From: Candidatus Bathyarchaeota archaeon
GTDB lineage: Archaea > Thermoproteota > Bathyarchaeia > Bathyarchaeales > Bathycorpusculaceae
Direction of reading: 5' to 3'
NCBI GenBank assembly: GCA_903901015.1
Contig: CAIUPH010000026.1
Span: 1-64,000 of the forward strand
DNA length: 64,000 nt
Both the position numbers and the translations under genes were made by a program. Below are positions 1 through 64,000 of this stretch, piece after piece (the first letter of the stretch is position 1; each line of letters opens with the position of its first letter). The notes under the pieces were generated by a model. The model did not search any database. It saw only the letters and a list, made by a program, of their open reading frames with translations, and was not told the DNA's origin.

Positions 1-1087
1 ATGAAGCCAGTAGTCGTGGTTGCAGGAACGAGACCGGAAATAATCAAGATGGCTCCCGTAATCCGAGCCCTAAACCAAGCCAAGTTGTCCACGTTTTTAT
101 CCACTGCGGTCAACACTACGATTACAACATGCCCCAGCAGTTCATTGAAAACCTCGAACTATCAGATCCTGATTACTCTTTGAAAATCGAGTCTTCCTCC
201 CCGGTGCACAGACCGCAGAGATATTGGCGAAGATGGATCAGCTGCTCGGGAAAATTGAGCCATCCTTAGTTTTAGTTGAAGGCTACACCAACACCGTATT
301 GGCAGCGGCGCTGGCGGCAAACAAACGCGCAATCCCCATCGGACAAGTTGAAGCGGGTCTACGCAGCTTTGACCTTCGCATGCCCGAAGAACACAACCGT
401 CGCTTAACCGACCACATTTCCAACTATTTGTTCGCGCCAACAGAAAGAGCGAAAACTAACCTTTTGAAAGAGAACGTTTGGGGAAAAATCCACCTAACGG
501 GCAACACATCCATCTACGCTGTCATCCAACATCTGACGCTTGCCGAAAAAAAATCGAGAATAATGGATAAGATTCCATTCAAAACTTTCGTTTTGGCAAC
601 CGCGCACCGAGCTGAAAACGTCGATGACCCTGCATTCCTCGAATCGTTCATGAAGGTTTTCTCAAAATCTCCGTTGCCAATCGTTTACCCTATGCATCCC
701 CGAACCAGAAAACGGCTCCAACAAAATAAAATGCTCGGGCAAATGGAGAAAATGAGGAACGTATTGATTCTTGAGCCGCTGGGATACCTGGATTTTCTGG
801 TTTTGATGAAAAATAGCAGTTTACTCATCACTGATTCAGGCGGCATTCAGGAAGAAGCCACTGCACCGGGCATAAAAAAACTTGTGTTGGTGATTCGCAT
901 GTCCACAGAGCGTCAGGAAGCAGTTGAAGCGGGCTTCGCCAAATTAGTGGGAACAGACAAAAACAACATTTTAGCCGCCATGCATGAAGCGCTTGAGTCG
1001 GAGCAGAAGTTGCCGTCTGTGTCACCTTTCGGAGATGGAACGGCAGCTCTAAAAACGGTTGATTTAATAAAGAAAGAGTTTACTTAA
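1..1087 (+). pseudogene. wecB: UDP-N-acetylglucosamine 2-epimerase, frameshifted
   Basis: The family converts UDP-GlcNAc to UDP-ManNAc for surface glycans. The N-terminal VVVVAGTRPEIIKMAPVI, the GQHYDYNM block, the PEEHNRR helix, the AHRAEN catalytic loop and the DSGGIQEEA motif are all visible, but in three reading frames. The frame moves back one base near 94-98 (a run of five T) and again near 199-202 (a run of four C). One extra base in each run restores a continuous protein of about 360 residues, the usual length. The expected GDTNT reads GYTNT (Tyr codon 284-286). The expected GHVEAG reads GQVEAG (codon 344-346). The expected GNTVIDAV reads GNTSIYAV (509-517). In the E. coli enzyme the Asp of GDT is catalytic. 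So the gene is either decaying or carries sequencing errors; the substitutions favour decay. The start is the first base of the window. Confidence 0.8.
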
Positions 1088-1854
1088 GAAATATACGTTG
1101 TTTTCTTGTCGTCTTGCTTTTTAGTCTCTTCAGCTGCGATTGCGCGTTTCTCTTCTATTTGCTGCAATTTTGTAACCATCGTTTCTGCTTTGGCGATTTC
1201 TTCGTTTAAGCCTGCTAAGTCAAGGTCAAAATTGAAGGTTGAAACCAAAACTTCCAGAACGCTTTTTGCCGCCAATGGGTCAGGCAAGTAACCGCGTGTC
1301 TCACCAAGTAGGCATAATGCCTCTATTTTCTTGAATTTCGCCAAACCAAGTATTAACCCAGCGGTACCAACAATTGGGCTTCCAGAAGTGCTCAAGGTTG
1401 CGCCTGCTTGTAGGGCTTTGTTTAAAACTTCCTGTGAAGTGGCTGCTATGAAGACTTTGGGTTTCTCTTTAGGTTCCATGCGGTAGCCGCCGATGGTTGC
1501 GATCGTTTTTACGCCGTGTTTCACGGAGAAATCCAGCATGCGATCGGCGATTTCGTATTGTCCCTCGATGGTTTGCGATTGGCTGTCCCCTGTGAACAGG
1601 ATTATGTCGTTTCCCTTGGGGTTCTGGTAGTAGTAGAATGCGCCTCTTAGCAACCGCACGTTACCTTTTTTGTTCACCAGAACGAAGTATGGGAAATGCG
1701 GGGAATAGAGGTACGCGATTTTTTTGGCTTTCAATTGTTTGATGAGGTAGCGGAGCGCGATTTTTCCAACGAGTCCCAAGCCTGGAAGACCCTCGATTAA
1801 AATGGGGTTGTTAGGGTGGATTTCAGCAAATTCTTTGATGTAGGTTTCTTTCAT
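1084..1854 (-). CDS. PAC2 family protein (proteasome assembly chaperone family)
   Basis: 256 residues. The N-terminal NPILIEGLPGLGLVGKIA, the central DIILFTGDSQSQT and TIATIGGYR stretches, and a charged coiled-coil-like tail after about residue 215 are typical of the archaeal PAC2 (proteasome assembly chaperone) family. Its archaeal role is not settled; eukaryotic relatives help assemble the 20S core. The ATG overlaps the stop of nop10 as ATGA, so the two are translationally coupled. L44e, S27e and Nop10 lie upstream on the same strand. The 3' end overlaps the end of the wecB remnant by four bases, convergently. Confidence 0.85.
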   Translation of the reverse strand: MKETYIKEFAEIHPNNPILIEGLPGLGLVGKIALRYLIKQLKAKKIAYLYSPHFPYFVLVNKKGNVRLLRGAFYYYQNPKGNDIILFTGDSQSQTIEGQYEIADRMLDFSVKHGVKTIATIGGYRMEPKEKPKVFIAATSQEVLNKALQAGATLSTSGSPIVGTAGLILGLAKFKKIEALCLLGETRGYLPDPLAAKSVLEVLVSTFNFDLDLAGLNEEIAKAETMVTKLQQIEEKRAIAAEETKKQDDKKTTYIS

Positions 1855-2021
1855 TCTGCTTCTGCGCTCCTTTTCATTGCCATTCGGTACTTCAGGTATT
1901 TATCATCGGGGGAAAATTTAGGCGGATGTGGAATCCTCACTGCGCCGCCGCAGTAGGGGCAGCTAGTTTTGTTTAATGTGTATTTTTCGCATTTTACGCA
2001 TTTGCGCAGCTGCCAAACCAA
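1851..2021 (-). CDS. nop10: H/ACA ribonucleoprotein protein Nop10
   Basis: A 56-residue protein beginning VWQLRKCVKCEKYTL, with CxxC near residues 8-11 and a second pair in SCPYCGG near 20-23. It continues into the basic IPHPPKFSPDDKYLKYR segment characteristic of Nop10. Nop10 joins Cbf5, Gar1 and L7Ae in the RNA-guided pseudouridylation particle. The start must be TTG at 2021, because the in-frame codon just upstream is TAA; a GAAGGGA stretch lies about 10 nt before it. The stop overlaps the PAC2 start. It is too short for most automatic ORF cut-offs, but the family match is clear. Confidence 0.9.
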   Translation of the reverse strand: MVWQLRKCVKCEKYTLNKTSCPYCGGAVRIPHPPKFSPDDKYLKYRMAMKRSAEAE

Positions 2022-2081
2022 TTATGGGTCCCTTCTAAAAACGGGCAGTTTTGGCTTACTCTGAGCCATTTGGGTGCTCAT
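2022..2081 (-). other. 19-codon ORF in the slot where eIF2-alpha is often found
   Basis: Between S27e and Nop10 there is only a 19-codon ATG-to-TAA frame (begins MSTQMAQSKPK, ends FRRDP). In many archaea this place holds the roughly 265-residue eIF2-alpha gene. The frame starts three bases past the S27e stop and ends immediately before the TTG of nop10, so the spacing looks like a real operon joint. No S1 fold or other eIF2-alpha feature can be recognised in 19 residues. It may be a leader peptide, a remnant of a deletion, or chance. Confidence 0.3.
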
Positions 2082-2083
2082 TC

Positions 2084-2281
2084 CTACTCGAGGACTGCTT
2101 GGACGTCACCGTTGATTTTTGCTCTTCCGCCAGAGGGTTCAGCTAACAATTCGCTGCATACGTTGCAGGTTATTTTGTTAACTACGTTGCTGAAGATTAG
2201 CTGTTCATTGCCGCATTTCTGGCATTTAACCCGTAGGAAGACGCTTCTTGGTTTTGGGATGAGCTTATTCCATTCTGACAT
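2084..2281 (-). CDS. rps27e: Small ribosomal subunit protein S27e
   Basis: 65 residues. It has two CxxC pairs, VKCQKCGN near residues 19-24 and ITCNVCSE near 38-43, forming the zinc ribbon of S27e. The C-terminal AEPSGGRAKINGDVQAVLE tail is typical of the family. It sits 19 nt after L44e in the usual archaeal order L44e-S27e and is probably co-transcribed with Nop10 and PAC2. Length and motifs agree with a complete gene. Confidence 0.93.
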   Translation of the reverse strand: MSEWNKLIPKPRSVFLRVKCQKCGNEQLIFSNVVNKITCNVCSELLAEPSGGRAKINGDVQAVLE

Positions 2282-2300
2282 TTTTTATAATCTCCTTAGT

Positions 2301-2576
2301 TTATTGTATGACACACTTTCTTAGTCGTATGCCATCTTTGTGGTACATGTAGTTGCATGTTTTGCATTTTAAACGCAGAGTTTGCTTCTTTGTGGTTTTA
2401 GCAAATTCATGCTGCAACGCATATTTTTGTCCGCCGTAACCCTCTTTTTCGCGTGCGTGGTGGCGTTCGCCGTGGGCGAGTGCTCGGCGTTTGCCGGCCT
2501 TGTAGAGGGATACAGTATGAATTGTGTGAGCTTTACATTTTGGACAGTACGTGTTGATTTCTTTGGGAACGTTCAC
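2301..2576 (-). CDS. rpl44e: Large ribosomal subunit protein L44e
   Basis: 91 residues. A zinc site is formed by YCPKCKAHT near residues 10-18 and LKCKTCNY near 70-77, with the long basic loop and the YGGQ element that contacts 23S rRNA and the tRNA E site in the family. The first codon is GTG at 2576; the typical family start MxVPKEINTYC supports it and no in-frame ATG precedes it closely. It is the first gene of the L44e-S27e-Nop10-PAC2 unit and is divergent from PCNA, with a 392-nt promoter region between them. Confidence 0.93.
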   Translation of the reverse strand: MNVPKEINTYCPKCKAHTIHTVSLYKAGKRRALAHGERHHAREKEGYGGQKYALQHEFAKTTKKQTLRLKCKTCNYMYHKDGIRLRKCVIQ

Positions 2577-2968
2577 TTTAACTACCAGCTTTCCATTAAA
2601 GAAACATACACATTCTTATACTTTATGACTTTTAAAACAAAAAACCGCTCTTTGCACCGAAACATAGTGGTTGCTTGCTCTATTGGAAATGGAATTTAAG
2701 CCCATTTTATTGTTTTTTAGCCATTTTTAGGCTTTAATTCTCACCAACCCAACAATTGCCCTGTCCCAAAGTAATATCTATTTTTGCCAGCGGAAGATTT
2801 CGTCGTTGTGTGTGCCTGTTGGAAAATGGTACTTATTGCAGCGCGATTTTAGATTTTATATTACCAAACGCTTGTTTACGCGTTTGAGTAGGAACAATTT
2901 TATTAACTAAAAGCGTAATCAATAGCTATATAAATTTACAATACATGATAAGGCGAGGATGAGGGTAT
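2577..2968. promoter_or_regulatory. Divergent promoter region between L44e and PCNA
   Basis: This 392-nt AT-rich gap holds no convincing gene or RNA. On the plus strand TATATAAAT at 2927-2935 is a good TATA box for PCNA (ATG 2969), followed by a GAGG-rich leader at 2954-2964. On the minus strand a TTTTAAAAG-like element near 2625-2635 could serve L44e. Confidence 0.6.
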
Positions 2969-3724
2969 ATGTTCAAGCTTAAAGTGTCTGATGCTAAACT
3001 CTTAAGAGATATGGCTACCGCCATTTCGATTCTTGTTGATGAAGCAACCTTTAAAATCGACGCTGAAGGCTTTAAACTCCGCGCTATGGATCCATCGCGG
3101 GTTGCCATGATTGATTTTGAATGGCCCAAATCGCTTTTCCAAGAGTATTTGTGCACTGAACCCACAAAAATCTGCCTGAACATAAGTGAACTTCTTAAAC
3201 TCCTCAAACGCGCCGGAAAAGAAGAAGCAGTTGAATTGTCACTGGACGATAAAACCGGGAAATTACTCGTAACAATTACTGGGAAGTACAGCAGAAACTT
3301 CACGATGTCAACTCTGGAGGCATCCGAAGAAGAGGTTCCTACACCGAAAATCAGTTTCAACGTTAAAGCCAAAACCACAACTCAGGGCTTGAGCCAAGCC
3401 ATCGAAGACGCCCAGCTGGTAAGCGACCACGTAAAAATCGAGGCTGAACCAGAAAAATTGACGTTAAGCGCCTCAGGCGACTTGATGGGTGCAACCATCA
3501 CGCTGCAAAAGGGCAACGACGCATTGCTCGAGTTGGAAGTTAAAGAAAACGCCAAAGCAACCTTCAGCTTAAGCTACCTCTCAGAAATCATAAAGGCGGC
3601 TGCGGCAACTTCAGACATTGCAACTCTTGAATTCTCATCTGACATGCCCGTGAGAATCGATTTCCAACAGGCAAAAGAGGGAAAACTAACTTTCTTCTTG
3701 GCGCCAAGAATCGAAACCGAGTAA
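2969..3724 (+). CDS. pcn: DNA polymerase sliding clamp (PCNA)
   Basis: 251 residues, the normal PCNA length. The two-domain fold is recognisable from the N-terminal FKLKVSDAKLLRDM, the conserved GFKLRAMDPSRVAMIDF block near residues 34-50, the interdomain region around residues 120-135, and the C-terminal PVRIDF and LTFFLAPRIE strands. It forms a ring on DNA and tethers PolD, ligase, Fen1 and others through PIP motifs; one such motif is present in DP2 of this window. PriL follows within 16 nt, so the two are probably one transcript. A TATA box lies at 2927-2935. Confidence 0.97.
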   Translation: MFKLKVSDAKLLRDMATAISILVDEATFKIDAEGFKLRAMDPSRVAMIDFEWPKSLFQEYLCTEPTKICLNISELLKLLKRAGKEEAVELSLDDKTGKLLVTITGKYSRNFTMSTLEASEEEVPTPKISFNVKAKTTTQGLSQAIEDAQLVSDHVKIEAEPEKLTLSASGDLMGATITLQKGNDALLELEVKENAKATFSLSYLSEIIKAAAATSDIATLEFSSDMPVRIDFQQAKEGKLTFFLAPRIETE

Positions 3725-3739
3725 TGACGCAGGTTGCAG

Positions 3740-4783
3740 ATGGAATCGGCATTATCTTCTGAAGATTTTGCCAAATACCCATTTTTAAAACAGGCTTCTA
3801 AACAGATAGAGGAACTGCAGTTTACGATTGGAAGCTTGGCTTCTGAAAAACCTATCTTTAACCGAGCTTTAGAGCGTGTTAACAAAGCTATTTTAGATGT
3901 AAATACAGGTGAAATGGTCAAGGACAGAGCCACAGAGATATCATCTTTTGCTGCATCACTCATTATAATTATCGCCACCAAAAATTCCTGGATAAAAAAA
4001 AGGTACGCCTTGGCCGTAGCAAAAACGGCTCATACGCAAATGCTTCAGCCAGGAACAACCAAAGAAAAAATTGAAAGTATAGCTAAAGATTTTGATTGGG
4101 ATATTGCTGACGGGAAACCCTACAAGGATTTCCGCATAGGGTTTTCTGTTTACTTGAAAAACGCGGCTCATATGCATGGCTCCGAATGGAAACTCGTGAA
4201 TCAAATAATGGATAAGGGCAATGTTTACTTGAACAAGGATAAAGTTGTGCGTCTGCTCCAAGAAGAAGTCAGGCGACGCGTCGAGAAACGGCTGGATGTT
4301 TCTGAAATCAAAAACCTCCCCGGAGAAATCACCTCAATCGCCGAAGAACTCATGAAGTTGGCGCAGGAAATTATGGGTCAGGAAATCGAGGAAATGCCAA
4401 AAATCGTCATCCAAGCTGCTTTCCCGCCCTGCATAAATGCTTTGTACGCGGATGCAGCCCAAGCCCATCACCTCAGCCACATTGGACGGTTCACGTTGAC
4501 GTCTTTTCTGGTGAACATTGGAATGACGCCTGAAGGACTCAACGACATGTTCAAGACTTTCTCGGACTACAACGAACGCTTAACCCGCTACCAAATCGAG
4601 CACATCGCTGGCGAACGCGGGTCGGGAACAAAGTACACTTGTCCGCAGTGCTCGGTTCTGCAGACTCACGGGGTTTGCAAGAACAAGGATGATTTGTGCC
4701 GCAGCATCTATCACCCGCTAAGGTACTATCAGAGGAAACAAAAATCGTTAAATTCAGGTTCAAATTTTGGTAAGACTAATTAG
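3740..4783 (+). CDS. priL: DNA primase large subunit PriL
   Basis: 347 residues from the ATG at 3740. A TTG at 3734 is an alternative, but AGG at 3731-3733 is better spaced for the ATG. It is an all-helical N-terminal half followed by the iron-sulphur domain. The four cluster cysteines are probably those in PPCINALY (about 231), TCPQC (about 301), GVCK (about 313) and LCRS (about 320), with the conserved HPLRYY after the last. PriL binds PriS and regulates primer synthesis and length. PriS lies 2.6 kb downstream, separated by two glycosylation genes, which is an uncommon split. Directly follows PCNA. Confidence 0.95.
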   Translation: MESALSSEDFAKYPFLKQASKQIEELQFTIGSLASEKPIFNRALERVNKAILDVNTGEMVKDRATEISSFAASLIIIIATKNSWIKKRYALAVAKTAHTQMLQPGTTKEKIESIAKDFDWDIADGKPYKDFRIGFSVYLKNAAHMHGSEWKLVNQIMDKGNVYLNKDKVVRLLQEEVRRRVEKRLDVSEIKNLPGEITSIAEELMKLAQEIMGQEIEEMPKIVIQAAFPPCINALYADAAQAHHLSHIGRFTLTSFLVNIGMTPEGLNDMFKTFSDYNERLTRYQIEHIAGERGSGTKYTCPQCSVLQTHGVCKNKDDLCRSIYHPLRYYQRKQKSLNSGSNFGKTN

Positions 4784-4818
4784 GTCACTACACTGCTATA
4801 GGATGGCAAGATGAGCTG

Positions 4819-5562
4819 ATGAGTTATCAACTGATAGGGAACTCTGATTTGAATGCTGAAGTGGGCGTGATTCTTCCAACTTATGGAGAAGCCGACAACA
4901 TAGCCAGGTTAATCGACGACATAGAAAACCTCAAGCTGGACGTCTCCATACTGGTCATCGACGATTCAAGCCCCGACGGAACCGCAGAGATAGTGCAGCA
5001 ACAACAAACCAAGTATCCTCACGTTATGCTCTACAGCCGACCAAAAAAAACAGGTTTAGGAACCGCCATAACCGACGGCGTCAAAATTTACCTCTCAACC
5101 CAGCAGCCTCCAAAATACGTTTTTACGATGGATGCTGACTACTCCCACAATCCCAAAGACATTCCGCAGCTTCTGTCAACCATGAAGGAATGCGACTGCG
5201 GAATCGTCATCGGCAGCAGGTATGTTGAAGGCGGCAAAATCACTGGGTGGCCCTTCTCGAGAAAAGTAATCAGTAAAACAGCCAACTACATAGCCAGAGC
5301 ATCGCTGGGTCTAAAACTTAAAGATTGTACCAGCGGCTTTCGCTGTTACTCCACAAAATTCCTAAACGAAGCCATCGGCAGCTTGCACAGCCAAACTTAT
5401 GAAATCCAGATAGAAACCGTTAGGCAGGCGACTCTAAAAAAATTCAATGTAAAAGAAACGCCCATAGTGTTCGTTAATAGGAAACGGGGAAAATCCAAGC
5501 TTTCAAGTACTGAAATCAAAAGCTTCTTATCGTATACTATGAAGGCAGTTTGGCGTTCTTAG
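4819..5562 (+). CDS. Family 2 glycosyltransferase, polyprenyl-phosphate mannose synthase-like
   Basis: 247 residues. It has the GT2 fold with VGVILPTYGEADNI at the N-terminus, VIDDSSPDGT (first Asp pair) near residue 50, the DADYSHNP metal-binding motif near 115, and GSRYVEGG near 137. This set matches dolichyl-phosphate mannose/glucose synthase (DPM1 type). Such enzymes transfer a sugar from a nucleotide donor to a polyprenyl phosphate on the cytoplasmic face. There is no C-terminal membrane domain. The next gene is a multi-span GT-C-like protein that could use the lipid-linked sugar, so a surface N-glycan or glycolipid pathway is likely (inference). Confidence 0.85.
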   Translation: MSYQLIGNSDLNAEVGVILPTYGEADNIARLIDDIENLKLDVSILVIDDSSPDGTAEIVQQQQTKYPHVMLYSRPKKTGLGTAITDGVKIYLSTQQPPKYVFTMDADYSHNPKDIPQLLSTMKECDCGIVIGSRYVEGGKITGWPFSRKVISKTANYIARASLGLKLKDCTSGFRCYSTKFLNEAIGSLHSQTYEIQIETVRQATLKKFNVKETPIVFVNRKRGKSKLSSTEIKSFLSYTMKAVWRS

Positions 5563-5598
5563 GTTCCTTTGAGTTACGTTTCTTTTATCGATGCAGAA

Positions 5599-5606
5599 TT
5601 ATATAC
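5599..5606 (+). promoter_or_regulatory. TATA-like element before the GT-C-like gene
   Basis: TTATATAC lies 36 nt before the ATG at 5642, giving a predicted transcript start near 5630 and a short leader. It lies inside the longer ORF that begins at 5591, which argues for the later start. Confidence 0.4.
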
Positions 5607-5641
5607 GTGCAGGCATATTTTTAGCCGGAACTGAGAGTTTA

Positions 5642-7318
5642 ATGAAGCAAGCGGACACGACTAAAATTCTTCTCTTAGTCGCCATTGCGTTCTTAATCCT
5701 TAGCATCGTTCTATCTCTTGTAAGTCTATTTCCAGTCGCCACCGGCAACAATCAAACCTCCACAATCATCGATGATTCTTTCAGGCTAAGCCAGAATGAA
5801 GTGTACAGGAAGGGCTTGGGGTCTTTCCACGGCGGAGAAAACATCACCGTAACGGTGGATTCGATGACATCTTTTATGAAGAACTTCTCCGTAATCACCT
5901 CCAACGGTACCCGCTACAGCAACACTTCAAACCTAAACATTATCCACATGTTCCAGGCAGAACCCAATTACTATGAAGCGGTTTTCTACTCTAACTCGTC
6001 AGATGCAGGCTGGGTTCATTTTCAAGTAATGGTGGAGAAACCCCAAGGGCAAATGCCGTTTGCATGGCTTATGTATCCAGCGAAAATGATTTTTCTGGTG
6101 AGCTTAATCTCAACGTTGGTTATCTTGTTGCAACCAGCATTGCAGAAACTCACCAAAACGGCAGAAAACAAACCATCCCAACAAACAGCAGACAAAGTTT
6201 TCCGCAACCGTCTCATTGCGTTTCTGGCGTTTTCCCTTGTGCTTTGGCTGGTTTTTGTGGCGGTTAATTCTAATCCGCTGGGAACATTCGAAAACTGGTA
6301 CACTGACCTTGCACGTGACTCCTACAGTGCAAGCTTATTCCTTAAGGACGGCTTATCGGTCTTCAACCAACCGCTGGGGACTCTTGCAAGTCATGACAAT
6401 TCACGTTTTATGTTTGTAACTTGGCCTGAAATGCCTCATCTGTACCCAGTTGGCAGCGTTCTTTTGTTTTTACCCTTTGGGGTTTTACTTCAGCGTGGTT
6501 CAGATCCTGTGTTGGTTTACAAGCTGGAGATAGCGTTGTTTCTGGTTTTTGCACATGTTTGCCTCTACCTGTTCCTCAAAGTTTTCTTAAAAAAGGACAT
6601 GCATTTGTTCTGGAAGATGGTTGGATTATACATTATCTATGTGTCGTTGGTGGTCTACGCTGCCAACGGCATGTTCGATTCTGTCGCGTTCCTTTTTTCT
6701 CTGTTGGCGGTAGCTATGTTTTTGAGTGAACGCTACGACTACTTCTTTTTGCTCGTGGGAGTTTCGGTCTTTTTGAAGTATCAAGCGGGAATTTTCCTGT
6801 TGCCCCTTGTAATCGTGGGGGTGCTGAAGCTGCTTGAAGTAAACAACGCTGGAAGCTTGCTGAGGAACAAAAAAGTCGTTGGCGGAGCCGCGTTTGGGCT
6901 CGTCAGCGTTTTTACAGCTTACTTGAGTGCGCCGTTTCTGATGAAGACCAGCCCAGAGTTCATCATGAACGGAATAAACGCCTTCGCCAGCCAATCTCAA
7001 ATCTCGTGGAGCCAACAGTCCTTCTTGGTTCTTCTGTCGCTTGCAGGCACCTTGGTGTACGTGTTCTACATGCTAAACAAGAACAGCCTGCTCTCTTTGT
7101 CTGCGCTCTTCATGCTGCTGCCCAGTTTCACGCTGCCCTACTTCCAAAATTGGTATCTGCCGTTCATATTCGTCTACATGTTGATTCCTCAACGCAAAAA
7201 AGAGTTAGAAGCAACGGCGGTTTGGTTAATCTTCATGGTTGCCGCGCTTGCTTTTGGCGCTCTCTTCTTCAACGTCATTCAAAACCTAGACAGTTTTAAG
7301 AGCCTGCTCAAAATCTGA
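5642..7318 (+). CDS. Multi-spanning membrane protein, GT-C glycosyltransferase-like
   Basis: 558 residues from the ATG at 5642; an upstream ATG at 5591 would add 17. The TATA-like TTATATAC at 5599-5606 and the GAACTGAGAG stretch before 5642 favour the later start. One N-terminal helix is followed by an extracellular segment with several NxT/S sites (about residues 45-140), then about ten hydrophobic helices. A luminal loop with an acidic WYTDLARDS segment near residue 220 resembles the first-loop acidic residues of GT-C enzymes. It follows a polyprenyl-phosphate sugar synthase, so it may add that sugar to a surface glycan. The exact family is not certain. Confidence 0.6.
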   Translation: MKQADTTKILLLVAIAFLILSIVLSLVSLFPVATGNNQTSTIIDDSFRLSQNEVYRKGLGSFHGGENITVTVDSMTSFMKNFSVITSNGTRYSNTSNLNIIHMFQAEPNYYEAVFYSNSSDAGWVHFQVMVEKPQGQMPFAWLMYPAKMIFLVSLISTLVILLQPALQKLTKTAENKPSQQTADKVFRNRLIAFLAFSLVLWLVFVAVNSNPLGTFENWYTDLARDSYSASLFLKDGLSVFNQPLGTLASHDNSRFMFVTWPEMPHLYPVGSVLLFLPFGVLLQRGSDPVLVYKLEIALFLVFAHVCLYLFLKVFLKKDMHLFWKMVGLYIIYVSLVVYAANGMFDSVAFLFSLLAVAMFLSERYDYFFLLVGVSVFLKYQAGIFLLPLVIVGVLKLLEVNNAGSLLRNKKVVGGAAFGLVSVFTAYLSAPFLMKTSPEFIMNGINAFASQSQISWSQQSFLVLLSLAGTLVYVFYMLNKNSLLSLSALFMLLPSFTLPYFQNWYLPFIFVYMLIPQRKKELEATAVWLIFMVAALAFGALFFNVIQNLDSFKSLLKI

Positions 7319-7391
7319 TGGAGCACGTTTTTAGGCGGCTAAAGTTAAATTTAGGGTAATATCATAATTGTAGCATCAACGGAGGGTGGGT

Positions 7392-8621
7392 ATGGAGGCT
7401 TCTAGAGAATATGTCTTTCAAAAATTTGCGGAGTATTACCAAGACCCCTCTTCAGTGATTCCCGCAACCTCAAGGCCTGAACAACGGGAGTTCGGCTACC
7501 TCATGTTCAAGGAGCGGTTCATGGTTAGGCACCGAAGGTTTGCTGACTTCAACAATTTTAGAGCCATGCTATCTGACACTGTGCCCTCAGACGTTTACCA
7601 CAGCTGCGCCTACTATGAAAACCCCGACTACGATATGGATAAGAAATGCTGGTTGGGTGCCGACTTGGTTTTCGACATAGACGCCGACCACATCCCGACT
7701 GACTGCGATAAAATCCACGACGAATTTAAATGCGCCAAATGCGGGTTCAGCGGCAGGGGACTCCCACTAGAGGTCTGCCCATGCTGCGAAGCCACCAAAT
7801 TCGAATACAAGACCTGGCCATGCGAACGCTGCATCCAATCCGCCCGCAACGAAACTGCCAAGCTCCTCGACATGCTGGAGAACGATTTTGGGTTTTCCCA
7901 AGATGAATTGCACGTGTATTTCTCGGGGCACCGCGGCTACCACGTTCATGTTGAGAACGAAGTCGTGCGTACGTTGGATGCGATGGCAAGAAAAGAAATA
8001 GTTGATTACGTGACGGGGTTGGGCATAGCCGTTTTGGATAAAGAAGCAAAAGAACCGCGCAGAAAGAAAGGGGCTGGAGCAAAAAAGTTTAGTTTACATG
8101 ATTTCGGGTGGAACCGCCGATTGAAACTGGGGATGGCTGAATTCCTGCAAAAAGCCACCAAAGAAGACCTTAAAGCCGTCGGCTTAAAAAATAAAGTTCT
8201 TGTTGATGACAAGGAAACCATCATTAAACGGGCTATTAACGAGGGCAAATGGGAAAGCATCAAGGGCGTTAGCGTCCAAACTTGGCTCAATCTAGCCGAA
8301 TACGTGAGGGACCAGCAATCCTCTAAGATTGACACCGTCGTCACAACCGACATCCACCGATTAATCCGCATGAACGGCACCCTCCACGGAAAAACGGGCC
8401 TGAAAAAAGTCGAGTTTCCAGCAAAGAACCTTCAGGATTTTGACCCCTTCACTGGAGCGGTAGCTTTTAAAAAGGGCAAGATGAAGGTGTTGGTGTCTGA
8501 CGCGCCAGAGTTTAGAATGAGTGGAGAAACGTTGGGTCCATACAAGAATCAAACTGTCGAGTTGCCCGTTGCTGCAGCGGTTATGCTTATCTGTAAGAGA
8601 AGAGCGGAGGTTGCGCAGTAA
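7392..8621 (+). CDS. priS: DNA primase small (catalytic) subunit PriS
   Basis: 409 residues from ATG 7392, preceded at once by GGAGGGTGGG; a GTG at 7386 is less likely. Catalytic Asp residues are in VFDIDADH (Asp95, Asp97), with the third in the TDIHRLIRMNG region near residue 310. A zinc knuckle is formed by CAKC (114-117) and CPCC (129-132). FSGHRGYHVHV near 173-183 is the conserved nucleotide-binding segment. It synthesises primers together with PriL. The stop overlaps the Gins51 start as TAATG, so the two are translationally coupled; a PriS-GINS pairing is known in archaea. Confidence 0.97.
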   Translation: MEASREYVFQKFAEYYQDPSSVIPATSRPEQREFGYLMFKERFMVRHRRFADFNNFRAMLSDTVPSDVYHSCAYYENPDYDMDKKCWLGADLVFDIDADHIPTDCDKIHDEFKCAKCGFSGRGLPLEVCPCCEATKFEYKTWPCERCIQSARNETAKLLDMLENDFGFSQDELHVYFSGHRGYHVHVENEVVRTLDAMARKEIVDYVTGLGIAVLDKEAKEPRRKKGAGAKKFSLHDFGWNRRLKLGMAEFLQKATKEDLKAVGLKNKVLVDDKETIIKRAINEGKWESIKGVSVQTWLNLAEYVRDQQSSKIDTVVTTDIHRLIRMNGTLHGKTGLKKVEFPAKNLQDFDPFTGAVAFKKGKMKVLVSDAPEFRMSGETLGPYKNQTVELPVAAAVMLICKRRAEVAQ

Positions 8622-9217
8622 TGTACAATGAACTGTATGCGGCGTGGCAAAGAGAAACCGATGACCCTACACTTGGCGCTTTGCCTCTTGACTTCTACGG
8701 CAAAATCTCAGAGTACCTACGCCACATCAAAGAAGAAGATAAGGTTCAGGACAAAAAATCCGTCAAAATGAACCTGTTAACCCATGAATCGCTCAACGTC
8801 GAGCGGATGCTTGAGGAACTGCTGGGGGCAAGGTATAGGAAAATCGTTAAAATCGTGACTAAGAGCCAGAAGTTGCCTGTGGAGTTTTTAACGGTTGAAG
8901 AAGTCAGGATGTGCGAGACCTTCGCCGACTTCGCCAAAGCTTACCACAAGTTCACTGAGGACTTAATGCTGGGTCAACTGTCAACTGAACCAATCAAAGT
9001 TACTATCAAAACAGATTCTAACACCGCAACGGCTACATCCGCGCCTCCGACCCATAAAAGGTCCACTATTCGGTTCTTGAAGAGTATCCCAGCGATTATG
9101 GGCGCAGACATGAAGTCTTACGGTCCCTTCGTAGCGGAGGATGTTGCGTCGCTGCCGCCTCAGAACGCGCAGATTCTGGTTAAGCAGGGCTTAGCCGTGT
9201 TGGTTGAGGTTTCCTGA
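8621..9217 (+). CDS. gins51: GINS complex protein, Gins51 type
   Basis: 198 residues. An all-helical A domain (about 1-120) is followed by a low-complexity Thr/Ala/Pro linker and a C-terminal B domain (about 147-198) with RFLKSIPAIMG, YGPF and the closing IPPQNA-like segment. This A-then-B order is that of Sld5/Psf1-like Gins51. GINS couples the MCM helicase to primase and GAN/Cdc45; adjacency to PriS fits. Its last 38 bases overlap the 3' end of the convergent archaeosortase gene. Confidence 0.88.
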   Translation: MYNELYAAWQRETDDPTLGALPLDFYGKISEYLRHIKEEDKVQDKKSVKMNLLTHESLNVERMLEELLGARYRKIVKIVTKSQKLPVEFLTVEEVRMCETFADFAKAYHKFTEDLMLGQLSTEPIKVTIKTDSNTATATSAPPTHKRSTIRFLKSIPAIMGADMKSYGPFVAEDVASLPPQNAQILVKQGLAVLVEVS

Positions 9218-10259
9218 CTTTAATTTTATGCCAAACCACTTGGCTTGCAAGAATCAAGAATGGATAGGAAACAATCCATGCCATCGCGTATAACGGTCCA
9301 TAGTAATAGTGGAATGCTTCCACCTGACTCGAATCCACACCGTATTGCATTCCAATCGTGAATATGGTCACTATCCGCATGACGTTTATGAAGTAAGTTA
9401 CAGCAGCGCCAAAAGCGAAGTAGCCGATTTTAGCTTTCCATGAAATGTTCATTCGCTTCAAAAACAGCAATGCCACAGCTGTAAAAATCAGCAGGCTCTC
9501 GATGCCAGCGCAGGGCCACGCAACCGCAAACTTCGCCGACCCCAATGCCCCCGTAACCTGGAGAGTAGGCATCGAAGTTGCAATGTCTGTTCCCATCACG
9601 ACGGTGTTTCCCATCAGCCTCAAGACCCCAGCGGCAAGGCTGGCAGTGGTTGGAACCAGCAGCTGGAAGGGCGTGAATTGTCCGTAGGGAAAAACGTTGT
9701 CGATGGTGTAGATGACCCCGATTAACCCCGCGAATAATGCGGGCAATGCAAAACCCGCCAATCCTTTCTTGCCGAAGGATAGAAAAATGGCGAAGCAGAA
9801 GAGCAGCGAAAAGGCAAGGTACTCTATGGCAAGAGGCATCGAATCCGCGAAGGCAACTCCGCTTTGTCCCGCCCAAGTTGCGATGGCGCCGTTTAATCCG
9901 AAGTAATACTCAATCAGCACATACAGGGTGGGTAACAGTAGAACCAGAGCAAACGCGGCGGCTCTTGACTTGTTGAGTGCGTTTATTTTCAGCTTGATTG
10001 TTTCCCAACTAAGAATAAACTCCAGCGCCACCAGCCACACGAAGAACAACTGGAAAGTTCTGCCCTTCCACATTAACTGGAAAGAATCCTGCGTTGAAAC
10101 CTTCAAGTACGAATCCATGGGGTTTAGAAGGTACAGCAGCGCGAGGGGAACCGCGAAGGCGATGAGGGGCAGAATCTTGATTATGGTGTTTTGGTGCTCT
10201 TTGTTTTTTGATGGGTTTGGTGTGCTTGTCAAGAGATGCACATCTGTACCATAGGTCAA
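9180..10259 (-). CDS. Exosortase/archaeosortase family transpeptidase
   Basis: About 359 residues with eight or more hydrophobic helices. The predicted catalytic triad of the family is visible: Cys250 in WPCAGIESLL, Arg295 in INVMRIVTIF and His317 in EAFHYYYGP. Archaeosortases cleave and probably lipidate exported proteins that carry a C-terminal sorting tail. The start is uncertain: TTG 10259 opens the frame, but the TTTTTTAAAT stretch at 10261-10271 would put the transcript start near 10240, so GTG 10241 or TTG 10232 are possible. The natural target is not obvious. The propeller proteins near 59.6 and 62.9 kb carry a C-terminal helix plus a basic end, but no classical PGF-like motif. Overlaps gins51 convergently. 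Confidence 0.85.
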   Translation of the reverse strand: MTYGTDVHLLTSTPNPSKNKEHQNTIIKILPLIAFAVPLALLYLLNPMDSYLKVSTQDSFQLMWKGRTFQLFFVWLVALEFILSWETIKLKINALNKSRAAAFALVLLLPTLYVLIEYYFGLNGAIATWAGQSGVAFADSMPLAIEYLAFSLLFCFAIFLSFGKKGLAGFALPALFAGLIGVIYTIDNVFPYGQFTPFQLLVPTTASLAAGVLRLMGNTVVMGTDIATSMPTLQVTGALGSAKFAVAWPCAGIESLLIFTAVALLFLKRMNISWKAKIGYFAFGAAVTYFINVMRIVTIFTIGMQYGVDSSQVEAFHYYYGPLYAMAWIVSYPFLILASQVVWHKIKVRKPQPTRLSPA

Positions 10260-10338
10260 CGATTTAAAAAAGAATACGCCAAACTACACTAATGTTTTAG
10301 TGTCCGTTAGCAGAGGAGAAAAATAAAACCGCAGACGT

Positions 10339-10695
10339 TTAGCTGTATTCTCTAAACGTATAGCTACATTTTGTACAGCGCATAAACTGGGTTGAAGACT
10401 CATCTGCTCCTCGTGTCTGCACCTGCCAAACATAAGCGATGTTGTTGCCGCATCTTGGGCACTCAACACGCGCCGTCGGCAACGTGTTTAGCTTCTGCTC
10501 CTCTTTACCGATAACAGCAACTAGCTGCTGAGGACTATGCTGGATGACCTTAGGCACCACTTTGGGCTCGCATTTTTGGTCTGCTTCCGACTTCTTGTAG
10601 CCACATTTTGCGCAAGCAAGAACTAGGGTTGCTTCTTTACCGCTCTTAGATTTCTTTGGCTCAAGACGCGAACCGCATTTAGGGCAGAACTCCAT
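10339..10695 (-). CDS. tfs: Transcription factor S (TFS)
   Basis: 118 residues. It begins MEFCPKCGSRL with a first zinc ribbon (CPKC near 4-7, CAKC near 28-31). It ends with a second ribbon (CPRC near 79-82, CTKC near 107-110) carrying the acidic DE pair in RGADESST that reaches the polymerase active site. TFS stimulates RNA polymerase to cleave backtracked transcripts and corresponds to TFIIS/Rpb9-type factors. Length is normal. It is followed on the same strand region by DUF99, RpoL and Csl4, an information-processing neighbourhood. Confidence 0.95.
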   Translation of the reverse strand: MEFCPKCGSRLEPKKSKSGKEATLVLACAKCGYKKSEADQKCEPKVVPKVIQHSPQQLVAVIGKEEQKLNTLPTARVECPRCGNNIAYVWQVQTRGADESSTQFMRCTKCSYTFREYS

Positions 10696-10767
10696 AGTAC
10701 CTCAATCCACATCCGTTTTGGGATTCCCTTAGCACTGTGCCTTTTAAACTTTTTCAATTTTTAGCCG

Positions 10768-11346
10768 TCAAGAAGTGATTCCAGATGCGATGAGATGTGC
10801 AACACGCAGTGGCTCGGGCAAGCAGCTTCTGGTGGAGGTTAACTTTATAATTTTTTCTGCGTCGCAAAGTGAAATCCCAGCTAAACCCACGTAGACAACG
10901 GTGCCGTTGTTCTGTACCTCGTGGATTTCTCCAGCCCCAAGAACCATGCGCCAGCGCTCCTCACTGTTGGGCAGGTTCTTGAGCGCTTCGTGGATTCCAT
11001 CTAAATCGGGTTTTTCATGGGTCAAAGCCAAAACAGGAAGTCCCACTGCGGCACTCAGTTTTTTGATGTCAACTACGTTGAACCCTGCAAACGTTATCCC
11101 GTTGAGCATAACCAAACGCAGTTGCCTGCGGTGCGGGGAAGTGTTAATCATCGCAGTTATCTTTTCTGTGGCGTCTAAACCGTCGATTGCGACGTTCGTA
11201 TGCATAACGCCGTCGATGGAGCAGCCGCCCCTGAAAACAACGCCGACGACTATGGCGTTACCTTGCGTTTGGGGAATAAATTTTCCATCGTCTACGCCGA
11301 GCACTCTGATTTCGGGTTTTATAACTCTGAAGTTTGGGCGGCTCAA
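10768..11346 (-). CDS. DUF99 family protein (endonuclease V-like fold)
   Basis: 192 residues. Family landmarks: IRVLGVDDGKF near residues 13-23, VVGVVFRGG near 33-41, and the central LNGITFAGFNVVD near 80-92. The fold is related to endonuclease V; a nuclease role is suggested for the family but substrate and function are not certain here. The acidic DD pair at about 19-20 could bind metal. It is one of a run of minus-strand genes with TFS downstream and RpoL upstream, a common archaeal association. Confidence 0.85.
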   Translation of the reverse strand: MSRPNFRVIKPEIRVLGVDDGKFIPQTQGNAIVVGVVFRGGCSIDGVMHTNVAIDGLDATEKITAMINTSPHRRQLRLVMLNGITFAGFNVVDIKKLSAAVGLPVLALTHEKPDLDGIHEALKNLPNSEERWRMVLGAGEIHEVQNNGTVVYVGLAGISLCDAEKIIKLTSTRSCLPEPLRVAHLIASGITS

Positions 11347-11473
11347 GTTGGTTCCCTTAAACCTAAGATAGGTAATGGCTGCAGGTTTCTTAAATTAAAC
11401 CAATTCCAGAACAGAAAGTCTGCTCGGATTCAAGTTTTGACAGAAAATACTAAAAAAATTAAAAAATTATGGA

Positions 11474-11755
11474 TTATACTTTGAGAACTCGTTCAAGCTC
11501 TTTGCCGAATGCGTCGTTGGCTTTGCGAACCTTCGAGGTAGCCTCAACCAAGGCGTCTTCAGGTTTTGCGTCGCCTTTCATGCGGAGGTAGATGATGGGG
11601 CTTAAAGCTAGTGGATGTGGCACGTCGTAGCCGGCGAACTCTACTTTTTTGTCGTCTAAGAGTTTTTTCGCCAATAAGTTGCAGAGTCCGTGGCTTGAGC
11701 CTTCAATTTCAATTTTTAGCTCGTTTCCTTGTTTCTTTAGTACTTTAACTTTCAT
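11474..11755 (-). CDS. rpoL: DNA-directed RNA polymerase subunit L
   Basis: 93 residues, the normal length of archaeal RpoL (the Rpb11/Rpc19 and alpha-NTD relative). It shows LKIEIEGSSHGLCNLLAKKLL near residues 13-33, the VEFAGYDVPHPL strand, and the C-terminal helix. With RpoD it forms the assembly platform of RNA polymerase. Only 18 nt separates it from Csl4 upstream on the same strand, so they are probably co-transcribed. Confidence 0.95.
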   Translation of the reverse strand: MKVKVLKKQGNELKIEIEGSSHGLCNLLAKKLLDDKKVEFAGYDVPHPLALSPIIYLRMKGDAKPEDALVEATSKVRKANDAFGKELERVLKV

Positions 11756-11773
11756 GTTTTTTTTCGCCTTTGT

Positions 11774-12355
11774 TTAGATTTGTTCTTTGCCGTAGTCTGG
11801 AGATATTTTGCGAGTTTCTACGTTGCCGTCTTTTGGGCATTTAAGGTCGTATCCATGCTGTTCAAGCAGGGTTCCGCATCGTGAGCAGAAACCGTAGAGG
11901 ACGCCTAAGCCTGTGTCGTTCATTGTTAAGTGGAAGATTTGGTTTTTGTCGCTGATAACCTTGGCTCTCACGATGTCGCCGGGTTTGCATACGTCGCTGA
12001 TTTGGTCAACGTACCTGTCGGAGACGTCGGAAACGTGTAGGATGCCGCCGAAGTTGCCTGAAAGCGTTTTGTTTCCAATTCTGAAGATTTTCACTAAAAC
12101 GTTGTCGGATTGTGCGTTGCCGATTTGACCGATGACAACCGTTGAAACTTTCGGCACCACGACGCGGTCAACCATTGGATAGACAGACACGCGTCTGGTT
12201 TGCAGGTCCATAAGTGAGCGACCAATAATCTTTGAGAATATAACGCCGTCTTTAACGAAAGTTCCCGAGTCGGGAATAAATTCTTCGATAACGCCCAAGC
12301 GTTCGCCGGGCAACACTAAATGACCGCTTTTTTGTTCTGGAGATTTTAAGCTCAT
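11774..12355 (-). CDS. csl4: Exosome RNA-binding subunit Csl4
   Basis: 193 residues in three parts. An N-terminal domain starts near VLPGERLGVIEEF; an S1 domain spans about residues 65-150 (IGQIGNAQSDNVLVKI, ILHVSDVSD, GDIVRAKVISD); a C-terminal zinc ribbon has CSRCG near 158-162 and one visible later Cys (KCPKD). Csl4 forms part of the cap on the Rrp41/Rrp42 exosome and delivers RNA for 3' decay. It heads the minus-strand run Csl4-RpoL-DUF99-TFS. The 197-nt gap to the divergent flavodoxin gene holds its promoter. Confidence 0.94.
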   Translation of the reverse strand: MSLKSPEQKSGHLVLPGERLGVIEEFIPDSGTFVKDGVIFSKIIGRSLMDLQTRRVSVYPMVDRVVVPKVSTVVIGQIGNAQSDNVLVKIFRIGNKTLSGNFGGILHVSDVSDRYVDQISDVCKPGDIVRAKVISDKNQIFHLTMNDTGLGVLYGFCSRCGTLLEQHGYDLKCPKDGNVETRKISPDYGKEQI

Positions 12356-12552
12356 GATGGTTCCCTTTAAATTGTGAATAAGCTTGATTTTGATAAATGC
12401 ATATCCTTAGTTTCCATTCGACGCAATAAACCTTTTGATTAATAAACAAAAATAAACCTTCTGCGCGTAACCCAAAAAATCTCCAGTTCAAACTTAGAAA
12501 GCCATATTTTTTGGCAAAAACTACTATACTTACAGGGTACTGAGGCAACGTC

Positions 12553-13002
12553 ATGAAGCAAATTGTCCTATACGCATCCAAGGGCGGCAACACAGGAAAA
12601 ATCGCGGACGAGATAGCCCAAGAACTTATGTGCGAATCGGTAAAGGTAACCCAAACCAACTTGGCAAACTCGGTTGACTTGGACAGCTGCGACTTAATCT
12701 TTGTGGGTACAGGCATCCAATATGGCAATCCCAACCAAGACATAGTAGATTACCTCAAAACAGTCAGCCTTAAAAAACCCAAAGTCTTTGCGCTCTTTCT
12801 AACTTGGGGTGGAGCAGGAAAGACCAAGCAAGACGTCATTGCCAAACTCAAAACGATTTTGGAAACTAAAGGTAACCGAGTAAGTGAAGATTACTTTGTT
12901 TGTTATGGGGGATGGAATTTTTTGAGGCGGGGGCACCCAAATCGTGAAGATACTCAAGCCGCAAGGGTCTGGGCTAAAAAAATTGCAAACACAAATATCT
13001 AA
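12553..13002 (+). CDS. Flavodoxin-like protein
   Basis: 149 residues with a Rossmann-like flavodoxin fold. The phosphate loop is YASKGGNTGKIADEIA near residues 6-21, a VGTGIQYGNP loop lies near 51-60, and an FLTWGGAG loop near 77-84 could surround the FMN ring. It probably carries electrons or acts as an FMN reductase-type partner; no specific partner is visible nearby. It is transcribed alone, divergent from csl4. Confidence 0.8.
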   Translation: MKQIVLYASKGGNTGKIADEIAQELMCESVKVTQTNLANSVDLDSCDLIFVGTGIQYGNPNQDIVDYLKTVSLKKPKVFALFLTWGGAGKTKQDVIAKLKTILETKGNRVSEDYFVCYGGWNFLRRGHPNREDTQAARVWAKKIANTNI

Positions 13003-13038
13003 AATTTGTGCCCAAACCCCAGCATCCCTTTGGGATTC

Positions 13039-13737
13039 TCAGGGCTCGTTCCTTTTGATGAGGTACATGTCGATTACAAAGTCGTGTTTGGGCTTTGTGT
13101 GAAAGTCGAACATTTTGGGAATCGTCATAACCATAGCGTAGACTGCCTTGACGGAGCCGCCGTGCTGCGCGATGAACCGTTCCAGAAAAGGAGAAGCCTG
13201 AACCTGCAGATATCCCTGGCTGGCTTTGAGCTGCTTAATCAAGCGTACATCGACTTGGGGGTGGCTATGAAGCGAATAAACCGATTTGCCGACTTCAAGG
13301 GCTTTCACCAGGAACGCCCGGTCGGCTTCTCGGGTCTGCACGCCGAAGGGCGGATTCTGCAAAACCGTATCGAAGCATCCAGCCACAGTACTTATGTCGC
13401 CCAGAACCCATTGGACGTTGCTCAAGCCTGTCTTCTTCTTGTTTTCGGAGGCGGTTTGGATGGCGGAGCGGTCGATGTCAATACCAACGACTTCCTTGGC
13501 ACCGACGAACGATGCGCCCAAAGCGAGCCTGCCTGTACCGCAGCCTAAATCCAACACTGACTTGCCGACCACGTCGTCGTTAGCGTAGGCAGCGATGAAA
13601 AGCATGTTCGCGGCAATCTGCTCCGCAACCGTGTACTGCTCCAGATGCACCTGTGGGTTAGGCTGCGGGGCAACGGTTGCGAGGAACCGCTCCAAATCTA
13701 TTTTTCGAATAAGCCTTTTTTGAGCATGTTCTCCCAT
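13039..13737 (-). CDS. METTL5-like RNA adenine methyltransferase
   Basis: 232 residues. SAM-binding motif I is VLDLGCGTGRLALGA near residues 65-79, the acidic motif is VVGIDID near 88-94, and motif IV is QNPPFGVQT near 131-139. This NPPF motif suits N6 methylation of adenine. The LEQY segment near residue 32 and overall length match the archaeal METTL5 group, whose eukaryotic member modifies 18S rRNA. It overlaps the end of dph2 by 40 nt, so the two are probably one transcript. Confidence 0.82.
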   Translation of the reverse strand: MGEHAQKRLIRKIDLERFLATVAPQPNPQVHLEQYTVAEQIAANMLFIAAYANDDVVGKSVLDLGCGTGRLALGASFVGAKEVVGIDIDRSAIQTASENKKKTGLSNVQWVLGDISTVAGCFDTVLQNPPFGVQTREADRAFLVKALEVGKSVYSLHSHPQVDVRLIKQLKASQGYLQVQASPFLERFIAQHGGSVKAVYAMVMTIPKMFDFHTKPKHDFVIDMYLIKRNEP

Positions 13738-14699
13738 GAAGATTCGCCGCAGACAACCATAAACTCGTTAATCGTTAAAACGGGCTTTTGGAATTTTCCC
13801 GTTGCTTCAAGAGAAACACGTGGGCAAGCCGTGTTCACATATGCGTCGATAGAGGGGAACTCCAGGAGGGTTTCAGGGTTGATTTCCCGTGCCGCAAACA
13901 GGTACGCGGTTTTGCCGTGTTTCTCCGCCAACTCCTTCACGTGTAGCGCGCTGTCCATATGCTTCTGCCCAGGCTTCAAACCAACAAAAATCCCGAATTT
14001 CTTAGCGTTCTTGGCTTCTTGGATGCTTGCGAAGCGTTGCCTGAGGATTTTTTGGGCTTCAGCAGTAATCGGGTATGCTCTGTTGTCGTATGGGTCGGCT
14101 ATGATGGTTGGTTTAGAAGTGTTAAGCGCGATGCCCAAAGCATGGAACATTCCGCCGCCGACAAACAGGAAGGCTTCGACTTCGTCGGCGATGGATTTTG
14201 CGTTGCTATAGTTGCAGCCGCTGACTTGCCCGGGGTAAGCGATTTGTCCGCTGTCGCCGACTATGACAGTTTTTCCTGCGCGAGTTAAGATTTCTCTTGC
14301 TTGATTCAAAGTTTGAAGATGCTGAACAGAAGTTGCCAAGCCAACGGTGGTGTAGCCGATCAACAATGGAAGAGACTGCTCAACCGCCTTATCCACTGCC
14401 ACATTAGCTCGGGCTTCCACGTAAATCGTTGGAACCTGCTCATGCTTAACCATCCTGGCATGACCAAAATGCACAATCAAATCCACATCCAAACCCTGTG
14501 CTTCCCCAACGCCGATGTCGCAGGCGCCGTAGCATGGGTCAGCCGAAATAATCGCGATTGCACCGCATTTCTCAATGATTTTTGCCAGTTTGGGAGCTTC
14601 AGGCTTTAACCCTTCGGGCATCTGCAGTAGAACACGTTTGGCGTCCAGTTTGGTTATTTCTTGTTTTATGCGTTCTTCTTCAAAATCGAATCCTAACAA
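13698..14699 (-). CDS. dph2: 2-(3-amino-3-carboxypropyl)histidine synthase (diphthamide) Dph2
   Basis: 333 residues. It carries the three iron-sulphur cysteine regions of the family: DPCYGACD (Cys56/Cys60), VSGCNY (Cys162) and NTACPR (Cys292). The enzyme is a noncanonical radical SAM protein that adds a 3-amino-3-carboxypropyl group to a histidine of elongation factor 2 in the first step of diphthamide synthesis. Length is normal for the archaeal homodimer. The METTL5-like gene follows with a 40-nt overlap. Confidence 0.95.
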   Translation of the reverse strand: MLGFDFEEERIKQEITKLDAKRVLLQMPEGLKPEAPKLAKIIEKCGAIAIISADPCYGACDIGVGEAQGLDVDLIVHFGHARMVKHEQVPTIYVEARANVAVDKAVEQSLPLLIGYTTVGLATSVQHLQTLNQAREILTRAGKTVIVGDSGQIAYPGQVSGCNYSNAKSIADEVEAFLFVGGGMFHALGIALNTSKPTIIADPYDNRAYPITAEAQKILRQRFASIQEAKNAKKFGIFVGLKPGQKHMDSALHVKELAEKHGKTAYLFAAREINPETLLEFPSIDAYVNTACPRVSLEATGKFQKPVLTINEFMVVCGESSWENMLKKGLFEK

Positions 14700-14780
14700 A
14701 CGCCACCCTCACGTAGGACCTGAATAATAGTGAAAAGAAAGAAAAATTATTTTGGGTCGCACGCTGCATGCGAATGTTGC

Positions 14781-17198
14781 TTAACGTGGCCATTCCCAGT
14801 CTTGAACTGGTTTCTTGAGGGGCTGCCCGCGTGCTATTGCTGCTTGCTCGGCGAGGCGTTCGAGGATGATTTTTTGTTCTACTTGCGCAACGTTTCTTCG
14901 TGTGGTTACGACGGCGTCGTTGTTTACTGAGATGCTGTCGATTCCGACGCGGACGAGGAACTCTGCGAAGTCAGGCAGGTTAGAGGGGCCTTCGCCGCAT
15001 ATGCTGACGGTGCATCCGTTTTCGTGTGCGGCTTTGATGAGGTGGGCGATTATGCGTTTAACTGCGGGGTCGCGTTCGTCGAAGTATCCCATTTGTCCAA
15101 GGCGTTCAGAGTCGCGGTCAATCATGAGCACACCCTGTGTCATGTCGTTTGAGCCGATGCTGAAGCCGTCGACGAGTTTGCTGAATTCGTCAGCCATGAT
15201 TCCGATTGCGGGTGTTTCAGCCATGAACCATATCTTGAAGTCTTTGCCGCGTTCTAAGCCTTCTTCCTTCATGATTGCCAAGACCGCTTTGGCTTCCCAG
15301 AGCGTGCGAACCATTGGAAGCATGACGTAGACGTTTTTGAGCGCCCATTCCTTGCGGCATTTCACTATGGCTTGGCATTCCAGACGGAAAGCTTTGTCGT
15401 ACCATTTGCTTATGTAGCGGCTGCATCCTCTCCAACCCAACATGGGGTTTTCTTCGACGATTTCGTATTTGTCGCCGCCTTGTAAGCCTCGGTACTCGTT
15501 AGTTTTGAAGTCGCTTAACCGTACCACGACTGGTTTTGGCTGGATTGCTCTTGCAACAGTTGCGATTCCGTCTGCGAGTTTGTCAACGAACTGTTGGCTT
15601 TGGCCTGCATCGACGAATGCCATTGGGTGTTTTCCGATTGCGCTTGCCAAGATGAATTCGGTGCGCATGAGTCCGATGCCTTCGAAGGGCAGGTTCTTGT
15701 ATTGCTCAATCATCTCGGGTGTTCCGAGGTTCATGTAAATCTTTGTGGCTGTAACTGGAGCGGCTTCTGCAACTTGCATTGCTACTGCGCCGTTTGCTGG
15801 TTGAACTGCCTGCGCCATTATGCCTTCGTAGATAACTCCGTTGCGTGAATCCACCGTGTAGTCTTTTCCCGTCTTCATTATTTGTGTGCCGTTTTCGGTG
15901 CCTACGACGCATGGAATGTTGAGTTCGCGGCTAACGATTGCAGCATGGGAGGTGATTCCGCCTTTGTCGGTAACTATTGCGCTTGCCATCTTCATGAAGG
16001 GCACGAAGTCAGGGTCAGTCATGCCAGTGACGAGTATGTCGCCCTTGCACATGTCGCGGTTAGCATCTTCAGTGTTGAGGACGACTTTTGCTTTGCCCAC
16101 ACCGTAGCCTCTTCGTCCAGCGGAGATTCCTCGAACTATAACTTTTAGGTCTTGAGCTTTGTTTTCTTCCATTTTAGTTTCTTCCGTTGTTTTTGAGCCG
16201 AAAACGGTTTCTGGGCGAGCTTGAACCAGCATCATGTTTTCGGGGAAAGATAGGTCTTGGTCTATTGCCCATTCGATGTCCATGGGTTTTCCGTAGTGTT
16301 TTTCGATTCGTTTGGCAAGTTCTGTGAGTTTGTTTATCTCTATGTCGCTTATGCACACGATTTTCTGTTCGTCTTCAGGGATGTCAAGGTGCACGGTTTT
16401 TCCTGTTTTGGGGTCGCGGATGTACTTGACGGTTTTTTTGGATATGCGTCGCTCCTTAATTATCAGTGAGCTCTTGTCAACTACGAAGTCGTCGGGGTTA
16501 ACGGCGCCTGAAACCACGGTTTCGCCTAAACCAAAGTTGCCCTCGATTACGATTTCATCACGGTTGCCTGTAACAGGGTTAATGGTGAACATGACTCCTG
16601 CTGCTCGGGAGTTAACCATCTTTTGGACGCCGACGCTGATAAAAACTTTTTCGTGTGGGAAGCCTTTCTCGTTGCGGTAGAAGATGGCGCGTGGCGTGAA
16701 GAGGCTGGACCAGCATTTGACGACTTTTTCTATGAGGTCGTCAGCTCCTTTAACGTTAAGGTAGGTTTCCTGTTGACCCGCAAACGATGCGTCTGGCAGG
16801 TCTTCTGCGGTTGCGCTTGAACGCACAGCTACAAACGTATCTTTCAAGTCAAAGCGTTTGTTTAGGCTTGCATACGCGATTCTTATGGCGGTTTCGATGT
16901 CTTTAGGCATCGGAGTTTTTTCCATAAGTTCACGGATTTTTTTAGAAGCAGCATCGTACTGTCGGGGGTCGTTTGGGTTTGTAACGGTGTCCGAGATGAT
17001 TTTGTAAATTTGCTCAGCGATTTTTTTCTCTTGAATATACCGTTCATATGAAAAAGCAGAGACCGCAAAACCAAAAGGAACCGGCAATGCGGCATGAATC
17101 ATTTCGCCGAGGCTGGCGTTTTTGCCGCCAACAAGGGACACGTCAGTGTTTCTTAAGTTATCAAACCATAAAACTAGTTCTTTCTCTCTGGCGCTCAA
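14781..17198 (-). CDS. ppsA: Phosphoenolpyruvate synthase
   Basis: 805 residues. The ATP-grasp N-terminal domain shows VGGKNASLGEM near residues 23-33 and VRSSATAEDLPDASFAGQQ near 125. The phosphohistidine swivel has GGITSHAAIVSREL near 420. The PEP-binding TIM barrel has GLMRTEF, FSIGSNDMTQG and the catalytic Cys in VSICGEGPS near 752. It makes PEP from pyruvate and ATP for gluconeogenesis. Its ATG overlaps the L10e stop as ATGA, a close coupling of a metabolic gene to a ribosomal protein. Complete. Confidence 0.97.
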   Translation of the reverse strand: MSAREKELVLWFDNLRNTDVSLVGGKNASLGEMIHAALPVPFGFAVSAFSYERYIQEKKIAEQIYKIISDTVTNPNDPRQYDAASKKIRELMEKTPMPKDIETAIRIAYASLNKRFDLKDTFVAVRSSATAEDLPDASFAGQQETYLNVKGADDLIEKVVKCWSSLFTPRAIFYRNEKGFPHEKVFISVGVQKMVNSRAAGVMFTINPVTGNRDEIVIEGNFGLGETVVSGAVNPDDFVVDKSSLIIKERRISKKTVKYIRDPKTGKTVHLDIPEDEQKIVCISDIEINKLTELAKRIEKHYGKPMDIEWAIDQDLSFPENMMLVQARPETVFGSKTTEETKMEENKAQDLKVIVRGISAGRRGYGVGKAKVVLNTEDANRDMCKGDILVTGMTDPDFVPFMKMASAIVTDKGGITSHAAIVSRELNIPCVVGTENGTQIMKTGKDYTVDSRNGVIYEGIMAQAVQPANGAVAMQVAEAAPVTATKIYMNLGTPEMIEQYKNLPFEGIGLMRTEFILASAIGKHPMAFVDAGQSQQFVDKLADGIATVARAIQPKPVVVRLSDFKTNEYRGLQGGDKYEIVEENPMLGWRGCSRYISKWYDKAFRLECQAIVKCRKEWALKNVYVMLPMVRTLWEAKAVLAIMKEEGLERGKDFKIWFMAETPAIGIMADEFSKLVDGFSIGSNDMTQGVLMIDRDSERLGQMGYFDERDPAVKRIIAHLIKAAHENGCTVSICGEGPSNLPDFAEFLVRVGIDSISVNNDAVVTTRRNVAQVEQKIILERLAEQAAIARGQPLKKPVQDWEWPR

Positions 17199-17752
17199 GT
17201 CGTCTCCGTCTCCGGTTCGGGCGATTCTATTTCGGCCGCTTCGGCTACTGTTGGAGAAACCTTGATTTTAGTGAGAACTATCTTGCATGGGATTGGAAGT
17301 TTTGCGCTTCCTCGTTTAAGAGACTCTTTAGCAACTACTTCTTGGCCTGCTTTCACTTTGACTGTCATGAGTGGTTGGTCTACTTCGACTTTTGCGGCTG
17401 TGCCGATTGCTGTTCCAAAGGAACGTCTCATTCCCTGTTGAAGACGGTCAGCGTGAGCGCCGAAGATCATTTTGTTTTCTCTTAGGATAATGTGAGGGTA
17501 CGGGTGGACAACCATGTAGTATTCGTTTACGAGTTTGTCCATTAAAATGCGGTTAGTGGCCACACGCATAGCTTCTAAGGCGCAGTGACGTATCTGGGCT
17601 CTTTCTAAAGCGATGAGTTGACCTTGAAGTTCAAAAGTTCCATTTATGTCACCCATGCTGAACTTTACGATTTTTGGTGGTGGAAAACCTCTGATGTATT
17701 TCTTTCTGGTGTAGGCGCGGTTTTTAACGTGCCTGTAATTTTTCGCGTGCAT
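17195..17752 (-). CDS. rpl10e: Large ribosomal subunit protein L10e (uL16)
   Basis: 185 residues. It begins HAKNYRHVKNRAYTRKKYIRGFP and carries the GTFELQ, FGAHADRLQQGMRRSFGTAIG and PCKIV segments of the L10e/uL16 family, which sits near the A-site finger of 23S rRNA. The C-terminal 20 residues are acidic (ESPEPETE) and beyond the conserved core. It leads a two-gene unit with ppsA. The divergent TrmG10-like gene lies 167 nt away. Confidence 0.94.
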   Translation of the reverse strand: MHAKNYRHVKNRAYTRKKYIRGFPPPKIVKFSMGDINGTFELQGQLIALERAQIRHCALEAMRVATNRILMDKLVNEYYMVVHPYPHIILRENKMIFGAHADRLQQGMRRSFGTAIGTAAKVEVDQPLMTVKVKAGQEVVAKESLKRGSAKLPIPCKIVLTKIKVSPTVAEAAEIESPEPETETT

Positions 17753-17919
17753 GCAACGTCCCTTTTTAACCTACACATTCCAGCGGTATTTAAACGATTT
17801 GTAAATCAGCCACGATACTTCCAATGCATTTTTCAACTTTAGTTATTTACTTAAGATGCCTTATTTTAGCAGTTGGCGGTCATCTACTTATATACTTAGT
17901 TTACTTTTGATTTTCCAGA

Positions 17920-19218
17920 ATGTCAACTCAAATATTTATTTCAGGGAAAAACTGGATGCTCTCGCTAGCGGAGCTAACCGACTACTTTAAAGCCAGAGAT
18001 ATCAACTTTGAAATCCAGTTTTTCTCAGGAGAATTCTTCGCCCTGTCCTTCGAAAAAGAGTTCGACGCTTCATCCATCGCGGATTTAGGCGGAACCATCA
18101 AAATCGCCGAGGTAAAAGCAAGGTTCCCAACTGAAACCGTCAAAGAAGCGTTCCTCAAGAAAAACAAGCAAGCCAAAAAAGAGTTAACCGAATCTTTGGC
18201 AGCTGGCGGTTTAATCGACGGAATGGCCAAGTCAACGGAGAAAATACTCTTCGGCGTCAGCGTGTACTGTACCGAAAGCACCCTGCGAACTTCGTCTAGC
18301 GGCATTCAACGGTTTGTGGGAAGCGCCATCAAAGACGAACTGGCTGATTTAGGCAAGAAAGCGAATTTTATGGGTTTTGGCAGCGACCGAAAACAGGCTC
18401 AGCTCAGCCATGTTGAAGTACTCAAGAAGAACCTTGTTGAGAACAAATCGGAAGTTTTATTCTGCATCGGCAGAACAGAAACCTGGGTTGCCGTCACAGT
18501 GGCGGTGCATAACCCATTTGAATTCCAGAAACGAGACATCTACAAACCTAACCAACGAAAAATCTTCGGCATGCCGCCGAGGCTGGCTCGGATGATGGTT
18601 AACTTGTCCGCGTGCAAACAGGGAAAAGTTCTGCTCGACCCGTTCTGCGGCGTCGGCACGATTCTCCAAGAAGCACTCATGGAGAAAGCAATTGTTGTAG
18701 GCATGGATGTTAACCCATGGTGTGTTAAAGCTTCAACCGAAAACCTCGAGTGGTTAGCCCAAGAGTATGGGCTGGCGGATGCGGATTTTCGGGTTCTGCA
18801 GGGAGACGTTAGTAGATTGGTGGAGAAGATGGGGCAGGAAGCAGTGGACTGCATCGTTTGTGAACCCGATTTGGGTCCAGCGCTGCGCCAGGTGCCAACG
18901 GGGCCATACGCGCAAAAAATCATTCAAAAGCTCGAGCCCTTGTATTTTGGTTTTGTTGAACAAGCGTATAGAGCGCTTAGACCTGGCGGCAGGTTGGTGC
19001 TTGTTACGCCTTACATGAAGGCGCGTTCGGGGCAAGCCGTGACGATGCCCATTGGCAAAAAACTGGAAGACATGGGTTTCAAGCGGGTTTATCCATTCAC
19101 AAAAGAAATGTTCGCAGCCAGCGCAGGCGGACTTGACCGCGTGACCACCGCGGCTTCACTGGTTGAGATGGATGAGCGCCACATGATTGGCAGAGAAATC
19201 CACATAGTTGAAAAATAG
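17920..19218 (+). CDS. THUMP-domain tRNA guanosine-N2 methyltransferase (TrmG10/Trm11-like)
   Basis: 432 residues. An N-terminal THUMP-like RNA-binding half (to about residue 205) precedes a Rossmann methyltransferase with motif I LDPFCGVGTILQEA near 246-259, an acidic VVGMDVN loop near 265-271, and motif IV CEPDLGP near 314-320 in place of the more common DPPYG. It most resembles archaeal TrmG10, which makes m2G/m22G at tRNA position 10, but the altered motif IV leaves the exact target open. TATATAC near 17889-17895 is about 25 nt before the ATG, suggesting a leaderless transcript. Confidence 0.85.
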   Translation: MSTQIFISGKNWMLSLAELTDYFKARDINFEIQFFSGEFFALSFEKEFDASSIADLGGTIKIAEVKARFPTETVKEAFLKKNKQAKKELTESLAAGGLIDGMAKSTEKILFGVSVYCTESTLRTSSSGIQRFVGSAIKDELADLGKKANFMGFGSDRKQAQLSHVEVLKKNLVENKSEVLFCIGRTETWVAVTVAVHNPFEFQKRDIYKPNQRKIFGMPPRLARMMVNLSACKQGKVLLDPFCGVGTILQEALMEKAIVVGMDVNPWCVKASTENLEWLAQEYGLADADFRVLQGDVSRLVEKMGQEAVDCIVCEPDLGPALRQVPTGPYAQKIIQKLEPLYFGFVEQAYRALRPGGRLVLVTPYMKARSGQAVTMPIGKKLEDMGFKRVYPFTKEMFAASAGGLDRVTTAASLVEMDERHMIGREIHIVEK

Positions 19219-19291
19219 CCGCGCGGCTGCAGATACAATTTATTAATTCGATTAATGAACTATGATTCTAAAACTGCTAGAGGAATAACAA

Positions 19292-19777
19292 GTGAGCCCT
19301 AATCCAAGACCCAACTGGGACAGGTACTTTTTAGACATGTGCGAAGCTGTGGCTGCACGGGCGACCTGTGACCGCGGAAAATGCGGCGCCGTAATCGTGA
19401 AAGATAAACGCATAATGACCACCGGCTACGTCGGTTCCCCAGCAGGGCTGCCCCATTGTGATGAAGCAGGACATGACATTCGCCAAGTAACCAACGGCAA
19501 CGGCGAAGTAAGCCAACATTGCGTGCGCACATTGCATGCTGAGCAAAACGCAATTCTTCAAGCGGCCAGGTTTGGAATTCCACTTGAAGGTTCAACACTG
19601 TTCTGTAAGATGACGCCGTGTCGAACCTGCGCCATGATGATAATTAACGCTGGAATCAAACGGGTAGTCTGCGAGAAACGCTACCACGCCGACGTCGACA
19701 CCATCGACATGTTCAAGCAGGCGGGAATAGAACTCGCCATCATGAATGACGAATTCGAGAAATACGACAAACAATAA
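19292..19777 (+). CDS. dCMP deaminase / ComEB-like deaminase
   Basis: 161 residues from a GTG start at 19292, 73 nt after the previous gene. The zinc site is LHAEQNA (His82, catalytic Glu84) with TPCRTCAMM (Cys110, Cys113). The arrangement of extra His and Cys residues near 31-77 (CGAV, HCDEAGH, HCVR) is that of deoxycytidylate deaminase. It converts dCMP to dUMP for thymidylate synthesis. Followed by repeat locus A. Confidence 0.9.
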   Translation: MSPNPRPNWDRYFLDMCEAVAARATCDRGKCGAVIVKDKRIMTTGYVGSPAGLPHCDEAGHDIRQVTNGNGEVSQHCVRTLHAEQNAILQAARFGIPLEGSTLFCKMTPCRTCAMMIINAGIKRVVCEKRYHADVDTIDMFKQAGIELAIMNDEFEKYDKQ

Positions 19778-19810
19778 CTGTTTTTTTCTAATTGCATCCA
19801 AATCCACTTG

Positions 19811-19935
19811 GCACCATCATATTTGGAGCCTAATAGTGGTTCTATGCACAAACCATAGAGGGGTCTCTGCGTTCACGAACCTATTTGGATCCTAATATCA
19901 TATCATTGCAGAAACCTATAGGGGGTAGGTCGTTA
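19811..19935 (+). repeat. Dispersed 62-63-nt tandem repeat, locus A (two units)
   Basis: Two tandem units in the gap after the deaminase gene. Each has a first module like CCTATTTGGATCCTAATA and, after a short variable stretch, a second module like TGCAGAAACCTATAGAGG followed by GGTAGGTC. The TATTTGGA cores start at 19820 and 19882, 62 nt apart. Unit 1 contains TGGTT...AACCA and CTATG...CATAG arms; unit 2 contains ACCTA...TAGGT arms. The same family occurs at 30873-31000 and, inverted, at 45477-45657. Confidence 0.85.
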
Positions 19936-20012
19936 TTGACTGAAACCCAGCGCATTAACTTGTTAAAGAACGGTGCCTAAAATAAGGGATACGCTTCTTA
20001 CGTTGAAGCTTA

Positions 20013-20342
20013 CTATCTTTTTGAGGGAATAACCATCCATTTAACGTTGTCCAGCCCGTACTTAGTTACAAGTGGATCGATGAAGTTCGGTGATAAATCG
20101 TCGTCGATTTCAGCAAACGCCACAGAGTCACCGATGCGGTAGACAATGCAGATGGTTGTAACATCTTTTAACGCCGCATATTTACCCTTGATTTCCCAGT
20201 AACCAGGCTCATCTTTCCCAACTTCGATAACCCAGGAGTATTTGTCTTCAGGATGCTGACCCTGCATGAAGTTGAAGGCGCAGACCACTTCGCCGACGGC
20301 TTTGGGGTCTTCATTTGTTTTAACGTAAAACCACAGTGTCAT
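20013..20342 (-). CDS. Hypothetical protein
   Basis: 109 residues, not recognised. It is soluble with no signal peptide or transmembrane segment, and mixed alpha/beta character. It starts TLWFYVKTNEDP and has a run of short beta-like strands such as YSWVIEVG, TTICIVYRIGDSVAFAEID and NVKWMVIPSKR. It lies 34 nt upstream of nothing on its strand other than its own promoter region; the HemK2-like gene on the same strand ends 34 nt away at 20377. Coding is likely from codon use and from filling the gap cleanly, but function is unknown. Confidence 0.65.
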   Translation of the reverse strand: MTLWFYVKTNEDPKAVGEVVCAFNFMQGQHPEDKYSWVIEVGKDEPGYWEIKGKYAALKDVTTICIVYRIGDSVAFAEIDDDLSPNFIDPLVTKYGLDNVKWMVIPSKR

Positions 20343-20376
20343 AATTAATACCGAATAGTATTGAATTAGCTCGGCT

Positions 20377-21012
20377 TTAAATTGTTTCTTTTTCCGTGGC
20401 AGCGCTGGCTTCTATTAGGGTTAAGGTTTCAAAGAAAGGCAACTTCTGCGACGCTTTCACAGCCGCGTTGAAGCTTTGTTCGCTGAATTTGTGGATGGTT
20501 TCCTCGACGCCCGTTAGCGTGGACTGCATTAAAAGCACTCTGCCGTTGGGTTTCAGATGTGATGGCGCTTGGGAAATGAAGCGGTCAACCACATCGCGTC
20601 CGCTGGCACCTCCCGCCCACGTTCGCCCAATCCACGTCGCCGCCTCATCCTCTTCAGACGGCAAGTAGGGTGCATTGAACAGAATCAAGTCAAAGACTGC
20701 GTTCGAGCTTAGAGCCGTGAACAGGCTGGCTTGCAAGAACTCGATTTTGCCTCGCACACCATTGAACGCGGAATTTTCCTTTGCGCATCGAATGGCATAT
20801 GGACTAAAGTCGACGGCAACTACGTGCCCACCTTTTTTTGCTGCCAAAACCCCGAGCACACCGCAGCCAGTGCCCAAATCCAAAACCTGCTCGCCCTCTT
20901 TCACGCCCAGATTCTCGGCGAGTAGAAACGAGTCCTCAGCAGGCTCATAAACCTCGTCATAGACGTTGAAAGCGCAGCTGCCAAAGTACACTCGTTTATT
21001 TGGGGAGGGCAA
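20377..21012 (-). CDS. HemK2/PrmC-like protein methyltransferase
   Basis: 211 residues. The leading VYEPAEDSFLLAENL near 22-36 is typical of the HemK2/Mtq2 group, followed by SAM motif I VLDLGTGCGVLG near 43-54 and VVAVDFS near 64-70. The catalytic motif reads NAPYLPSE (113-120) where the family normally has NPPYLP. Family members methylate the glutamine of the GGQ motif in release factors; archaeal/eukaryal ones act with Trm112. It overlaps the end of ksgA by 17 nt and is probably co-transcribed. Confidence 0.85.
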   Translation of the reverse strand: MPSPNKRVYFGSCAFNVYDEVYEPAEDSFLLAENLGVKEGEQVLDLGTGCGVLGVLAAKKGGHVVAVDFSPYAIRCAKENSAFNGVRGKIEFLQASLFTALSSNAVFDLILFNAPYLPSEEDEAATWIGRTWAGGASGRDVVDRFISQAPSHLKPNGRVLLMQSTLTGVEETIHKFSEQSFNAAVKASQKLPFFETLTLIEASAATEKETI

Positions 21013-21814
21013 TTGCTATGGCTCCAAAATCTTTAGGCGACAATTCCCTTGCGCGTTTGTCATGGAACGGCAGGCTGAGAGCTAATTTCTCCGCGTCCGG
21101 TTTGCTTAACTTGAAGCTGCTTCTAAGGAACGGCGCGATTGCTTTGCCAAGTTTTTTGTTGCGCTGGGTAAAGAGCCACTTCGTCATCTGCACAAAAAAC
21201 GCTGGGTCCTTCACCTCGAAGGGTTTAGTGCTCCAAGGTTTTATTGTAACGATTGCAGAGTCGACTTCGGGCTGCGGATAAAACATGTCTTTGGGCACAG
21301 CATCCAAGACCTTGATTTCTGCGCCTTGATCAGCGACGACAGTTAGCCAACCATATTCCTCGCTGCCCACGGATGCAATGAGTCGGGTAACGAATTCTTT
21401 CTGCAGAATCATAACTGCACAGTCAACTTTCCTTTCAATAAGCCACAGAACCAAATGCGAAGACAGGTAGTAGGGTGGTATCGCTATGACTTTGTTGAAT
21501 TGGGGCAACGTCTCCTTCAGCACGTCACCCTCCACGATAACCACGTTGCCCAAATCCCTCACTTGCTCACGAAGCACCATCGCAACATGAGGGTCCTTCT
21601 CAACCGCAACAACCTTCTTGGATTTGCCAGCTAAAAAACACGTTAACCAACCGAAGCCTGCGCCAGCATCCAAAACCACATCCTCAGCGCTTAGGGCTGC
21701 GTAACTGCAAAGTTTCGGATAGAGCGAAGGCTCAACCATGAAGTTCTGCCCCAAAAGTTTGTTGGGGGAAATGTGGTGGGTTTGAAGCAGCTGCTTTGTT
21801 TCTTCAAGGCTCAT
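20996..21814 (-). CDS. ksgA: 16S rRNA adenine dimethyltransferase KsgA/Dim1
   Basis: 272 residues. It shows NKLLGQNFMVEPSLYPKL near 18-35, SAM motif I VLDAGAGFGWLT near 47-58 and VVAVEKD near 68-74. Motif IV reads IPPYYLSS (112-119); the family usually has N(L/P)PY, so the Asn that positions the adenine is replaced by Ile. Flanking sequence aligns without a gap. KsgA dimethylates two adjacent adenines at the 3' end of 16S rRNA. Order DUF655-KsgA-HemK2 on one strand with small or no gaps is a common archaeal arrangement. Confidence 0.9.
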   Translation of the reverse strand: MSLEETKQLLQTHHISPNKLLGQNFMVEPSLYPKLCSYAALSAEDVVLDAGAGFGWLTCFLAGKSKKVVAVEKDPHVAMVLREQVRDLGNVVIVEGDVLKETLPQFNKVIAIPPYYLSSHLVLWLIERKVDCAVMILQKEFVTRLIASVGSEEYGWLTVVADQGAEIKVLDAVPKDMFYPQPEVDSAIVTIKPWSTKPFEVKDPAFFVQMTKWLFTQRNKKLGKAIAPFLRSSFKLSKPDAEKLALSLPFHDKRARELSPKDFGAIAIALPK

Positions 21815-21823
21815 GCGTATGCC

Positions 21824-22399
21824 TTACTGTGCCCGCGTGAACAACCGGTACTTGCTGTCGCCCTCGAGCTCTTCCATAACCCGTTTAGTAATCAGTTTTG
21901 TGGGGTTCGGTAGTTCGGTGCGTTTCTGCAGGTCCTCGAAGCTTTCAAACGGTTTATGTTCACGTTGGTTGATGACTTGCCACATGTACTTTTTGCCGAT
22001 GCCTGGAACCAACTCCAACGCGTGCATACGCGGCGTGATGGCTCGTGCAGTGTTGAAGAAGTTAACGAACGATTTTTCGCGGTTAGCCACTATTTTGCTT
22101 ATGACGCTTGGAAGCTCTGCTTTTGCTGAAGCAGTTAACTCTTCGAAGCCGATGCGTCCGATGATGTAGGTGACTTCTTCACGGGAGTCTTTGCCAACGT
22201 ACACACGGTCGCCTGGCTTAAGGACCAACTCCTCTTTCACCAGAGCTTCCAATATAGTAAAGAATTCTTCGCCAACGCATTGAATTAAAGCGCCCGCTCG
22301 GTAACCTGCCCGTCCTGTGGGGCGAAATCCTGGCTTGCCGTGTTGAAGGAAATCTAACACGTAAGCGTGCTCTTCATACCGCTTTTCCATAACAGTCAC
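21824..22399 (-). CDS. DUF655 family RNA-binding protein
   Basis: 191 residues. An N-terminal OB-like/S1-like half starts EEHAYVLDFLQHGKPG and contains GDRVYVGKDSREEVTYIIGRI. The C-terminal half has helix-hairpin-helix residues around LELVPGIGKKYMWQVINQRE near 126-145. DUF655 is almost always next to ksgA and near L21e/RpoF in archaea, so a role in rRNA or tRNA metabolism is expected, but none is proved. Nine nt separate it from ksgA. Confidence 0.88.
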   Translation of the reverse strand: MTVMEKRYEEHAYVLDFLQHGKPGFRPTGRAGYRAGALIQCVGEEFFTILEALVKEELVLKPGDRVYVGKDSREEVTYIIGRIGFEELTASAKAELPSVISKIVANREKSFVNFFNTARAITPRMHALELVPGIGKKYMWQVINQREHKPFESFEDLQKRTELPNPTKLITKRVMEELEGDSKYRLFTRAQ

Positions 22400-22457
22400 T
22401 GAGTCCGTCAGCTAGTCTATTCTCGCTTACTGCTTAAAAATACTTAGTAGTTTCCCT

Positions 22458-22805
22458 CTACTTCAACGTTCGATTCTCGTTTAAAAGCTCTACAATCGTG
22501 TGAAGTTTAGAGGTTTCGATAATTTTGCGTCCGCCTGCAAGGAAAACCCGAAGTTCGTCGACGGTTTCTGGCATGCAGTTGATTATTTGAACGGCTTCAG
22601 CTTCGTCGATTTCGTATTCTTTCATGAGTGTTTGCAAGAGTTCTTCAGCTTTATCTGGGTTGCATTTAGCGAATTTGCTAACGTAATCGAGTGTTCGGCG
22701 TTGGAATTGATCCAAGTTTTCTTCGCCGATAGATTCCAGAACCTTCTTAACCTGTGGAAGGGTTAAGCGGACTTCGCTTATTTCTCTCTTGCTCATTTCT
22801 CTCAC
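22458..22805 (-). CDS. rpoF: DNA-directed RNA polymerase subunit F (Rpb4 homologue)
   Basis: 115 residues. Helical with an HRDC-like core: LTLPQVKKVLESIGEE near 14-29, QRRTLDYVSKFAKC near 35-48, and EIDEAEAVQIINCMPETVDELRVFLAGG near 70-97. It pairs with RpoE as the polymerase stalk. The start overlaps the L21e stop (four bases), the normal L21e-RpoF-DUF655-KsgA order. Confidence 0.92.
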   Translation of the reverse strand: MREMSKREISEVRLTLPQVKKVLESIGEENLDQFQRRTLDYVSKFAKCNPDKAEELLQTLMKEYEIDEAEAVQIINCMPETVDELRVFLAGGRKIIETSKLHTIVELLNENRTLK

Positions 22806-23098
22806 TTACCCGTGTAAGGCTCAAGGTGTTCTGAGCGAGTGATTATTTCTTTTATGGCGTTGCCTTGTGGAACACTTACGACGTATCCTCGACCGCGTTT
22901 CTCGACTACGACGCCGATTTTACCGTGGAAACGTTTGTGAGGCATGCTCTTCTGTGTGCTAGAATCCATCTTTATGATTACTTGTGAACCTGGAGCGTAG
23001 TCTTCGAGTATCTTACCAATGTGTGGTTTGCCTTTGTCGCGAGTTGCCTTTTTTAAAAGGCTGCGAGTACCTGTGTAATAGCCTTTTGAACCTCTCAT
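22802..23098 (-). CDS. rpl21e: Large ribosomal subunit protein L21e
   Basis: 98 residues. An N-terminal basic SKGYYTGTRSLLKKATRDKG, a central YAPGSQVIIKMDSS and the PHKRFHGKIGVVVEKRGRGYVV beta segment identify L21e. Length is normal. It lies 13 nt after pus10 and overlaps rpoF, so SRP54-Pus10-L21e-RpoF-DUF655-KsgA-HemK2 form one long minus-strand unit. Confidence 0.94.
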   Translation of the reverse strand: MRGSKGYYTGTRSLLKKATRDKGKPHIGKILEDYAPGSQVIIKMDSSTQKSMPHKRFHGKIGVVVEKRGRGYVVSVPQGNAIKEIITRSEHLEPYTGK

Positions 23099-23111
23099 TC
23101 AATCTTCACCT

Positions 23112-24449
23112 TTAATTATCATCCATTATTACGTTTAGAACGTCAAGCTTAAGCGTCTTCGCTCTGTTGTTGAGCAAATCCGAAACGTTCGGCACTGTTC
23201 TTCCTTCATCTCCAGACACCAATTCTTTAACGTAGAGCCCGCCTTGACAATGAATTTCAAGTAGAGCCCTCTTAAGCGACACCTTCTTAACTTTAACCTG
23301 ATATATGTACTTTTCTCGGATTAAGTCTGCCCGGCGATGCATAACACGCTGGGGCGTCTGCTGTTTGATGCATATGCCAGAGAACTTCTTTTCTATGTTG
23401 CGCAGGTCTTCGTCTGACAATTCTTTTTCGAATTCAGCCAACAGATTGTATTCTTTCTGTGCACCTTCCCCGCTCTTGAGGTGGCGAACAACATCTTTGG
23501 TGGCAAACCGTAAACCTGAAACCTCGATTTTATCGATTGCATCAGCGTTAACTTGAGCTTCAATATGCTTCAAATCGACAGAGCGTTTTTTGGGTTTGGA
23601 AATTTCAATAACGAAAGGTCTGCCGCTTCCAAGCATCCGTGCATCGATGTCTTCGCGTCCCGAAGCGTGGAAAAACACTTCTTCACCTCCAGTGGCTTCA
23701 AGCAGCTGTTTAGAAGACAACTCCTCCACCGATTCAGGGTACAACTGACCAGTTCCGCCACATTTCTCGCATCCTCTGCCTCGACAGTTTGAACAATACC
23801 ACCTTGACTGGGGAATCGTGCGCACCAACTTGCGGTATCTGCCTGCAACGAAAAGAGGGTTAACTTGAAGACGAACCGATTCAAGAAGAGGGTTGAAGAC
23901 AACGACGATGTCGGGTATTAAGTAGTCTGCTACTTTGCCCGTGCGTTTACCCAGTGATTTACCCAGTAGCCTGCCGAATTCATGCTTCACACTCTCGCCG
24001 TAACCGACGTTGACGGCTGCTTTAAACTCGTCTTCCCGCTCCTCAAATTTGTGGGGCAGTTCAATCCCAACCAGAAAAGTCGAGAATTCATGGCATGCTA
24101 TGGCTTCAAGGGCTTTCTGGGTTAAGCTGTCGATGAGTTCAAAGGTGCCGTCGCATAAGCTGCATTTCTCGGCTACGTCTTTTGTGGGGAGGCGTTTCTT
24201 GAGGTGTTTTAGTGTTTCTTGGGCTTCCCTTGAGAAACCGTTAGTTGCCAAAACTTTGAGCCGTTTCACGCCCTCCGCGGTTTTTTCTGCGGTCAGGTCG
24301 TTGGCTTGCATGGTTAAACTGACTTTCAAAGCTTGCCCACGCACGTTGTTCTCCATGCTGTAACCGAGTAGCGCAAACTGTCTGCCCAAGCAGTGGTCGC
24401 AAAGCGGGTATTTGCTGAGAATCTCGAAGGCTTTTTCTAGAACATCCAT
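23112..24449 (-). CDS. pus10: tRNA pseudouridine synthase Pus10
   Basis: 445 residues. The N-terminal part has zinc ligands CDHCLGRQFALLGY near 17-30 and later CSLCDG near 96, then a THUMP-like domain (about 110-210). A second Cys cluster CSNCRGRGCEKCGGTG lies near 216-231. The catalytic core has the Asp in GREDIDARMLGSGRPF near 262-277 and closing motifs such as GGLYVKELVSGD near 409. Pus10 makes pseudouridine 54 and 55 in archaeal tRNA. Only nine nt from SRP54. Confidence 0.95.
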   Translation of the reverse strand: MDVLEKAFEILSKYPLCDHCLGRQFALLGYSMENNVRGQALKVSLTMQANDLTAEKTAEGVKRLKVLATNGFSREAQETLKHLKKRLPTKDVAEKCSLCDGTFELIDSLTQKALEAIACHEFSTFLVGIELPHKFEEREDEFKAAVNVGYGESVKHEFGRLLGKSLGKRTGKVADYLIPDIVVVFNPLLESVRLQVNPLFVAGRYRKLVRTIPQSRWYCSNCRGRGCEKCGGTGQLYPESVEELSSKQLLEATGGEEVFFHASGREDIDARMLGSGRPFVIEISKPKKRSVDLKHIEAQVNADAIDKIEVSGLRFATKDVVRHLKSGEGAQKEYNLLAEFEKELSDEDLRNIEKKFSGICIKQQTPQRVMHRRADLIREKYIYQVKVKKVSLKRALLEIHCQGGLYVKELVSGDEGRTVPNVSDLLNNRAKTLKLDVLNVIMDDN

Positions 24450-24458
24450 CTGTGCAGC

Positions 24459-25811
24459 CTACTTCATGCCAGGGGGCATTCCCATTCCTTTGCCGCCGCC
24501 AAGTCCGAAAGGCAGCTTCTTCTTGTTGTGCTTGAACATCTTCAGCATCTTACGCATCATAACGTACTGCTTGAGGAGTTCTTTGACTTCCTTTTCGGTG
24601 GTTCCTGAACCCCGCGCGATGCGTCTTGCCCTTGAAGAATTCAAAAGCTTAGGATTCTCTTTCTCGGCAGGCGTCATAGACTGGATTATTACACCCCACG
24701 TGTCCAATCGCCCTTCAGCAGAGTTAAGCATCTCTTCAGGCACATCGGTAGACATGCCGGGAATCATCTTGAGCACTTTACCGAAAGGCCCCATTTTTTT
24801 GACCGCTTGGAACTGCTCGTACATGTCAGTTAACGTGAAGTTGCCGCTCATGATGTCCTTGGCTTTCTTCTGGGGAACCTTGATTTCCGCATCCTTCACC
24901 TTTTCGAGAAGCGTCTCTAAATCGCCCATGCCCAAAAGCCGCCCAACGAATCGTGAGGGGATCAAGGCTTCTAAGTCTTCAATTTTTTCTCCTGTACCAA
25001 TGAATTTTATGGGTGCACCCGTCGCGGCAACCGCGGATAGGGCGCCTCCGCCGCGTGAGGAACCGTCGAGTTTAGTTACGATAATGGCGCCGATAGGGGT
25101 GGCTTCATGGAAAGTTTTAGCCTGCGCAAGTGCCTGCTGACCGATGGTGCCATCGATAACCATGATTACCTCGTCAGGTTTGATGTGTTTTTCAAGGTCT
25201 TTCATTTCCTTGATTAAATCCTTCTCTTCCTTATGGCGGCCAGCGGTATCAACGATTATGAGTTCTTTGTCGCTAAACTGTTTTAGACCTTCCTTAACGA
25301 CTTTAACTGGGTCTTTCTGTTTTAAGTCGCCGAAGAACGGAGTGTTTATTCGGGTTGCCAGCTGCTGAAGCTGGTTGTAGGCGCCTGGTCGATATGTGTC
25401 GGCGCAGATTAAGCCGACTTTTATGCCTCTTTTCTGGAAGTACCGTGCCAGTTTGGCGGCGTGGGTGGTTTTTCCTGAGCCTTGGATGCCGACGAGCATG
25501 ATGATTTTCTTTTTGCCAGGCTCAACTTTAAGTGGGACAGGTTTGTCGCCGACGAATCTGGTTAGTTCTTCGTAGACTACTTTTATGACGTGTTCACGTC
25601 TTGAAACGCCCGGGGGAACTTTTTCTTTTAGGGCGCGTTCTTCTATGTTTTTTGAGATTTGGAGGACAAGTTGCACGTTGACGTCTGCTTGGAGCAATGC
25701 GCGCTGGATGTCTCGGACCAGTTCCTTCACTGCGGCTTCGTCCACTGCGCCTGCTTTGAAAAGTTTCTTTATGGCGTCTGTGAGTGAGGAACCTAACTTG
25801 TCTATTGCCAT
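24459..25811 (-). CDS. srp54: Signal recognition particle protein SRP54
   Basis: 450 residues. An N-domain precedes the G-domain with P-loop GIQGSGKTTHA near 108-118, VGLICADTYRPGA near 137-149, DTAGRHKEE near 191 and TKLDGSSRGG near 250. The C-terminal M-domain (from about 310) is methionine-rich and ends GLGGGKGMGMPPGMK. SRP54 binds 7S RNA and signal sequences and docks on FtsY. It heads the pus10-L21e-rpoF unit. No 7S RNA gene was seen in this window. Confidence 0.97.
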   Translation of the reverse strand: MAIDKLGSSLTDAIKKLFKAGAVDEAAVKELVRDIQRALLQADVNVQLVLQISKNIEERALKEKVPPGVSRREHVIKVVYEELTRFVGDKPVPLKVEPGKKKIIMLVGIQGSGKTTHAAKLARYFQKRGIKVGLICADTYRPGAYNQLQQLATRINTPFFGDLKQKDPVKVVKEGLKQFSDKELIIVDTAGRHKEEKDLIKEMKDLEKHIKPDEVIMVIDGTIGQQALAQAKTFHEATPIGAIIVTKLDGSSRGGGALSAVAATGAPIKFIGTGEKIEDLEALIPSRFVGRLLGMGDLETLLEKVKDAEIKVPQKKAKDIMSGNFTLTDMYEQFQAVKKMGPFGKVLKMIPGMSTDVPEEMLNSAEGRLDTWGVIIQSMTPAEKENPKLLNSSRARRIARGSGTTEKEVKELLKQYVMMRKMLKMFKHNKKKLPFGLGGGKGMGMPPGMK

Positions 25812-26043
25812 CAGAGGTCTCCAGCGTTAAACATTCTATTGTTCTTTTAAATAAAGATTACAGCGTAAAACCTGCACAACACAGGGTGACTGCTGTTTGA
25901 AGCCTCAGTTCCCCATTAAAATATTCTTCACAATTCAGACGGCTCTTCATGCATCATTGGCTTCACAGCAAAAAGCTTCAAGCTAGAACATAAATGTTAA
26001 CAGAAAATCTTTTAACACCATAGGAACAATAGCCATACGACTG

Positions 26044-26259
26044 GTGAAACCGTTGACTGCTGAACGCGTGATACATGCATCGATTTTTTTCCTGCTTCTG
26101 GTAGGCTTAGCTGTTCTGAGCTTATGGCTGATTTTTACTTATCTGCCGCCAAAAGACAACCTCATCTTGGTAATTGCAAGCGTTCCGCTTAGCTGGGGAG
26201 TAATTCTGTTAGCAATGTACATCACCTTTAGTAAGCTAGACTGGAACTGGTGGAGCTAA
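26044..26259 (+). CDS. Small two-helix membrane protein
   Basis: 71 residues from a GTG start. Helix 1 spans about residues 13-32 and helix 2 about 41-60, with a short PPKD turn between and a WNWWS C-terminus. No known family is recognised. It stands alone between SRP54 and aIF5A with an AT-rich upstream region, which leaves its coding status likely but not certain. Confidence 0.55.
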   Translation: MKPLTAERVIHASIFFLLLVGLAVLSLWLIFTYLPPKDNLILVIASVPLSWGVILLAMYITFSKLDWNWWS

Positions 26260-26353
26260 AAAAAGTGTGCTCTTGCGTAACTCTATCTTCTAGTTTATAG
26301 AGTCATTTATTCAAGTTAAGATAGAAAACAAAAGCAAGAAAATAATTGATGGA

Positions 26354-26746
26354 TTATTTTACTCGAACAATCTTTACTTTTCCGAGGATTGCCCAATACT
26401 CTATTTCTGCGCCAGCAACAAGCTTAGCTTTCAATTCAGGCTCATCTGGGAATATCGCATCCAAGTACTCGTAGGTTTCAAGATCCATTATCTGAACACC
26501 TGTAGGGGTAATAGCAAAGACTTGACCCATTCTCTTGTCGATTAGGGGGACTTCTGCGCCTAAGTCGACGGGTTTTACGAATTGCCTTTTTTGCCCGTCA
26601 AAAATGCCTATAGCGATTATTCTAAATTTAGCTGACCCGTGTTTTCCAGGCTTAGATTTGGCAATGTCCATTATGCGGCATGGTTCACCCTCGATCAACA
26701 TATAGCCGCCAACGCGTAAATCTCCAACATCACACGGTTTACTCAT
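26354..26746 (-). CDS. eif5A: Translation initiation factor 5A
   Basis: 130 residues. Two beta domains; the modification loop SKPGKHGSAK places the hypusine lysine at residue 35. The C-terminal OB domain contains AITPTGVQIMDLETYEYLDA. aIF5A helps ribosomes through difficult peptide bonds and needs deoxyhypusine synthase, which is not in this window. Divergent from NAD kinase with a 76-nt shared promoter region. Confidence 0.95.
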   Translation of the reverse strand: MSKPCDVGDLRVGGYMLIEGEPCRIMDIAKSKPGKHGSAKFRIIAIGIFDGQKRQFVKPVDLGAEVPLIDKRMGQVFAITPTGVQIMDLETYEYLDAIFPDEPELKAKLVAGAEIEYWAILGKVKIVRVK

Positions 26747-26793
26747 ACGCTCACCACAGTATAGTTTCTATTAATGCAATTCTGAACAACACG

Positions 26794-26803
26794 CATATAT
26801 AGA
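26794..26803 (+). promoter_or_regulatory. TATA box of the NAD kinase gene
   Basis: GCATATATAG ends about 20 nt before the ATG at 26823, so the predicted transcription start falls at or next to the start codon. This suggests a leaderless mRNA. Confidence 0.5.
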
Positions 26804-26822
26804 TTAAGGTTTACGGTAGTAA

Positions 26823-27677
26823 ATGAGTTGTGGAAAAGTGTTCAAAAGCGTGGGTTTAGTTGCCCGCTACGACCAGAAAGCAGCTTTGAAGCTAACTGAT
26901 AAGCTTGCGGACTACCTCGCCAAGAGGGGCTTGAAGGTTTACGTAGAAGACAGCTTAAGCGACAAGGTAAATGCCCATTACGAGTTTGTTCCACTCTCAG
27001 AAATGAAAACCGACTTCATAATCACAATCGGCGGAGACGGAACCATCCTCCGAACAGCCATAAACGTGCCCAAGCCCGAACCGCCTATCTTAGCCGTAAA
27101 CATGGGCGTAAGAGGATTCCTAACGGAAGTGGAGCCTGAAAACGCAATCGAAGCCATCGAGCGAATCTTGAAAGGCGATTATAAAATTGAAAAATGCGCC
27201 AAACTCTGCGTGACCGCTGGCGAAGGAAACATACCCGACGCTTTAAACGACGTGGTGATTTCTGCTGGGGAACCCTCCAAGATACTGTACGCAGAGATAC
27301 GCAAAGACGATAAACCGATTTTGAAGTGCCAAGCCGACGGATTAATAGTTGCGACACCGACGGGTTCGACGGGGTACTCTCTTTCTGCGGGCGGACCGGT
27401 ATTGGACAGTGAAGTGAATGCTTTCGTCATCACACCCATCTGTTCGCTTACGGTGTTCCATTCGCTCGTACTTCCCGCCGACTGCGAAATAACACTCAAT
27501 GCACTAAGACCCAACAACATGTACGTTTTAATCGATGGAAACTACCGAAAACTCATAACCGAAGACGAGCCTTCGGTGAAGATTGCAAAATCAAAGAATG
27601 TAACTTCTTTTATCCGTTTCGAAACTGGCTTCTACGATAGATTACGTAACAGGCTGCTCTTCAAGGGAACAGAATGA
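26823..27677 (+). CDS. nadK: NAD kinase
   Basis: 284 residues. ATP/NAD-binding landmarks are IIITIGGDGTILRT (GGDG at 70-73), the VNMGVRGFLTEVEP segment near 98, the LNDVVIS motif near 141, and TPTGSTGYSLSAGGP near 182-196. It makes NADP from NAD. Its last four bases overlap nob1, so they are co-transcribed. Complete, with an ATG placed for a leaderless message. NadE, the NAD synthase, is also in this window at 36.4 kb. Confidence 0.95.
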   Translation: MSCGKVFKSVGLVARYDQKAALKLTDKLADYLAKRGLKVYVEDSLSDKVNAHYEFVPLSEMKTDFIITIGGDGTILRTAINVPKPEPPILAVNMGVRGFLTEVEPENAIEAIERILKGDYKIEKCAKLCVTAGEGNIPDALNDVVISAGEPSKILYAEIRKDDKPILKCQADGLIVATPTGSTGYSLSAGGPVLDSEVNAFVITPICSLTVFHSLVLPADCEITLNALRPNNMYVLIDGNYRKLITEDEPSVKIAKSKNVTSFIRFETGFYDRLRNRLLFKGTE

Positions 27678-28216
27678 CAAACCAACCCACCGGTCAATGT
27701 AGACCCGTGATTGTTCTTGACACTTCCGCTTTTTTAGCGGGGTTTGACCCTTTCTCGCAGGGCACAGAACAGGTAACGGTTCCCAAGGTTGAAGAGGAAA
27801 TCCTCAGAAACTCCATGGTTAAGATGCGTTTTGAAAGCGCGGTTGAGAGCGGCAAAGTAAAGGTTAATACGCCCACGCAGGAATTCTCAAACGCCGCTAA
27901 AGCAGCCGCCAGCAAAGTCGGCGATTCATTCAAGCTATCGGAGACGGATATGCAGCTTCTCGCTTTAGCTCTCCAACTTAAAAGTGAAGGCTACACACCC
28001 CAAATCGTCACCGACGACTATTCAATCCAGAACGTCGCTACCCAGATGGGAATCGGGTTTTTGGCGCTTGCCACCTTGGGAATCAAACGGCTTCTGGAGT
28101 GGATTCGGTACTGCCCCGCCTGCTACCGAGAATACCCCGCAAACACCAAAAGCAAGGAATGCCAGGTCTGCGGTACAGAGCTAAAACGGAAGCCGCGGCG
28201 AACAGCCAAAAAATAA
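27674..28216 (+). CDS. nob1: rRNA maturation endonuclease Nob1
   Basis: 180 residues. The PIN domain has the acidic set VLDTSAFLAG (Asp16), an EEEI near residue 38, SETDMQLLALA near 92 and VTDDYSIQ near 116. A C-terminal zinc ribbon has CPACYREY and CQVCGTEL, followed by a basic tail. Archaeal Nob1 cuts the 3' end of 16S rRNA precursor. It follows NAD kinase with a 4-nt overlap. Confidence 0.92.
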   Translation: MTNQPTGQCRPVIVLDTSAFLAGFDPFSQGTEQVTVPKVEEEILRNSMVKMRFESAVESGKVKVNTPTQEFSNAAKAAASKVGDSFKLSETDMQLLALALQLKSEGYTPQIVTDDYSIQNVATQMGIGFLALATLGIKRLLEWIRYCPACYREYPANTKSKECQVCGTELKRKPRRTAKK

Positions 28217-28217
28217 T

Positions 28218-30032
28218 TTAAAAGAGCAGCAAGAGCAGAATCAGAACTAATCCTTCTGCCCCAAAGATTGGTGCAACTACGTGTTTTGCTTTCGTAATCG
28301 CTTTGTCCACTAGGGTTGTTATAGATTTCAGTCGTTCTTCACCAATTACTCTAACATGCGGCACTATGAAGGTTCGGCATCCAGCACGGCAGCTTTCAAG
28401 GTTTGCTTCCGCATTCTTTGCCGCTTCCCCAATGTACTGGATTAGCAGAGTTTGGTCCATGACTTCACCGACGGGATGGTAGCCCTGCCCTCCAGTAATC
28501 GAAGCGGTAACCGCATGAGTATCAGTCGTGAAAACTTCGCATGCATCAAAGCCTAAGCCAGCTAAATTGTCGAGAATTTTTTCTCGCAGATCAGGAACCA
28601 TATTGTTGCCGTCTATAACTATGTAAGCTGTTTTCTGTTGTTCAACTTGAAAGACTAATGCTGTGATTCCGCCCGTCCCCATGCCTGCTTTAAGCGTAAA
28701 TTCTGTGGGAAAAACCGTGTGGGAACCGACGCTGAAAGGTTTAGTCGGCAACGCAACTGCTTCTCGGAGGCATTTAGAAGCCGCACTTCGCAATTCTTCA
28801 AGATGCTCAGCCGTATCAACTATGTTAGTTAAGCAGTTGTGACAGTTGACAACCAATGCGTTTTGGAGTCCTAACTTTTTTGCTTCCTCAGAAACTATGC
28901 GCCCCAACTCCTGAGGGAGGTCTTCAGTGGTTTTAGGCGAACGTGTAAAGGAGAGGAGTGCTGTGTCGCCGAAGATTTGGCAAGAAGCCGTCGCGGTGCC
29001 TTCGCTGACTCGGACCAGGGGTGAAGCTAAGGCGGCTTGAGGTTCAAACTTTGCAGATGCAATTACCTGCGCAATTATCTTGTAGTTTTGGGCTTGTGAA
29101 GCCAAGTCTAATTCATGCCCAAGAAGCCCCAGTGGAACGCAGACGTCATTGCCGAATTCTTTTTCAACTTCACGCTTAAGAAGGGAAGGCAAGAGGCTGC
29201 TTCCAATGTTCTTGAATGGCCCAGGATGTACCTGGGGAACGATTATGGCGGCTTTGGGCTTGGAAGCGTCAAACTTTAGCAGCGTCACCGAAATGTCTGC
29301 GTCTGCACCCATCTCCTCCAAGTACTTTTCGAGAGGAGCGTTCTGGCTGTCCACCCAGTTGAGGATGAAGGCGCGGAACAACGGCAGTGCAGGCAGAGAA
29401 TACATTGCTTTTCCTAAACGGTCAATTGAGGAAAGCAAGAGGGTGACTGCGATGAAACCGACTATTGGCGCGGCAACAACGAAGAGGTAAACCTGCCAAG
29501 AGACTGTGACAACAGTGGGATAGCTTACCCAGAACACGAGGAAAGCCGCTATGCAGAGGGCAGGCTGAAGAAGAATTGACAGCAACCGTCTCCACGCAGC
29601 CGCGGACGAGGTTGCATTGAACACCAGAAATCTTAGAGTTACAACGACTGCGAAGCCTAACAGAGAAAACTTCGCCCAGAGCAGCCACCCGAACGCAAAA
29701 CCCAAACCTACGCCCAACACGAGGAACAACAGCCACAAACCCCAGCCGACAAGGGAAACCACCAGAGTTCGCCGCATCGAAAAAATCGGGTCACCCTTCA
29801 AAACAACCTTGCTTGTGACGGAATCCGCCAAGAACGTTAAGGCGAAAAGGGAAATGCCGAGAACCAAGCTGCTGATTAAGGGGAAACGGGCAAAGGCAGT
29901 AAGGCTGACGCCGACGATGCAGGTTGCTGCGACCGCGAGAAACGCCGTTTTGAAGAATGGAAGAGTGAACATGGAGGAATAATGCTTCTTCGCACTGTCC
30001 ATTGAAGTGTTAAGAGAATTATCTGGCGCCAT
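28218..30032 (-). CDS. DUF2070 family membrane protein
   Basis: 604 residues. Six to eight hydrophobic helices occupy about residues 25-215, then a long soluble C-terminal domain with VPQVHPGPFKNIGSSLLPSLL near 266-286, VVNCHNCL near 396, and the GMGTGGITALVF and DTHAVTASITGGQGYHP segments near 455-520. A final helix closes the protein. DUF2070 is widespread in archaea and its function is unknown; conserved His and Asp residues in the soluble part resemble a metal site (inference). The stop lies one base from that of nob1, convergently. Confidence 0.88.
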   Translation of the reverse strand: MAPDNSLNTSMDSAKKHYSSMFTLPFFKTAFLAVAATCIVGVSLTAFARFPLISSLVLGISLFALTFLADSVTSKVVLKGDPIFSMRRTLVVSLVGWGLWLLFLVLGVGLGFAFGWLLWAKFSLLGFAVVVTLRFLVFNATSSAAAWRRLLSILLQPALCIAAFLVFWVSYPTVVTVSWQVYLFVVAAPIVGFIAVTLLLSSIDRLGKAMYSLPALPLFRAFILNWVDSQNAPLEKYLEEMGADADISVTLLKFDASKPKAAIIVPQVHPGPFKNIGSSLLPSLLKREVEKEFGNDVCVPLGLLGHELDLASQAQNYKIIAQVIASAKFEPQAALASPLVRVSEGTATASCQIFGDTALLSFTRSPKTTEDLPQELGRIVSEEAKKLGLQNALVVNCHNCLTNIVDTAEHLEELRSAASKCLREAVALPTKPFSVGSHTVFPTEFTLKAGMGTGGITALVFQVEQQKTAYIVIDGNNMVPDLREKILDNLAGLGFDACEVFTTDTHAVTASITGGQGYHPVGEVMDQTLLIQYIGEAAKNAEANLESCRAGCRTFIVPHVRVIGEERLKSITTLVDKAITKAKHVVAPIFGAEGLVLILLLLLF

Positions 30033-30278
30033 GTTTCTCGCTCCTATGGAATCGGGTAGCCCTATTAAAATTTAGCTAAGTTGCTGCCGCCCGCTCTGAG
30101 TCAATAAATACACTTTTGTCTATAACACAAAATTAACACGAGAAGGTTTTGTTATGAAACAATCAAAAAACAGGTGCAGCCAAACCCCAACTCGCCACCA
30201 CAGCCACAAAAACCAACATGCTTTGGCAGGGATATTGTTTTATCTTTAGAGCGACAATTGTATTAGTTTGCTAAGCTT

Positions 30279-30569
30279 ATGCCAGACCAAGACTTGCCCC
30301 CGTCGATATTTCATATGCTGGAGAGAAACGTGGGCAAAAAAATCAGGGTAATTCTAGACCCCGCGTACGGTTTTGAAGGAACCTTAACTGCAGTTACGTA
30401 TGAACCGTCGGGAATCTGGCTCTCTGACGCGGAAGCAATCGTTTTACGCTCAACTATCGCGCAGCCGATTCCGCAGGTTGCAAGCCGAGAAGAAAGAAGC
30501 GAGTTATTCCTGCACCTAAACTCTGTTCAACGAATAGAAGTCCTGCATCCAACGACGCCGAGACGATAA
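30279..30569 (+). CDS. Small Sm/LSm-like protein
   Basis: 96 residues. MLERNVGKKIRVILDPAYG and the following EGTLTAVTYEP strand resemble Sm motif 1, and LHLNSVQRIEVL near 77-88 could be Sm motif 2. If so it is an RNA-binding ring protein. The match is by eye and weaker than for a canonical SmAP, so another small beta-barrel is possible. SecG is convergent, 12 nt away. Confidence 0.5.
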   Translation: MPDQDLPPSIFHMLERNVGKKIRVILDPAYGFEGTLTAVTYEPSGIWLSDAEAIVLRSTIAQPIPQVASREERSELFLHLNSVQRIEVLHPTTPRR

Positions 30570-30581
30570 AAAAAATAAAAA

Positions 30582-30758
30582 TTATGCTGGGAAGAAGATT
30601 CTTGCTAAAACCGATATCACTATCATTGAGACTGCAAGAACAACTAGCAGTTCAGGACGGATTTTAACGCCTTCGGTCTCTTCCTCAAAGAACCTAAGCA
30701 AACCTGCACTTGCAGCAGGCATTGGACCAGTATCTTTCTTTTTCTTCCTTCCACTCAT
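30582..30758 (-). CDS. secG: Preprotein translocase subunit SecG (Sec61 beta)
   Basis: 58 residues. A basic, Lys-rich N-terminus (SGRKKKKDTGPMPAASAGLL), the conserved LLRFFEEE segment and one C-terminal helix (about 35-56) define the archaeal Sec61-beta subunit. It sits at the SecYE channel. The start ATG at 30758 follows an A/T-rich region. It is too short for common length cut-offs. Confidence 0.93.
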   Translation of the reverse strand: MSGRKKKKDTGPMPAASAGLLRFFEEETEGVKIRPELLVVLAVSMIVISVLARIFFPA

Positions 30759-30872
30759 TCAAACATCCCTATCCTAAGTTAACGTAATATATGCCTAATC
30801 TTTCACTGGACTAATTAATCTTGCGCCCAACCCTGAAAAACTGGAGAAGAGGAACACCCTTGACAGAAAAGT

Positions 30873-31000
30873 TGCACCAGCCTATTAGGATCCTAATATC
30901 TTATCATTGCAGAAATGATAGAGGGGGGTCGATGACGCACCAGCCTATTTGGAGCCTAATAGAGGTTCTATGCAGAAACCTAAGAGGGGTAGGTCATTGT
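30873..31000 (+). repeat. Dispersed 62-63-nt tandem repeat, locus B (two units)
   Basis: Two units with core starts at 30883 and 30946, 63 nt apart, in the 380-nt gap between SecG and MazG. Unit 1 contains the perfect 16-nt palindrome TATTAGGATCCTAATA at 30883-30898 and then a stem TATCATT/AATGATA around GCAGA. Unit 2 has AGGTT...AACCT and then ACCTA...TAGGT arms. It ends in GGGGTAGGTC. The rest of the gap is AT-rich and carries the MazG promoter near 31090-31102. Confidence 0.85.
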
Positions 31001-31138
31001 TGGCGATTTTCCATGCCATTAACATGTTGAAAGTAAGTGATAATAACGTCTGTGTTTTTCTGTATACGGAAGCATCAACCAAACATAGTTTAAACTTTAT
31101 AACCACCCAAAACACCACCACCTCTAAGGTGACTGCAA

Positions 31139-31426
31139 ATGCAAATTCGCGAATTCCAAGAAATGATGAAGCAACTTTATTTTGAGCGGGACAGCCAACG
31201 CGGCGTCGAGGGAACGTTCAATTGGCTTGTTGATGAAGTCCATGAACTTGGCGACGAACTGAAAGGATCTGACCGGCAAGCCACCGAGAAAGAATTTGCC
31301 GACGTCATCGCGTGGCTGACGTCGCTTGCCAACATCATGGGCATCGACCTTGAAAAAGCCGCCTTGAGCAAGTACCCCAATAAATGCCCAAAATGCCAAG
31401 CTAACCCGTGCCAATGCACATTTTAG
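31139..31426 (+). CDS. MazG-like nucleotide pyrophosphohydrolase
   Basis: 95 residues. The metal-binding pattern ExxE...ExxD is present: Glu33 and Glu36 in LVDEVHELGDEL, and Glu52 and Asp55 in KEFADVIAWL. A short C-terminal CPKC...CQC segment is extra and may bind a metal. Such enzymes hydrolyse nucleoside triphosphates to monophosphates, probably to clean the nucleotide pool. Upstream TTAAACTTTATAACC is a good TATA region. It overlaps the convergent winged-helix gene by four bases. Confidence 0.85.
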   Translation: MQIREFQEMMKQLYFERDSQRGVEGTFNWLVDEVHELGDELKGSDRQATEKEFADVIAWLTSLANIMGIDLEKAALSKYPNKCPKCQANPCQCTF

Positions 31427-31695
31427 CTCAAACGCTTCTGACCTAAACCCGTCGCCAACCAAACATAGCGCCCGTTGCCCTTGCGTTCGACGATACCTTC
31501 GTTCGTCAGCAGCCTAAGATGATGCATCACGACGCCGTAGGATAGGGCGGATTCTTTGGCGAGTTTAGAAGCCACAAACCCCTGCCGCTCGAGCAGAACC
31601 AAAATTTTTGTTCGGGCAACCAGACCGCAATGTACGTTTCTGATGTTTTTTAGGTAAGCATTGGGATGAATGATTAGTTTGATGCTCTCTTTCAC
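31423..31695 (-). CDS. ArsR-like winged-helix transcription regulator
   Basis: 90 residues from a GTG start. The winged helix runs from ARTKILVLLERQG through ASKLAKESALSYGVVMHHLRLLTNEGIVERKGNGRYVWLA, with the recognition helix in SYGVVMHHLRLL. It has no sensor domain, so its signal is unknown. DP2 lies downstream on the same strand after a 40-nt gap, and MazG is convergent. Confidence 0.8.
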   Translation of the reverse strand: MKESIKLIIHPNAYLKNIRNVHCGLVARTKILVLLERQGFVASKLAKESALSYGVVMHHLRLLTNEGIVERKGNGRYVWLATGLGQKRLS

Positions 31696-31734
31696 CGTGA
31701 AATATTGTGTGCGCCTGCATTGAAAAGCTTTAGT

Positions 31735-34700
31735 CTACTTAAAATCGAAAAGCGTAGCCTGCTTGGGTTTTTTGTTGTCAAACATCGTGGCTATCTCTTC
31801 CTTAATCAGGTCCATACGCTGCGTATAGTAATTTGGGAGCCCGTACTTGTCGACAAGTTCCTGAGCAGCTACAAGGTACTTCTCGATGCCGCCGCGGTAG
31901 ACGGTAAGCGTTAGTTTTCCGTTGCAGGATGGGCATTTGCCTTGGAGGGGCAATCGACGGAATTTTTTGTTGCAGTTTTTACATCTGAAGCCCTGAGTTG
32001 AGAAGGCCCGCAGGTTCCCAGCGATGTCGCGCATTAAATGGGTGTTCAAAACTTTCAAGGCTACGCGTCTGGCGTCTACGGCGTCGATTCGCTCCCCCAA
32101 CTCCAGCTGCATGTGGAGTTTATCTATCATGGATTTGAATTCTTTGTAAGAACTGTCAGCGTTACCCATGTTAATGTTTGTGCAGGGGGTGGTGTACTGG
32201 AAGCCTTCGTACTGCGCTTCAGTGCCTAGTCTATGGCTGATTACATCCATGAGTGCGCTGGCTGGTCGCGCATCACACTTCTCCATGGTTTTCTTGTAGA
32301 ATTCAATCGGGTACGTTTGGCTAACATCGAAGTCGTGGGCTTGACGCTGGACTTCTTTAGTGTTCACGAAGGGAATGAGCAGGATGGGGGCATCCATGAT
32401 TCCGCCTATCTGTGCGGGCAAGAATACACGGGAGAAATTAAGAAGCGTATCTAGCCCAAGCATGATGGCGTCTTCGTCGCCGTCGCAGTCGCGGCGTTTA
32501 GCCGAATGCCAAACGGGATGAGCATAGATGACGTTGCGGTCAGTGAAACCGACTACTCTGCCCAATATGCAAGCGCATGTGTGAGGCGCCAACCCGAAGA
32601 TTATGTGCCCGACTAAATCTTCAGGTTTTTTAACGTTGTAGAATGCAGGTTGCTTGTAGACACGCGTTAAGAGGTCGTCTATGAAGGCGGCAATCTGAAG
32701 GAAGTATTCGCCCGCTCGCCAGGGAATCACGACGTCTTGGATCTTAAGTTCGCAGACTTGGTTAGGATCAGTTAATGGCAAACCATGGGTGTCAGCTAAG
32801 TAACCCATTTGATGCATCTTTTCTATGGACACACCGATTTCGACAGGAGTAATATGCGTCAATGGCGCATTCGTAGCATCAAAGCGTATAGTGCCATCCT
32901 TGTAGACGGATAAGCCATGCTTTGCACGCAAGATGCCTTTTTCAATCATTTCCGGAGTCTTATCCAGATTCGTGAGGCCTTTAACACCGCGCAACATTTT
33001 TGGCGACTGACATCCGAGGGAGAGGCTTGCGTTAGCTATTAGGTCTTTGAAGTTAATCGGTTGCCGCTGGTACATAACGCCGTCTGTTTTACAGGTGGGG
33101 CATCCAGAATCCTTTACGGGTCTTCCGCATCGGGGACAACTGTTCTCGTGTACGGTTTCGCAGCCGCAGGCATCACATTTTATTTTTAAAGTGTAATTTT
33201 TGCAGAGGGGGCACTTGCGTTTTGTTAACTCAACAAAAAATGGTCCTTGCTTCGCCGCTTCCACGAGGTCGCGGTGTGAACCACCCTTCAGACCGACTGG
33301 GAATAATACGTGAACTAATGGCTTCATTTCGCGGTGCTTGGCTTTCTCTGGCCTGCCCATGCGTCCTCCAACGTAGGTTGGCGCTTTATCTTTAATCTGC
33401 ACTCCTGAGAGCATGCTCAACAGTTCCAAAACAGAACTCGCTTGAGCAGCCTGCGTTTTTCCATAGCCAAGAGAGAATGCGAGGGAAGCTGCATCTTCAC
33501 CCGTGAGCACGATTTTGCCGTCTATGATTTTGTGTGGAACAAAGATTTTCCTCAATGAACTCGTCACGGCATCGTTAGCGTCACCCACAATTTTGCCTGC
33601 AAAGTCACTTTCCATTGTTACTTCACATGGTGTGAGCCACTGCCTCAGCACCTCGACGTCTTGCATGTCGGAGAGGCTGCCCCAGAATAAGAGGCAGTTG
33701 GGAGCAAGCGGGATACCTAACTGGCAACTTAATGCAGCGGCTTCCTTGACGGTTGGCTTGTTCACAAATGGATCTGCTATGAAACCTTCAATTTTCTCTA
33801 CAGACAGGTTTACTGCTTCAGCAGCCTTCTGGTAGTCAGAACCATACTTCCCCTGAATAGCGATCTGCAGGTCTTTAGCCCACCATTCCTCCACGTAGCC
33901 AGATGGTGGAAGCGCCTTGTTGCAGTAGAGGAAATCACCAAAGTCTATTAGCATGTCGCCTAAGAAGAGGATTTTTTGGATCTTACCTTTAACGGTTTCA
34001 AAGTTTTCAAGCGACACCCGAACCACTGAGCCGTCTTTGAGTTGCACCACGGGTTTTTCGATACTGTCAACGGGCATCGTGACGCCACCTTTGCCAGGTA
34101 GTTCCAAACGCATTTGTGTGCCTGCGGCTAAGAACCTCTCCACTACAAGCATCGTCGCAGGATGAATCCCTACGGCTGAAAGCCCAGTGTTCCGCGACCT
34201 ACCATACCTAAGCCTGAAACCGCCGCGTGTCGACGGAAAAGCGAAGATGGGTCGACCAGCAATAACGTCATCCATGAAGCCGCCGGATTTCTTTTCCGAT
34301 TTCTTCTTAAAGTTTTTGAGCCATTCCCAACCTTCAAAACCCAGCTTATCAATAATTACATAAACTTTCTGTGCGCGTCCCACAATGCCGTCGTTAACGA
34401 CCCGGAGTGCGCCGCCCCGGACACGGTTTGTTTCAACCCTCTCCAAGTTACGGTAAGAAGAGACTTCAACGGGGTCAGATTCGGTTCCAGTGCATTCAAC
34501 TGGAATCAGGTTGAGGGCTTTTCTTAGTTCTTCGTCGGGAATATGATATTGAAAACGCCCCACCGAACGTTCATACAGCCTTAATTCTTCTACGAAGCGG
34601 GAGACTTCTTCTTCGGTTGGCTTGTACTTGTCAAGGTTCAACTCCCTGCGTACGTAATCGCCCACGACCAGCGTTAAAGCTTGGTCTGTGCCGCCTGCAG

Positions 34701-35142
34701 AGCGGATGGGGCCAGCAAAGTAGATAGCGAGGTATTGGGTTCTATCTGCATTCAGTTTAATTTTAACGTGGGCGATACCTTGAATTGGCGCGGCAGTTAA
34801 GCCTTCAGTGAAAATTGCAAGGGCAGTCCGAATGGCTTGTTCTGCTAGTTGCTCTTGCTTTTGTTCAGTTTGTGCAAATTTGCCTTGAGCAATCTGCTGG
34901 GCTACCTTAAACGCAACTTCTTCTCGTGACATCTTTGTGCTTAATTCTCGGATGCTGAGAGCAACGTCCTTGGGTCCAACCAAGCCTTCCACCAAATCTG
35001 CAATGTCCTGTGCAATGATGCATTCAGTTTTGAGGGCTGGGTCAAGACCCTTGGATCTGGCGCTGTCGCTTATAGCGTATAATCGCTTAAGCTCGTTTTC
35101 CATTGTTTTAACGTAGTTTTGATAGCCCTTGCTGATGTTCAA
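31735..35142 (-). CDS. polC: DNA polymerase II (D-family) large subunit DP2
   Basis: 1135 residues, normal for archaeal DP2, with no intein. Features: IKLNADRTQYLAIYFAGPIRSAGGTDQA near 127-154 and TRGGFRLRYGRSRN near 304. A zinc region CPLCKNYTLKIKCDACGC...CPRCG...CPTC lies near 640-690. The catalytic RRDCDGDEDAIMLG near 890 holds the paired Asp residues of the double-psi beta-barrel core. A C-terminal CxxC pair and a final QATLFDFK match a PIP box (QxxLFDF) for PCNA. DP2 is the polymerase subunit and acts with DP1 (42.6 kb here). Confidence 0.97.
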   Translation of the reverse strand: MNISKGYQNYVKTMENELKRLYAISDSARSKGLDPALKTECIIAQDIADLVEGLVGPKDVALSIRELSTKMSREEVAFKVAQQIAQGKFAQTEQKQEQLAEQAIRTALAIFTEGLTAAPIQGIAHVKIKLNADRTQYLAIYFAGPIRSAGGTDQALTLVVGDYVRRELNLDKYKPTEEEVSRFVEELRLYERSVGRFQYHIPDEELRKALNLIPVECTGTESDPVEVSSYRNLERVETNRVRGGALRVVNDGIVGRAQKVYVIIDKLGFEGWEWLKNFKKKSEKKSGGFMDDVIAGRPIFAFPSTRGGFRLRYGRSRNTGLSAVGIHPATMLVVERFLAAGTQMRLELPGKGGVTMPVDSIEKPVVQLKDGSVVRVSLENFETVKGKIQKILFLGDMLIDFGDFLYCNKALPPSGYVEEWWAKDLQIAIQGKYGSDYQKAAEAVNLSVEKIEGFIADPFVNKPTVKEAAALSCQLGIPLAPNCLLFWGSLSDMQDVEVLRQWLTPCEVTMESDFAGKIVGDANDAVTSSLRKIFVPHKIIDGKIVLTGEDAASLAFSLGYGKTQAAQASSVLELLSMLSGVQIKDKAPTYVGGRMGRPEKAKHREMKPLVHVLFPVGLKGGSHRDLVEAAKQGPFFVELTKRKCPLCKNYTLKIKCDACGCETVHENSCPRCGRPVKDSGCPTCKTDGVMYQRQPINFKDLIANASLSLGCQSPKMLRGVKGLTNLDKTPEMIEKGILRAKHGLSVYKDGTIRFDATNAPLTHITPVEIGVSIEKMHQMGYLADTHGLPLTDPNQVCELKIQDVVIPWRAGEYFLQIAAFIDDLLTRVYKQPAFYNVKKPEDLVGHIIFGLAPHTCACILGRVVGFTDRNVIYAHPVWHSAKRRDCDGDEDAIMLGLDTLLNFSRVFLPAQIGGIMDAPILLIPFVNTKEVQRQAHDFDVSQTYPIEFYKKTMEKCDARPASALMDVISHRLGTEAQYEGFQYTTPCTNINMGNADSSYKEFKSMIDKLHMQLELGERIDAVDARRVALKVLNTHLMRDIAGNLRAFSTQGFRCKNCNKKFRRLPLQGKCPSCNGKLTLTVYRGGIEKYLVAAQELVDKYGLPNYYTQRMDLIKEEIATMFDNKKPKQATLFDFK

Positions 35143-35218
35143 GTTTGAGGCTCACCCGCAAGATATGATGTGATGGGTTATTTTGGCTTTCTAAAAAAAA
35201 CTAAAACGTTGAGAAGAT

Positions 35219-35971
35219 TTACGCTTTGATGCTTTTGATGGCACAGATGATTTCAGAAACCCGTTGCTTAGCATCATTGGCTTCTGTGACGTTTCCAGTG
35301 ACAATTATGTCTGCACCTGCGGAAGCCGCGGCTAAAGCCTGCTCCTTTGTGCGAATGCCGCCGCCCACAATGAGCGGAATATCGATAAGGTGCTTAACGG
35401 CACGGATCATTTCGGGAGGCACAGGATTTGCTGCGCCAGAACCACCTTCAAGATAGATGAAGCGCATGCCAAGATATTGACCGGCTAGAGCGTGGAAAGC
35501 AGCGAGTTCAGGCTTGTTGTAAGGCAACGCCATTGCTTTTCCAACTATGCCAGCTGTTCCACCGTCGCCAACGATTATGTATCCCATTGAAATCGGTTCC
35601 AGACCGTACTTCTTCACGAGTGGTGCACCCAGGATTTGTGCACCGATGAGAAAGTAGGGATCGACAGAGTTTAACAAGGACATAAACCATATTGCATCTG
35701 CGTGGGGGCTTATGCCCGTGACGTTGTTTGGGAAAAGAATCGTTGGGAGGTCTATTTTAGATTTGATGGCTTTGACCACGTCGTTTAGGTGGTTTTCAGA
35801 AACAAAAGTTGATCCCCCGATCATTATGGCGGTTGTTCCGCTGTTCTTGGAGTTTTCAGCAATCCGTGCAGCATCGGCGGCAGAAACTTTTTCGGGGTCT
35901 ATGAGGGTTATGTGGATTGAGCCGTCGGTTTTTATTTTTTCAATCAAGTACCTTTCAATAGGCCCAGGCAT
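35219..35971 (-). CDS. Geranylgeranylglyceryl phosphate synthase
   Basis: 250 residues, a TIM barrel. Landmarks: HITLIDPEKV near 21-30, IMIGGST near 49-55, the central GYIIVGDGGTAG near 130-141, YLEGGSGAANPVP near 172-184, and VGGGIRTKEQA near 201-211, a phosphate-binding loop. It joins geranylgeranyl diphosphate to glycerol-1-phosphate, the first committed step of archaeal ether lipids. The product name is firm. Confidence 0.94.
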   Translation of the reverse strand: MPGPIERYLIEKIKTDGSIHITLIDPEKVSAADAARIAENSKNSGTTAIMIGGSTFVSENHLNDVVKAIKSKIDLPTILFPNNVTGISPHADAIWFMSLLNSVDPYFLIGAQILGAPLVKKYGLEPISMGYIIVGDGGTAGIVGKAMALPYNKPELAAFHALAGQYLGMRFIYLEGGSGAANPVPPEMIRAVKHLIDIPLIVGGGIRTKEQALAAASAGADIIVTGNVTEANDAKQRVSEIICAIKSIKA

Positions 35972-35986
35972 CTGATTATCCTTCAG

Positions 35987-36253
35987 TTACTCTTTTTTGA
36001 CTGGTGTTACGGGGGTTCTTTTCTGGGGACCGTAGACGCGGTCGGTGAGCATGCAGTAAACGTCAACTTCGCCTTGTGCGGGTTTAACTGGAAACTCCTC
36101 TTTTAGACCACAAGCACTGCATTGTGCAATGGAATGTGCGTCTTCTCTGAAGAGTTCCACTTTAACGGTTTCTTTTCCGCATTGTGGGCAAGAGAAGAAC
36201 TTCGGTAACCGTTTCTTTGGAATATGAACAACTTTTTTTCTTCTTCGCCCCAA
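35987..36253 (-). CDS. elf1: Elf1-like transcription elongation factor
   Basis: 88 residues. It starts GRRRKKVVHIPKKRLPKFF and has a zinc ribbon CPQCG near 22-26 and CSACG near 45-49. This is the Elf1/ELOF1 family, a chromatin-era elongation factor also found in TACK and Asgard archaea. It supports a TACK-like placement. Function in archaea is little studied. Fifteen nt from GGGP synthase on the same strand. Confidence 0.88.
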   Translation of the reverse strand: MGRRRKKVVHIPKKRLPKFFSCPQCGKETVKVELFREDAHSIAQCSACGLKEEFPVKPAQGEVDVYCMLTDRVYGPQKRTPVTPVKKE

Positions 36254-36352
36254 TACAACAACCTTCTAAATCGTCAGGTAATGTTCATTAATATTTATCC
36301 TTGTCCTTAAATACTTGCCTACTAACCATGAATTATGAGGCTGCGATAGCAA

Positions 36353-37195
36353 GTGAAGTTAACGCCTTCCCTACTTGAGATAGATTTTTCTGAAGCCCAA
36401 ACAAGAATCTGCCGTTTCATAAAAGAATACATTGAAAACGCAGGGTCAAAAGGAATCGTGCTTGGGCTCTCCGGAGGAATCGACAGCGCAACCATCGCGG
36501 CGTTGTCAAGCCTTGCCATCGGAGGCGAAAACGTCCTCGGTCTCATGTTGCCAGAGAAAGAGAATTTTAACCAGAAAGACATTGACGACGCCAAGGTTGT
36601 TGCAGACCAGTTTCACCTAGAAACCCAAGTCTGTGACATGTCAGCTGCCCTAAACGGAATTTACGGCGCCATCCCAGTGTTTGACCAATCCGACAGGCTC
36701 TGCAAGGGAAACGTTAAGGCAAGAACAAGGATGATTTTTCTCTACTACTACGCCAACAATCAAAACCGTATTGTCTGCGGAAGCTCGGATAAGTCAGAAA
36801 CGATGTTGGGTTACTTTACCAAGTGGGGAGACGCTGCAGCAGACATCGCGCCAATCATGGATTTATACAAAATGCAGGTACGCAAACTCGCAATCCACTT
36901 GGGAATACCAAAAGAACTCGCCCTAAAACCATCTACACCTGCATTGTGGCCTAATCAGTTGGCGGAATCTGAACTCGGAATCAAATATGAAACGTTGGAC
37001 CTTATCCTATTTGGGCTCGAACGGTTTATGGCAACCGAAGAAGTCGCCGACCAATTGGGCATAGAGAAGACGCTTGTCGACAATGTAAAGAGCAGATGGC
37101 TCGCAAACGAACACAAACGCAGAATGCCCCTTGCCCCCAAAATTGGGTTTAGAACCGTGGGAAACGATTTTAGGCTTCCAAGACACAAGTATTGA
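36353..37195 (+). CDS. nadE: NH3-dependent NAD+ synthase
   Basis: 280 residues from a GTG start; the upstream ATG codons are out of frame or stopped. The P-loop-like LGLSGGIDSATIAAL near 38-52, SDKSETMLGYFTKWGDAAADIAPI near 145-168 and the KPSTPALWPNQ segment are the family motifs. There is no glutaminase domain, so it should use ammonia. A separate nitrilase-family gene follows at 37207, 11 nt after the stop. In bacteria such a domain is fused to NadE as the glutaminase. Confidence 0.95.
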   Translation: MKLTPSLLEIDFSEAQTRICRFIKEYIENAGSKGIVLGLSGGIDSATIAALSSLAIGGENVLGLMLPEKENFNQKDIDDAKVVADQFHLETQVCDMSAALNGIYGAIPVFDQSDRLCKGNVKARTRMIFLYYYANNQNRIVCGSSDKSETMLGYFTKWGDAAADIAPIMDLYKMQVRKLAIHLGIPKELALKPSTPALWPNQLAESELGIKYETLDLILFGLERFMATEEVADQLGIEKTLVDNVKSRWLANEHKRRMPLAPKIGFRTVGNDFRLPRHKY

Positions 37196-37206
37196 CGGGG
37201 ACACGT

Positions 37207-38040
37207 ATGAAAAGTAAGATTAAGCTTGCACTCGCCCAGATAAGCAGCAAACGCGAAAGCAAAATCGAGAATCTACTGAAAATTGAAAAGTTAACGCTTA
37301 AAGCTAAGCAGCAGGGAGCAGACTTAATCGTTTTTCCCGAGATGTCGCTGACGGGCTACGTTTTGTTGGATCAAGTTTACGAGTTAGCTGAGACCATTCC
37401 TGGACCCTCAACCCAGAAAATCGAGGCGTTAGCTAAGAAGACGGGGATGCACATTATTTTTGGGATGCCTGAACTGAGCGAGAAAACCAAAGCCACCGTC
37501 TTCAACACTGCAGTCCTCGTTGGACCCAAAGGCTTCATCGGCAAATACCGCAAAATGTACTTGCCGACTCACAGCGTGTTTGAGGAAAAAAGGTATTTTC
37601 GCCCAGGCTACGAACCAGCAGCCTTCCAAACCGACCTTGGAAACATCGGATTAACCATCTGCTACGATGTTTTCTTCCCCGAAGTGTACAGACTTACACG
37701 TTTGAAGGGTGCACAACTGATAATTTGCATTTCTGCATCACCAGCAGTACGCAGAGGCTACTTTGAAGTCTTAACTTCTGCTCGGGCACTGGAAAACACG
37801 GCGTTTCTAGCATATGTTAATCTTGCTGGGGTTCAAGATGGTTTGCAGTTTTGGGGTGGAAGCCGTTTAGTTAGCCCAACGGGAGATGTTTTGGCTAAAG
37901 CAAAGTACGATGAAGAGGATTTTGTGATCTGCGAAGTAGATTTTGGCGATTTGAGGGCCGCTGAAACGTTCATTCCTACCCTGCGGGACCTGCGGCCTGA
38001 ACTTTTTGATAAATTGAAGGAATATTTAGAGAATCTTTAG
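37207..38040 (+). CDS. Carbon-nitrogen hydrolase (nitrilase superfamily)
   Basis: 277 residues from ATG 37207; TTG 37192 is an alternative. The Glu-Lys-Cys triad is visible: Glu45 in FPEMSLTGY, Lys116 in YRKMYLP and Cys152 in GLTICYDVFFPE. The family hydrolyses amides or nitriles. Because it directly follows nadE, it may feed ammonia to NAD synthase, like the glutaminase domain of bacterial NadE (inference). Other N-carbamoyl- or omega-amidase roles are equally possible. Confidence 0.85.
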   Translation: MKSKIKLALAQISSKRESKIENLLKIEKLTLKAKQQGADLIVFPEMSLTGYVLLDQVYELAETIPGPSTQKIEALAKKTGMHIIFGMPELSEKTKATVFNTAVLVGPKGFIGKYRKMYLPTHSVFEEKRYFRPGYEPAAFQTDLGNIGLTICYDVFFPEVYRLTRLKGAQLIICISASPAVRRGYFEVLTSARALENTAFLAYVNLAGVQDGLQFWGGSRLVSPTGDVLAKAKYDEEDFVICEVDFGDLRAAETFIPTLRDLRPELFDKLKEYLENL

Positions 38041-38545
38041 GTGTCACACAAAAAATTATGCTCCGTACCTTCGCATCACAAGTGAATCACAGACCTGTGA
38101 TGTCAATGGATTCATGGGTAAATCACGGTGATTTCGTTCGTGATTGGTGACGTCACGGACATTTTTCCATATAAAAATCTATGAATTTACGCTAAAAACT
38201 ATGTTTCAAAAAAGGTAGAGTAAGAAAAAAATGGGTGTTATTTTGATAAACTTGTCAAAAATAGCAGAGACCGACTTTTAGAGATATTGCAAAAGTGCAC
38301 TTTTTGTATAAAGTTCCGACTAAAACCTGTCCTGGATAATCAATAATTTAGCCGTTTTTGTGTTAACTATGCTTAATTGTGACCTAATCAGCTAAATTGG
38401 CGCGTAATAGACGTATTTTCAATTTCAGGGGCTAATACAGCCACAATATCCTGTGTTATTGACTCTGCTTCGCTTGGAGAAGACTTAAAAACAGGGCGCA
38501 GGATACAAAAGCGTATCCATTTGAAGTATAGGAGAGAGCAGCACT
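38041..38545. promoter_or_regulatory. Intergenic region with GTGAT/ATCAC motif cluster
   Basis: This 505-nt gap has no convincing gene. Between 38073 and 38160 there are many GTGAY and RTCAC half-sites, including GTGATGTCA near 38097 and the exact palindrome GTGACGTCAC at 38147-38156. Further on there is an AT-rich stretch and the inverted repeat GGATAC...GTATCC near 38502-38519. GGAGAGAG lies just before the TTG at 38546. The motif cluster recurs after the next gene, so it is probably a shared operator. Confidence 0.55.
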
Positions 38546-39025
38546 TTGAAGCTAAAAGACGGCGTACAAGCATGGTTAAATGGGGCATTAAATGACCCCA
38601 TAGTAAAAATACTGGCTAAAAACAGCCAATTAACAAAAACGCAACTCGAAACACTCTTAATAGACGTTTTAGCCGAAAATTTATCAGATAAACAGCTAAA
38701 ATACGACGATAAAGCCGCATTAAGGCTAACTAAGGCTAAAATTAGCCGCGGTTCCTTTAATAGGACTTTAAAACAGTCCCGTGATAACGTAATAAAATCG
38801 ATCTATACGGTGCTATTACTAGGGTATTTGGGTGTTTTTGAGAGCACAACTCTTGACCCGTATCTCGAAATAGCCAATAAACTGCACGAATATGTCGAGG
38901 CTCACCAGGAAATCCCAGGTAAGGAAGAAGAACTAAAAGACCATCTAAAAGTCATAGAAATCATCAGAGAGGAGCTCGAAACGAGCCTAAAACGGCTTTC
39001 TAGTCCATCAAAAGAGACATTGTGA
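38546..39025 (+). CDS. Hypothetical protein in the GTGAT/ATCAC-flanked pair
   Basis: 159 residues from TTG 38546, preceded by a strong GGAGAGAG stretch. It is helical and highly charged, with no membrane span: an N-terminal LKDGVQAWLNGALND, a central basic SRGSFNRTLKQSRDNVIKSI, and an acidic coiled-coil-like tail. It is not recognised. The stop codon lies inside a GTGACGTCAC palindrome (39022-39031) identical to one upstream at 38147-38156. Its place beside a membrane winged-helix gene and a likely origin suggests a regulatory or origin-linked role (inference only). Confidence 0.6.
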   Translation: MKLKDGVQAWLNGALNDPIVKILAKNSQLTKTQLETLLIDVLAENLSDKQLKYDDKAALRLTKAKISRGSFNRTLKQSRDNVIKSIYTVLLLGYLGVFESTTLDPYLEIANKLHEYVEAHQEIPGKEEELKDHLKVIEIIREELETSLKRLSSPSKETL

Positions 39026-39031
39026 CGTCAC
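39022..39031. promoter_or_regulatory. GTGACGTCAC palindrome overlapping a stop codon
   Basis: The 10-nt perfect palindrome is repeated exactly at 38147-38156. It is followed within 15 nt by another ATCAC site. It is a candidate binding site for a dimeric regulator. Confidence 0.45.
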
Positions 39032-39182
39032 AAATCACAGTATAATCTTTCTTTTTTAGCAACAAATTAGGACTGCCAAACCATCCCGAATATATGCTCA
39101 ATTTAGAATCCATATCAATTAATAAGCTCAAATAATGGCGCTTTAGATTTATAATAAAAAGTCCAAGATAAGATGATAATTA

Positions 39183-39266
39183 ATTGTGATGTGTGATGTC
39201 ATAGTAACCATGCATTATGTGACCACAAACCTTAAGAAGTCCATGGAATTATTGTGATGTGTGATG
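39183..39266 (+). promoter_or_regulatory. Direct repeat operator-like sites before the membrane wHTH gene
   Basis: ATTGTGATGTGTGATG occurs exactly at 39183-39198 and 39251-39266, 68 nt apart. The second copy covers the start codon. A TATA-like ATAATAAAAA lies at 39151-39160. This looks like autoregulation of the gene starting at 39257. Confidence 0.5.
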
Positions 39267-40048
39267 CAACCGCTAAAATCACGCATAAATCACAGAGGTA
39301 TGATATCACGTTCGACTTTACACCCGTAATCATAGGCGTTCTATTAGCAGCAACAGCAGCAGCCTCAGTTGAATATTATAGACAGATACGTAAAGCGCAG
39401 AAAGAATATGAGAAAGCCAGGGACTTTGTGGAAGATATTGTGCTGAGTTTTAACCGTGAGCTTAAGCGTGAAGCCGACAGATTAGAAGTAATATCCTTTA
39501 AAGTGGAGGGAAACTCTGCAAAAGTAGACACCAGCCTAAACAAGATAGACAAAGTGGAAAAGAGGCTAACTCCGTTCGAGCAACAACTCGGCGACATCAC
39601 ACAAACCATCTCACAAACACTCTCACAGAACAACACCAGCATTCTATCAGGGTTGTCAGGTTTAGAATTAAAAATCAAGGACATTGAAGCTTCACAAGAA
39701 ACTCTAAAAGTAAAGATAACCACCTTCGAAGAACAGATCCAGAAGTTCAACGCTGCCCCGGCTGAAATCCGAAATGAACCCGTGATACTAATCAAACGTG
39801 ACAAAGCCATGGCCGCCCTAACCGATACAGAAATCGCCGTGTTGGAAATGCTGTCTAAAGAAGGGGCCAAGACCGCGCCAGAAATTAAAGAAAGAGTGCA
39901 CTTGAGCAGGGAACATACGGCGCGGTTGATGAAGAAGCTTTATGAAGAGGGTTATCTGGAGCGGGAAGAGGAAAAGATTCCCTTCAGGTACAGCATCAAG
40001 AAGGAAATGGAGAGCCTGATGCAGAAACCTGAAAGCAACGCATCATAA
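39257..40048 (+). CDS. Membrane-anchored coiled-coil protein with C-terminal winged helix
   Basis: 263 residues (ATG 39257; GTG 39254 possible). One hydrophobic helix lies near residues 23-40 (PVIIGVLLAATAAASV). A long charged coiled coil covers about 45-180. A MarR-like winged helix covers about 190-255 (ALTDTEIAVLEMLSKEGAKT, then APEIKERVHLSREHTARLMKKLYEEGYLERE). This would hold a DNA-binding domain at the membrane. The start lies inside a direct repeat of GTGAT motifs, so it may bind its own promoter. It lies about 0.7 kb from the first ORB-like element. Confidence 0.7.
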   Translation: MCDATAKITHKSQRYDITFDFTPVIIGVLLAATAAASVEYYRQIRKAQKEYEKARDFVEDIVLSFNRELKREADRLEVISFKVEGNSAKVDTSLNKIDKVEKRLTPFEQQLGDITQTISQTLSQNNTSILSGLSGLELKIKDIEASQETLKVKITTFEEQIQKFNAAPAEIRNEPVILIKRDKAMAALTDTEIAVLEMLSKEGAKTAPEIKERVHLSREHTARLMKKLYEEGYLEREEEKIPFRYSIKKEMESLMQKPESNAS

Positions 40049-40109
40049 TTTATACATCAAAGAAAAGGCAATAACAAACTGCATCAGATCACTTAGGTTT
40101 TGCCAACGC

Positions 40110-40544
40110 CTACTTTATGCGCTGTTTTATGGATGTTACCTGAGAAAGGTTAAGCGCCGTTTTATATTTTAGGTTGTTTGGTCCACCGGTTCTTAGCAGC
40201 ATACCTTTAGTAGCCATTCTTGAAAGGTAGGTTGAAACCGTGCTCAGACCAACGGGTTCTTTGAGTTCCTGTTCATAGATTGATTGGATGTCTTTTGATG
40301 AGAACCAAATTAAAGGAAAATTCTTCTGGATAACCTGTTGAACCTTTTCAATACGCGATAAAGCCTTGTTCGGTAAAGCATTTCCCATATTGGCATTCGG
40401 GTTCTCGCCTGGTGCACTCCCCAAAAGCTCCACCAAATCCAAAAGGCGCAAAGCTTTATCACGGGTCACTTGACCCTCGAAAGCAATAGTATATCGATTA
40501 CCATCGCTATCGAACAGCTCAACGCGCATTTTACGAGCCGGCAC
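40110..40544 (-). CDS. Unknown protein with C-terminal winged-helix-like domain
   Basis: About 144 residues from GTG 40544; ATG 40529 is possible. The N-terminal part has a strand-rich VELFDSDGNRYTIAFEGQ. A linker with ENPNANMGN follows, then a C-terminal helical region (about 85-130) with SSKDIQSIYEQEL and GLSTVSTYLSRMATKGMLLR that reads as a winged helix. No family is recognised. AGTATAAAG lies about 35 nt before the GTG. It borders the origin region on the left and may be an origin-associated regulator. Confidence 0.6.
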   Translation of the reverse strand: MPARKMRVELFDSDGNRYTIAFEGQVTRDKALRLLDLVELLGSAPGENPNANMGNALPNKALSRIEKVQQVIQKNFPLIWFSSKDIQSIYEQELKEPVGLSTVSTYLSRMATKGMLLRTGGPNNLKYKTALNLSQVTSIKQRIK

Positions 40545-40734
40545 TTATGTACACCTAATGTAGTTCACAACTTTATACTTCACACCTTATAGCTGTTATG
40601 GTGAAACATGGCAATAAAAAAAGGCAGTATTGAGCTTATAATATGGTAATTGACGAAATTTGAAGTTGATTCATCATTACCAGCTTCACATGTAAATGAA
40701 ACGTCTGAAATAATTCAGTTCCTCCTTAGATTTG

Positions 40735-40762
40735 TTTTTCCAGTAGAAGTGTAGGGGTGTCT
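40735..40762 (+). promoter_or_regulatory. ORB-like element 1
   Basis: Contains TTTTCCAGTAGAAGTGTA followed by GGGGTGTC. It resembles the archaeal ORB core CCAGTGGAAAC...GGGG, with two differences in the GAAAC part. Confidence 0.5.
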
Positions 40763-40987
40763 TATTCACTTGTTAAAGACAAGGAAAATACGATTTATCG
40801 GAAAAGAGCTGTTGTGAAGCAACAAATTCTATGTTATTTCACATGTGTTCACAGTTTTGTGAAGCTAAAAAATCAAAAAATCGTTTGGAAAAAACTGGAG
40901 AGGAAACTTTAGTTTTGATGAAGACAACTTACGATTAAAATAATCATCTATCGGTTTTTTCTCAGGTCATTTACCATGGAAAATCAT

Positions 40988-41016
40988 CTGGAGACACACC
41001 CCTGTGTTTCCCCTCG
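40988..41016 (-). promoter_or_regulatory. ORB-like element 2 (inverted)
   Basis: On the minus strand this reads GAGGGGAAACACAGGGGTGT followed by GTCTCC. It shares GAAAC and GGGGTGTGT with element 3 and faces the other way. Confidence 0.6.
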
Positions 41017-41087
41017 AAGTATTTGCGACATAAAGAAGTCAGGAGAGCCTAAAAAAATAATTGCAGAATGTTTGTCTAATTTCTTGG

Positions 41088-41165
41088 ATAGTAATCATTA
41101 ATATATAAAAAATCATTTTACCTATCAGAGTATATTATTATATATATTAAATATAGGAAAATATG
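41088..41165. other. AT-rich unwinding element of the putative origin
   Basis: Nearly all A and T, including TATATATTAAATATAGG. It lies between inverted ORB-like elements 2 and 3, where the duplex would open. Confidence 0.55.
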
Positions 41166-41180
41166 TTCAACTCGCTTTTT

Positions 41181-41210
41181 TCTCCAGCAGAAACGTTGGG
41201 GTGTGTGCTC
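41181..41210 (+). promoter_or_regulatory. ORB-like element 3
   Basis: Reads TCTCCAGCAGAAACGTTGGG followed by GTGTGTGCTC. This is the best match to the archaeal ORB consensus. Lies 137 nt before the cdc6 ATG and could also be bound for autoregulation. Confidence 0.62.
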
Positions 41211-41346
41211 TCGTTTTGTTTGGTTATTATCGGCTGTTTTCATTGTTTTTTAGGATTGTTGTGTTCTAAGACCAGTTTTTTGTACTAGATCCTTTATCTG
41301 TTCCATAAGAAGTAACGGTGTTACCTCTGAAGAAGTGTGGGTAGAA

Positions 41347-42594
41347 ATGGGCAACTCAAGCGTACTAGACGATGTATTCGAAAGCTTCGTAAATGGAGCT
41401 AAACTTTTCAAAGACCGAGAGGTCTTAAGACATGACTACCTTCCAGAAAAGCTTCCACACCGAGAAGACCAAATTCGCCAGTTAGGTGCAACTGTTGCGC
41501 CAGTGCTAAGGGATTCACGTTGCTCAAACATCTTCATCTACGGCAAGACTGGAACTGGAAAAACAGCCGTAACAAAATATGTGCTCAGTCACCTGGAATC
41601 CAAAGCCAAAGAGTACGGTGCACAAGTAAAATGCTGCTACATCAACTGCCGCATGACTGGCTCCGAATACAGAGTTTTTGCCGCCCTAAGCCAAAGCGTC
41701 GGTTTAACCGTACCTTTCACAGGTTTATCTGTGGGGGAAGTTTTCGACAGGTTCCGACAGGGACTGGATCAATCTAAAATAATCTTCATCATAGTCTTGG
41801 ATGAAGTGGATGCTTTGATTAAGGAACACGGCGACGCATTCATGTATGAACTCACTAGGATAAACGAAACGTTAACCAAAAGCAAAGTTGCCATAATCGG
41901 AATATCCAACGACCTGCGCCTAAAAGAATTCCTAGACCCACGCGTCTTCAGCTCACTTAGCGAAGAGGAGCTGGTTTTCAGGCCATACGACGCCGGTGAA
42001 CTTCGAAACATACTGCTTGAGCGCTCAAAGTTGTCTTTCCAAGATGGTGTGTTATCCGAATCAGCGTTGAGCATTTGCTCGGCTTTAGCAGCTGCAGAGC
42101 ATGGAGATGCTAGGAGAGCTCTGGATTTGTTGCGGGTCGCTGGGGAAGTGGCTGAACGTATAGGTGCAAAGACGATTACTGAGGAACATGTTCGCCAGGC
42201 TGAGAAACATATTGAACACAACCGCGTCGTCGAAGCCCTCAACAACCTAACTCTCCACTCAAAACTGGTGCTGTTAAGCGTCTACCACCTGAACAAGCCA
42301 AGCGCCTCAACAGGGGAAATATATGATATTTATAATGAATTGTGCGGTGAAATGGGCGCTGGGCTTCTAACACAGCGACGTTTAGGCACACTAGTTAATG
42401 AGCTTGATTCGATGGGTCTTGTGAACGCTAAAGTCGTAAGCATGGGTCGATACGGCAGAACCAAAAAGATACGTTTGGAGATTTCCCGTAGCTTGATTAG
42501 GGATGTTCTTGGCGGCGACAACCGTTTTACTCCGCTGATTGAGTATAAACCTCAAGCATCAGCATCACATAAAGGCTCAACTGGCGGCTCCTAA
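41347..42594 (+). CDS. cdc6: Origin recognition protein Orc1/Cdc6
   Basis: 415 residues from ATG 41347; GTG 41335 would add four. The AAA+ core has Walker A FIYGKTGTGKTAVTKYV near 56-72, Walker B IIVLDEVDALIKEHG near 138-152 and sensor 1 IGISNDLRLKEFLDP near 180-194. A C-terminal winged helix (about 305-395) has KLVLLSVYHL and TQRRLGTLVNELDSMGL. It recognises ORBs and loads MCM. Its place right beside the putative oriC supports both calls. It ends four bases into the convergent DP1 gene. Confidence 0.96.
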   Translation: MGNSSVLDDVFESFVNGAKLFKDREVLRHDYLPEKLPHREDQIRQLGATVAPVLRDSRCSNIFIYGKTGTGKTAVTKYVLSHLESKAKEYGAQVKCCYINCRMTGSEYRVFAALSQSVGLTVPFTGLSVGEVFDRFRQGLDQSKIIFIIVLDEVDALIKEHGDAFMYELTRINETLTKSKVAIIGISNDLRLKEFLDPRVFSSLSEEELVFRPYDAGELRNILLERSKLSFQDGVLSESALSICSALAAAEHGDARRALDLLRVAGEVAERIGAKTITEEHVRQAEKHIEHNRVVEALNNLTLHSKLVLLSVYHLNKPSASTGEIYDIYNELCGEMGAGLLTQRRLGTLVNELDSMGLVNAKVVSMGRYGRTKKIRLEISRSLIRDVLGGDNRFTPLIEYKPQASASHKGSTGGS

Positions 42595-44177
42595 GCATCG
42601 TTAAAATTTAGAACAGTCGTATGCATCGTTTGCAGGTTCACAACCGGAACAAAACCCGGCGTTGGAACCAACCCTAATTTTTCCATATATTCCGTTTGTG
42701 ATTGCCAACCGCCCGAATTCACCACGAGCACTCCGCGGTAATTGCAAAGCCCATTAACATGTACATGTCCTGCATGAAAAATATCTGGAACCCTGTCGAT
42801 CACTAGGTAATCGCGGTTTTCTGGGGAAAGCATGGTTTTTCCTCCATAGACGGGTGCTAAATGCCTTCCCTGCATGAGTAAACGCATGGATTTTTCTGGG
42901 TGCTGATGGTCCATGCCGGGGATAACTGAAACTATGTCGTCTAAGCTTCTGCCATGGTACATGAGTACTTCTACGCCGTGAAGGCTGAGTAGGCATGGGC
43001 TGCCGACGGAGTGAATGTTCTTTTTGCCTTGAATCGCCGTCAGGTACCCTTCTGGTATAGCGGGTTGTGGTAGGGATTTGCGTGCGGCATCATGGTTGCC
43101 TGGAGACAGGACGATTTCGATGTAATCTGGTATTTTTTCTAAATATTTGATGGCGAAATTGTATTGTTTATGAATGTCACGTATAGTTAATTCGTTTTGT
43201 TGGCCGGGATAGATTCCTATGCCGTCAACTATGTCGCCGGCTATGAGGAGATATTTTACGCGGCTGGCTATTTCACGCATTTCCGGGGTTCCATATTTGC
43301 CCATCAGCCAGAGGATGAAACGTTTGAAGGGTTCTTTAGTAAATTTCGTGCTGCCAATATGAATGTCGGATGTGAGAACCGCATAGACTGGTTCTTGCGC
43401 TCGCTGCGGCACCTTCCTGCCTACGTCAGGAAAAATTATGTCTTCAGCCATCAACAGGTCGCCTTTTGTCTTAACGACCGCTGCACAGAACACCTGGTCG
43501 GGCAGAAGCGTGAATGCTTTCTTCTTTACTTCTTCAGGCGCATTTTTAGAAACCATAATGGTTGCGCTTCCATGTAAATCCTCAACTGAGAGTATTGTGT
43601 TATTTTTTGAGTCTCGTTTCTCAGTTAACATACAGACGATTTTGAGCTTGGTTTTCGGCGGCGATTTGAGGGCTTCTATGATTGGGGTTGCCGCTTTAAC
43701 ATCTATCCTTTGCCTTAGCAATTTTTCGATACGTTTGAAGCGGTCCTGAAAATAAAGCACATATTCATCCAACGTGCCGTTTGAAGTGAGTTTTCCAGTT
43801 GCGTCTTCAAGGATAATGAGTTCTGACGGTATATCTCTGGCGTATGGATAGAATTCTGTTTGGGTTAAGCTTGGATATTCCTTAAGTGGCTGCAATTGAG
43901 GCTGTGGAATACTGGGCGAAGGTCTGTACTGCGGTTCAGCCACTTGGATTTGTGGCGCAGACACGGTTGCTTGTGACAAAGCTTCTAGGAAGCTTTTCTC
44001 GATGAACATGGGTTTGTCCTGTAAGGTTTCGATTCGCTCAAGCGCCAAATTCATGATTGTCACGGGGTCGTTGGTTTGTGCGTTTTGAATCAGAAACTCG
44101 AATGCTTCGCTGTTTAGTTGGTATCCTGCCGCGAACGCTGTTTGCATTGCTGTTTGGATTTTTTCTTGCGCGCTCAT
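42591..44177 (-). CDS. polB: DNA polymerase II (D-family) small subunit DP1
   Basis: 528 residues. An N-terminal helical domain (about 1-65) and a Pro/Gln-rich linker (about 75-110) precede an OB fold. The Mre11-like phosphodiesterase has DIHIGS near 270, AGDIVDG near 313, SPGNHD near 360, YHGRS near 407 and AGHVHVNG near 468. These give 3'-5' exonuclease proofreading. It works with DP2 (31.7 kb). Convergent with cdc6 by four bases. Complete. Confidence 0.96.
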   Translation of the reverse strand: MSAQEKIQTAMQTAFAAGYQLNSEAFEFLIQNAQTNDPVTIMNLALERIETLQDKPMFIEKSFLEALSQATVSAPQIQVAEPQYRPSPSIPQPQLQPLKEYPSLTQTEFYPYARDIPSELIILEDATGKLTSNGTLDEYVLYFQDRFKRIEKLLRQRIDVKAATPIIEALKSPPKTKLKIVCMLTEKRDSKNNTILSVEDLHGSATIMVSKNAPEEVKKKAFTLLPDQVFCAAVVKTKGDLLMAEDIIFPDVGRKVPQRAQEPVYAVLTSDIHIGSTKFTKEPFKRFILWLMGKYGTPEMREIASRVKYLLIAGDIVDGIGIYPGQQNELTIRDIHKQYNFAIKYLEKIPDYIEIVLSPGNHDAARKSLPQPAIPEGYLTAIQGKKNIHSVGSPCLLSLHGVEVLMYHGRSLDDIVSVIPGMDHQHPEKSMRLLMQGRHLAPVYGGKTMLSPENRDYLVIDRVPDIFHAGHVHVNGLCNYRGVLVVNSGGWQSQTEYMEKLGLVPTPGFVPVVNLQTMHTTVLNFNDA

Positions 44178-44380
44178 CGAATTCTTGCCTTGACCATGGT
44201 CCGTGATGGGTTTTTTATGTTAGGCAGTTATGCTGTGGAGTTATTTACTGTTTTTTGTTTGCTGAGTGTTTTATTGAAAACTGGTTCCGACACGTTTTCA
44301 ACTTTTCAAGAGTACACGCAGCTCTTATGGAGACTTTGCTCATTGTATATTCAGCATCAAGTTATTGTAAATCAACCCAA

Positions 44381-44390
44381 TTTATATAAG
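44381..44390 (+). promoter_or_regulatory. TATA box of the phosphate regulator gene
   Basis: TTTATATAAG lies 46 nt before the ATG at 44436. A CAGAGG stretch precedes the ATG by eight bases, so this transcript likely has a short leader with a ribosome-binding site. Confidence 0.5.
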
Positions 44391-44435
44391 CGGCTAATAG
44401 TTTAGATACCTTATATCTTGCTCAGAGGTAACGTT

Positions 44436-45410
44436 ATGGGTGATTTACGCAAGGTTCAGCAAACGCCAACAGGTACGTTCTTTGTTTGTGTGCCAAAGGA
44501 GTGGGCGCAGAAAAATGCCTTAAAAAAAGGCAGTTTAGTCAACTTGGAAATGACCGCGGATGGTAAACTTTTTGTCGATTCCAAGTACGATGTTGAGCAG
44601 CAGCCAAGAGTTGCATGTTTGAACGTTGGTCCCTTTTTGGGACGCGAGATCGTCGGGCACTACCTTCTAGGCTACGATGAAATCCGAATTGAAGCAAAAA
44701 GCCGTATCGACTCAAACGTCAGAAACCTGGTTAAAGTAACCGCTGACTCATTGGCAGGGCTAATGATTGTGGAGGAAACCACTTCCATGATTGCACTGCA
44801 ATGTCTGATGCAGCAGCAACCCTTCACTTCTCCCGAAAAAATATTGCAGCGCAACAACGCCAGCGCCGCCCGAATGATACGCGACGCCGCCAACTCCTTC
44901 GTCAACGGCGACATTGACTTAGCCAAAAACGTAGTTGAACGGGATGTGGAGAACAACAAATTCTATTTCTTGCTTGTCAGGATTTTGCGTACGATTATTC
45001 AGAATCCAAGGTTAAGCGAAAAGACGGGAATCACGCCTATCGAGTGCCTGGACTACCGTTTAGCCGCAAGCCTCATCGAAGGAATAGGCGACGCCTGCGT
45101 CCAAGTAGCCTCAAGCACAATAGCGCTCAACGGAGTTAAGCTATCCGAGGAAATGCGTAAACTCCTCATAGACCTGCAATGCGTATGTTACGATGCTAAC
45201 GAGCAAGCGCTCAAAGCTTTCTTAACTAAAGACATCTCTTTGGCTGAGGCTGTGCGTAACCTGCGGGGTAAAATCGATGCAACCTGCTCCAAAGTTGAGG
45301 AAGCCGCAAAAGAGTCGTCGGTGGATTTGATGCCGCAGATTTTGGCAGCGGTGTCTTTTCTGAGGCAGATTTACGAGGGCAGCGTGGACATGGCTGACTT
45401 GGTCGTTTAA
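44436..45410 (+). CDS. AbrB-PhoU phosphate uptake regulator
   Basis: 324 residues from ATG 44436, chosen for GAGG eight bases upstream. An N-terminal SpoVT/AbrB-like DNA-binding domain (DLRKVQQTPTGTFFVCVPKEWAQ, then KKGSLVNLEM) is followed by PhoU-like helical bundles with repeated acidic and Leu-rich helices (about 110-320). Archaeal members of this family are thought to regulate phosphate transport genes; none is adjacent here. A repeat locus separates it from pyrE. Confidence 0.85.
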   Translation: MGDLRKVQQTPTGTFFVCVPKEWAQKNALKKGSLVNLEMTADGKLFVDSKYDVEQQPRVACLNVGPFLGREIVGHYLLGYDEIRIEAKSRIDSNVRNLVKVTADSLAGLMIVEETTSMIALQCLMQQQPFTSPEKILQRNNASAARMIRDAANSFVNGDIDLAKNVVERDVENNKFYFLLVRILRTIIQNPRLSEKTGITPIECLDYRLAASLIEGIGDACVQVASSTIALNGVKLSEEMRKLLIDLQCVCYDANEQALKAFLTKDISLAEAVRNLRGKIDATCSKVEEAAKESSVDLMPQILAAVSFLRQIYEGSVDMADLVV

Positions 45411-45746
45411 TTTCCACTCCTTTCAACATGCTAATGACAGGCGAAAATGCCAATACCTACCTGCCCTTAAGATTTGCCTACCCTCTTAGGTTTCTGCAAT
45501 GAGTTTCTAATCTCCAAATGGTTCGTGGCGCATAGACCCTTCTATAGGTCCTGTGCACTGGTTGGATATTAGGATCCAAATAGGCTTGTGTGTTTATCGA
45601 CCCCCTCTCTCGTTTCAACATAGAACCTCTAATAGGATCCAAATATGAACGCGCGTTCTAACTTTTTACCTCTCACTATTTACTGAGAGTTATTCTTTGG
45701 TAAAGGGTTAAATTTGCAAGCAGGTATTCAATTCAAGGTTACCTCT
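45411..45746. repeat. Intergenic region with repeat locus C (three inverted units)
   Basis: Within this 336-nt gap, 45477-45657 carries three units of the 62-63-nt family on the minus strand. Core starts in plus coordinates are TCCAAATG at 45513, TCCAAATA at 45575 and TCCAAATA at 45638, spaced 62 and 63 nt. The rest is AT-rich leader of pyrE with GGTTACC just before its ATG. No gene is seen. Confidence 0.85.
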
Positions 45747-46370
45747 ATGTCAATTACCGTCGATAAAGTCGCAAACGCCCTCTACCTTTCAGGCTGCTTA
45801 AAATTTGGTTCCTTTAAAATCAAGTCGGGCGTCACAAGCCCCTACTACATTGACCTCGCCCGCGTCCTCGCCGCGCCACAGCAACTATGCGTTATCGCTG
45901 AAGCCGCCGCACAAAAAATCAGGCAGATAAGTGCCGCCGACAGAATCGACAAGTTAGCCTCCATCGAACTCAAAGGCGCCTTAATCGTTCCAAGCATCGC
46001 CTGCAATCTGAACCTGCCCTGCGTAATCGTGCGTAAAGAAGACAAATCCTACGGCGTCACAGGCAGAATTGCAGGCGCCGACGTAGCTAAAGGTGACAAC
46101 ATACTCTTCTTTGATGACGTCATAAGCGAAGGATTATCCAAAGTCGAAGGCGTAAAACCGCTCCAAGAACTTGGCGCAAACGTCGTACACGTGCTAGTTG
46201 TGGTTAACCGTGAACAGGGTGGAAAAGAGAAACTGGAAAAACTCGGCTACAAAGTGTATGCTTTAGCTAAAATCTCTGAAATCGTCGATTCACTCTATAG
46301 GGAAAAACATATTTCAAAAGAGCAGAAGGAAAAAGTCTTAGATTACGTTAGTAGCTTTCCGAACCTTTAG
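45747..46370 (+). CDS. pyrE: Orotate phosphoribosyltransferase
   Basis: 207 residues from ATG 45747; the frame also has TTG 45714. The PRPP-binding acidic motif ILFFDDVISEGLSKVEGV lies near 122-139. SGVTSPYYIDLARVL near 31-45 and VIVRKEDKSYGVTG near 96-109 are substrate loops. It makes OMP from orotate and PRPP in pyrimidine synthesis. Its 3' end overlaps a small minus-strand frame. Confidence 0.92.
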   Translation: MSITVDKVANALYLSGCLKFGSFKIKSGVTSPYYIDLARVLAAPQQLCVIAEAAAQKIRQISAADRIDKLASIELKGALIVPSIACNLNLPCVIVRKEDKSYGVTGRIAGADVAKGDNILFFDDVISEGLSKVEGVKPLQELGANVVHVLVVVNREQGGKEKLEKLGYKVYALAKISEIVDSLYREKHISKEQKEKVLDYVSSFPNL

Positions 46371-46461
46371 TGTAATGCGCAACGATTTTTTCCACTATAC
46401 TCTGAGGATAACCCCTATTCAAGAGCTCTTTTTTTAGGTTCTCTGGCGTTTCGCTCTCCAC
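46348..46461 (-). CDS. Small conserved-looking protein, 37 residues
   Basis: GTG 46461 to TAA 46348. It begins VESETPENLKKELLNRGYPQ and continues SIVEKIVAHYTKGSESY, an amphipathic helical peptide with a balanced codon pattern. AAAGGGGGAC lies 8-17 nt before the GTG and a TATAAA follows. It overlaps the end of pyrE by 23 nt, convergently. Coding is suggested by composition and by the ribosome-binding stretch, not by a known family. Confidence 0.45.
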   Translation of the reverse strand: MESETPENLKKELLNRGYPQSIVEKIVAHYTKGSESY

Positions 46462-46606
46462 TTTATAGTCCCCCTTTCACAGCGACTTAACAAATATAAA
46501 AACTTAATTGCTAAGTCGTCATAACCCAGTTTAGCCTGTAAATCTGACCCGTATATTTATTTGGTTGCCACCCCACAAGATTACTCTGCCTCAAGGAGAA
46601 TTGAAA

Positions 46607-47614
46607 ATGCAGGACCAACAGCAAATAGTCCAAGCAATGCTTAAGCCAGACGCATACCCAAAAAACCCTGGCAAAATAGAGCTCATACAAACCCACATAT
46701 CCTTCGTGTTCCTAACCGAAAAATATGTTTACAAGGTGAAGAAAGCCGTGAACTTCGGGTTCCTAGACTTCTCCACACTCGAAAAAAGAAAGTTTTTCTG
46801 TCTAAAAGAACTGGAACTCAACAGGCGCTTGTGCCCAGAAATATACCTCGAAGTCGTCCCACTCACCAAATCGGGCAACATCAAGATAAACGGCGACGGC
46901 GAAACCGTTGAGTACGCACTGAAGATGAAGCGACTGCCCCAAGAAAGAATCATGACCACGCTGCTCAAAGAAGGCAAAGTGGATAAGAAAACAGTCGGCG
47001 AGATAGCCCAGATAGTTGCAGAATTCCATTCAATAGCGCAGACGAACGCGGAGATAAGCCAGTTTGGCTCCCTCAAGATAGTGAAGACTAATTGGGACGA
47101 AAACTTTGCTCAAACCACAAAATACATCGACCAAACCATTACGCAGCCAGAATTCCAGTTCATCCAAACCAAAATCAACGCTTTCATGGAGAAGAACAAG
47201 CCGCTTTTCGAAAGCCGCATGACTGATAAGCGCATCCGGGATTGCCACGGCGACCTCCATTCAGGAAACATCTTCATAACCGACAAAATCTGCATCTTCG
47301 ACGCCATTGAATTCAACGACCGATTCCGCTACTCCGACGTTGCTGCAGACGCTGCCTTCTTAGCCATGGACCTTGACTTCCAGAACCGAGTTGACCTCGC
47401 AGATTACTTCATAGACCGCTACCTTGCTTATTCAAAGGACCAGCAACTGACCCAGCTTCTTTCTTTCTACAAGTGCTACAGAGCGTACGTGCGCGGCAAA
47501 GTAATTAGCTTCAGACTCGACGACCCAAACATAAAACCCGAAGAAAAAGAATCAGCGACCACCGAAGCAAAAGCCTACTTCAAACTAGCAAACGAATACG
47601 CAAAAAAACTCTAA
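46607..47614 (+). CDS. Aminoglycoside phosphotransferase-like kinase
   Basis: 335 residues from ATG 46607, which follows AAGGAGAATTG. The kinase fold has VYKVKKAVNFGFLDFSTLEKRKFFCLKEL near 41-69. The catalytic loop is RDCHGDLHSGNIFI near 221-234 and the metal-binding DxD region is IFDAIEFNDRFRYSDVAADAAFLAMDL near 239-265. In many bacteria this domain is fused to an AAA_33-type P-loop domain in one protein; here a P-loop protein of that kind is separate at 48502. Substrate unknown. Confidence 0.8.
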   Translation: MQDQQQIVQAMLKPDAYPKNPGKIELIQTHISFVFLTEKYVYKVKKAVNFGFLDFSTLEKRKFFCLKELELNRRLCPEIYLEVVPLTKSGNIKINGDGETVEYALKMKRLPQERIMTTLLKEGKVDKKTVGEIAQIVAEFHSIAQTNAEISQFGSLKIVKTNWDENFAQTTKYIDQTITQPEFQFIQTKINAFMEKNKPLFESRMTDKRIRDCHGDLHSGNIFITDKICIFDAIEFNDRFRYSDVAADAAFLAMDLDFQNRVDLADYFIDRYLAYSKDQQLTQLLSFYKCYRAYVRGKVISFRLDDPNIKPEEKESATTEAKAYFKLANEYAKKL

Positions 47615-47622
47615 CCACTTCT

Positions 47623-48489
47623 TTACTTGAATTGGTCCGCTACCCAACTGGGAATCTCAACGGTGCCCATCAAGATTGGTTTTTGGTGGCAGTCACTTCC
47701 TCCAGTCATCATTAACCCTTGAGCTTTCGCGAATGCTACGTAATGGACTGTTGTTTCTGGTGTGCTTCTGGAGTGCCAGCATTCCACGCCGTCGATGTAG
47801 GGCAGCATTTTTTCTTTAACAATTTCCGTTTGTTCGGCGAGCACTTTGGTTAAGGCTGCCAGCGAGGTTCCGTGGGGGTCGTTGGGATGTGCTAAAACCA
47901 GTTTTCCGCCAGCGTCCCTGATGAGCTTCGAGGCTTCTTCAAGGTACAGTGGGAATTTTGGTACGTCGCATTTGACGAGGTACTTGTCGAAGGCTTCCTG
48001 ACGGGTTTTAACAATTCCCTTCTTGACCAGGTAGTCGGCGATGTGGGGTCTGCCGAGTGTGCCGTCGACGGATTCTTCAATCTGTCGTAAATCGTCCTTG
48101 GTTAATGCGGCGATGTTTTCTTTTTTGAATTCTGTGTTGAGGTTGTCGAGAATTTTTGCTGCCCGCTCCTCACGATACTTCGCCATTATCTCCAGCTTTC
48201 CCTTCAACGCCTCGTTGTGGGGGTCGAATTGGTAGCCAAGAAAATCCAGTGAAACCGCCTTGCCCTCATGGAACTTTGGATGCGAAAAAGTCACGTTCAA
48301 CTCCACACCCCTGATGTATCTGATGCCGGCTTTTTTGGCTTGTGCGGCGGCTTGGGTTTGGCAGCCGATGCAGTCATGGTCGCTGATTGCCAAAAAGTCG
48401 ATGTTCCGAGCTTTGGCTTCCTTCATGATTTCTGCAACGGTGAATTTTCCGTCGGAGCTGTTCGAGTGGATGTGTAAATCAAGTTTCAT
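47623..48489 (-). CDS. PHP-domain phosphoesterase
   Basis: 288 residues. Metal-binding motifs are LDLHIHSNSSDG near 3-14, ISDHDCIG near 35-42, GRPHIADYLV near 146-155, LVLAHPND near 197-204 and GGSDCHQ near 266-272. This is the PHP fold, like the 3',5'-nucleotide bisphosphatase/RNase AM group. It probably hydrolyses a phosphate ester; the substrate is not determined. It overlaps nothing but sits between the two halves of a kinase/P-loop pair. Confidence 0.85.
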   Translation of the reverse strand: MKLDLHIHSNSSDGKFTVAEIMKEAKARNIDFLAISDHDCIGCQTQAAAQAKKAGIRYIRGVELNVTFSHPKFHEGKAVSLDFLGYQFDPHNEALKGKLEIMAKYREERAAKILDNLNTEFKKENIAALTKDDLRQIEESVDGTLGRPHIADYLVKKGIVKTRQEAFDKYLVKCDVPKFPLYLEEASKLIRDAGGKLVLAHPNDPHGTSLAALTKVLAEQTEIVKEKMLPYIDGVECWHSRSTPETTVHYVAFAKAQGLMMTGGSDCHQKPILMGTVEIPSWVADQFK

Positions 48490-48501
48490 AACGGGTGCCC
48501 G

Positions 48502-49107
48502 TTATTTTTTCTCCATCCCGACTACGAACCACTGGTCGGTTTCGTCGCGGCAGGTGTCGACTGTTAAGTGGGTGACTTTGAGGGTTGGATATTTCTTTTT
48601 GAGGTCTTCTATGTCTACGGGTTCAAACTTGTTCTTGTTTGCGAGGTAGGCTTCTTCGGTTAGGGCGTTTGACTCGTATTTTTCTTTGGTTCGCTTCTTT
48701 ATCCTCGTAAGAGATACTTCTTGGGGACAACTGGTCTGCAGGATGACGAAGGTCATTTTGTTTTTTGCCGCGATTTCGGCTGCACGCCTGCGCAGGTCCT
48801 GCGTGACAAATGTGGCGTCCAGGATTAAGCCGCCCTTACCCTTCGCTGTCAGTTCGTCGGCGCGTTTGAACACTTCATCGTAAACCGAAAGTCGCTTGTT
48901 CATGTTTCCCGCAACCTTCGCGTCGAAAATATCTTCGTTCTTGAGCACCTCAAGCCTGATTAAGTCGCTGCGCAGAATCGGGTACCCCTTGATTTTGGAG
49001 ACTTCCTCAGCAGTTTCTGTCTTGTAACTTGCAGGCAATCCACATGTTATCAGCAGGGTTCTTGGCTCTAATTCTTTTTTGACAAACGAGGCGAAGGGTT
49101 CTTTCAT
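48502..49107 (-). CDS. AAA_33-type P-loop kinase-like protein
   Basis: 201 residues. The N-terminal LLITCGLPASYKTETAEEV is a P-loop in which the usual second Gly before Lys-Thr is Tyr. YPILRSDLIRLEVL near 42-55 and GGLILDATFVTQDLRRRAA near 93-111 fit the zeta-toxin/AAA_33 group of small-molecule kinases. In bacteria this domain is commonly fused to the aminoglycoside phosphotransferase-like domain at 46607. Twelve nt from the PHP gene on the same strand. Confidence 0.75.
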   Translation of the reverse strand: MKEPFASFVKKELEPRTLLITCGLPASYKTETAEEVSKIKGYPILRSDLIRLEVLKNEDIFDAKVAGNMNKRLSVYDEVFKRADELTAKGKGGLILDATFVTQDLRRRAAEIAAKNKMTFVILQTSCPQEVSLTRIKKRTKEKYESNALTEEAYLANKNKFEPVDIEDLKKKYPTLKVTHLTVDTCRDETDQWFVVGMEKK

Positions 49108-49256
49108 TTTGCATCCTCACAGATGTAGGTCTGGGTATTGAATAATTAAACTTTTTCCAGCTCAATAGAGCCCTCGCCATACCTTACACCTTAGTAAATG
49201 TAGGTAAATTCTAAATAAGGAGAACATATACAATCTCGTAAAAGAAGGAACCGTTC

Positions 49257-50513
49257 ATGGAAGAATTCCAAGTTAAAGATAAAAGTTTAGCACCCCAAGG
49301 ACACTTACAGATTGAATGGGCAGAAAAACACATGCCTGTTCTAAAAATCATTAAAACCCGTTTTGAAAAAGAAAAACCACTCAAAGGACAAACCATCGCT
49401 GCATGCCTTCACGTTACCAAAGAAACCGCAGTTCTCATCAAAGTACTCATCGCTGGAGGTGCCAACGTGGCACTCTGCGGATCTAACCCCTTATCCACAC
49501 AAGACGACGTCGCCGCAGCCTTAGCAGACAGTGGCGTACATGTTTTTGCGTGGAGAGGACAAAACACAGAGGACTACTACAAATGCATCGACAAAGTCCT
49601 CGATTTCAAACCAACCATAACCATGGATGACGGAGCAGACGTCGTCGGTATGCTTCACAGCAAACGCCAAAAACAAATTAAAGACATCAAAGGGGGAACT
49701 GAAGAAACCTCAACTGGCGTTGTCCGATTGAAAGCCATGGAGCAGGATGGTAGCCTCAAATACCCAATCGTAGCCGTCAACGACGCATACACAAAATATC
49801 TCTTTGACAACCGCTACGGAACAGGCCAAAGCACTATCGACGGCATCATGCGTGCAACCTCAGTATTGCTTGCCGGCAAAAACTTTGTCGTCGGCGGATA
49901 TGGTTGGTGCAGCAGAGGCATCGCTATGCGCGCAAAAGGCTTAGGCGCAAACGTCATCGTAACCGAGGTTCAGCCAACCCGCGCCTTGGAAGCAGTCATG
50001 GACGGCTACCGTGTCATGACAATGGCGGAAGCAGCACCCCTCGGCGACATATTCGCCACAGCCACAGGCGACATCAGTGTTATACGCAAAGAACACCTGC
50101 AAATAATGAAAGACGGTGCAATCATGTGCAACAGCGGCCACTTCAACGTCGAAATCAACATCCCAGACTTGGAATCGCTATCTAAATCTAAACGCACAAT
50201 GCGCCCCAACATGGAGGAATACAGCTTAAAAGACGGCAGAAAACTCTACTTGCTCGCAGAAGGCAGACTGGTCAACTTAGCCGCAGCCGAAGGTCACCCA
50301 TCAGAAGTCATGGACATGTCATTTGCAAACCAAGCATTGTGCTCTGAATACATTGCTAAAACAGCCAAACTCGAAACCAAAGTTTACACTGTTCCAAAAG
50401 ACATAGACGAGAAAGTCGCTGAGCTGAAACTGAAATCGATGAACGTAACAATCGATGAACTAACCGCTGAACAGAAAAAATACCTTTCAACTTGGGAAAT
50501 GGGCACTACCTAA
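49257..50513 (+). CDS. ahcY: Adenosylhomocysteinase
   Basis: 418 residues. It shows [21 protein letters not shown] near 40-60, [18 protein letters not shown] near 75-92, TMDDGADVV near 122-130, [18 protein letters not shown] near 183-200 and NAD-binding [21 protein letters not shown] near 210-230. The C-terminal [23 protein letters not shown] is typical. It removes S-adenosylhomocysteine made by methyltransferases, many of which are in this window. Complete with its own promoter. Confidence 0.97.
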
Positions 50514-50591
50514 TCAATCGAGCGCTCGGAAAACATGACAAACTTTAAATTGACTAAGCGAATACATGGCTATAAAGTGGTGAATCACTAA

Positions 50592-50954
50592 ATGGTTAGC
50601 AAAGATCAAGGAATAGGTGGAGCAATACTAGTCGTTTGCGTAGCTGTTGCATTAGTTTACTTAGTTGCGCTATTTGGTTATCAACAATTAATCCAACCCT
50701 GGCTTAACATAGGTTCAACCGCCGATGTCCGATTCTGGCTCATTGCCGTACCGGTATTTGTAGCCTTCGTAGCTATCCTGTTCATAGGCGCATGGATCGG
50801 CTGGACAATGGCAACAACACCCCCGCCAAAACCAATAGAAGAAATCACAACAGAAATCGAAGACAAGAAAGAAGAACCCAAAGCCGAAGAACCGATGAAA
50901 ACAACCGAAGCAGCTCCAAACGAAGATAAGACAGTACCAAAGAAAAAGAAGTAA
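50592..50954 (+). CDS. Two-helix membrane protein with charged tail
   Basis: 120 residues. Helix 1 lies near residues 9-28 and helix 2 near 48-71. After TTPPPKPIEE the tail is rich in Glu and Lys (about 78-120) and ends KKKK. No family is recognised. The low-complexity tail is probably cytoplasmic. It is 78 nt after ahcY on the same strand. Confidence 0.6.
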   Translation: MVSKDQGIGGAILVVCVAVALVYLVALFGYQQLIQPWLNIGSTADVRFWLIAVPVFVAFVAILFIGAWIGWTMATTPPPKPIEEITTEIEDKKEEPKAEEPMKTTEAAPNEDKTVPKKKK

Positions 50955-51049
50955 TTACCTTCAATCTTTTCTTATAATTCTCCTTTTCAATTTTTTTAAT
51001 TATTTTTTACCCATCAAGAATTAGGCTTACCAAAAAAATTAACCGCTTA

Positions 51050-51423
51050 TTATTCACGCATCTTCTTTAGCATGCACTCAACAATGTCCTTGCAGACCAT
51101 GCATTCGTCGGGAATCTGCTCTTTCGAAGAACGCTCACTCAAGTAGCCCGGATGATGGCGGCAATCGGCTGATTTCTCGTCTTTCTTTTCTTGTTCCTTT
51201 TTGGTTTCATCTTGGGAACTTTTCGGCTGGGTTTTTTGAAGCTGCTGTTCGAAGACTTGCACTGCTTCGGTAGGTTGGTTTGCTTTTATTTTTGTGAGGC
51301 AGTAAGGACAGGCAAAATAGGGTTCGGGTGGGGTTTGCTGTAGGTTCAAAGTTTTAAGGGGGGCAGAAAAATTTTTTTTGCAAGACGGGTTTTGGCATGT
51401 TAACGCTTTTTTTGTTCCCCCAT
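51050..51423 (-). CDS. Small cysteine-rich protein, N-terminus frameshifted
   Basis: The open frame from a TTG at 51349 is 99 residues, with ACPYCLTKI near 13-21 and later CRHH and CMVCKDIVECML. Upstream sequence in the same frame continues LTCQNPSCKKNFSAPLKTLNL back to about 51406 and supplies a first Cys pair for a zinc finger. It has no start codon in that frame. An ATG at 51423 (MGEQKK) enters it if the seven-base A run (plus-strand T run 51407-51413) had eight. So the gene is probably longer at the N-terminus and broken by one base, or the run length is a sequencing error. Function unknown. Confidence 0.65.
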
Positions 51424-51509
51424 GTTCCAGTTTGCTGGGTTCTGCTTTTCAATAGGCGCCGCTGACTAATATGATATATGAATCTGAACTAAAGTTTCCA
51501 GATTTCAAA

Positions 51510-52724
51510 CTACTCTAAATTGCATGTTTGATTTGGAGATGCCAGTTTCTTTAAAGCGTCGGCGCCTTCAGCGTAGCCTGAAGCAATCAAAACGTCTCCC
51601 GCCACAATCTTTGAGTCACCACGAGGACGCACAGAGTTATCGCTTCTCTTAATCACTAAAACCCACATACCCGTCTCCTCATGCACCCGCGCTTCCTTCA
51701 AAGACTTGCCCACAAGCGGCGAATCAGCAGTGACACAAGCCTGCGCCACGGTTTCCTCCGCTTCTTTAATCGTCAACGTCAAAATTGGATGAGGCTCAAT
51801 TCCTCTCAGAACCACTTCAGCCATTTCTGCGGCGGCATCGGCAATCTTCTCAGTTGCCACACCTAACCTGATTAAACCCAGAAAGCCCGAGGCTTCTTCC
51901 TTCTTGAAATCACTGGTTAAAGCGAGCAACTCAAAATCTGTGTGCAGCTGGTCCATGCGTTCTTCGAGGCGCTCAACTTCCTCAGCTAACTCTTTACTGT
52001 TAAGCATAAGGGATGAGTAGGCTAAATCCATCATCAACTCCGAAGTGTCCTTGAGCTCTACGAACCTGGTTACTATTTCCTCGAATTTAGCGCGTTTTTC
52101 AGTGTCAAGCGCGGTAAGTTTGCCTTCCGCCAACCCCTTGAATTCCTCGATGCCAAACGGTGCTCCACGCATGATGAGGATGTCGCCTTGATAGACGGTT
52201 TCGGTTTCTTTGGGGTTGAGGGTCCAATCGTGGTTTCTGCGGATGGCAATTATGTCGACGCCCATACGTGCTGCCAAATTGAGTTCGCCGATGGTTTTCT
52301 TAACGATTTCCGAGTTAGGCTTCACCGTTACCTTCATGAGGCGTTCTTCGACTTTCTGGAAGATTTCCCCGATGATGGGGTGAATGCCTATGTTTCGGGT
52401 TACGATGGCAGCTATGTCGGCGGCGGCGTCCGAAATCTTATCCGTGGAACCCGCAACAATCGAGACCCCGATCAGCGCTTCTGCGTCTTTGGCATCTCTT
52501 GCCGCAACCATGATTTCCATGTCTAAAAGATAAGACAGTGAATCAACCCTGCTCTCCAATGCAAGAACATCTTCTGCCAAGTCTTTATCGTTGTAGAGGG
52601 CAGCTGAATAAGCTAAATCAATCATCAACTCTGATAGATTCTTCATCTCCAGCAAAAGTTCCCTGACTGGAATGGGTTTGTAAACTATTTTTTCAAATTT
52701 ATGCAAAGTTGACGCATGCTCCAC
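51510..52724 (-). CDS. Tandem PhoU-TrkA_C domain protein
   Basis: 404 residues arranged as two copies of one unit. Each has a PhoU-like helical part (LSELMIDLAYSA near 30; TSELMMDLAYSS near 230) followed by a TrkA_C/RCK_C-like beta part (GVDIIAIRRN near 155-164; GMWVLVIKRS near 355-364). The second copy begins near residue 215. RCK_C domains bind ligands that gate cation channels or transporters. The next gene downstream on the same strand is an MgtE-type transporter, so it is probably its regulator (inference). The 44-nt gap supports an operon. Confidence 0.82.
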   Translation of the reverse strand: MEHASTLHKFEKIVYKPIPVRELLLEMKNLSELMIDLAYSAALYNDKDLAEDVLALESRVDSLSYLLDMEIMVAARDAKDAEALIGVSIVAGSTDKISDAAADIAAIVTRNIGIHPIIGEIFQKVEERLMKVTVKPNSEIVKKTIGELNLAARMGVDIIAIRRNHDWTLNPKETETVYQGDILIMRGAPFGIEEFKGLAEGKLTALDTEKRAKFEEIVTRFVELKDTSELMMDLAYSSLMLNSKELAEEVERLEERMDQLHTDFELLALTSDFKKEEASGFLGLIRLGVATEKIADAAAEMAEVVLRGIEPHPILTLTIKEAEETVAQACVTADSPLVGKSLKEARVHEETGMWVLVIKRSDNSVRPRGDSKIVAGDVLIASGYAEGADALKKLASPNQTCNLE

Positions 52725-52768
52725 ATCTAAGATAGTTGGTTCTAGGATATTTTAATTGCGTTTTAATG

Positions 52769-53932
52769 CTAAATTATTAAGAGTAAGGCTATAAACAGGG
52801 CGATGGTTGTGATGGCGTCAGCTAAAGAACTGCCCACGGGGATAACAAAGGTGTCTGGGTCTAAGCCTCTTTTGAACGTCAATATCGAAATCCCATAGGT
52901 TACGATTGTGATGGCGCTGAAAGCGATTACGTTGGTAACTAAAAGAATCAGCAGCAGACTGGAAACTGCCTGCAATGTAAACACGCCGTTTAACGCCAAA
53001 GACAACAAGCCCAACACAACAAACAGCATAAGGGAAGCTGTCCAACCGCTAAAAATGTTTTTAGCATGATTTTTAATCGAAGACATAGACGGCGCCAGCA
53101 CTCCCAGCGCGAGTTTTGTGGTGGCTGCTGAACCGACGACTAACCCGACGTCGCCCATCATGTCGATCATGGCTGGGTAGACGGTGTAGACTTGTCTGCT
53201 GGCGTTTGCGATGCTGCTTATGCCCTTGAGAACTGTGCCAGTTATGTTGACCATGAACGCGACTAGCAGCATGGTTGGCAGTGATTCTTTGATGATTTTT
53301 ATGAATTCGGGGTCCCGCAGATTTCGTGGAATTATGAATAAGACTAGGAAAACGTTGATGAGCCCGAAAATTATTATCGCCCACTTGCCCACTGCCCCCG
53401 AGAAATACAGGTTTAATACCCCGATGTAGAGGAATGTGATGATGATGTCAGCGACCGTTGAAATTGCTGGGTAAACGATGGTGTCTGGGTCTAAGCTGCT
53501 TTTGAAGGACATGAAAGTGAATTTCACGGTTATCAACGTGATAAGAAGCCCCAAAGACAGCGTCGCTACCATAACGGTTAAGATAGCTGGAAAATCACCC
53601 ACAGATATGCCCCAGAAAAGGCTTCCGAAAACTATCGCGATAGCGCTGATGGTTGCGCTGGTTGCCAGGGTTAAAACAATCATTGCCCCGATTAACTTGT
53701 AAAACGTCTTGGTGTTTCCAAAAAACTTGGGGTAAACTGTTCCAAGGTGCAATGCGGTGCTTAGGCGCCCCGTAAGTAAACCTGTGATGACGCCTTTCAC
53801 GCTGACTACTGCGGGGTAAAGGGCAAGCGCCCATGGTGAGAACTGAAAAACACCCAGTTGCAATGCAATGGTGAAGCCGGCGATTAAGCCGCCGATGTCG
53901 AAGAGACATGCGAGTGCGGTTTCCTTGAACAT
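52769..53932 (-). CDS. MgtE-like magnesium/divalent cation transporter
   Basis: 387 residues, all membrane, with about ten helices in two related halves. The half-repeats share SSLDPDTIVYPAISTVADI near 165 and RGLDPDTFVIPVGSSLADA near 354, the conserved MgtE/SLC41 Asp region. No cytoplasmic N and CBS domains are present, unlike bacterial MgtE, so gating could be done by the neighbouring PhoU-TrkA_C protein. Substrate is probably Mg2+. Confidence 0.8.
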   Translation of the reverse strand: MFKETALACLFDIGGLIAGFTIALQLGVFQFSPWALALYPAVVSVKGVITGLLTGRLSTALHLGTVYPKFFGNTKTFYKLIGAMIVLTLATSATISAIAIVFGSLFWGISVGDFPAILTVMVATLSLGLLITLITVKFTFMSFKSSLDPDTIVYPAISTVADIIITFLYIGVLNLYFSGAVGKWAIIIFGLINVFLVLFIIPRNLRDPEFIKIIKESLPTMLLVAFMVNITGTVLKGISSIANASRQVYTVYPAMIDMMGDVGLVVGSAATTKLALGVLAPSMSSIKNHAKNIFSGWTASLMLFVVLGLLSLALNGVFTLQAVSSLLLILLVTNVIAFSAITIVTYGISILTFKRGLDPDTFVIPVGSSLADAITTIALFIALLLII

Positions 53933-54032
53933 TCCAAAGAAACTTTTTGAGAGGCCCGCATGTGTAATCGTGCCTGCCTCCTAACGCCTGTTCATTTTTA
54001 GGTTAAAGAAGTTGCAAATCACCGGGTTCCTG

Positions 54033-54182
54033 ATGTCAATTGGAGCTACTGCCGTAACCGCTTTGGTCAAATTTGGGGAGGTGTGGACTCCAATCATGCG
54101 ATGCGCCTTCCAAGATTTTTGGCGGTCCACAGTCACGGAAAACGCTGTGAGGGCTGCCAAAGCCGCTTTAACTGCCTGTTGA
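54033..54182 (+). CDS. Possible small ORF, 49 residues
   Basis: An ATG-to-TGA frame starting MSIGATAVTALVKFG and ending KAALTAC, with a semi-hydrophobic first half. It sits in a 273-nt gap between the MgtE and radical SAM genes, both on the other strand. No family is recognised and no clear ribosome-binding site is present, so it may be chance. Confidence 0.25.
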   Translation: MSIGATAVTALVKFGEVWTPIMRCAFQDFWRSTVTENAVRAAKAALTAC

Positions 54183-54205
54183 AGTTTTTGAAAGACAACT
54201 ATCGC

Positions 54206-56311
54206 TTAATAGGTTTTTGGTTGATACACGCACCATGGGTCCTCAGTTAAGTAATCATTTTTTAACTCTGATGGTTCATGGAGGTCGCCGCAGTAATCGA
54301 TGAAGTCGCTTGAAAGTCCATAAGCGCGTGCTCGGCAGCCGCCGCAAAGTATTTTGTATTCGCATGCGCCGCATTTGCCCTTTAGTGAATTGGGGTCCCG
54401 TAGCGCCTTGAACACTGGCGAGTTGAACCAGATTTCTTTGAAGCTTTTTTCCCGAATGTTCCCAAGTTTGACGGGCAGGTACGGGCAGGGGGTTACGTCT
54501 CCGTTGGGATATATGCGGCAATAGTATAAGCCTGCCATGCAGCCGCGGACCCACTGCCTCATATCCAAACCCATGCCTTTGGCGATGCGCATGAACTGTG
54601 GCGCACAGGAGGGTCTAACGTTTAGCTTGTGCTTGGAGACTTTTGCGAATGTGTTGGTTATCATGTCTTCGTATTTTTGGGGTGAGATGTCGGTTAGTTT
54701 GATGCCGCGGCCTGTTGGGACAAGGAAGAACAGGTGGAAGTTTTCTACGCCGATTTCCTCTGCAAGCGACATGATATCGTCGATTTGGTCGTAGTTCTCA
54801 TGGGTCAACGTTGTGTTTACCTGGACGAGTATGTTGTTTTTCCTCAGGGCTTTGCATGCGTTGACGGCTTTTTCCCATGCGCCCACCACGCCTCGGAACT
54901 CATCGTGCTGCGCTGGAATGTGGGAATCCAAACTGATTGAAACCGTGGTTATGCCCGCCCCTTTCAGTTTGGCTGCGACTGCGTCGTCGATGAGGCTTCC
55001 GTTGCTTCCAAGACCCATCTTTAAGCCGATGGATGAACCGTACTCGATGAGTTCATAGATGTCTTGGCGCAACAATGGTTCTCCGCCGCTTAGAATCAAA
55101 AGTGGGCTGCTTACCTTGCGGATTTGGTCCATGAGGTTCTTTCCCTCTTCTGTGGTTAATTCGTTGGCAAGTTTCTTTTCGGTGGCGTTGATGTAGCAGT
55201 GGCTGCATTTCATATTGCATTCGCGGGTAACGTTCCACGACATTACCAGGGGAACAAACCGTTCAGCCTTCGAGGCTTCTGGTGAATATGCAAGTTTAAG
55301 GTAGTATTCGCAGTTGCCGTGTGTTGCTATTAGTTTGGGTTGCCAGAGCGTAAACGGAAACGGCAATACTGTGTCGAGCATGGCTTTTGCGTGGGCAAAA
55401 CAGAAATGGGTACAGAACAGCCCTGAAACTTTGCTGTCTACGCCGTATTTTTCGGCGGCGTACTTGTGGCTTCCATAGATTGGGCAATTCAGGAATTCCA
55501 TGTTGCCGTCGAGCGTGTCGTTGCTCATGGTCATGTTGATGAAGTGGTCGCTGAGCATGACTGACTGCAATTTTCCACGGGGCATACCCACCTTGAGTGT
55601 AACGTCGAGGGCGATGCTGACGGTTTCTTGACCGAACTTATCCTGGACCTTAGCCATGGCTGCTTCAAGTGTTGGCAAACCCAAGGTTTTAGCCAGTTCA
55701 GCAGTAACAAGTAATCCTTTGATTGTTTCGTACTCTTGGATAAGACGCATCCGAATGACTTGTTCCGCCCATTCATCAAACATTTTCTCAAAAGATGGTC
55801 CCGCTTTTGGGTCTTTGCTGTCTAAAAATGCTTTGACTTTCTTGTTTCCCTTATTTAACTTGTTGAAAAGAGCAATTTTTTCTTCGCCGCTCAATCTCGG
55901 GCTTGTAGCTGCTTCTTTTAGACCTATGGGGAGGGGGGCGACTGCTTGAGTGAGTTCTTTAGCGTCAGATTCGAAGTCACAGTAAATCTTGTTTAGTTGC
56001 GCAGACACATTGGGCATTTTAACGTTGAGCTCGTCGAGGAGCACTTGGGTTTCCGACTCCATCTTTGAAACCATAGCCATATGGTACAGAAGCGAACCCG
56101 CCATGCCCGGGTCAGCTTGTTTGTCGCCCATGAAACCGTTGAAAATCTGGTTAAACAGTTTCTTGGCAGAATCAAAATCCTGCTTAGCAATGGCGACTTG
56201 GGCGTCGCTGAGTTTCTGTTTTCGGCTAACTAAGAGTTGAGCCCACTTGTGGCATTGTCTAACGTCAAAGTTTGTTAATTTGTCCACGCTCTTGAAACTT
56301 ACAGATTCCAA
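54206..56311 (-). CDS. ATC-hydrolase-like domain fused to a radical SAM/SPASM protein
   Basis: 701 residues. The N-terminal half (to about 330) ends with CPIYGSHKYAAEKYG and CTHFCFAHAKAMLDTVLPF, which resembles the L-2-amino-thiazoline-4-carboxylate hydrolase family. The second half is radical SAM with the cluster motif CNMKCSHCY near 365-373 and LSGGEPLLR near 409-417. A C-terminal SPASM-type set includes CRIYPNGDVTPCPYLP, CGACEYKILCGGCRARAYG and a late CGD. Such proteins modify peptides, haem precursors or other substrates; the nearest known groups are NirJ/Ahb and peptide-modifying enzymes. No precursor peptide is recognised nearby. Complete; divergent promoter region on its 5' side. Confidence 0.7.
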   Translation of the reverse strand: MESVSFKSVDKLTNFDVRQCHKWAQLLVSRKQKLSDAQVAIAKQDFDSAKKLFNQIFNGFMGDKQADPGMAGSLLYHMAMVSKMESETQVLLDELNVKMPNVSAQLNKIYCDFESDAKELTQAVAPLPIGLKEAATSPRLSGEEKIALFNKLNKGNKKVKAFLDSKDPKAGPSFEKMFDEWAEQVIRMRLIQEYETIKGLLVTAELAKTLGLPTLEAAMAKVQDKFGQETVSIALDVTLKVGMPRGKLQSVMLSDHFINMTMSNDTLDGNMEFLNCPIYGSHKYAAEKYGVDSKVSGLFCTHFCFAHAKAMLDTVLPFPFTLWQPKLIATHGNCEYYLKLAYSPEASKAERFVPLVMSWNVTRECNMKCSHCYINATEKKLANELTTEEGKNLMDQIRKVSSPLLILSGGEPLLRQDIYELIEYGSSIGLKMGLGSNGSLIDDAVAAKLKGAGITTVSISLDSHIPAQHDEFRGVVGAWEKAVNACKALRKNNILVQVNTTLTHENYDQIDDIMSLAEEIGVENFHLFFLVPTGRGIKLTDISPQKYEDMITNTFAKVSKHKLNVRPSCAPQFMRIAKGMGLDMRQWVRGCMAGLYYCRIYPNGDVTPCPYLPVKLGNIREKSFKEIWFNSPVFKALRDPNSLKGKCGACEYKILCGGCRARAYGLSSDFIDYCGDLHEPSELKNDYLTEDPWCVYQPKTY

Positions 56312-56334
56312 ATTGGAAGTAATAAAGGCTAGCG

Positions 56335-56351
56335 ATATGCAAGCTGCATAT
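56335..56351. promoter_or_regulatory. Inverted repeat in a divergent promoter
   Basis: ATATGCA-AGC-TGCATAT is a perfect 7-bp inverted repeat between the radical SAM gene (minus) and the small membrane protein gene (plus). It is a candidate operator for either gene. Confidence 0.4.
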
Positions 56352-56439
56352 GCAATAGTACATATTCAAACAAGCGACGTATTCGATAAACTAATTAACC
56401 CCAAAAAGGAACATAGCCAACATAAATCGGTGAACCAAG

Positions 56440-56736
56440 ATGACTTTCGATTACAACCTGCTTTTCGCTTTAGTCGGTTTCCTAATCATGATGGGCATGC
56501 TCGGTGGTATAGGCATCAATAAACCCCGCGGTATGAGCGTGAAAATGTGGTGCGTCGGCTACCTTGCCGTGGCGCTGGGATTTGACGCGTTAGCCGTTGT
56601 TGGGTTGATCGGCGGCTACAAATGGTTAACTTACTTGCTGGTGGGTCTCTCTGCGGGAGCGGCAACAGGCTTAGCGATACACGTAATGCACCACATAAAC
56701 GAAGAAGACATTAACCCAACCGTAATGATGGGCTAA
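56440..56736 (+). CDS. Small three-helix membrane protein
   Basis: 98 residues with hydrophobic helices near 8-24, 36-58 and 64-82. It has a cytoplasmic-looking basic loop INKPRGMSVK and a C-terminal MHHINEEDINPTVMMG. Not recognised. Divergent from the radical SAM gene, with which it may share control. Confidence 0.55.
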   Translation: MTFDYNLLFALVGFLIMMGMLGGIGINKPRGMSVKMWCVGYLAVALGFDALAVVGLIGGYKWLTYLLVGLSAGAATGLAIHVMHHINEEDINPTVMMG

Positions 56737-56816
56737 TATTTCCTACCTTTTAATTCATAAACTTAAATTAGTTAAATCTAAATGGCAAGATCTTAAGCCC
56801 AAATTCTAAAACAAGT

Positions 56817-57653
56817 TTAGCTCGTTTCTGAAGTTTGTTTTCTTTTGTGCATGAGAGCCACGTAGACTGTTGCTGTAAACGAAATTGCGCAAGTAAACCC
56901 TATCAAGTACAGAATTATGGTTTGATAGGTTAAGCTTCTATTTGTTACTTGAGGATTTATTGCTGGCTGAAGAGGATGAGTAACATTTGCTGGTGTTACC
57001 TCTTGGATACTTGAAATGTTTTCTGTAGATGCTTGTGGTTGAGGGACCTGTTGCTTGGAAGGCGAAGTTTGGGTTGGAGAACTTTGAGTTGGCATATTAT
57101 TTGCTTTTGGGAGTTCAACGCTTACGCCTGCAGGGTAATCAGCTCCTGAAGTACTCATCGTTATAGTAGTTATCATTGCAATCCAAGCACCGCCGTTGGC
57201 GTCTGGAATAATTAATCGAAGCCCTTCTGGGAGTGGCTGGCCATCTTTTTCATAGGCTATAATTATTTGGGGTTGCATTGCTAAATTAATAGGAATAGCG
57301 ACTCTATACCCGTCTGAGGCTACAAATTGAATTGAATTAACTTCAGGAGTAGATTGCGCTTGTGTGAGGAGATAACTAAGAAGCACTCCGCTCCAATTGC
57401 CGTAAGCTGATAAAGCGCCGTCGCAATATAGCTCGGCGTACACTACGGTTTTGGGCATCTCCAGAAGTTGAGCGTATGAAAAAACGTAGCTGGCACCTGA
57501 TAAACTACCGATTTCTAAGCTGGGTGCATTGTCAGCTAAGGTAGATCCAATTGGGTTGAGCAGTAGTAATACAATTGTTGTCGCGATCAGGATGATGGTT
57601 GAATGTTTCTTTATCAATAGGATTCTCTTCAAAACATATATGACACGCGTCAT
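56817..57653 (-). CDS. Exported protein with molybdopterin-oxidoreductase-like fold
   Basis: 278 residues from ATG 57653; the open frame goes to GTG 57689. An N-terminal signal/anchor helix is near 17-33. A sulphite-oxidase-like core follows with ELYCDGALSAYGNWSGVLLSYLL near 74-96, VASDGYRVAIPI near 111-122, IIAYEKDGQPLPEGLRLIIPD near 131-151 and AWIAMI near 156. A Ser/Thr/Pro/Gln-rich stretch (about 180-235) and a C-terminal helix come last. The Cys and Trp-Ser-Gly region matches the fold, but cofactor binding is unproved. No Mo-cofactor genes are nearby. Confidence 0.65.
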   Translation of the reverse strand: MTRVIYVLKRILLIKKHSTIILIATTIVLLLLNPIGSTLADNAPSLEIGSLSGASYVFSYAQLLEMPKTVVYAELYCDGALSAYGNWSGVLLSYLLTQAQSTPEVNSIQFVASDGYRVAIPINLAMQPQIIIAYEKDGQPLPEGLRLIIPDANGGAWIAMITTITMSTSGADYPAGVSVELPKANNMPTQSSPTQTSPSKQQVPQPQASTENISSIQEVTPANVTHPLQPAINPQVTNRSLTYQTIILYLIGFTCAISFTATVYVALMHKRKQTSETS

Positions 57654-57689
57654 GCTTTTAAACTCTTTCAAAACAACCAAGCAAGTCAC

Positions 57690-58493
57690 AGCATTTCAAA
57701 GAATAACTCACGATTCCTCTGAAGGAAGCTTTTCTGACATAGTTGTTAACGGCGAGTTGTTTCAAGCTTGTAAAGTGGATGTTTTTATGCCAAAGATAGG
57801 TGTGATGTGTCAATCGTTGTTAACGTGAGGGTGCATACTAAGGATGCTCATTGCTGTGTACTGATCTGGTTGATTGTAGTGTTGAGGTGATTTTGGGTCA
57901 CGGGTTGGAGAGGCATCGTATAGAGGATTTTTATAAGGGGGCTAAGGTTTTGGGGAGTATAGGTTTAGGGCGGGCGAAGCGGCGTTTATACACGCGCAAT
58001 AGTCTTTTTGGCCTGTACTCTTCTTGATGTTTTGAGGCGTAGGCTTCTTAGGTACTCTATCGTTAAAGGCATGCTGTCTTTTGAGGGTACGGTTGAGTGG
58101 ATTCGCAAAAGAGCTATGCGTCTTTTCATGTATAGGGTAAGAAACTCAACAGAACCATTCAGAAGCATTTTAAGGATGATAGACACAAACTAACATGAAA
58201 GCGCAAATAGTCAGTTAATAAAGATAAACGTCAATAGTTCTCATATATTCCCTTCATATTAACACATTTAATTCTAAAGACAAAGACAATTAACGTAGTG
58301 ATTTGCCGTTTCTTTGAATTAAGGCTAAGCGGTCACGTAAACTAAAGATCGTTATTTTTGTGTCGTCAAGGTACTCGAAAATTTAGCTTGCAAGGAATAT
58401 GGATCCTTTATCCACAATATCAGTACCGTTGAAACGTTGATGACCTCATTGTACGCGCGTATTTCCATGCCCAATGCTCTCTAAAGCGTTAAT
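57690..58493. other. Gene-poor region with a degraded coding remnant
   Basis: An 804-nt stretch without an intact gene. From about 57800 to 58193 a broken coding sequence is visible on the plus strand (see the pseudogene entry). After 58200 the sequence is AT-rich and carries no recognisable gene or RNA. Confidence 0.5.
57800..58193 (+). pseudogene. Degraded coding sequence of unknown family
   Basis: Three frames give short protein-like pieces in order: NVRVHTKDAHCC near 57820; LERHRIEDFYKGAKVLG then SIGLGRAKRRLYTRNSLFG near 57900-58015; and RRRLLRYSIVKG then GTVEWIRKRAMRLFMYRVRN near 58035-58150. Small shifts separate them and there are stops between. The basic, Arg-rich nature and RxxxEDFY-like part recall transposase C-termini, but no family is named. 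It looks like an old mobile-element or gene remnant. Confidence 0.35.
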
Positions 58494-58772
58494 CTATCGA
58501 TAACTAAGACCCATGCGCCTCATAAAATCAAGAACATTCGCATACTCTATAAGATATTGTCTGCCTTTTTCAGTAAGCTTAAATGAATGTTCATTTTCAA
58601 TCAGACCAAGGTCCGTAAGTTCTGATATGTAATTCTTCAACCGGTCGAAAGGCACACCCATTCGCATCTGAACCTGTGATAATATTATCTTTTCTGTTTT
58701 AGATTGGTTGTTAAGTATCATTAAAAGGTCGCCGTAGATTTTCAGTTTATCCCTGCGAGGAATTTTTTTCAT
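58494..58772 (-). CDS. Small winged-helix DNA-binding protein
   Basis: 92 residues. KIYGDLLMILNNQSKTEKIILSQVQMRMGV leads into FDRLKNYISELTDLGLIENEHSFKLTEKGRQYLIEY, a compact winged helix (about 10-75). It follows a 223-residue membrane gene whose stop abuts this start, so the two form one unit. Many archaea pair a small winged helix with a membrane protein; the signal is unknown. Confidence 0.72.
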   Translation of the reverse strand: MKKIPRRDKLKIYGDLLMILNNQSKTEKIILSQVQMRMGVPFDRLKNYISELTDLGLIENEHSFKLTEKGRQYLIEYANVLDFMRRMGLSYR

Positions 58773-59444
58773 TTAAATGACCTTTTTGCTTGGGTTCCTA
58801 AAGGTTAAATATGAAACTAAAAGGAAAACGGTCAAAGCCATCAAACGGAGTACCAAAGCTCCGTTAAATGCAAATATGCTTCCATCAATTGCCCAAATTA
58901 GTAACGAATATTGGCTTATCCCCAGTAGAATAAAACCGAATGGTACCCAAATGGTCGTTGGGTCTGGTTTTTCTATATGGCTTCTGAGGGTATGGATTGA
59001 AATATAGAGGAGGCAAATTAAGTTAAACATCCGAACGTATGCTTGAGTAGCTTGATAACTATTGGCTGCGATTTCTGGAATGACAATTGATGGCACAATT
59101 GAAGCAGTAAGAGCGACAATTAATAAACTTAGGGTTATGTTCCATTTGATTCGGGAATTTTTCAAAGGTTTTTTTGAAAAGTAGTATGTCACCACTAAGA
59201 AGCAATAGGCAAAAGTTCGAGCAAAAAGCTGAAGGTATGCTAATTGCCTGAACGAAAGAATTATCTCGGAAAATGTTAAAGCCCCGATAATATATGATAC
59301 TCCAAGAAAACCAAATCCAAGAGGCAACCCAAGATATCGCCCCTCCCCAGTGAGTTTATAGGGCTTTATCATAAACCGTAAAAGAATAAAACACAGAATT
59401 GCTGAAACGACTTCAATTGCTGTCCTAATAGTTGGATCATACAT
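58773..59444 (-). CDS. Seven-helix membrane protein
   Basis: 223 residues, with seven hydrophobic helices spaced along the chain and short loops. The N-terminus is outside-like and the last helix ends SYLTFRNPSKKVI. No enzyme motif is recognised. It could sense a signal for the winged-helix protein encoded immediately downstream. Its promoter faces the propeller gene promoter at 59445-59622. Confidence 0.62.
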   Translation of the reverse strand: MYDPTIRTAIEVVSAILCFILLRFMIKPYKLTGEGRYLGLPLGFGFLGVSYIIGALTFSEIILSFRQLAYLQLFARTFAYCFLVVTYYFSKKPLKNSRIKWNITLSLLIVALTASIVPSIVIPEIAANSYQATQAYVRMFNLICLLYISIHTLRSHIEKPDPTTIWVPFGFILLGISQYSLLIWAIDGSIFAFNGALVLRLMALTVFLLVSYLTFRNPSKKVI

Positions 59445-59544
59445 AACTTTATTCTATTGTGGTGAGCCGTTCCTTTATATCTTTTTCATGATTGTTTGAA
59501 GGGTGGAATTATATGGATCCAAAAAATATTCCTGTTTTCGTGTA

Positions 59545-59575
59545 CACTCACGATAAGTGAGTGACCCTTATTAGC
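59545..59575 (+). promoter_or_regulatory. Hairpin leader shared with the second propeller gene
   Basis: CACTCAC-GATAA-GTGAGTG is a 7-bp hairpin (59545-59563), followed by TTATTAGC at 59568-59575. The same CACGATARGTGAGTG...TTATTAGC order occurs at 62808-62835. Distance to the ATG is about 47 and 44 nt. ATAGGAGAATAAAAG then gives the ribosome-binding stretch. Confidence 0.55.
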
Positions 59576-59622
59576 GTTTTTCGATTAGACGTTTAACGTT
59601 AAAATAGGAGAATAAAAGAAAA

Positions 59623-62424
59623 ATGCAAAAGAATAAAATTATGACCCTTATAATCGCTTTGATTCTTATGATTTCTATGAGTGCATCAATGATACTGATA
59701 CCAAGCACTACCGCTCACAGTCCAGGATGGACTATTGAAGATCATGCATATGTCGCCGTTCAACCCAACCCAACAGGTGTAGGTCAAACAGTCTATATTT
59801 CCATATGGACAGCTCAACCAATGCCCAACTCAGCAGAAACCAATAACATAAGAAAAGATAACTACGCTCTCATCATCACAGACCCTAACGGAAAAAATAC
59901 AACACAAAATTGGGCCGTCGTCGACAATACAGGAGGCGAACTAACCACTTCATTCACGCCAACTCAGGTCGGTACTTACACGGCAACTTTCAATTACGGA
60001 GGACAAACATACCCAACTCTAGCACAAGTAACTTCAAGTGTAGCACTTGCAGCAGCAACCGTAGCTTCGATCAACGCGTACGCCGGAGATGTTTACTTGC
60101 CTGGAAGCGCATCTACAACATTTACCGTACAGCAAGAGGCATTAGCTGCGCCAATAAACAGTTATCCGCTCCCCACTGAATACTGGACTCACCCGATAGA
60201 GGGACAAAACACCTATTGGTACACTGTTGCATCAAATTGGCTTTCATCCGCATACTTAGGCACTTTCCAGCAAGGCGCCATGAATCTTTGGCAGCAAGAT
60301 GGAGTAGCACCCGGTAGCGCTCACATAATGTGGACAAGACCAATAGAGTTCGGCGGCGTAACCGGCGGACTAAACACCGGCGTGGATGGCGCGAGCTACT
60401 ATTCGGGCAGTTCATACGAAGGCAGATTCTATAATGCAATAGTTATGAATGGATACCTCTACTACAAAATGCCCGAGAGCGACGCAACAACCGCTGGAGG
60501 AAGCGGCAACACATACGTGAATGCTGGACCTTATACCTGCGTAGATCTGCGAACTGGCGAAATAAAATGGCAAAACCAAAACATAAACCCAACCTTTGGT
60601 CAACTGCTCGACTTCGTTAACCCTAATCAATCAGGAACCATACCTAGCGGCTACCTAGTACAACCAGTCACAGTTGGAACCACCGCAACATGGATTTATT
60701 ACAATGCATTCGACGGAGCATGGATATTTAACATAACCAACATTCCCTCAGTTGCAATCACAACATACGGAAAAACAGGTTATGTCGCTACAGCCCAAAC
60801 TGCAACAACTACATATGATTCAATGGGCAACATTGATCTCTACGTACTTAACTACAATGTCACCGCGAAGTACGGATGGTTAGCATTATGGAACATGACT
60901 GACGCTGTGTCGGGCGGAGGAGTAACCGCTGACTTAAGTACAGGCTGGAGACCAGTAGGATCGATAATTGACGGAAGCAAATCCACTGCATACGAATGGA
61001 ACGTGACTATATCCACAAACTTAGATGGGCTTGCCATTAACTCAACTGACCCAACTGGGGTTTCTCCAGGTGCACCAACGCCATATGCAATTTTGCCAGG
61101 CGATGTTCTATTTGGCACAAGCAGCAGCTTACTATCTAGCGTAGGCGCTCAGTACACTCCAAATCCGTTCACAATGTGGGCATTGAACCTGAATCAAAGC
61201 AAAGGCACAGTAGGGCAATTAATGTGGCTACAAAACTACACAGCACCCCAAATAATGACAGGCAACACTAACTTAGGTAGCTACACACAAAGACTAGGAC
61301 CAGTAGATCCGACAAACCGCGTCATAACTATGTACAATATAGAAACTATGGAGTGGTATGGCTACAGTTTAGACAATGGCAACCTGCTCTGGGGCCCAAC
61401 AACAACAACGCAGATAAATGGCTATCAATTCTTCGGCAGCGGATCAGGAGGAGGACAATGGGCAGTTGACGCTTATGGCAAAATTTACATCCAAGGATAC
61501 GGCGGAGTCATTTATACATACGACACTGCTAATGGAAATCTACTCTGGACCTTTGGCAACGGCGGCGCAGGCAACAGCACCAATGATGGACTCAATTCAC
61601 CATGGGGTCTTCTCCCGATCTTCATAGCTGGCATTCAAGACGGAAAAGTTTATGCATTCACTAATCAGCATGGAAACGGCGCTCAATCACCATACTACAA
61701 AAACGAAATGATATACTGCCTTAATGCTACAACTGGTCAACAAATCTGGAGCATGATGGGTATGGCTGGCCAAAACGGAGGCGCAGGTGCATCAACATCT
61801 CTTCTTGCAGACGGCTTCTTAGCTTACTACAATTACTATGACAATCAGATATACAGCGTTGGCATGGGACCCAGTCAATTAACCGTTACAGCACCTGATC
61901 CTGTTACAGAGGTAGGTTCGCCTATTGTTATTAGAGGTACAGTGATGGATATTTCCGCTGGCACAAAGCAAAACGAGCAAGCTGCAGACTTTCCAAATGG
62001 TGTTCCCGCAGTTTCCGACGCAAGCCAAAGCGCATGGATGCAATATGTCTACATGCAGAAACCAAAACCAACAGACGCAACCGGTGTACCTATTACTCTC
62101 AGCGTTATCGACTCCAATGGAAACTTGAGGCAAATTGGCTCAACGACAAGCGATACCAGCGGCATGTTTACCTACACATGGATGCCGGATATCCAAGGCA
62201 ACTACACAGTAATCGCTACATTTGCAGGTTCACAATCTTACTGGGGATCATCTGCTGAAACATCGTTCTATGCATCTGCAGTACATGCAACACCAACACC
62301 AACTACTTCACAAACAAACCTGGCAACGACATCAGATTTAATAACGTACATGGCAGTAGGCGTGATCGCTATAATCATTGCAATAGCCGTAGTCGGATTG
62401 CTCATACTCAGAAAACGACCATAA
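59623..62424 (+). CDS. Large exported PQQ-like beta-propeller surface protein
   Basis: 933 residues. A signal peptide covers about 1-32. A first Ig-like domain follows (about 35-145), then a YWTHPIEGQNTYWY segment. A beta-propeller with PQQ-type repeats covers about 225-760: VDLRTGEIKWQNQN near 308, YSLDNGNLLWGP near 583, YTYDTANGNLLWTFG near 629 and YCLNATTGQQIWSM near 698. A C-terminal Ig-like domain (about 750-885) leads to a Thr/Pro/Ser linker and one helix (about 905-927) ending LILRKRP. It is probably a cell-surface protein held by the C-terminal helix. Ligand unknown. A paralogue follows at 62880. Confidence 0.85.
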   Translation: MQKNKIMTLIIALILMISMSASMILIPSTTAHSPGWTIEDHAYVAVQPNPTGVGQTVYISIWTAQPMPNSAETNNIRKDNYALIITDPNGKNTTQNWAVVDNTGGELTTSFTPTQVGTYTATFNYGGQTYPTLAQVTSSVALAAATVASINAYAGDVYLPGSASTTFTVQQEALAAPINSYPLPTEYWTHPIEGQNTYWYTVASNWLSSAYLGTFQQGAMNLWQQDGVAPGSAHIMWTRPIEFGGVTGGLNTGVDGASYYSGSSYEGRFYNAIVMNGYLYYKMPESDATTAGGSGNTYVNAGPYTCVDLRTGEIKWQNQNINPTFGQLLDFVNPNQSGTIPSGYLVQPVTVGTTATWIYYNAFDGAWIFNITNIPSVAITTYGKTGYVATAQTATTTYDSMGNIDLYVLNYNVTAKYGWLALWNMTDAVSGGGVTADLSTGWRPVGSIIDGSKSTAYEWNVTISTNLDGLAINSTDPTGVSPGAPTPYAILPGDVLFGTSSSLLSSVGAQYTPNPFTMWALNLNQSKGTVGQLMWLQNYTAPQIMTGNTNLGSYTQRLGPVDPTNRVITMYNIETMEWYGYSLDNGNLLWGPTTTTQINGYQFFGSGSGGGQWAVDAYGKIYIQGYGGVIYTYDTANGNLLWTFGNGGAGNSTNDGLNSPWGLLPIFIAGIQDGKVYAFTNQHGNGAQSPYYKNEMIYCLNATTGQQIWSMMGMAGQNGGAGASTSLLADGFLAYYNYYDNQIYSVGMGPSQLTVTAPDPVTEVGSPIVIRGTVMDISAGTKQNEQAADFPNGVPAVSDASQSAWMQYVYMQKPKPTDATGVPITLSVIDSNGNLRQIGSTTSDTSGMFTYTWMPDIQGNYTVIATFAGSQSYWGSSAETSFYASAVHATPTPTTSQTNLATTSDLITYMAVGVIAIIIAIAVVGLLILRKRP

Positions 62425-62879
62425 ACAAATCAAACCAAAAACTATCTTTCCCCTTTTTTAGTCCTTTAAAAAATTCGTGTTGGAGAACAGTGGGGGGCTG
62501 AGTGGGCTCTGGTTAGAATTCACAACAATAGCCATAAGAGCGTTTGCATCGCTCTTTTCTCCAAATTGGTCCAGAGCCTCAGCAAACCCTCACGATACTC
62601 ACAATGCGTAGAAATTGGAATGAGGATTGAGAATTATTCCCTTTCTTTTTTCAATGGCAACTAGTTGAACCTCTGTCAAGTGGAGATTTTCCGCAAAATC
62701 ATTTGTGCTTTTAGCTGAGGAACTACAAGTGGGCCAAATGATGATGTTTTAGTGTACAATACTGCCAATAGACAGGGAAAGTACGCCTTGGGAATATTGC
62801 TTTGCCATCACGATAGGTGAGTGTGGCTTATTAGCCCTCTCTGCAATTGCCTAACTTACAAAAATAGGAGAAGAAAAAA
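62425..62879. other. Region between propeller paralogues with a long inverted repeat
   Basis: A 455-nt gap without a gene. GCTGA plus GGCTCTGG at 62497-62512 pairs with CCAGAGCC plus TCAGC at 62571-62583. Inside it AAGAGCG-TTTGCAT-CGCTCTT (62536-62556) is a perfect 7-bp hairpin followed by TTTT. A second TCACGATA occurs near 62590. The stem could be a terminator or a structured RNA after the first propeller gene. The promoter and leader of the second paralogue occupy 62780-62879. Confidence 0.5.
62808..62835 (+). promoter_or_regulatory. Hairpin leader of the second propeller gene
   Basis: TCACGATAGGTGAGTG then TTATTAGC at 62828-62835, followed by AAAATAGGAGAAG just before the ATG at 62880. 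TCAC and GTGA arms pair around GATAG, and outer GCCA/TGGC arms can extend the stem. This parallels the leader at 59545-59575. Confidence 0.5.
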
Positions 62880-64000
62880 ATGAAATTAAAAACCAAAACT
62901 TCGGCTCTTGCAATTGCTATATTTCTGATAATTACAATTGGAACATCAATGATGTTATTGCCAACTACTAATGCACATACACCCGTATGGCAGGTTCCGA
63001 CATTTGCCTTCGTGCAGGTCGTGCCTAACCCTATAGGTGTTGGTCAGACCGCAACCGTTTACATGTGGTTATCCAACACTTACGACAACGAACTGATTAC
63101 CAACAATTATCGTTTTCGAAACTACACGCTCACAATTACTTCACCAAACGATACATCCAACACAATAATCTTTCCGTACGTTTCAGATACCACCTCAAAC
63201 ATGTTCTACTCCTTCACACCCACATCGGTAGGCACTTACAGCTTTAATTTCACATATCCAGGACAGACATTGACCACCGACAACTCTCTTCCAACTTCAG
63301 CATACATAAACGACACTTATCTGCCTAGTTCATCAACCTGCACATGCACAGTTCAACAAGACCAAATTTCAAGCATTCCAGAACCACCGCTTCCAACTGA
63401 ATATTGGACCCGGCCAATTTACGGTGAAAACGTCTACTGGTACTCGATATCCTCAAACTGGCTAGGCACAGGCTCAGCAGGCTATAGCACAGGCGCAGCA
63501 GGATGCAATTATCCCCCAGGTAACGCAATAGGACCACAAACTAACCATGTTATGTGGACATACCCAATTGACATGGGCGGAGTGGTCGGCAACAATGGTT
63601 ACCAAAATATTGGCGTGACAAACTTCGACGGGTCAGCATACAACGCACGGTTCACTAACCCCATAATAATCAACGGCTATCTATACTACACAATGCCCGT
63701 GTCATTCACAGGCGGAACCACTGGAAAAACTGTCTGCCAAGATTTGCGAACAGGAAAAATCATATGGACCAGCACTCAAATACCTGCTCTATCCTTTGGC
63801 TATGTCTATGACCTCGAAGACCCTGACCAGCATGGTGCTTATCCTCCGATACTCTTCACTTCCAACTTCGCTCGAGCCTTTGACGCATACACAGGCGACC
63901 CATTATTCAACGTTACAGGAGTTCCAACCGGCACAGCAGTTGTAGGTCCAAATGGCGAACAGCTAAAACTTATCTTGACAAACAACGGCAACTCAACTAA
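62880..64000 (+). CDS. Second exported PQQ-like beta-propeller protein (partial, runs off window)
   Basis: 373 codons are seen without a stop. A signal peptide (about 1-31: KLKTKTSALAIAIFLIITIG...) is followed by an Ig-like domain (PNPIGVGQTATVYMWLSN) parallel to the first paralogue. The YWTRPIYGENVYWYS segment near 178 and the start of the propeller (QDLRTGKIIWTS near 289) line up with it. Later repeats and C-terminal tail lie outside the window. The ATG at 62880 follows AGGAGAAG. Tandem paralogue, probably from gene duplication. Confidence 0.82.
   Translation, partial: MKLKTKTSALAIAIFLIITIGTSMMLLPTTNAHTPVWQVPTFAFVQVVPNPIGVGQTATVYMWLSNTYDNELITNNYRFRNYTLTITSPNDTSNTIIFPYVSDTTSNMFYSFTPTSVGTYSFNFTYPGQTLTTDNSLPTSAYINDTYLPSSSTCTCTVQQDQISSIPEPPLPTEYWTRPIYGENVYWYSISSNWLGTGSAGYSTGAAGCNYPPGNAIGPQTNHVMWTYPIDMGGVVGNNGYQNIGVTNFDGSAYNARFTNPIIINGYLYYTMPVSFTGGTTGKTVCQDLRTGKIIWTSTQIPALSFGYVYDLEDPDQHGAYPPILFTSNFARAFDAYTGDPLFNVTGVPTGTAVVGPNGEQLKLILTNNGNST

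Follow-up and report, generated by a model that had tools for sequence, protein, structure and literature searches.

Membrane-bound one-component regulators with a winged helix are represented in archaea by the ArnR/ArnR1 type, which presumably control their own genes. Similar winged helices occur in AspA, the centromere binder of the archaeal plasmid pNOB8 (PDB 5k5q, 5k1y, and 4rs8), and in MarR/TrmB-like regulators (PF01047 and PF01978). At archaeal ORB/Orc1-Cdc6 origins, repeats lie beside cdc6 (PMC4010727). WhiP, the winged-helix initiator of Sulfolobus oriC3, is described as related to Cdt1, has no membrane helix, and serves its own origin (PMC4010727). Nitrosopumilus maritimus has one mapped origin in a genome of 1645 kb (PMC5333045, PMC4010727). 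How SegA and SegB drive segregation is not understood, according to a 2024 review (PMC7617429). Origin positioning and segregation in archaea outside Sulfolobus and its relatives are an open question.

The locus reported here lies in a 64,000-nt stretch of archaeal DNA, hereafter the window. It contains two genes (genes 1 and 2), a reversed gene 3, orc1/cdc6, and arrays of GTGAY half-sites and their reverse complement RTCAC. Its features are as follows, with the basis of each in brackets.

38043-38156, no strand: upstream array of nine GTGAY/RTCAC half-sites, including GTGACGTCAC at 38147-38156 (positions, shuffle)
38501-38518, no strand: palindrome GGATACAAAAGCGTATCC, proposed operator of gene 1 (conservation, copy number)
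38546-39025, + strand: gene 1 (g1), 159 aa, all-helical (ORF, profile and family searches, model)
39022-39038, no strand: site A, GTGACGTCAC-AA-ATCAC over the gene 1 stop (positions and composite in relatives)
39183-39200, + strand: site B, GTGAT-GT-GTGAT-GTCA, a 7-bp direct repeat (positions, spacing)
39219-39223, + strand: lone GTGAC half-site between sites B and C (positions)
39251-39266, + strand: site C, where ATTGTGATGTGTGATG recurs, spanning the annotated gene 2 start (positions)
39278-39309, - strand: site D, ATCAC at 39278, 39289, and 39305, the first two 11 bp apart (positions, spacing)
39254/39257-40048, + strand: gene 2 (g2), transmembrane helix at the N-terminus, then a long coiled coil, and a MarR/TrmB-like winged helix at the C-terminus (ORF, Pfam, model)
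39311-39382, + strand: predicted transmembrane segment of gene 2, approximate (hydrophobicity)
39824-40021, + strand: winged helix of gene 2 with the near-invariant recognition helix SREHTARLMKKLYEEGY (Pfam, alignment, model)
40110-40544, - strand: gene 3 (g3), a small protein whose winged-helix match, to Penicillinase_R, is weak (Pfam, synteny)
40739-40760, + strand: ORB-like repeat TCCAGTAGAAGTGTAGGGGTGT (repeat search)
40994-41017, - strand: ORB-like repeat, inverted, ACACACCCCTGTGTTTCCCCTCGA (repeat search)
41183-41206, + strand: ORB-like repeat TCCAGCAGAAACGTTGGGGTGTGT (repeat search)
41335-42594, + strand: orc1/cdc6 gene (Pfam, synteny)
42591-44177, - strand: DNA polymerase D small subunit gene, after cdc6 in the window (Pfam)

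Gene 2 resembles ArnR/ArnR1 in that one chain carries both the transmembrane segment and the winged helix, with presumed self-control. It differs in the order of its parts, the membrane helix coming first, then a long coiled coil, and the winged helix last; the module further differs in its dense array, its fixed place at the side of cdc6, and the absence of archaellum genes. The likeness to AspA is one of fold only. Unlike AspA, gene 2 is chromosomal, has a coiled coil and a transmembrane helix, and has no ParA-type partner among its scanned neighbours. MarR/TrmB-like regulators match the gene 2 winged helix by Pfam and by fold, but the N-terminal half of gene 2 is composed of transmembrane helix and coiled coil instead of MarR dimerisation helices, and an array of half-sites takes the place of one operator. 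The repeats beside cdc6 recall archaeal ORBs, whereas the GTGAY arrays themselves are unlike ORBs, and ORB-like repeats with G-runs sit separately. Like WhiP, gene 2 encodes a winged-helix protein beside an origin, and it is set apart from WhiP by the description of the latter. No prior description of these genes or motifs was found in the mostly open-access literature searched. The module appears to be a small control or anchoring unit with no earlier description found, in which the gene 2 protein most likely binds the repeats.

The window contains 160 GTGAY and RTCAC half-sites, i.e. 2.5 per kb. The initial annotation had reported dense GTGAT/ATCAC-type half-sites around the genes at 38546 and 39257, and the statistics bear this out. 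The segment 38030-38170 (141 bp) contains 9 half-sites versus 1.6 expected, with a shuffle maximum of 8, and the segment 39016-39320 (305 bp) contains 11 versus 1.5 expected, with a shuffle maximum of 7. None of 5000 Markov shuffles attained the observed counts (p≤2e-4 for both clusters), and the next densest of the window's remaining 150-bp stretches has 3 half-sites. The motif copies are found where they had been placed, GTGACGTCAC starting at 38147 and 39022 and ATTGTGATGTGTGATG at 39183 and 39251, and the coordinates given for both genes hold. The upstream array begins directly past the stop (38040) of a carbon-nitrogen hydrolase gene, and the 11 half-sites of the g1-g2 array fall within 39022-39309. 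Random clustering of the half-sites is ruled out by the shuffles and by the enrichment in the g1-g2 gaps of relatives. A search for structured RNA at the locus found none, and a reading as a defence system was rejected, as its matches were weak and only partial.

We then compared the array across relatives. The g1-g2 gaps of all order-level loci that span the gap, from nine families, have 6-18 sites each versus 1-2.7 expected. In 24 mostly Nitrososphaeria-type loci, 125 sites were observed versus 18.4 expected in total. Nitrososphaeria-type loci have fewer sites but are clearly enriched, and they share an identical ATCAC-N6-ATCAC ahead of gene 2. The spacings within the array are fixed, namely 7-bp direct, 10-bp palindromic, and 11-bp direct. 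The layout recurs as well. The composite of site A, GTGAYRTCAC-N2-ATCAC, lies at the gene 1 stop and is found across most of the order; GTGAT-N2-GTGAT follows further on and again at the gene 2 start; and ATCAC repeats 11 bp apart end the array just ahead of the coding part of gene 2. Site D of the window either coincides with the likely true start of gene 2 or shortly precedes it; the start codon is uncertain because the likely start in relatives falls after the last ATCAC repeats. The upstream array at 38043-38156 is present throughout the genus, varies within the order, and is missing in several families. As it is missing in these families and lies about 350-450 bp from the promoter-proximal palindrome of gene 1, it is not just the region ahead of gene 1, as it had been taken to be.

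The motifs are largely confined to the locus. In the whole 2,047,548-base genome, pattern search placed every copy of GTGACGTCAC, and every copy of the wider GTGAYRTCAC, at 38147 or 39022, and the reversed-pattern control for the wider form gave 3 matches. In the closed relative G048, of which 1.2 of 2.15 Mb (56%) was covered, this locus has the two densest clusters, of 9 and 8 sites; the only other stretch with at least 5 sites per 150 bp is one chance-like case of 5. Three of the five GTGAYNNGTGAY matches in G048 are at the locus. Every match of the three-site composite is at the locus in G000 and G007, while other genomes also match elsewhere. Genome-wide counts come from these pattern searches and the 1.2 Mb of G048, and the motifs, whose chance frequency had been raised as a concern, are neither random nor genome-wide. 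A genome-wide regulon is ruled out for the genomes checked by the G048 clusters, the composite matches, and the GTGACGTCAC count. As in ParABS and SegAB systems, a cluster of sites is proximal to the origin with few elsewhere, in the 56% of the closed genome sampled.

Gene 1 is present as a single copy in 113 of 120 good Bathyarchaeia genomes, and profile search detected gene 2 in 108 of the 120, some of these matches being weak. The order gene 1, gene 2, reversed gene 3, and cdc6 is found in all order-level loci with enough sequence. Another 24 loci from distant families, retrieved by profile search, have genes 1, 2, and 3, and mostly cdc6, consecutively. Homologs in the same order beside cdc6 extend to Nitrososphaeria-type genomes; profile comparison with one of them (G337) gave E values of 3.7e-8 for gene 1 and 2.2e-14 for gene 2. 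Gene 3 beside cdc6 is conserved in both groups. Conservation of the pair and its motifs beside cdc6 in other Bathyarchaeia, proposed as a check in the initial annotation, was therefore found, and it reaches far beyond this class. Judged by these comparisons, the pair is near-universal, single-copy, and cdc6-linked in Bathyarchaeia, and it is old and core.

Neither Pfam, NCBIfam, nor the PDB, searched by sequence and by fold, gave a reliable match for the gene 1 family, which agrees with the first impression of an unfamiliar gene. The core motif of gene 1 is ISRG[AS]FNRTLKQA..N...IYT.LLLGYLG. Its model has seven predicted helices and a mean pLDDT of 77.7, which makes the fold search weak. By sequence, the conserved SRG[AS]FNRTLKQ segment resembles a recognition helix. 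The gene 1 family is new and helical, unnamed, and close to universal across the whole class Bathyarchaeia. The palindrome GGATACAAAAGCGTATCC is located about 30 bp upstream of gene 1, has the form GTATACA-N4-TGTATCC in relatives, is retained across the phylum sample, and is usually the sole copy per genome. Gene 1 would regulate itself through this palindrome, a proposal that we consider rather more probable than its opposite.

The gene 2 model consists of a single long helix (residues 22-162, about 140 residues), a linker, and the C-terminal winged helix. The winged helix exceeds the gathering scores of both PF01047 (MarR) and PF01978 (TrmB), with 32.6 bits versus a cutoff of 24.6 for PF01047 over residues 189-239. 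The whole-protein architecture of MarR, a compact dimer with N- and C-terminal helices, is not seen in the model, and fold search matched MarR regulators and AspA (5k5q, TMt 0.61-0.65, E about 1e-3) similarly strongly. The basic RQIRKAQK follows the transmembrane segment, hence the C-terminus is predicted to be cytoplasmic. Transmembrane-grade hydrophobicity is found in 39 of 40 loci of the order, and Nitrososphaeria-type gene 2 also combines a transmembrane segment and the DNA-binding domain in one chain. In family f10 (L293-L312), gene 2 is without a transmembrane helix in all 18 readable genomes and has 10-19 sites upstream, which are the largest arrays seen; gene 2 of L268 likewise has no transmembrane helix. 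As f10 drops the helix yet keeps the sites, tethering is not the core role of the array. We predict that the array is kept for DNA binding as such, and on this comparison membrane anchoring is common but dispensable. The originally proposed link between origin and membrane is possible, but f10, with its large array, does not fit it as worded.

The array follows gene 2. Of 52 loci that carry gene 2, 50 also have the array; none of the 7 that lack the gene does. Loci that have gene 1 but not gene 2 contain at most 2 sites, and L255-L257 and L262 have neither gene 2 nor the array, yet retain gene 3 and cdc6. On the gene 1 tree, absence of gene 2 requires at least four label changes (about four losses), and the array is absent each time. 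With only four independent pairs, of which three are concordant, the co-loss is suggestive and not significant (independent-pairs test, p 0.25). The exceptions with gene 2 but no array are L268, where another gene lies in a long g1-g2 gap, and L261, where g1 and g2 are divergent with a gene between them; the largest exception set coincides with the insertion of an unrelated gene. The gene between g1 and g2 appears by eye to be HTH plus CBS-like (L261 7540-8400 and L268 7760-8390), and the array there is weak or absent. In L265-L267, g1 and g2 overlap, and the motif copies are upstream of the pair. The array tracks gene 2 in these loci too, as would be expected if the gene 2 protein binds it. 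The near-invariant recognition helix of gene 2 pairs with an invariant motif. Self-regulation, suggested in the initial annotation, gains comparative support from the sites over the gene 2 start. The case for gene 2 as binder is strong but circumstantial, and its self-control is likely.

The array is not the origin proper. Three ORB-like repeats at 40739-41206, upstream of cdc6, carry the ORB consensus TCCA..GAAAC..GGGG, one of them imperfectly, and relatives carry similar repeats; the consensus is absent from the GTGAY array sites. An AT-rich stretch lies between the inverted repeat at 40994-41017 and the repeat at 41183-41206. The origin is probably located at these repeats, between gene 3 and cdc6. 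As the ORB-like repeats are separate, the arrays are not ORBs but flank the probable origin at a distance of 1.4-3.1 kb. Coarse GC skew of G048 turns positive around 1.70-1.74 Mb, and the array is at 1.743 Mb; fine-scale cumulative GC skew, in the window and locally in G048, has no minimum at the locus. Skew therefore does not serve as proof of the origin.

We narrowly favor an ancient origin-side module in Thermoproteota-type archaea, with the gene 2 protein on GTGAY arrays that surround its own gene and reach upstream of it. The gene 2 winged helix would bind the arrayed half-sites; GTGACGTCACAAATCAC-type DNA is its proposed target, and TGTGACGTCACAAATCACA and ATTGTGATGTGTGATG are candidate target DNA for the C-terminal winged helix at residues about 180-264. 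That the array binder is the gene 2 protein is highly probable. Binding over the promoter and start would control gene 2, which we regard as probable. Assembled on 10-20 half-sites, an oligomeric coiled-coil protein would pack the origin flank into a compact nucleoprotein complex, and this complex would usually, not always, be held at the membrane, namely in lineages with the transmembrane helix. Its service in origin positioning, segregation, or initiation timing is a tentative part of the proposal. The place, the array size, and the architecture suggest that the module helps to position or segregate origins or to control initiation. A previously undescribed system of Bathyarchaeia and ammonia oxidisers, free of a ParA motor, in which anchored gene 2 protein and array hold sister origins at the membrane or count initiations, is unlikely though conceivable. 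For the open question of origin positioning, a concrete lead that is cheap to follow is this single-copy pair with its dedicated cis-elements, which most Bathyarchaeia and many ammonia-oxidising-type genomes keep next to cdc6.

One alternative is plain self-regulation, in which gene 2 is a membrane-bound one-component regulator with its own promoter as sole target, and its position near the origin merely reflects inherited gene order and has no function. The sites lie over the gene 2 start in nearly all genomes and upstream of the overlapping g1-g2 unit, no further clusters occur in the genomes checked, and the array persists after loss of the transmembrane helix. Yet 10-19 half-sites would be a high number for a simple operator, and the genus-level upstream array is 350-450 bp from the pair's nearest promoter element, at the end of the preceding gene. 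A regulator of itself only also requires some other output, and the cdc6-adjacent order is retained from Bathyarchaeia to Nitrososphaeria-type genomes. We consider this explanation possible but doubtful.

An iteron-like array near the origin, one per chromosome, could also act as a centromere: together with gene 2 it would form a partition complex resembling parS/ParB or AspA and position sister origins, the membrane anchor replacing or standing beside a ParA-type ATPase. AspA is among the many MarR-type fold matches, but its match is no better than those of ordinary MarR regulators, and no ParA/SegA-type Pfam match was found among the neighbours scanned between 28221 and 49107, nor in g1-g3. 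Such a partition complex seems improbable. It could further be that gene 1, gene 3, or Cdc6 binds the array and gene 2 is a mere neighbour, given that genes 1 and 3 share this conserved location and might themselves be DNA binders. Against this stand the arrayless loci with gene 1 but without gene 2, four of which keep gene 3 and cdc6, the separate ORB-like sites for Cdc6, and the palindrome that gene 1 has to itself; we hold another binder to be very improbable.

The preferred origin-side module has further genes in its surroundings. Several relatives have two additional genes that separate gene 2 from gene 3 (L065 5724-8061), one of them coding for a HerA-type ATPase (DUF87). The other encodes 339 aa in L065, has no Pfam match, and stands where a NurA-like partner would. 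Both are missing from this position in the window's genome. A second cdc6, distantly paralogous (31% identity), is located on another contig (G000:C112:23027-24136), likewise in most relatives. Both DNA polymerase D subunit genes flank the locus, at 31735-35142 and 42591-44177, each on the - strand.
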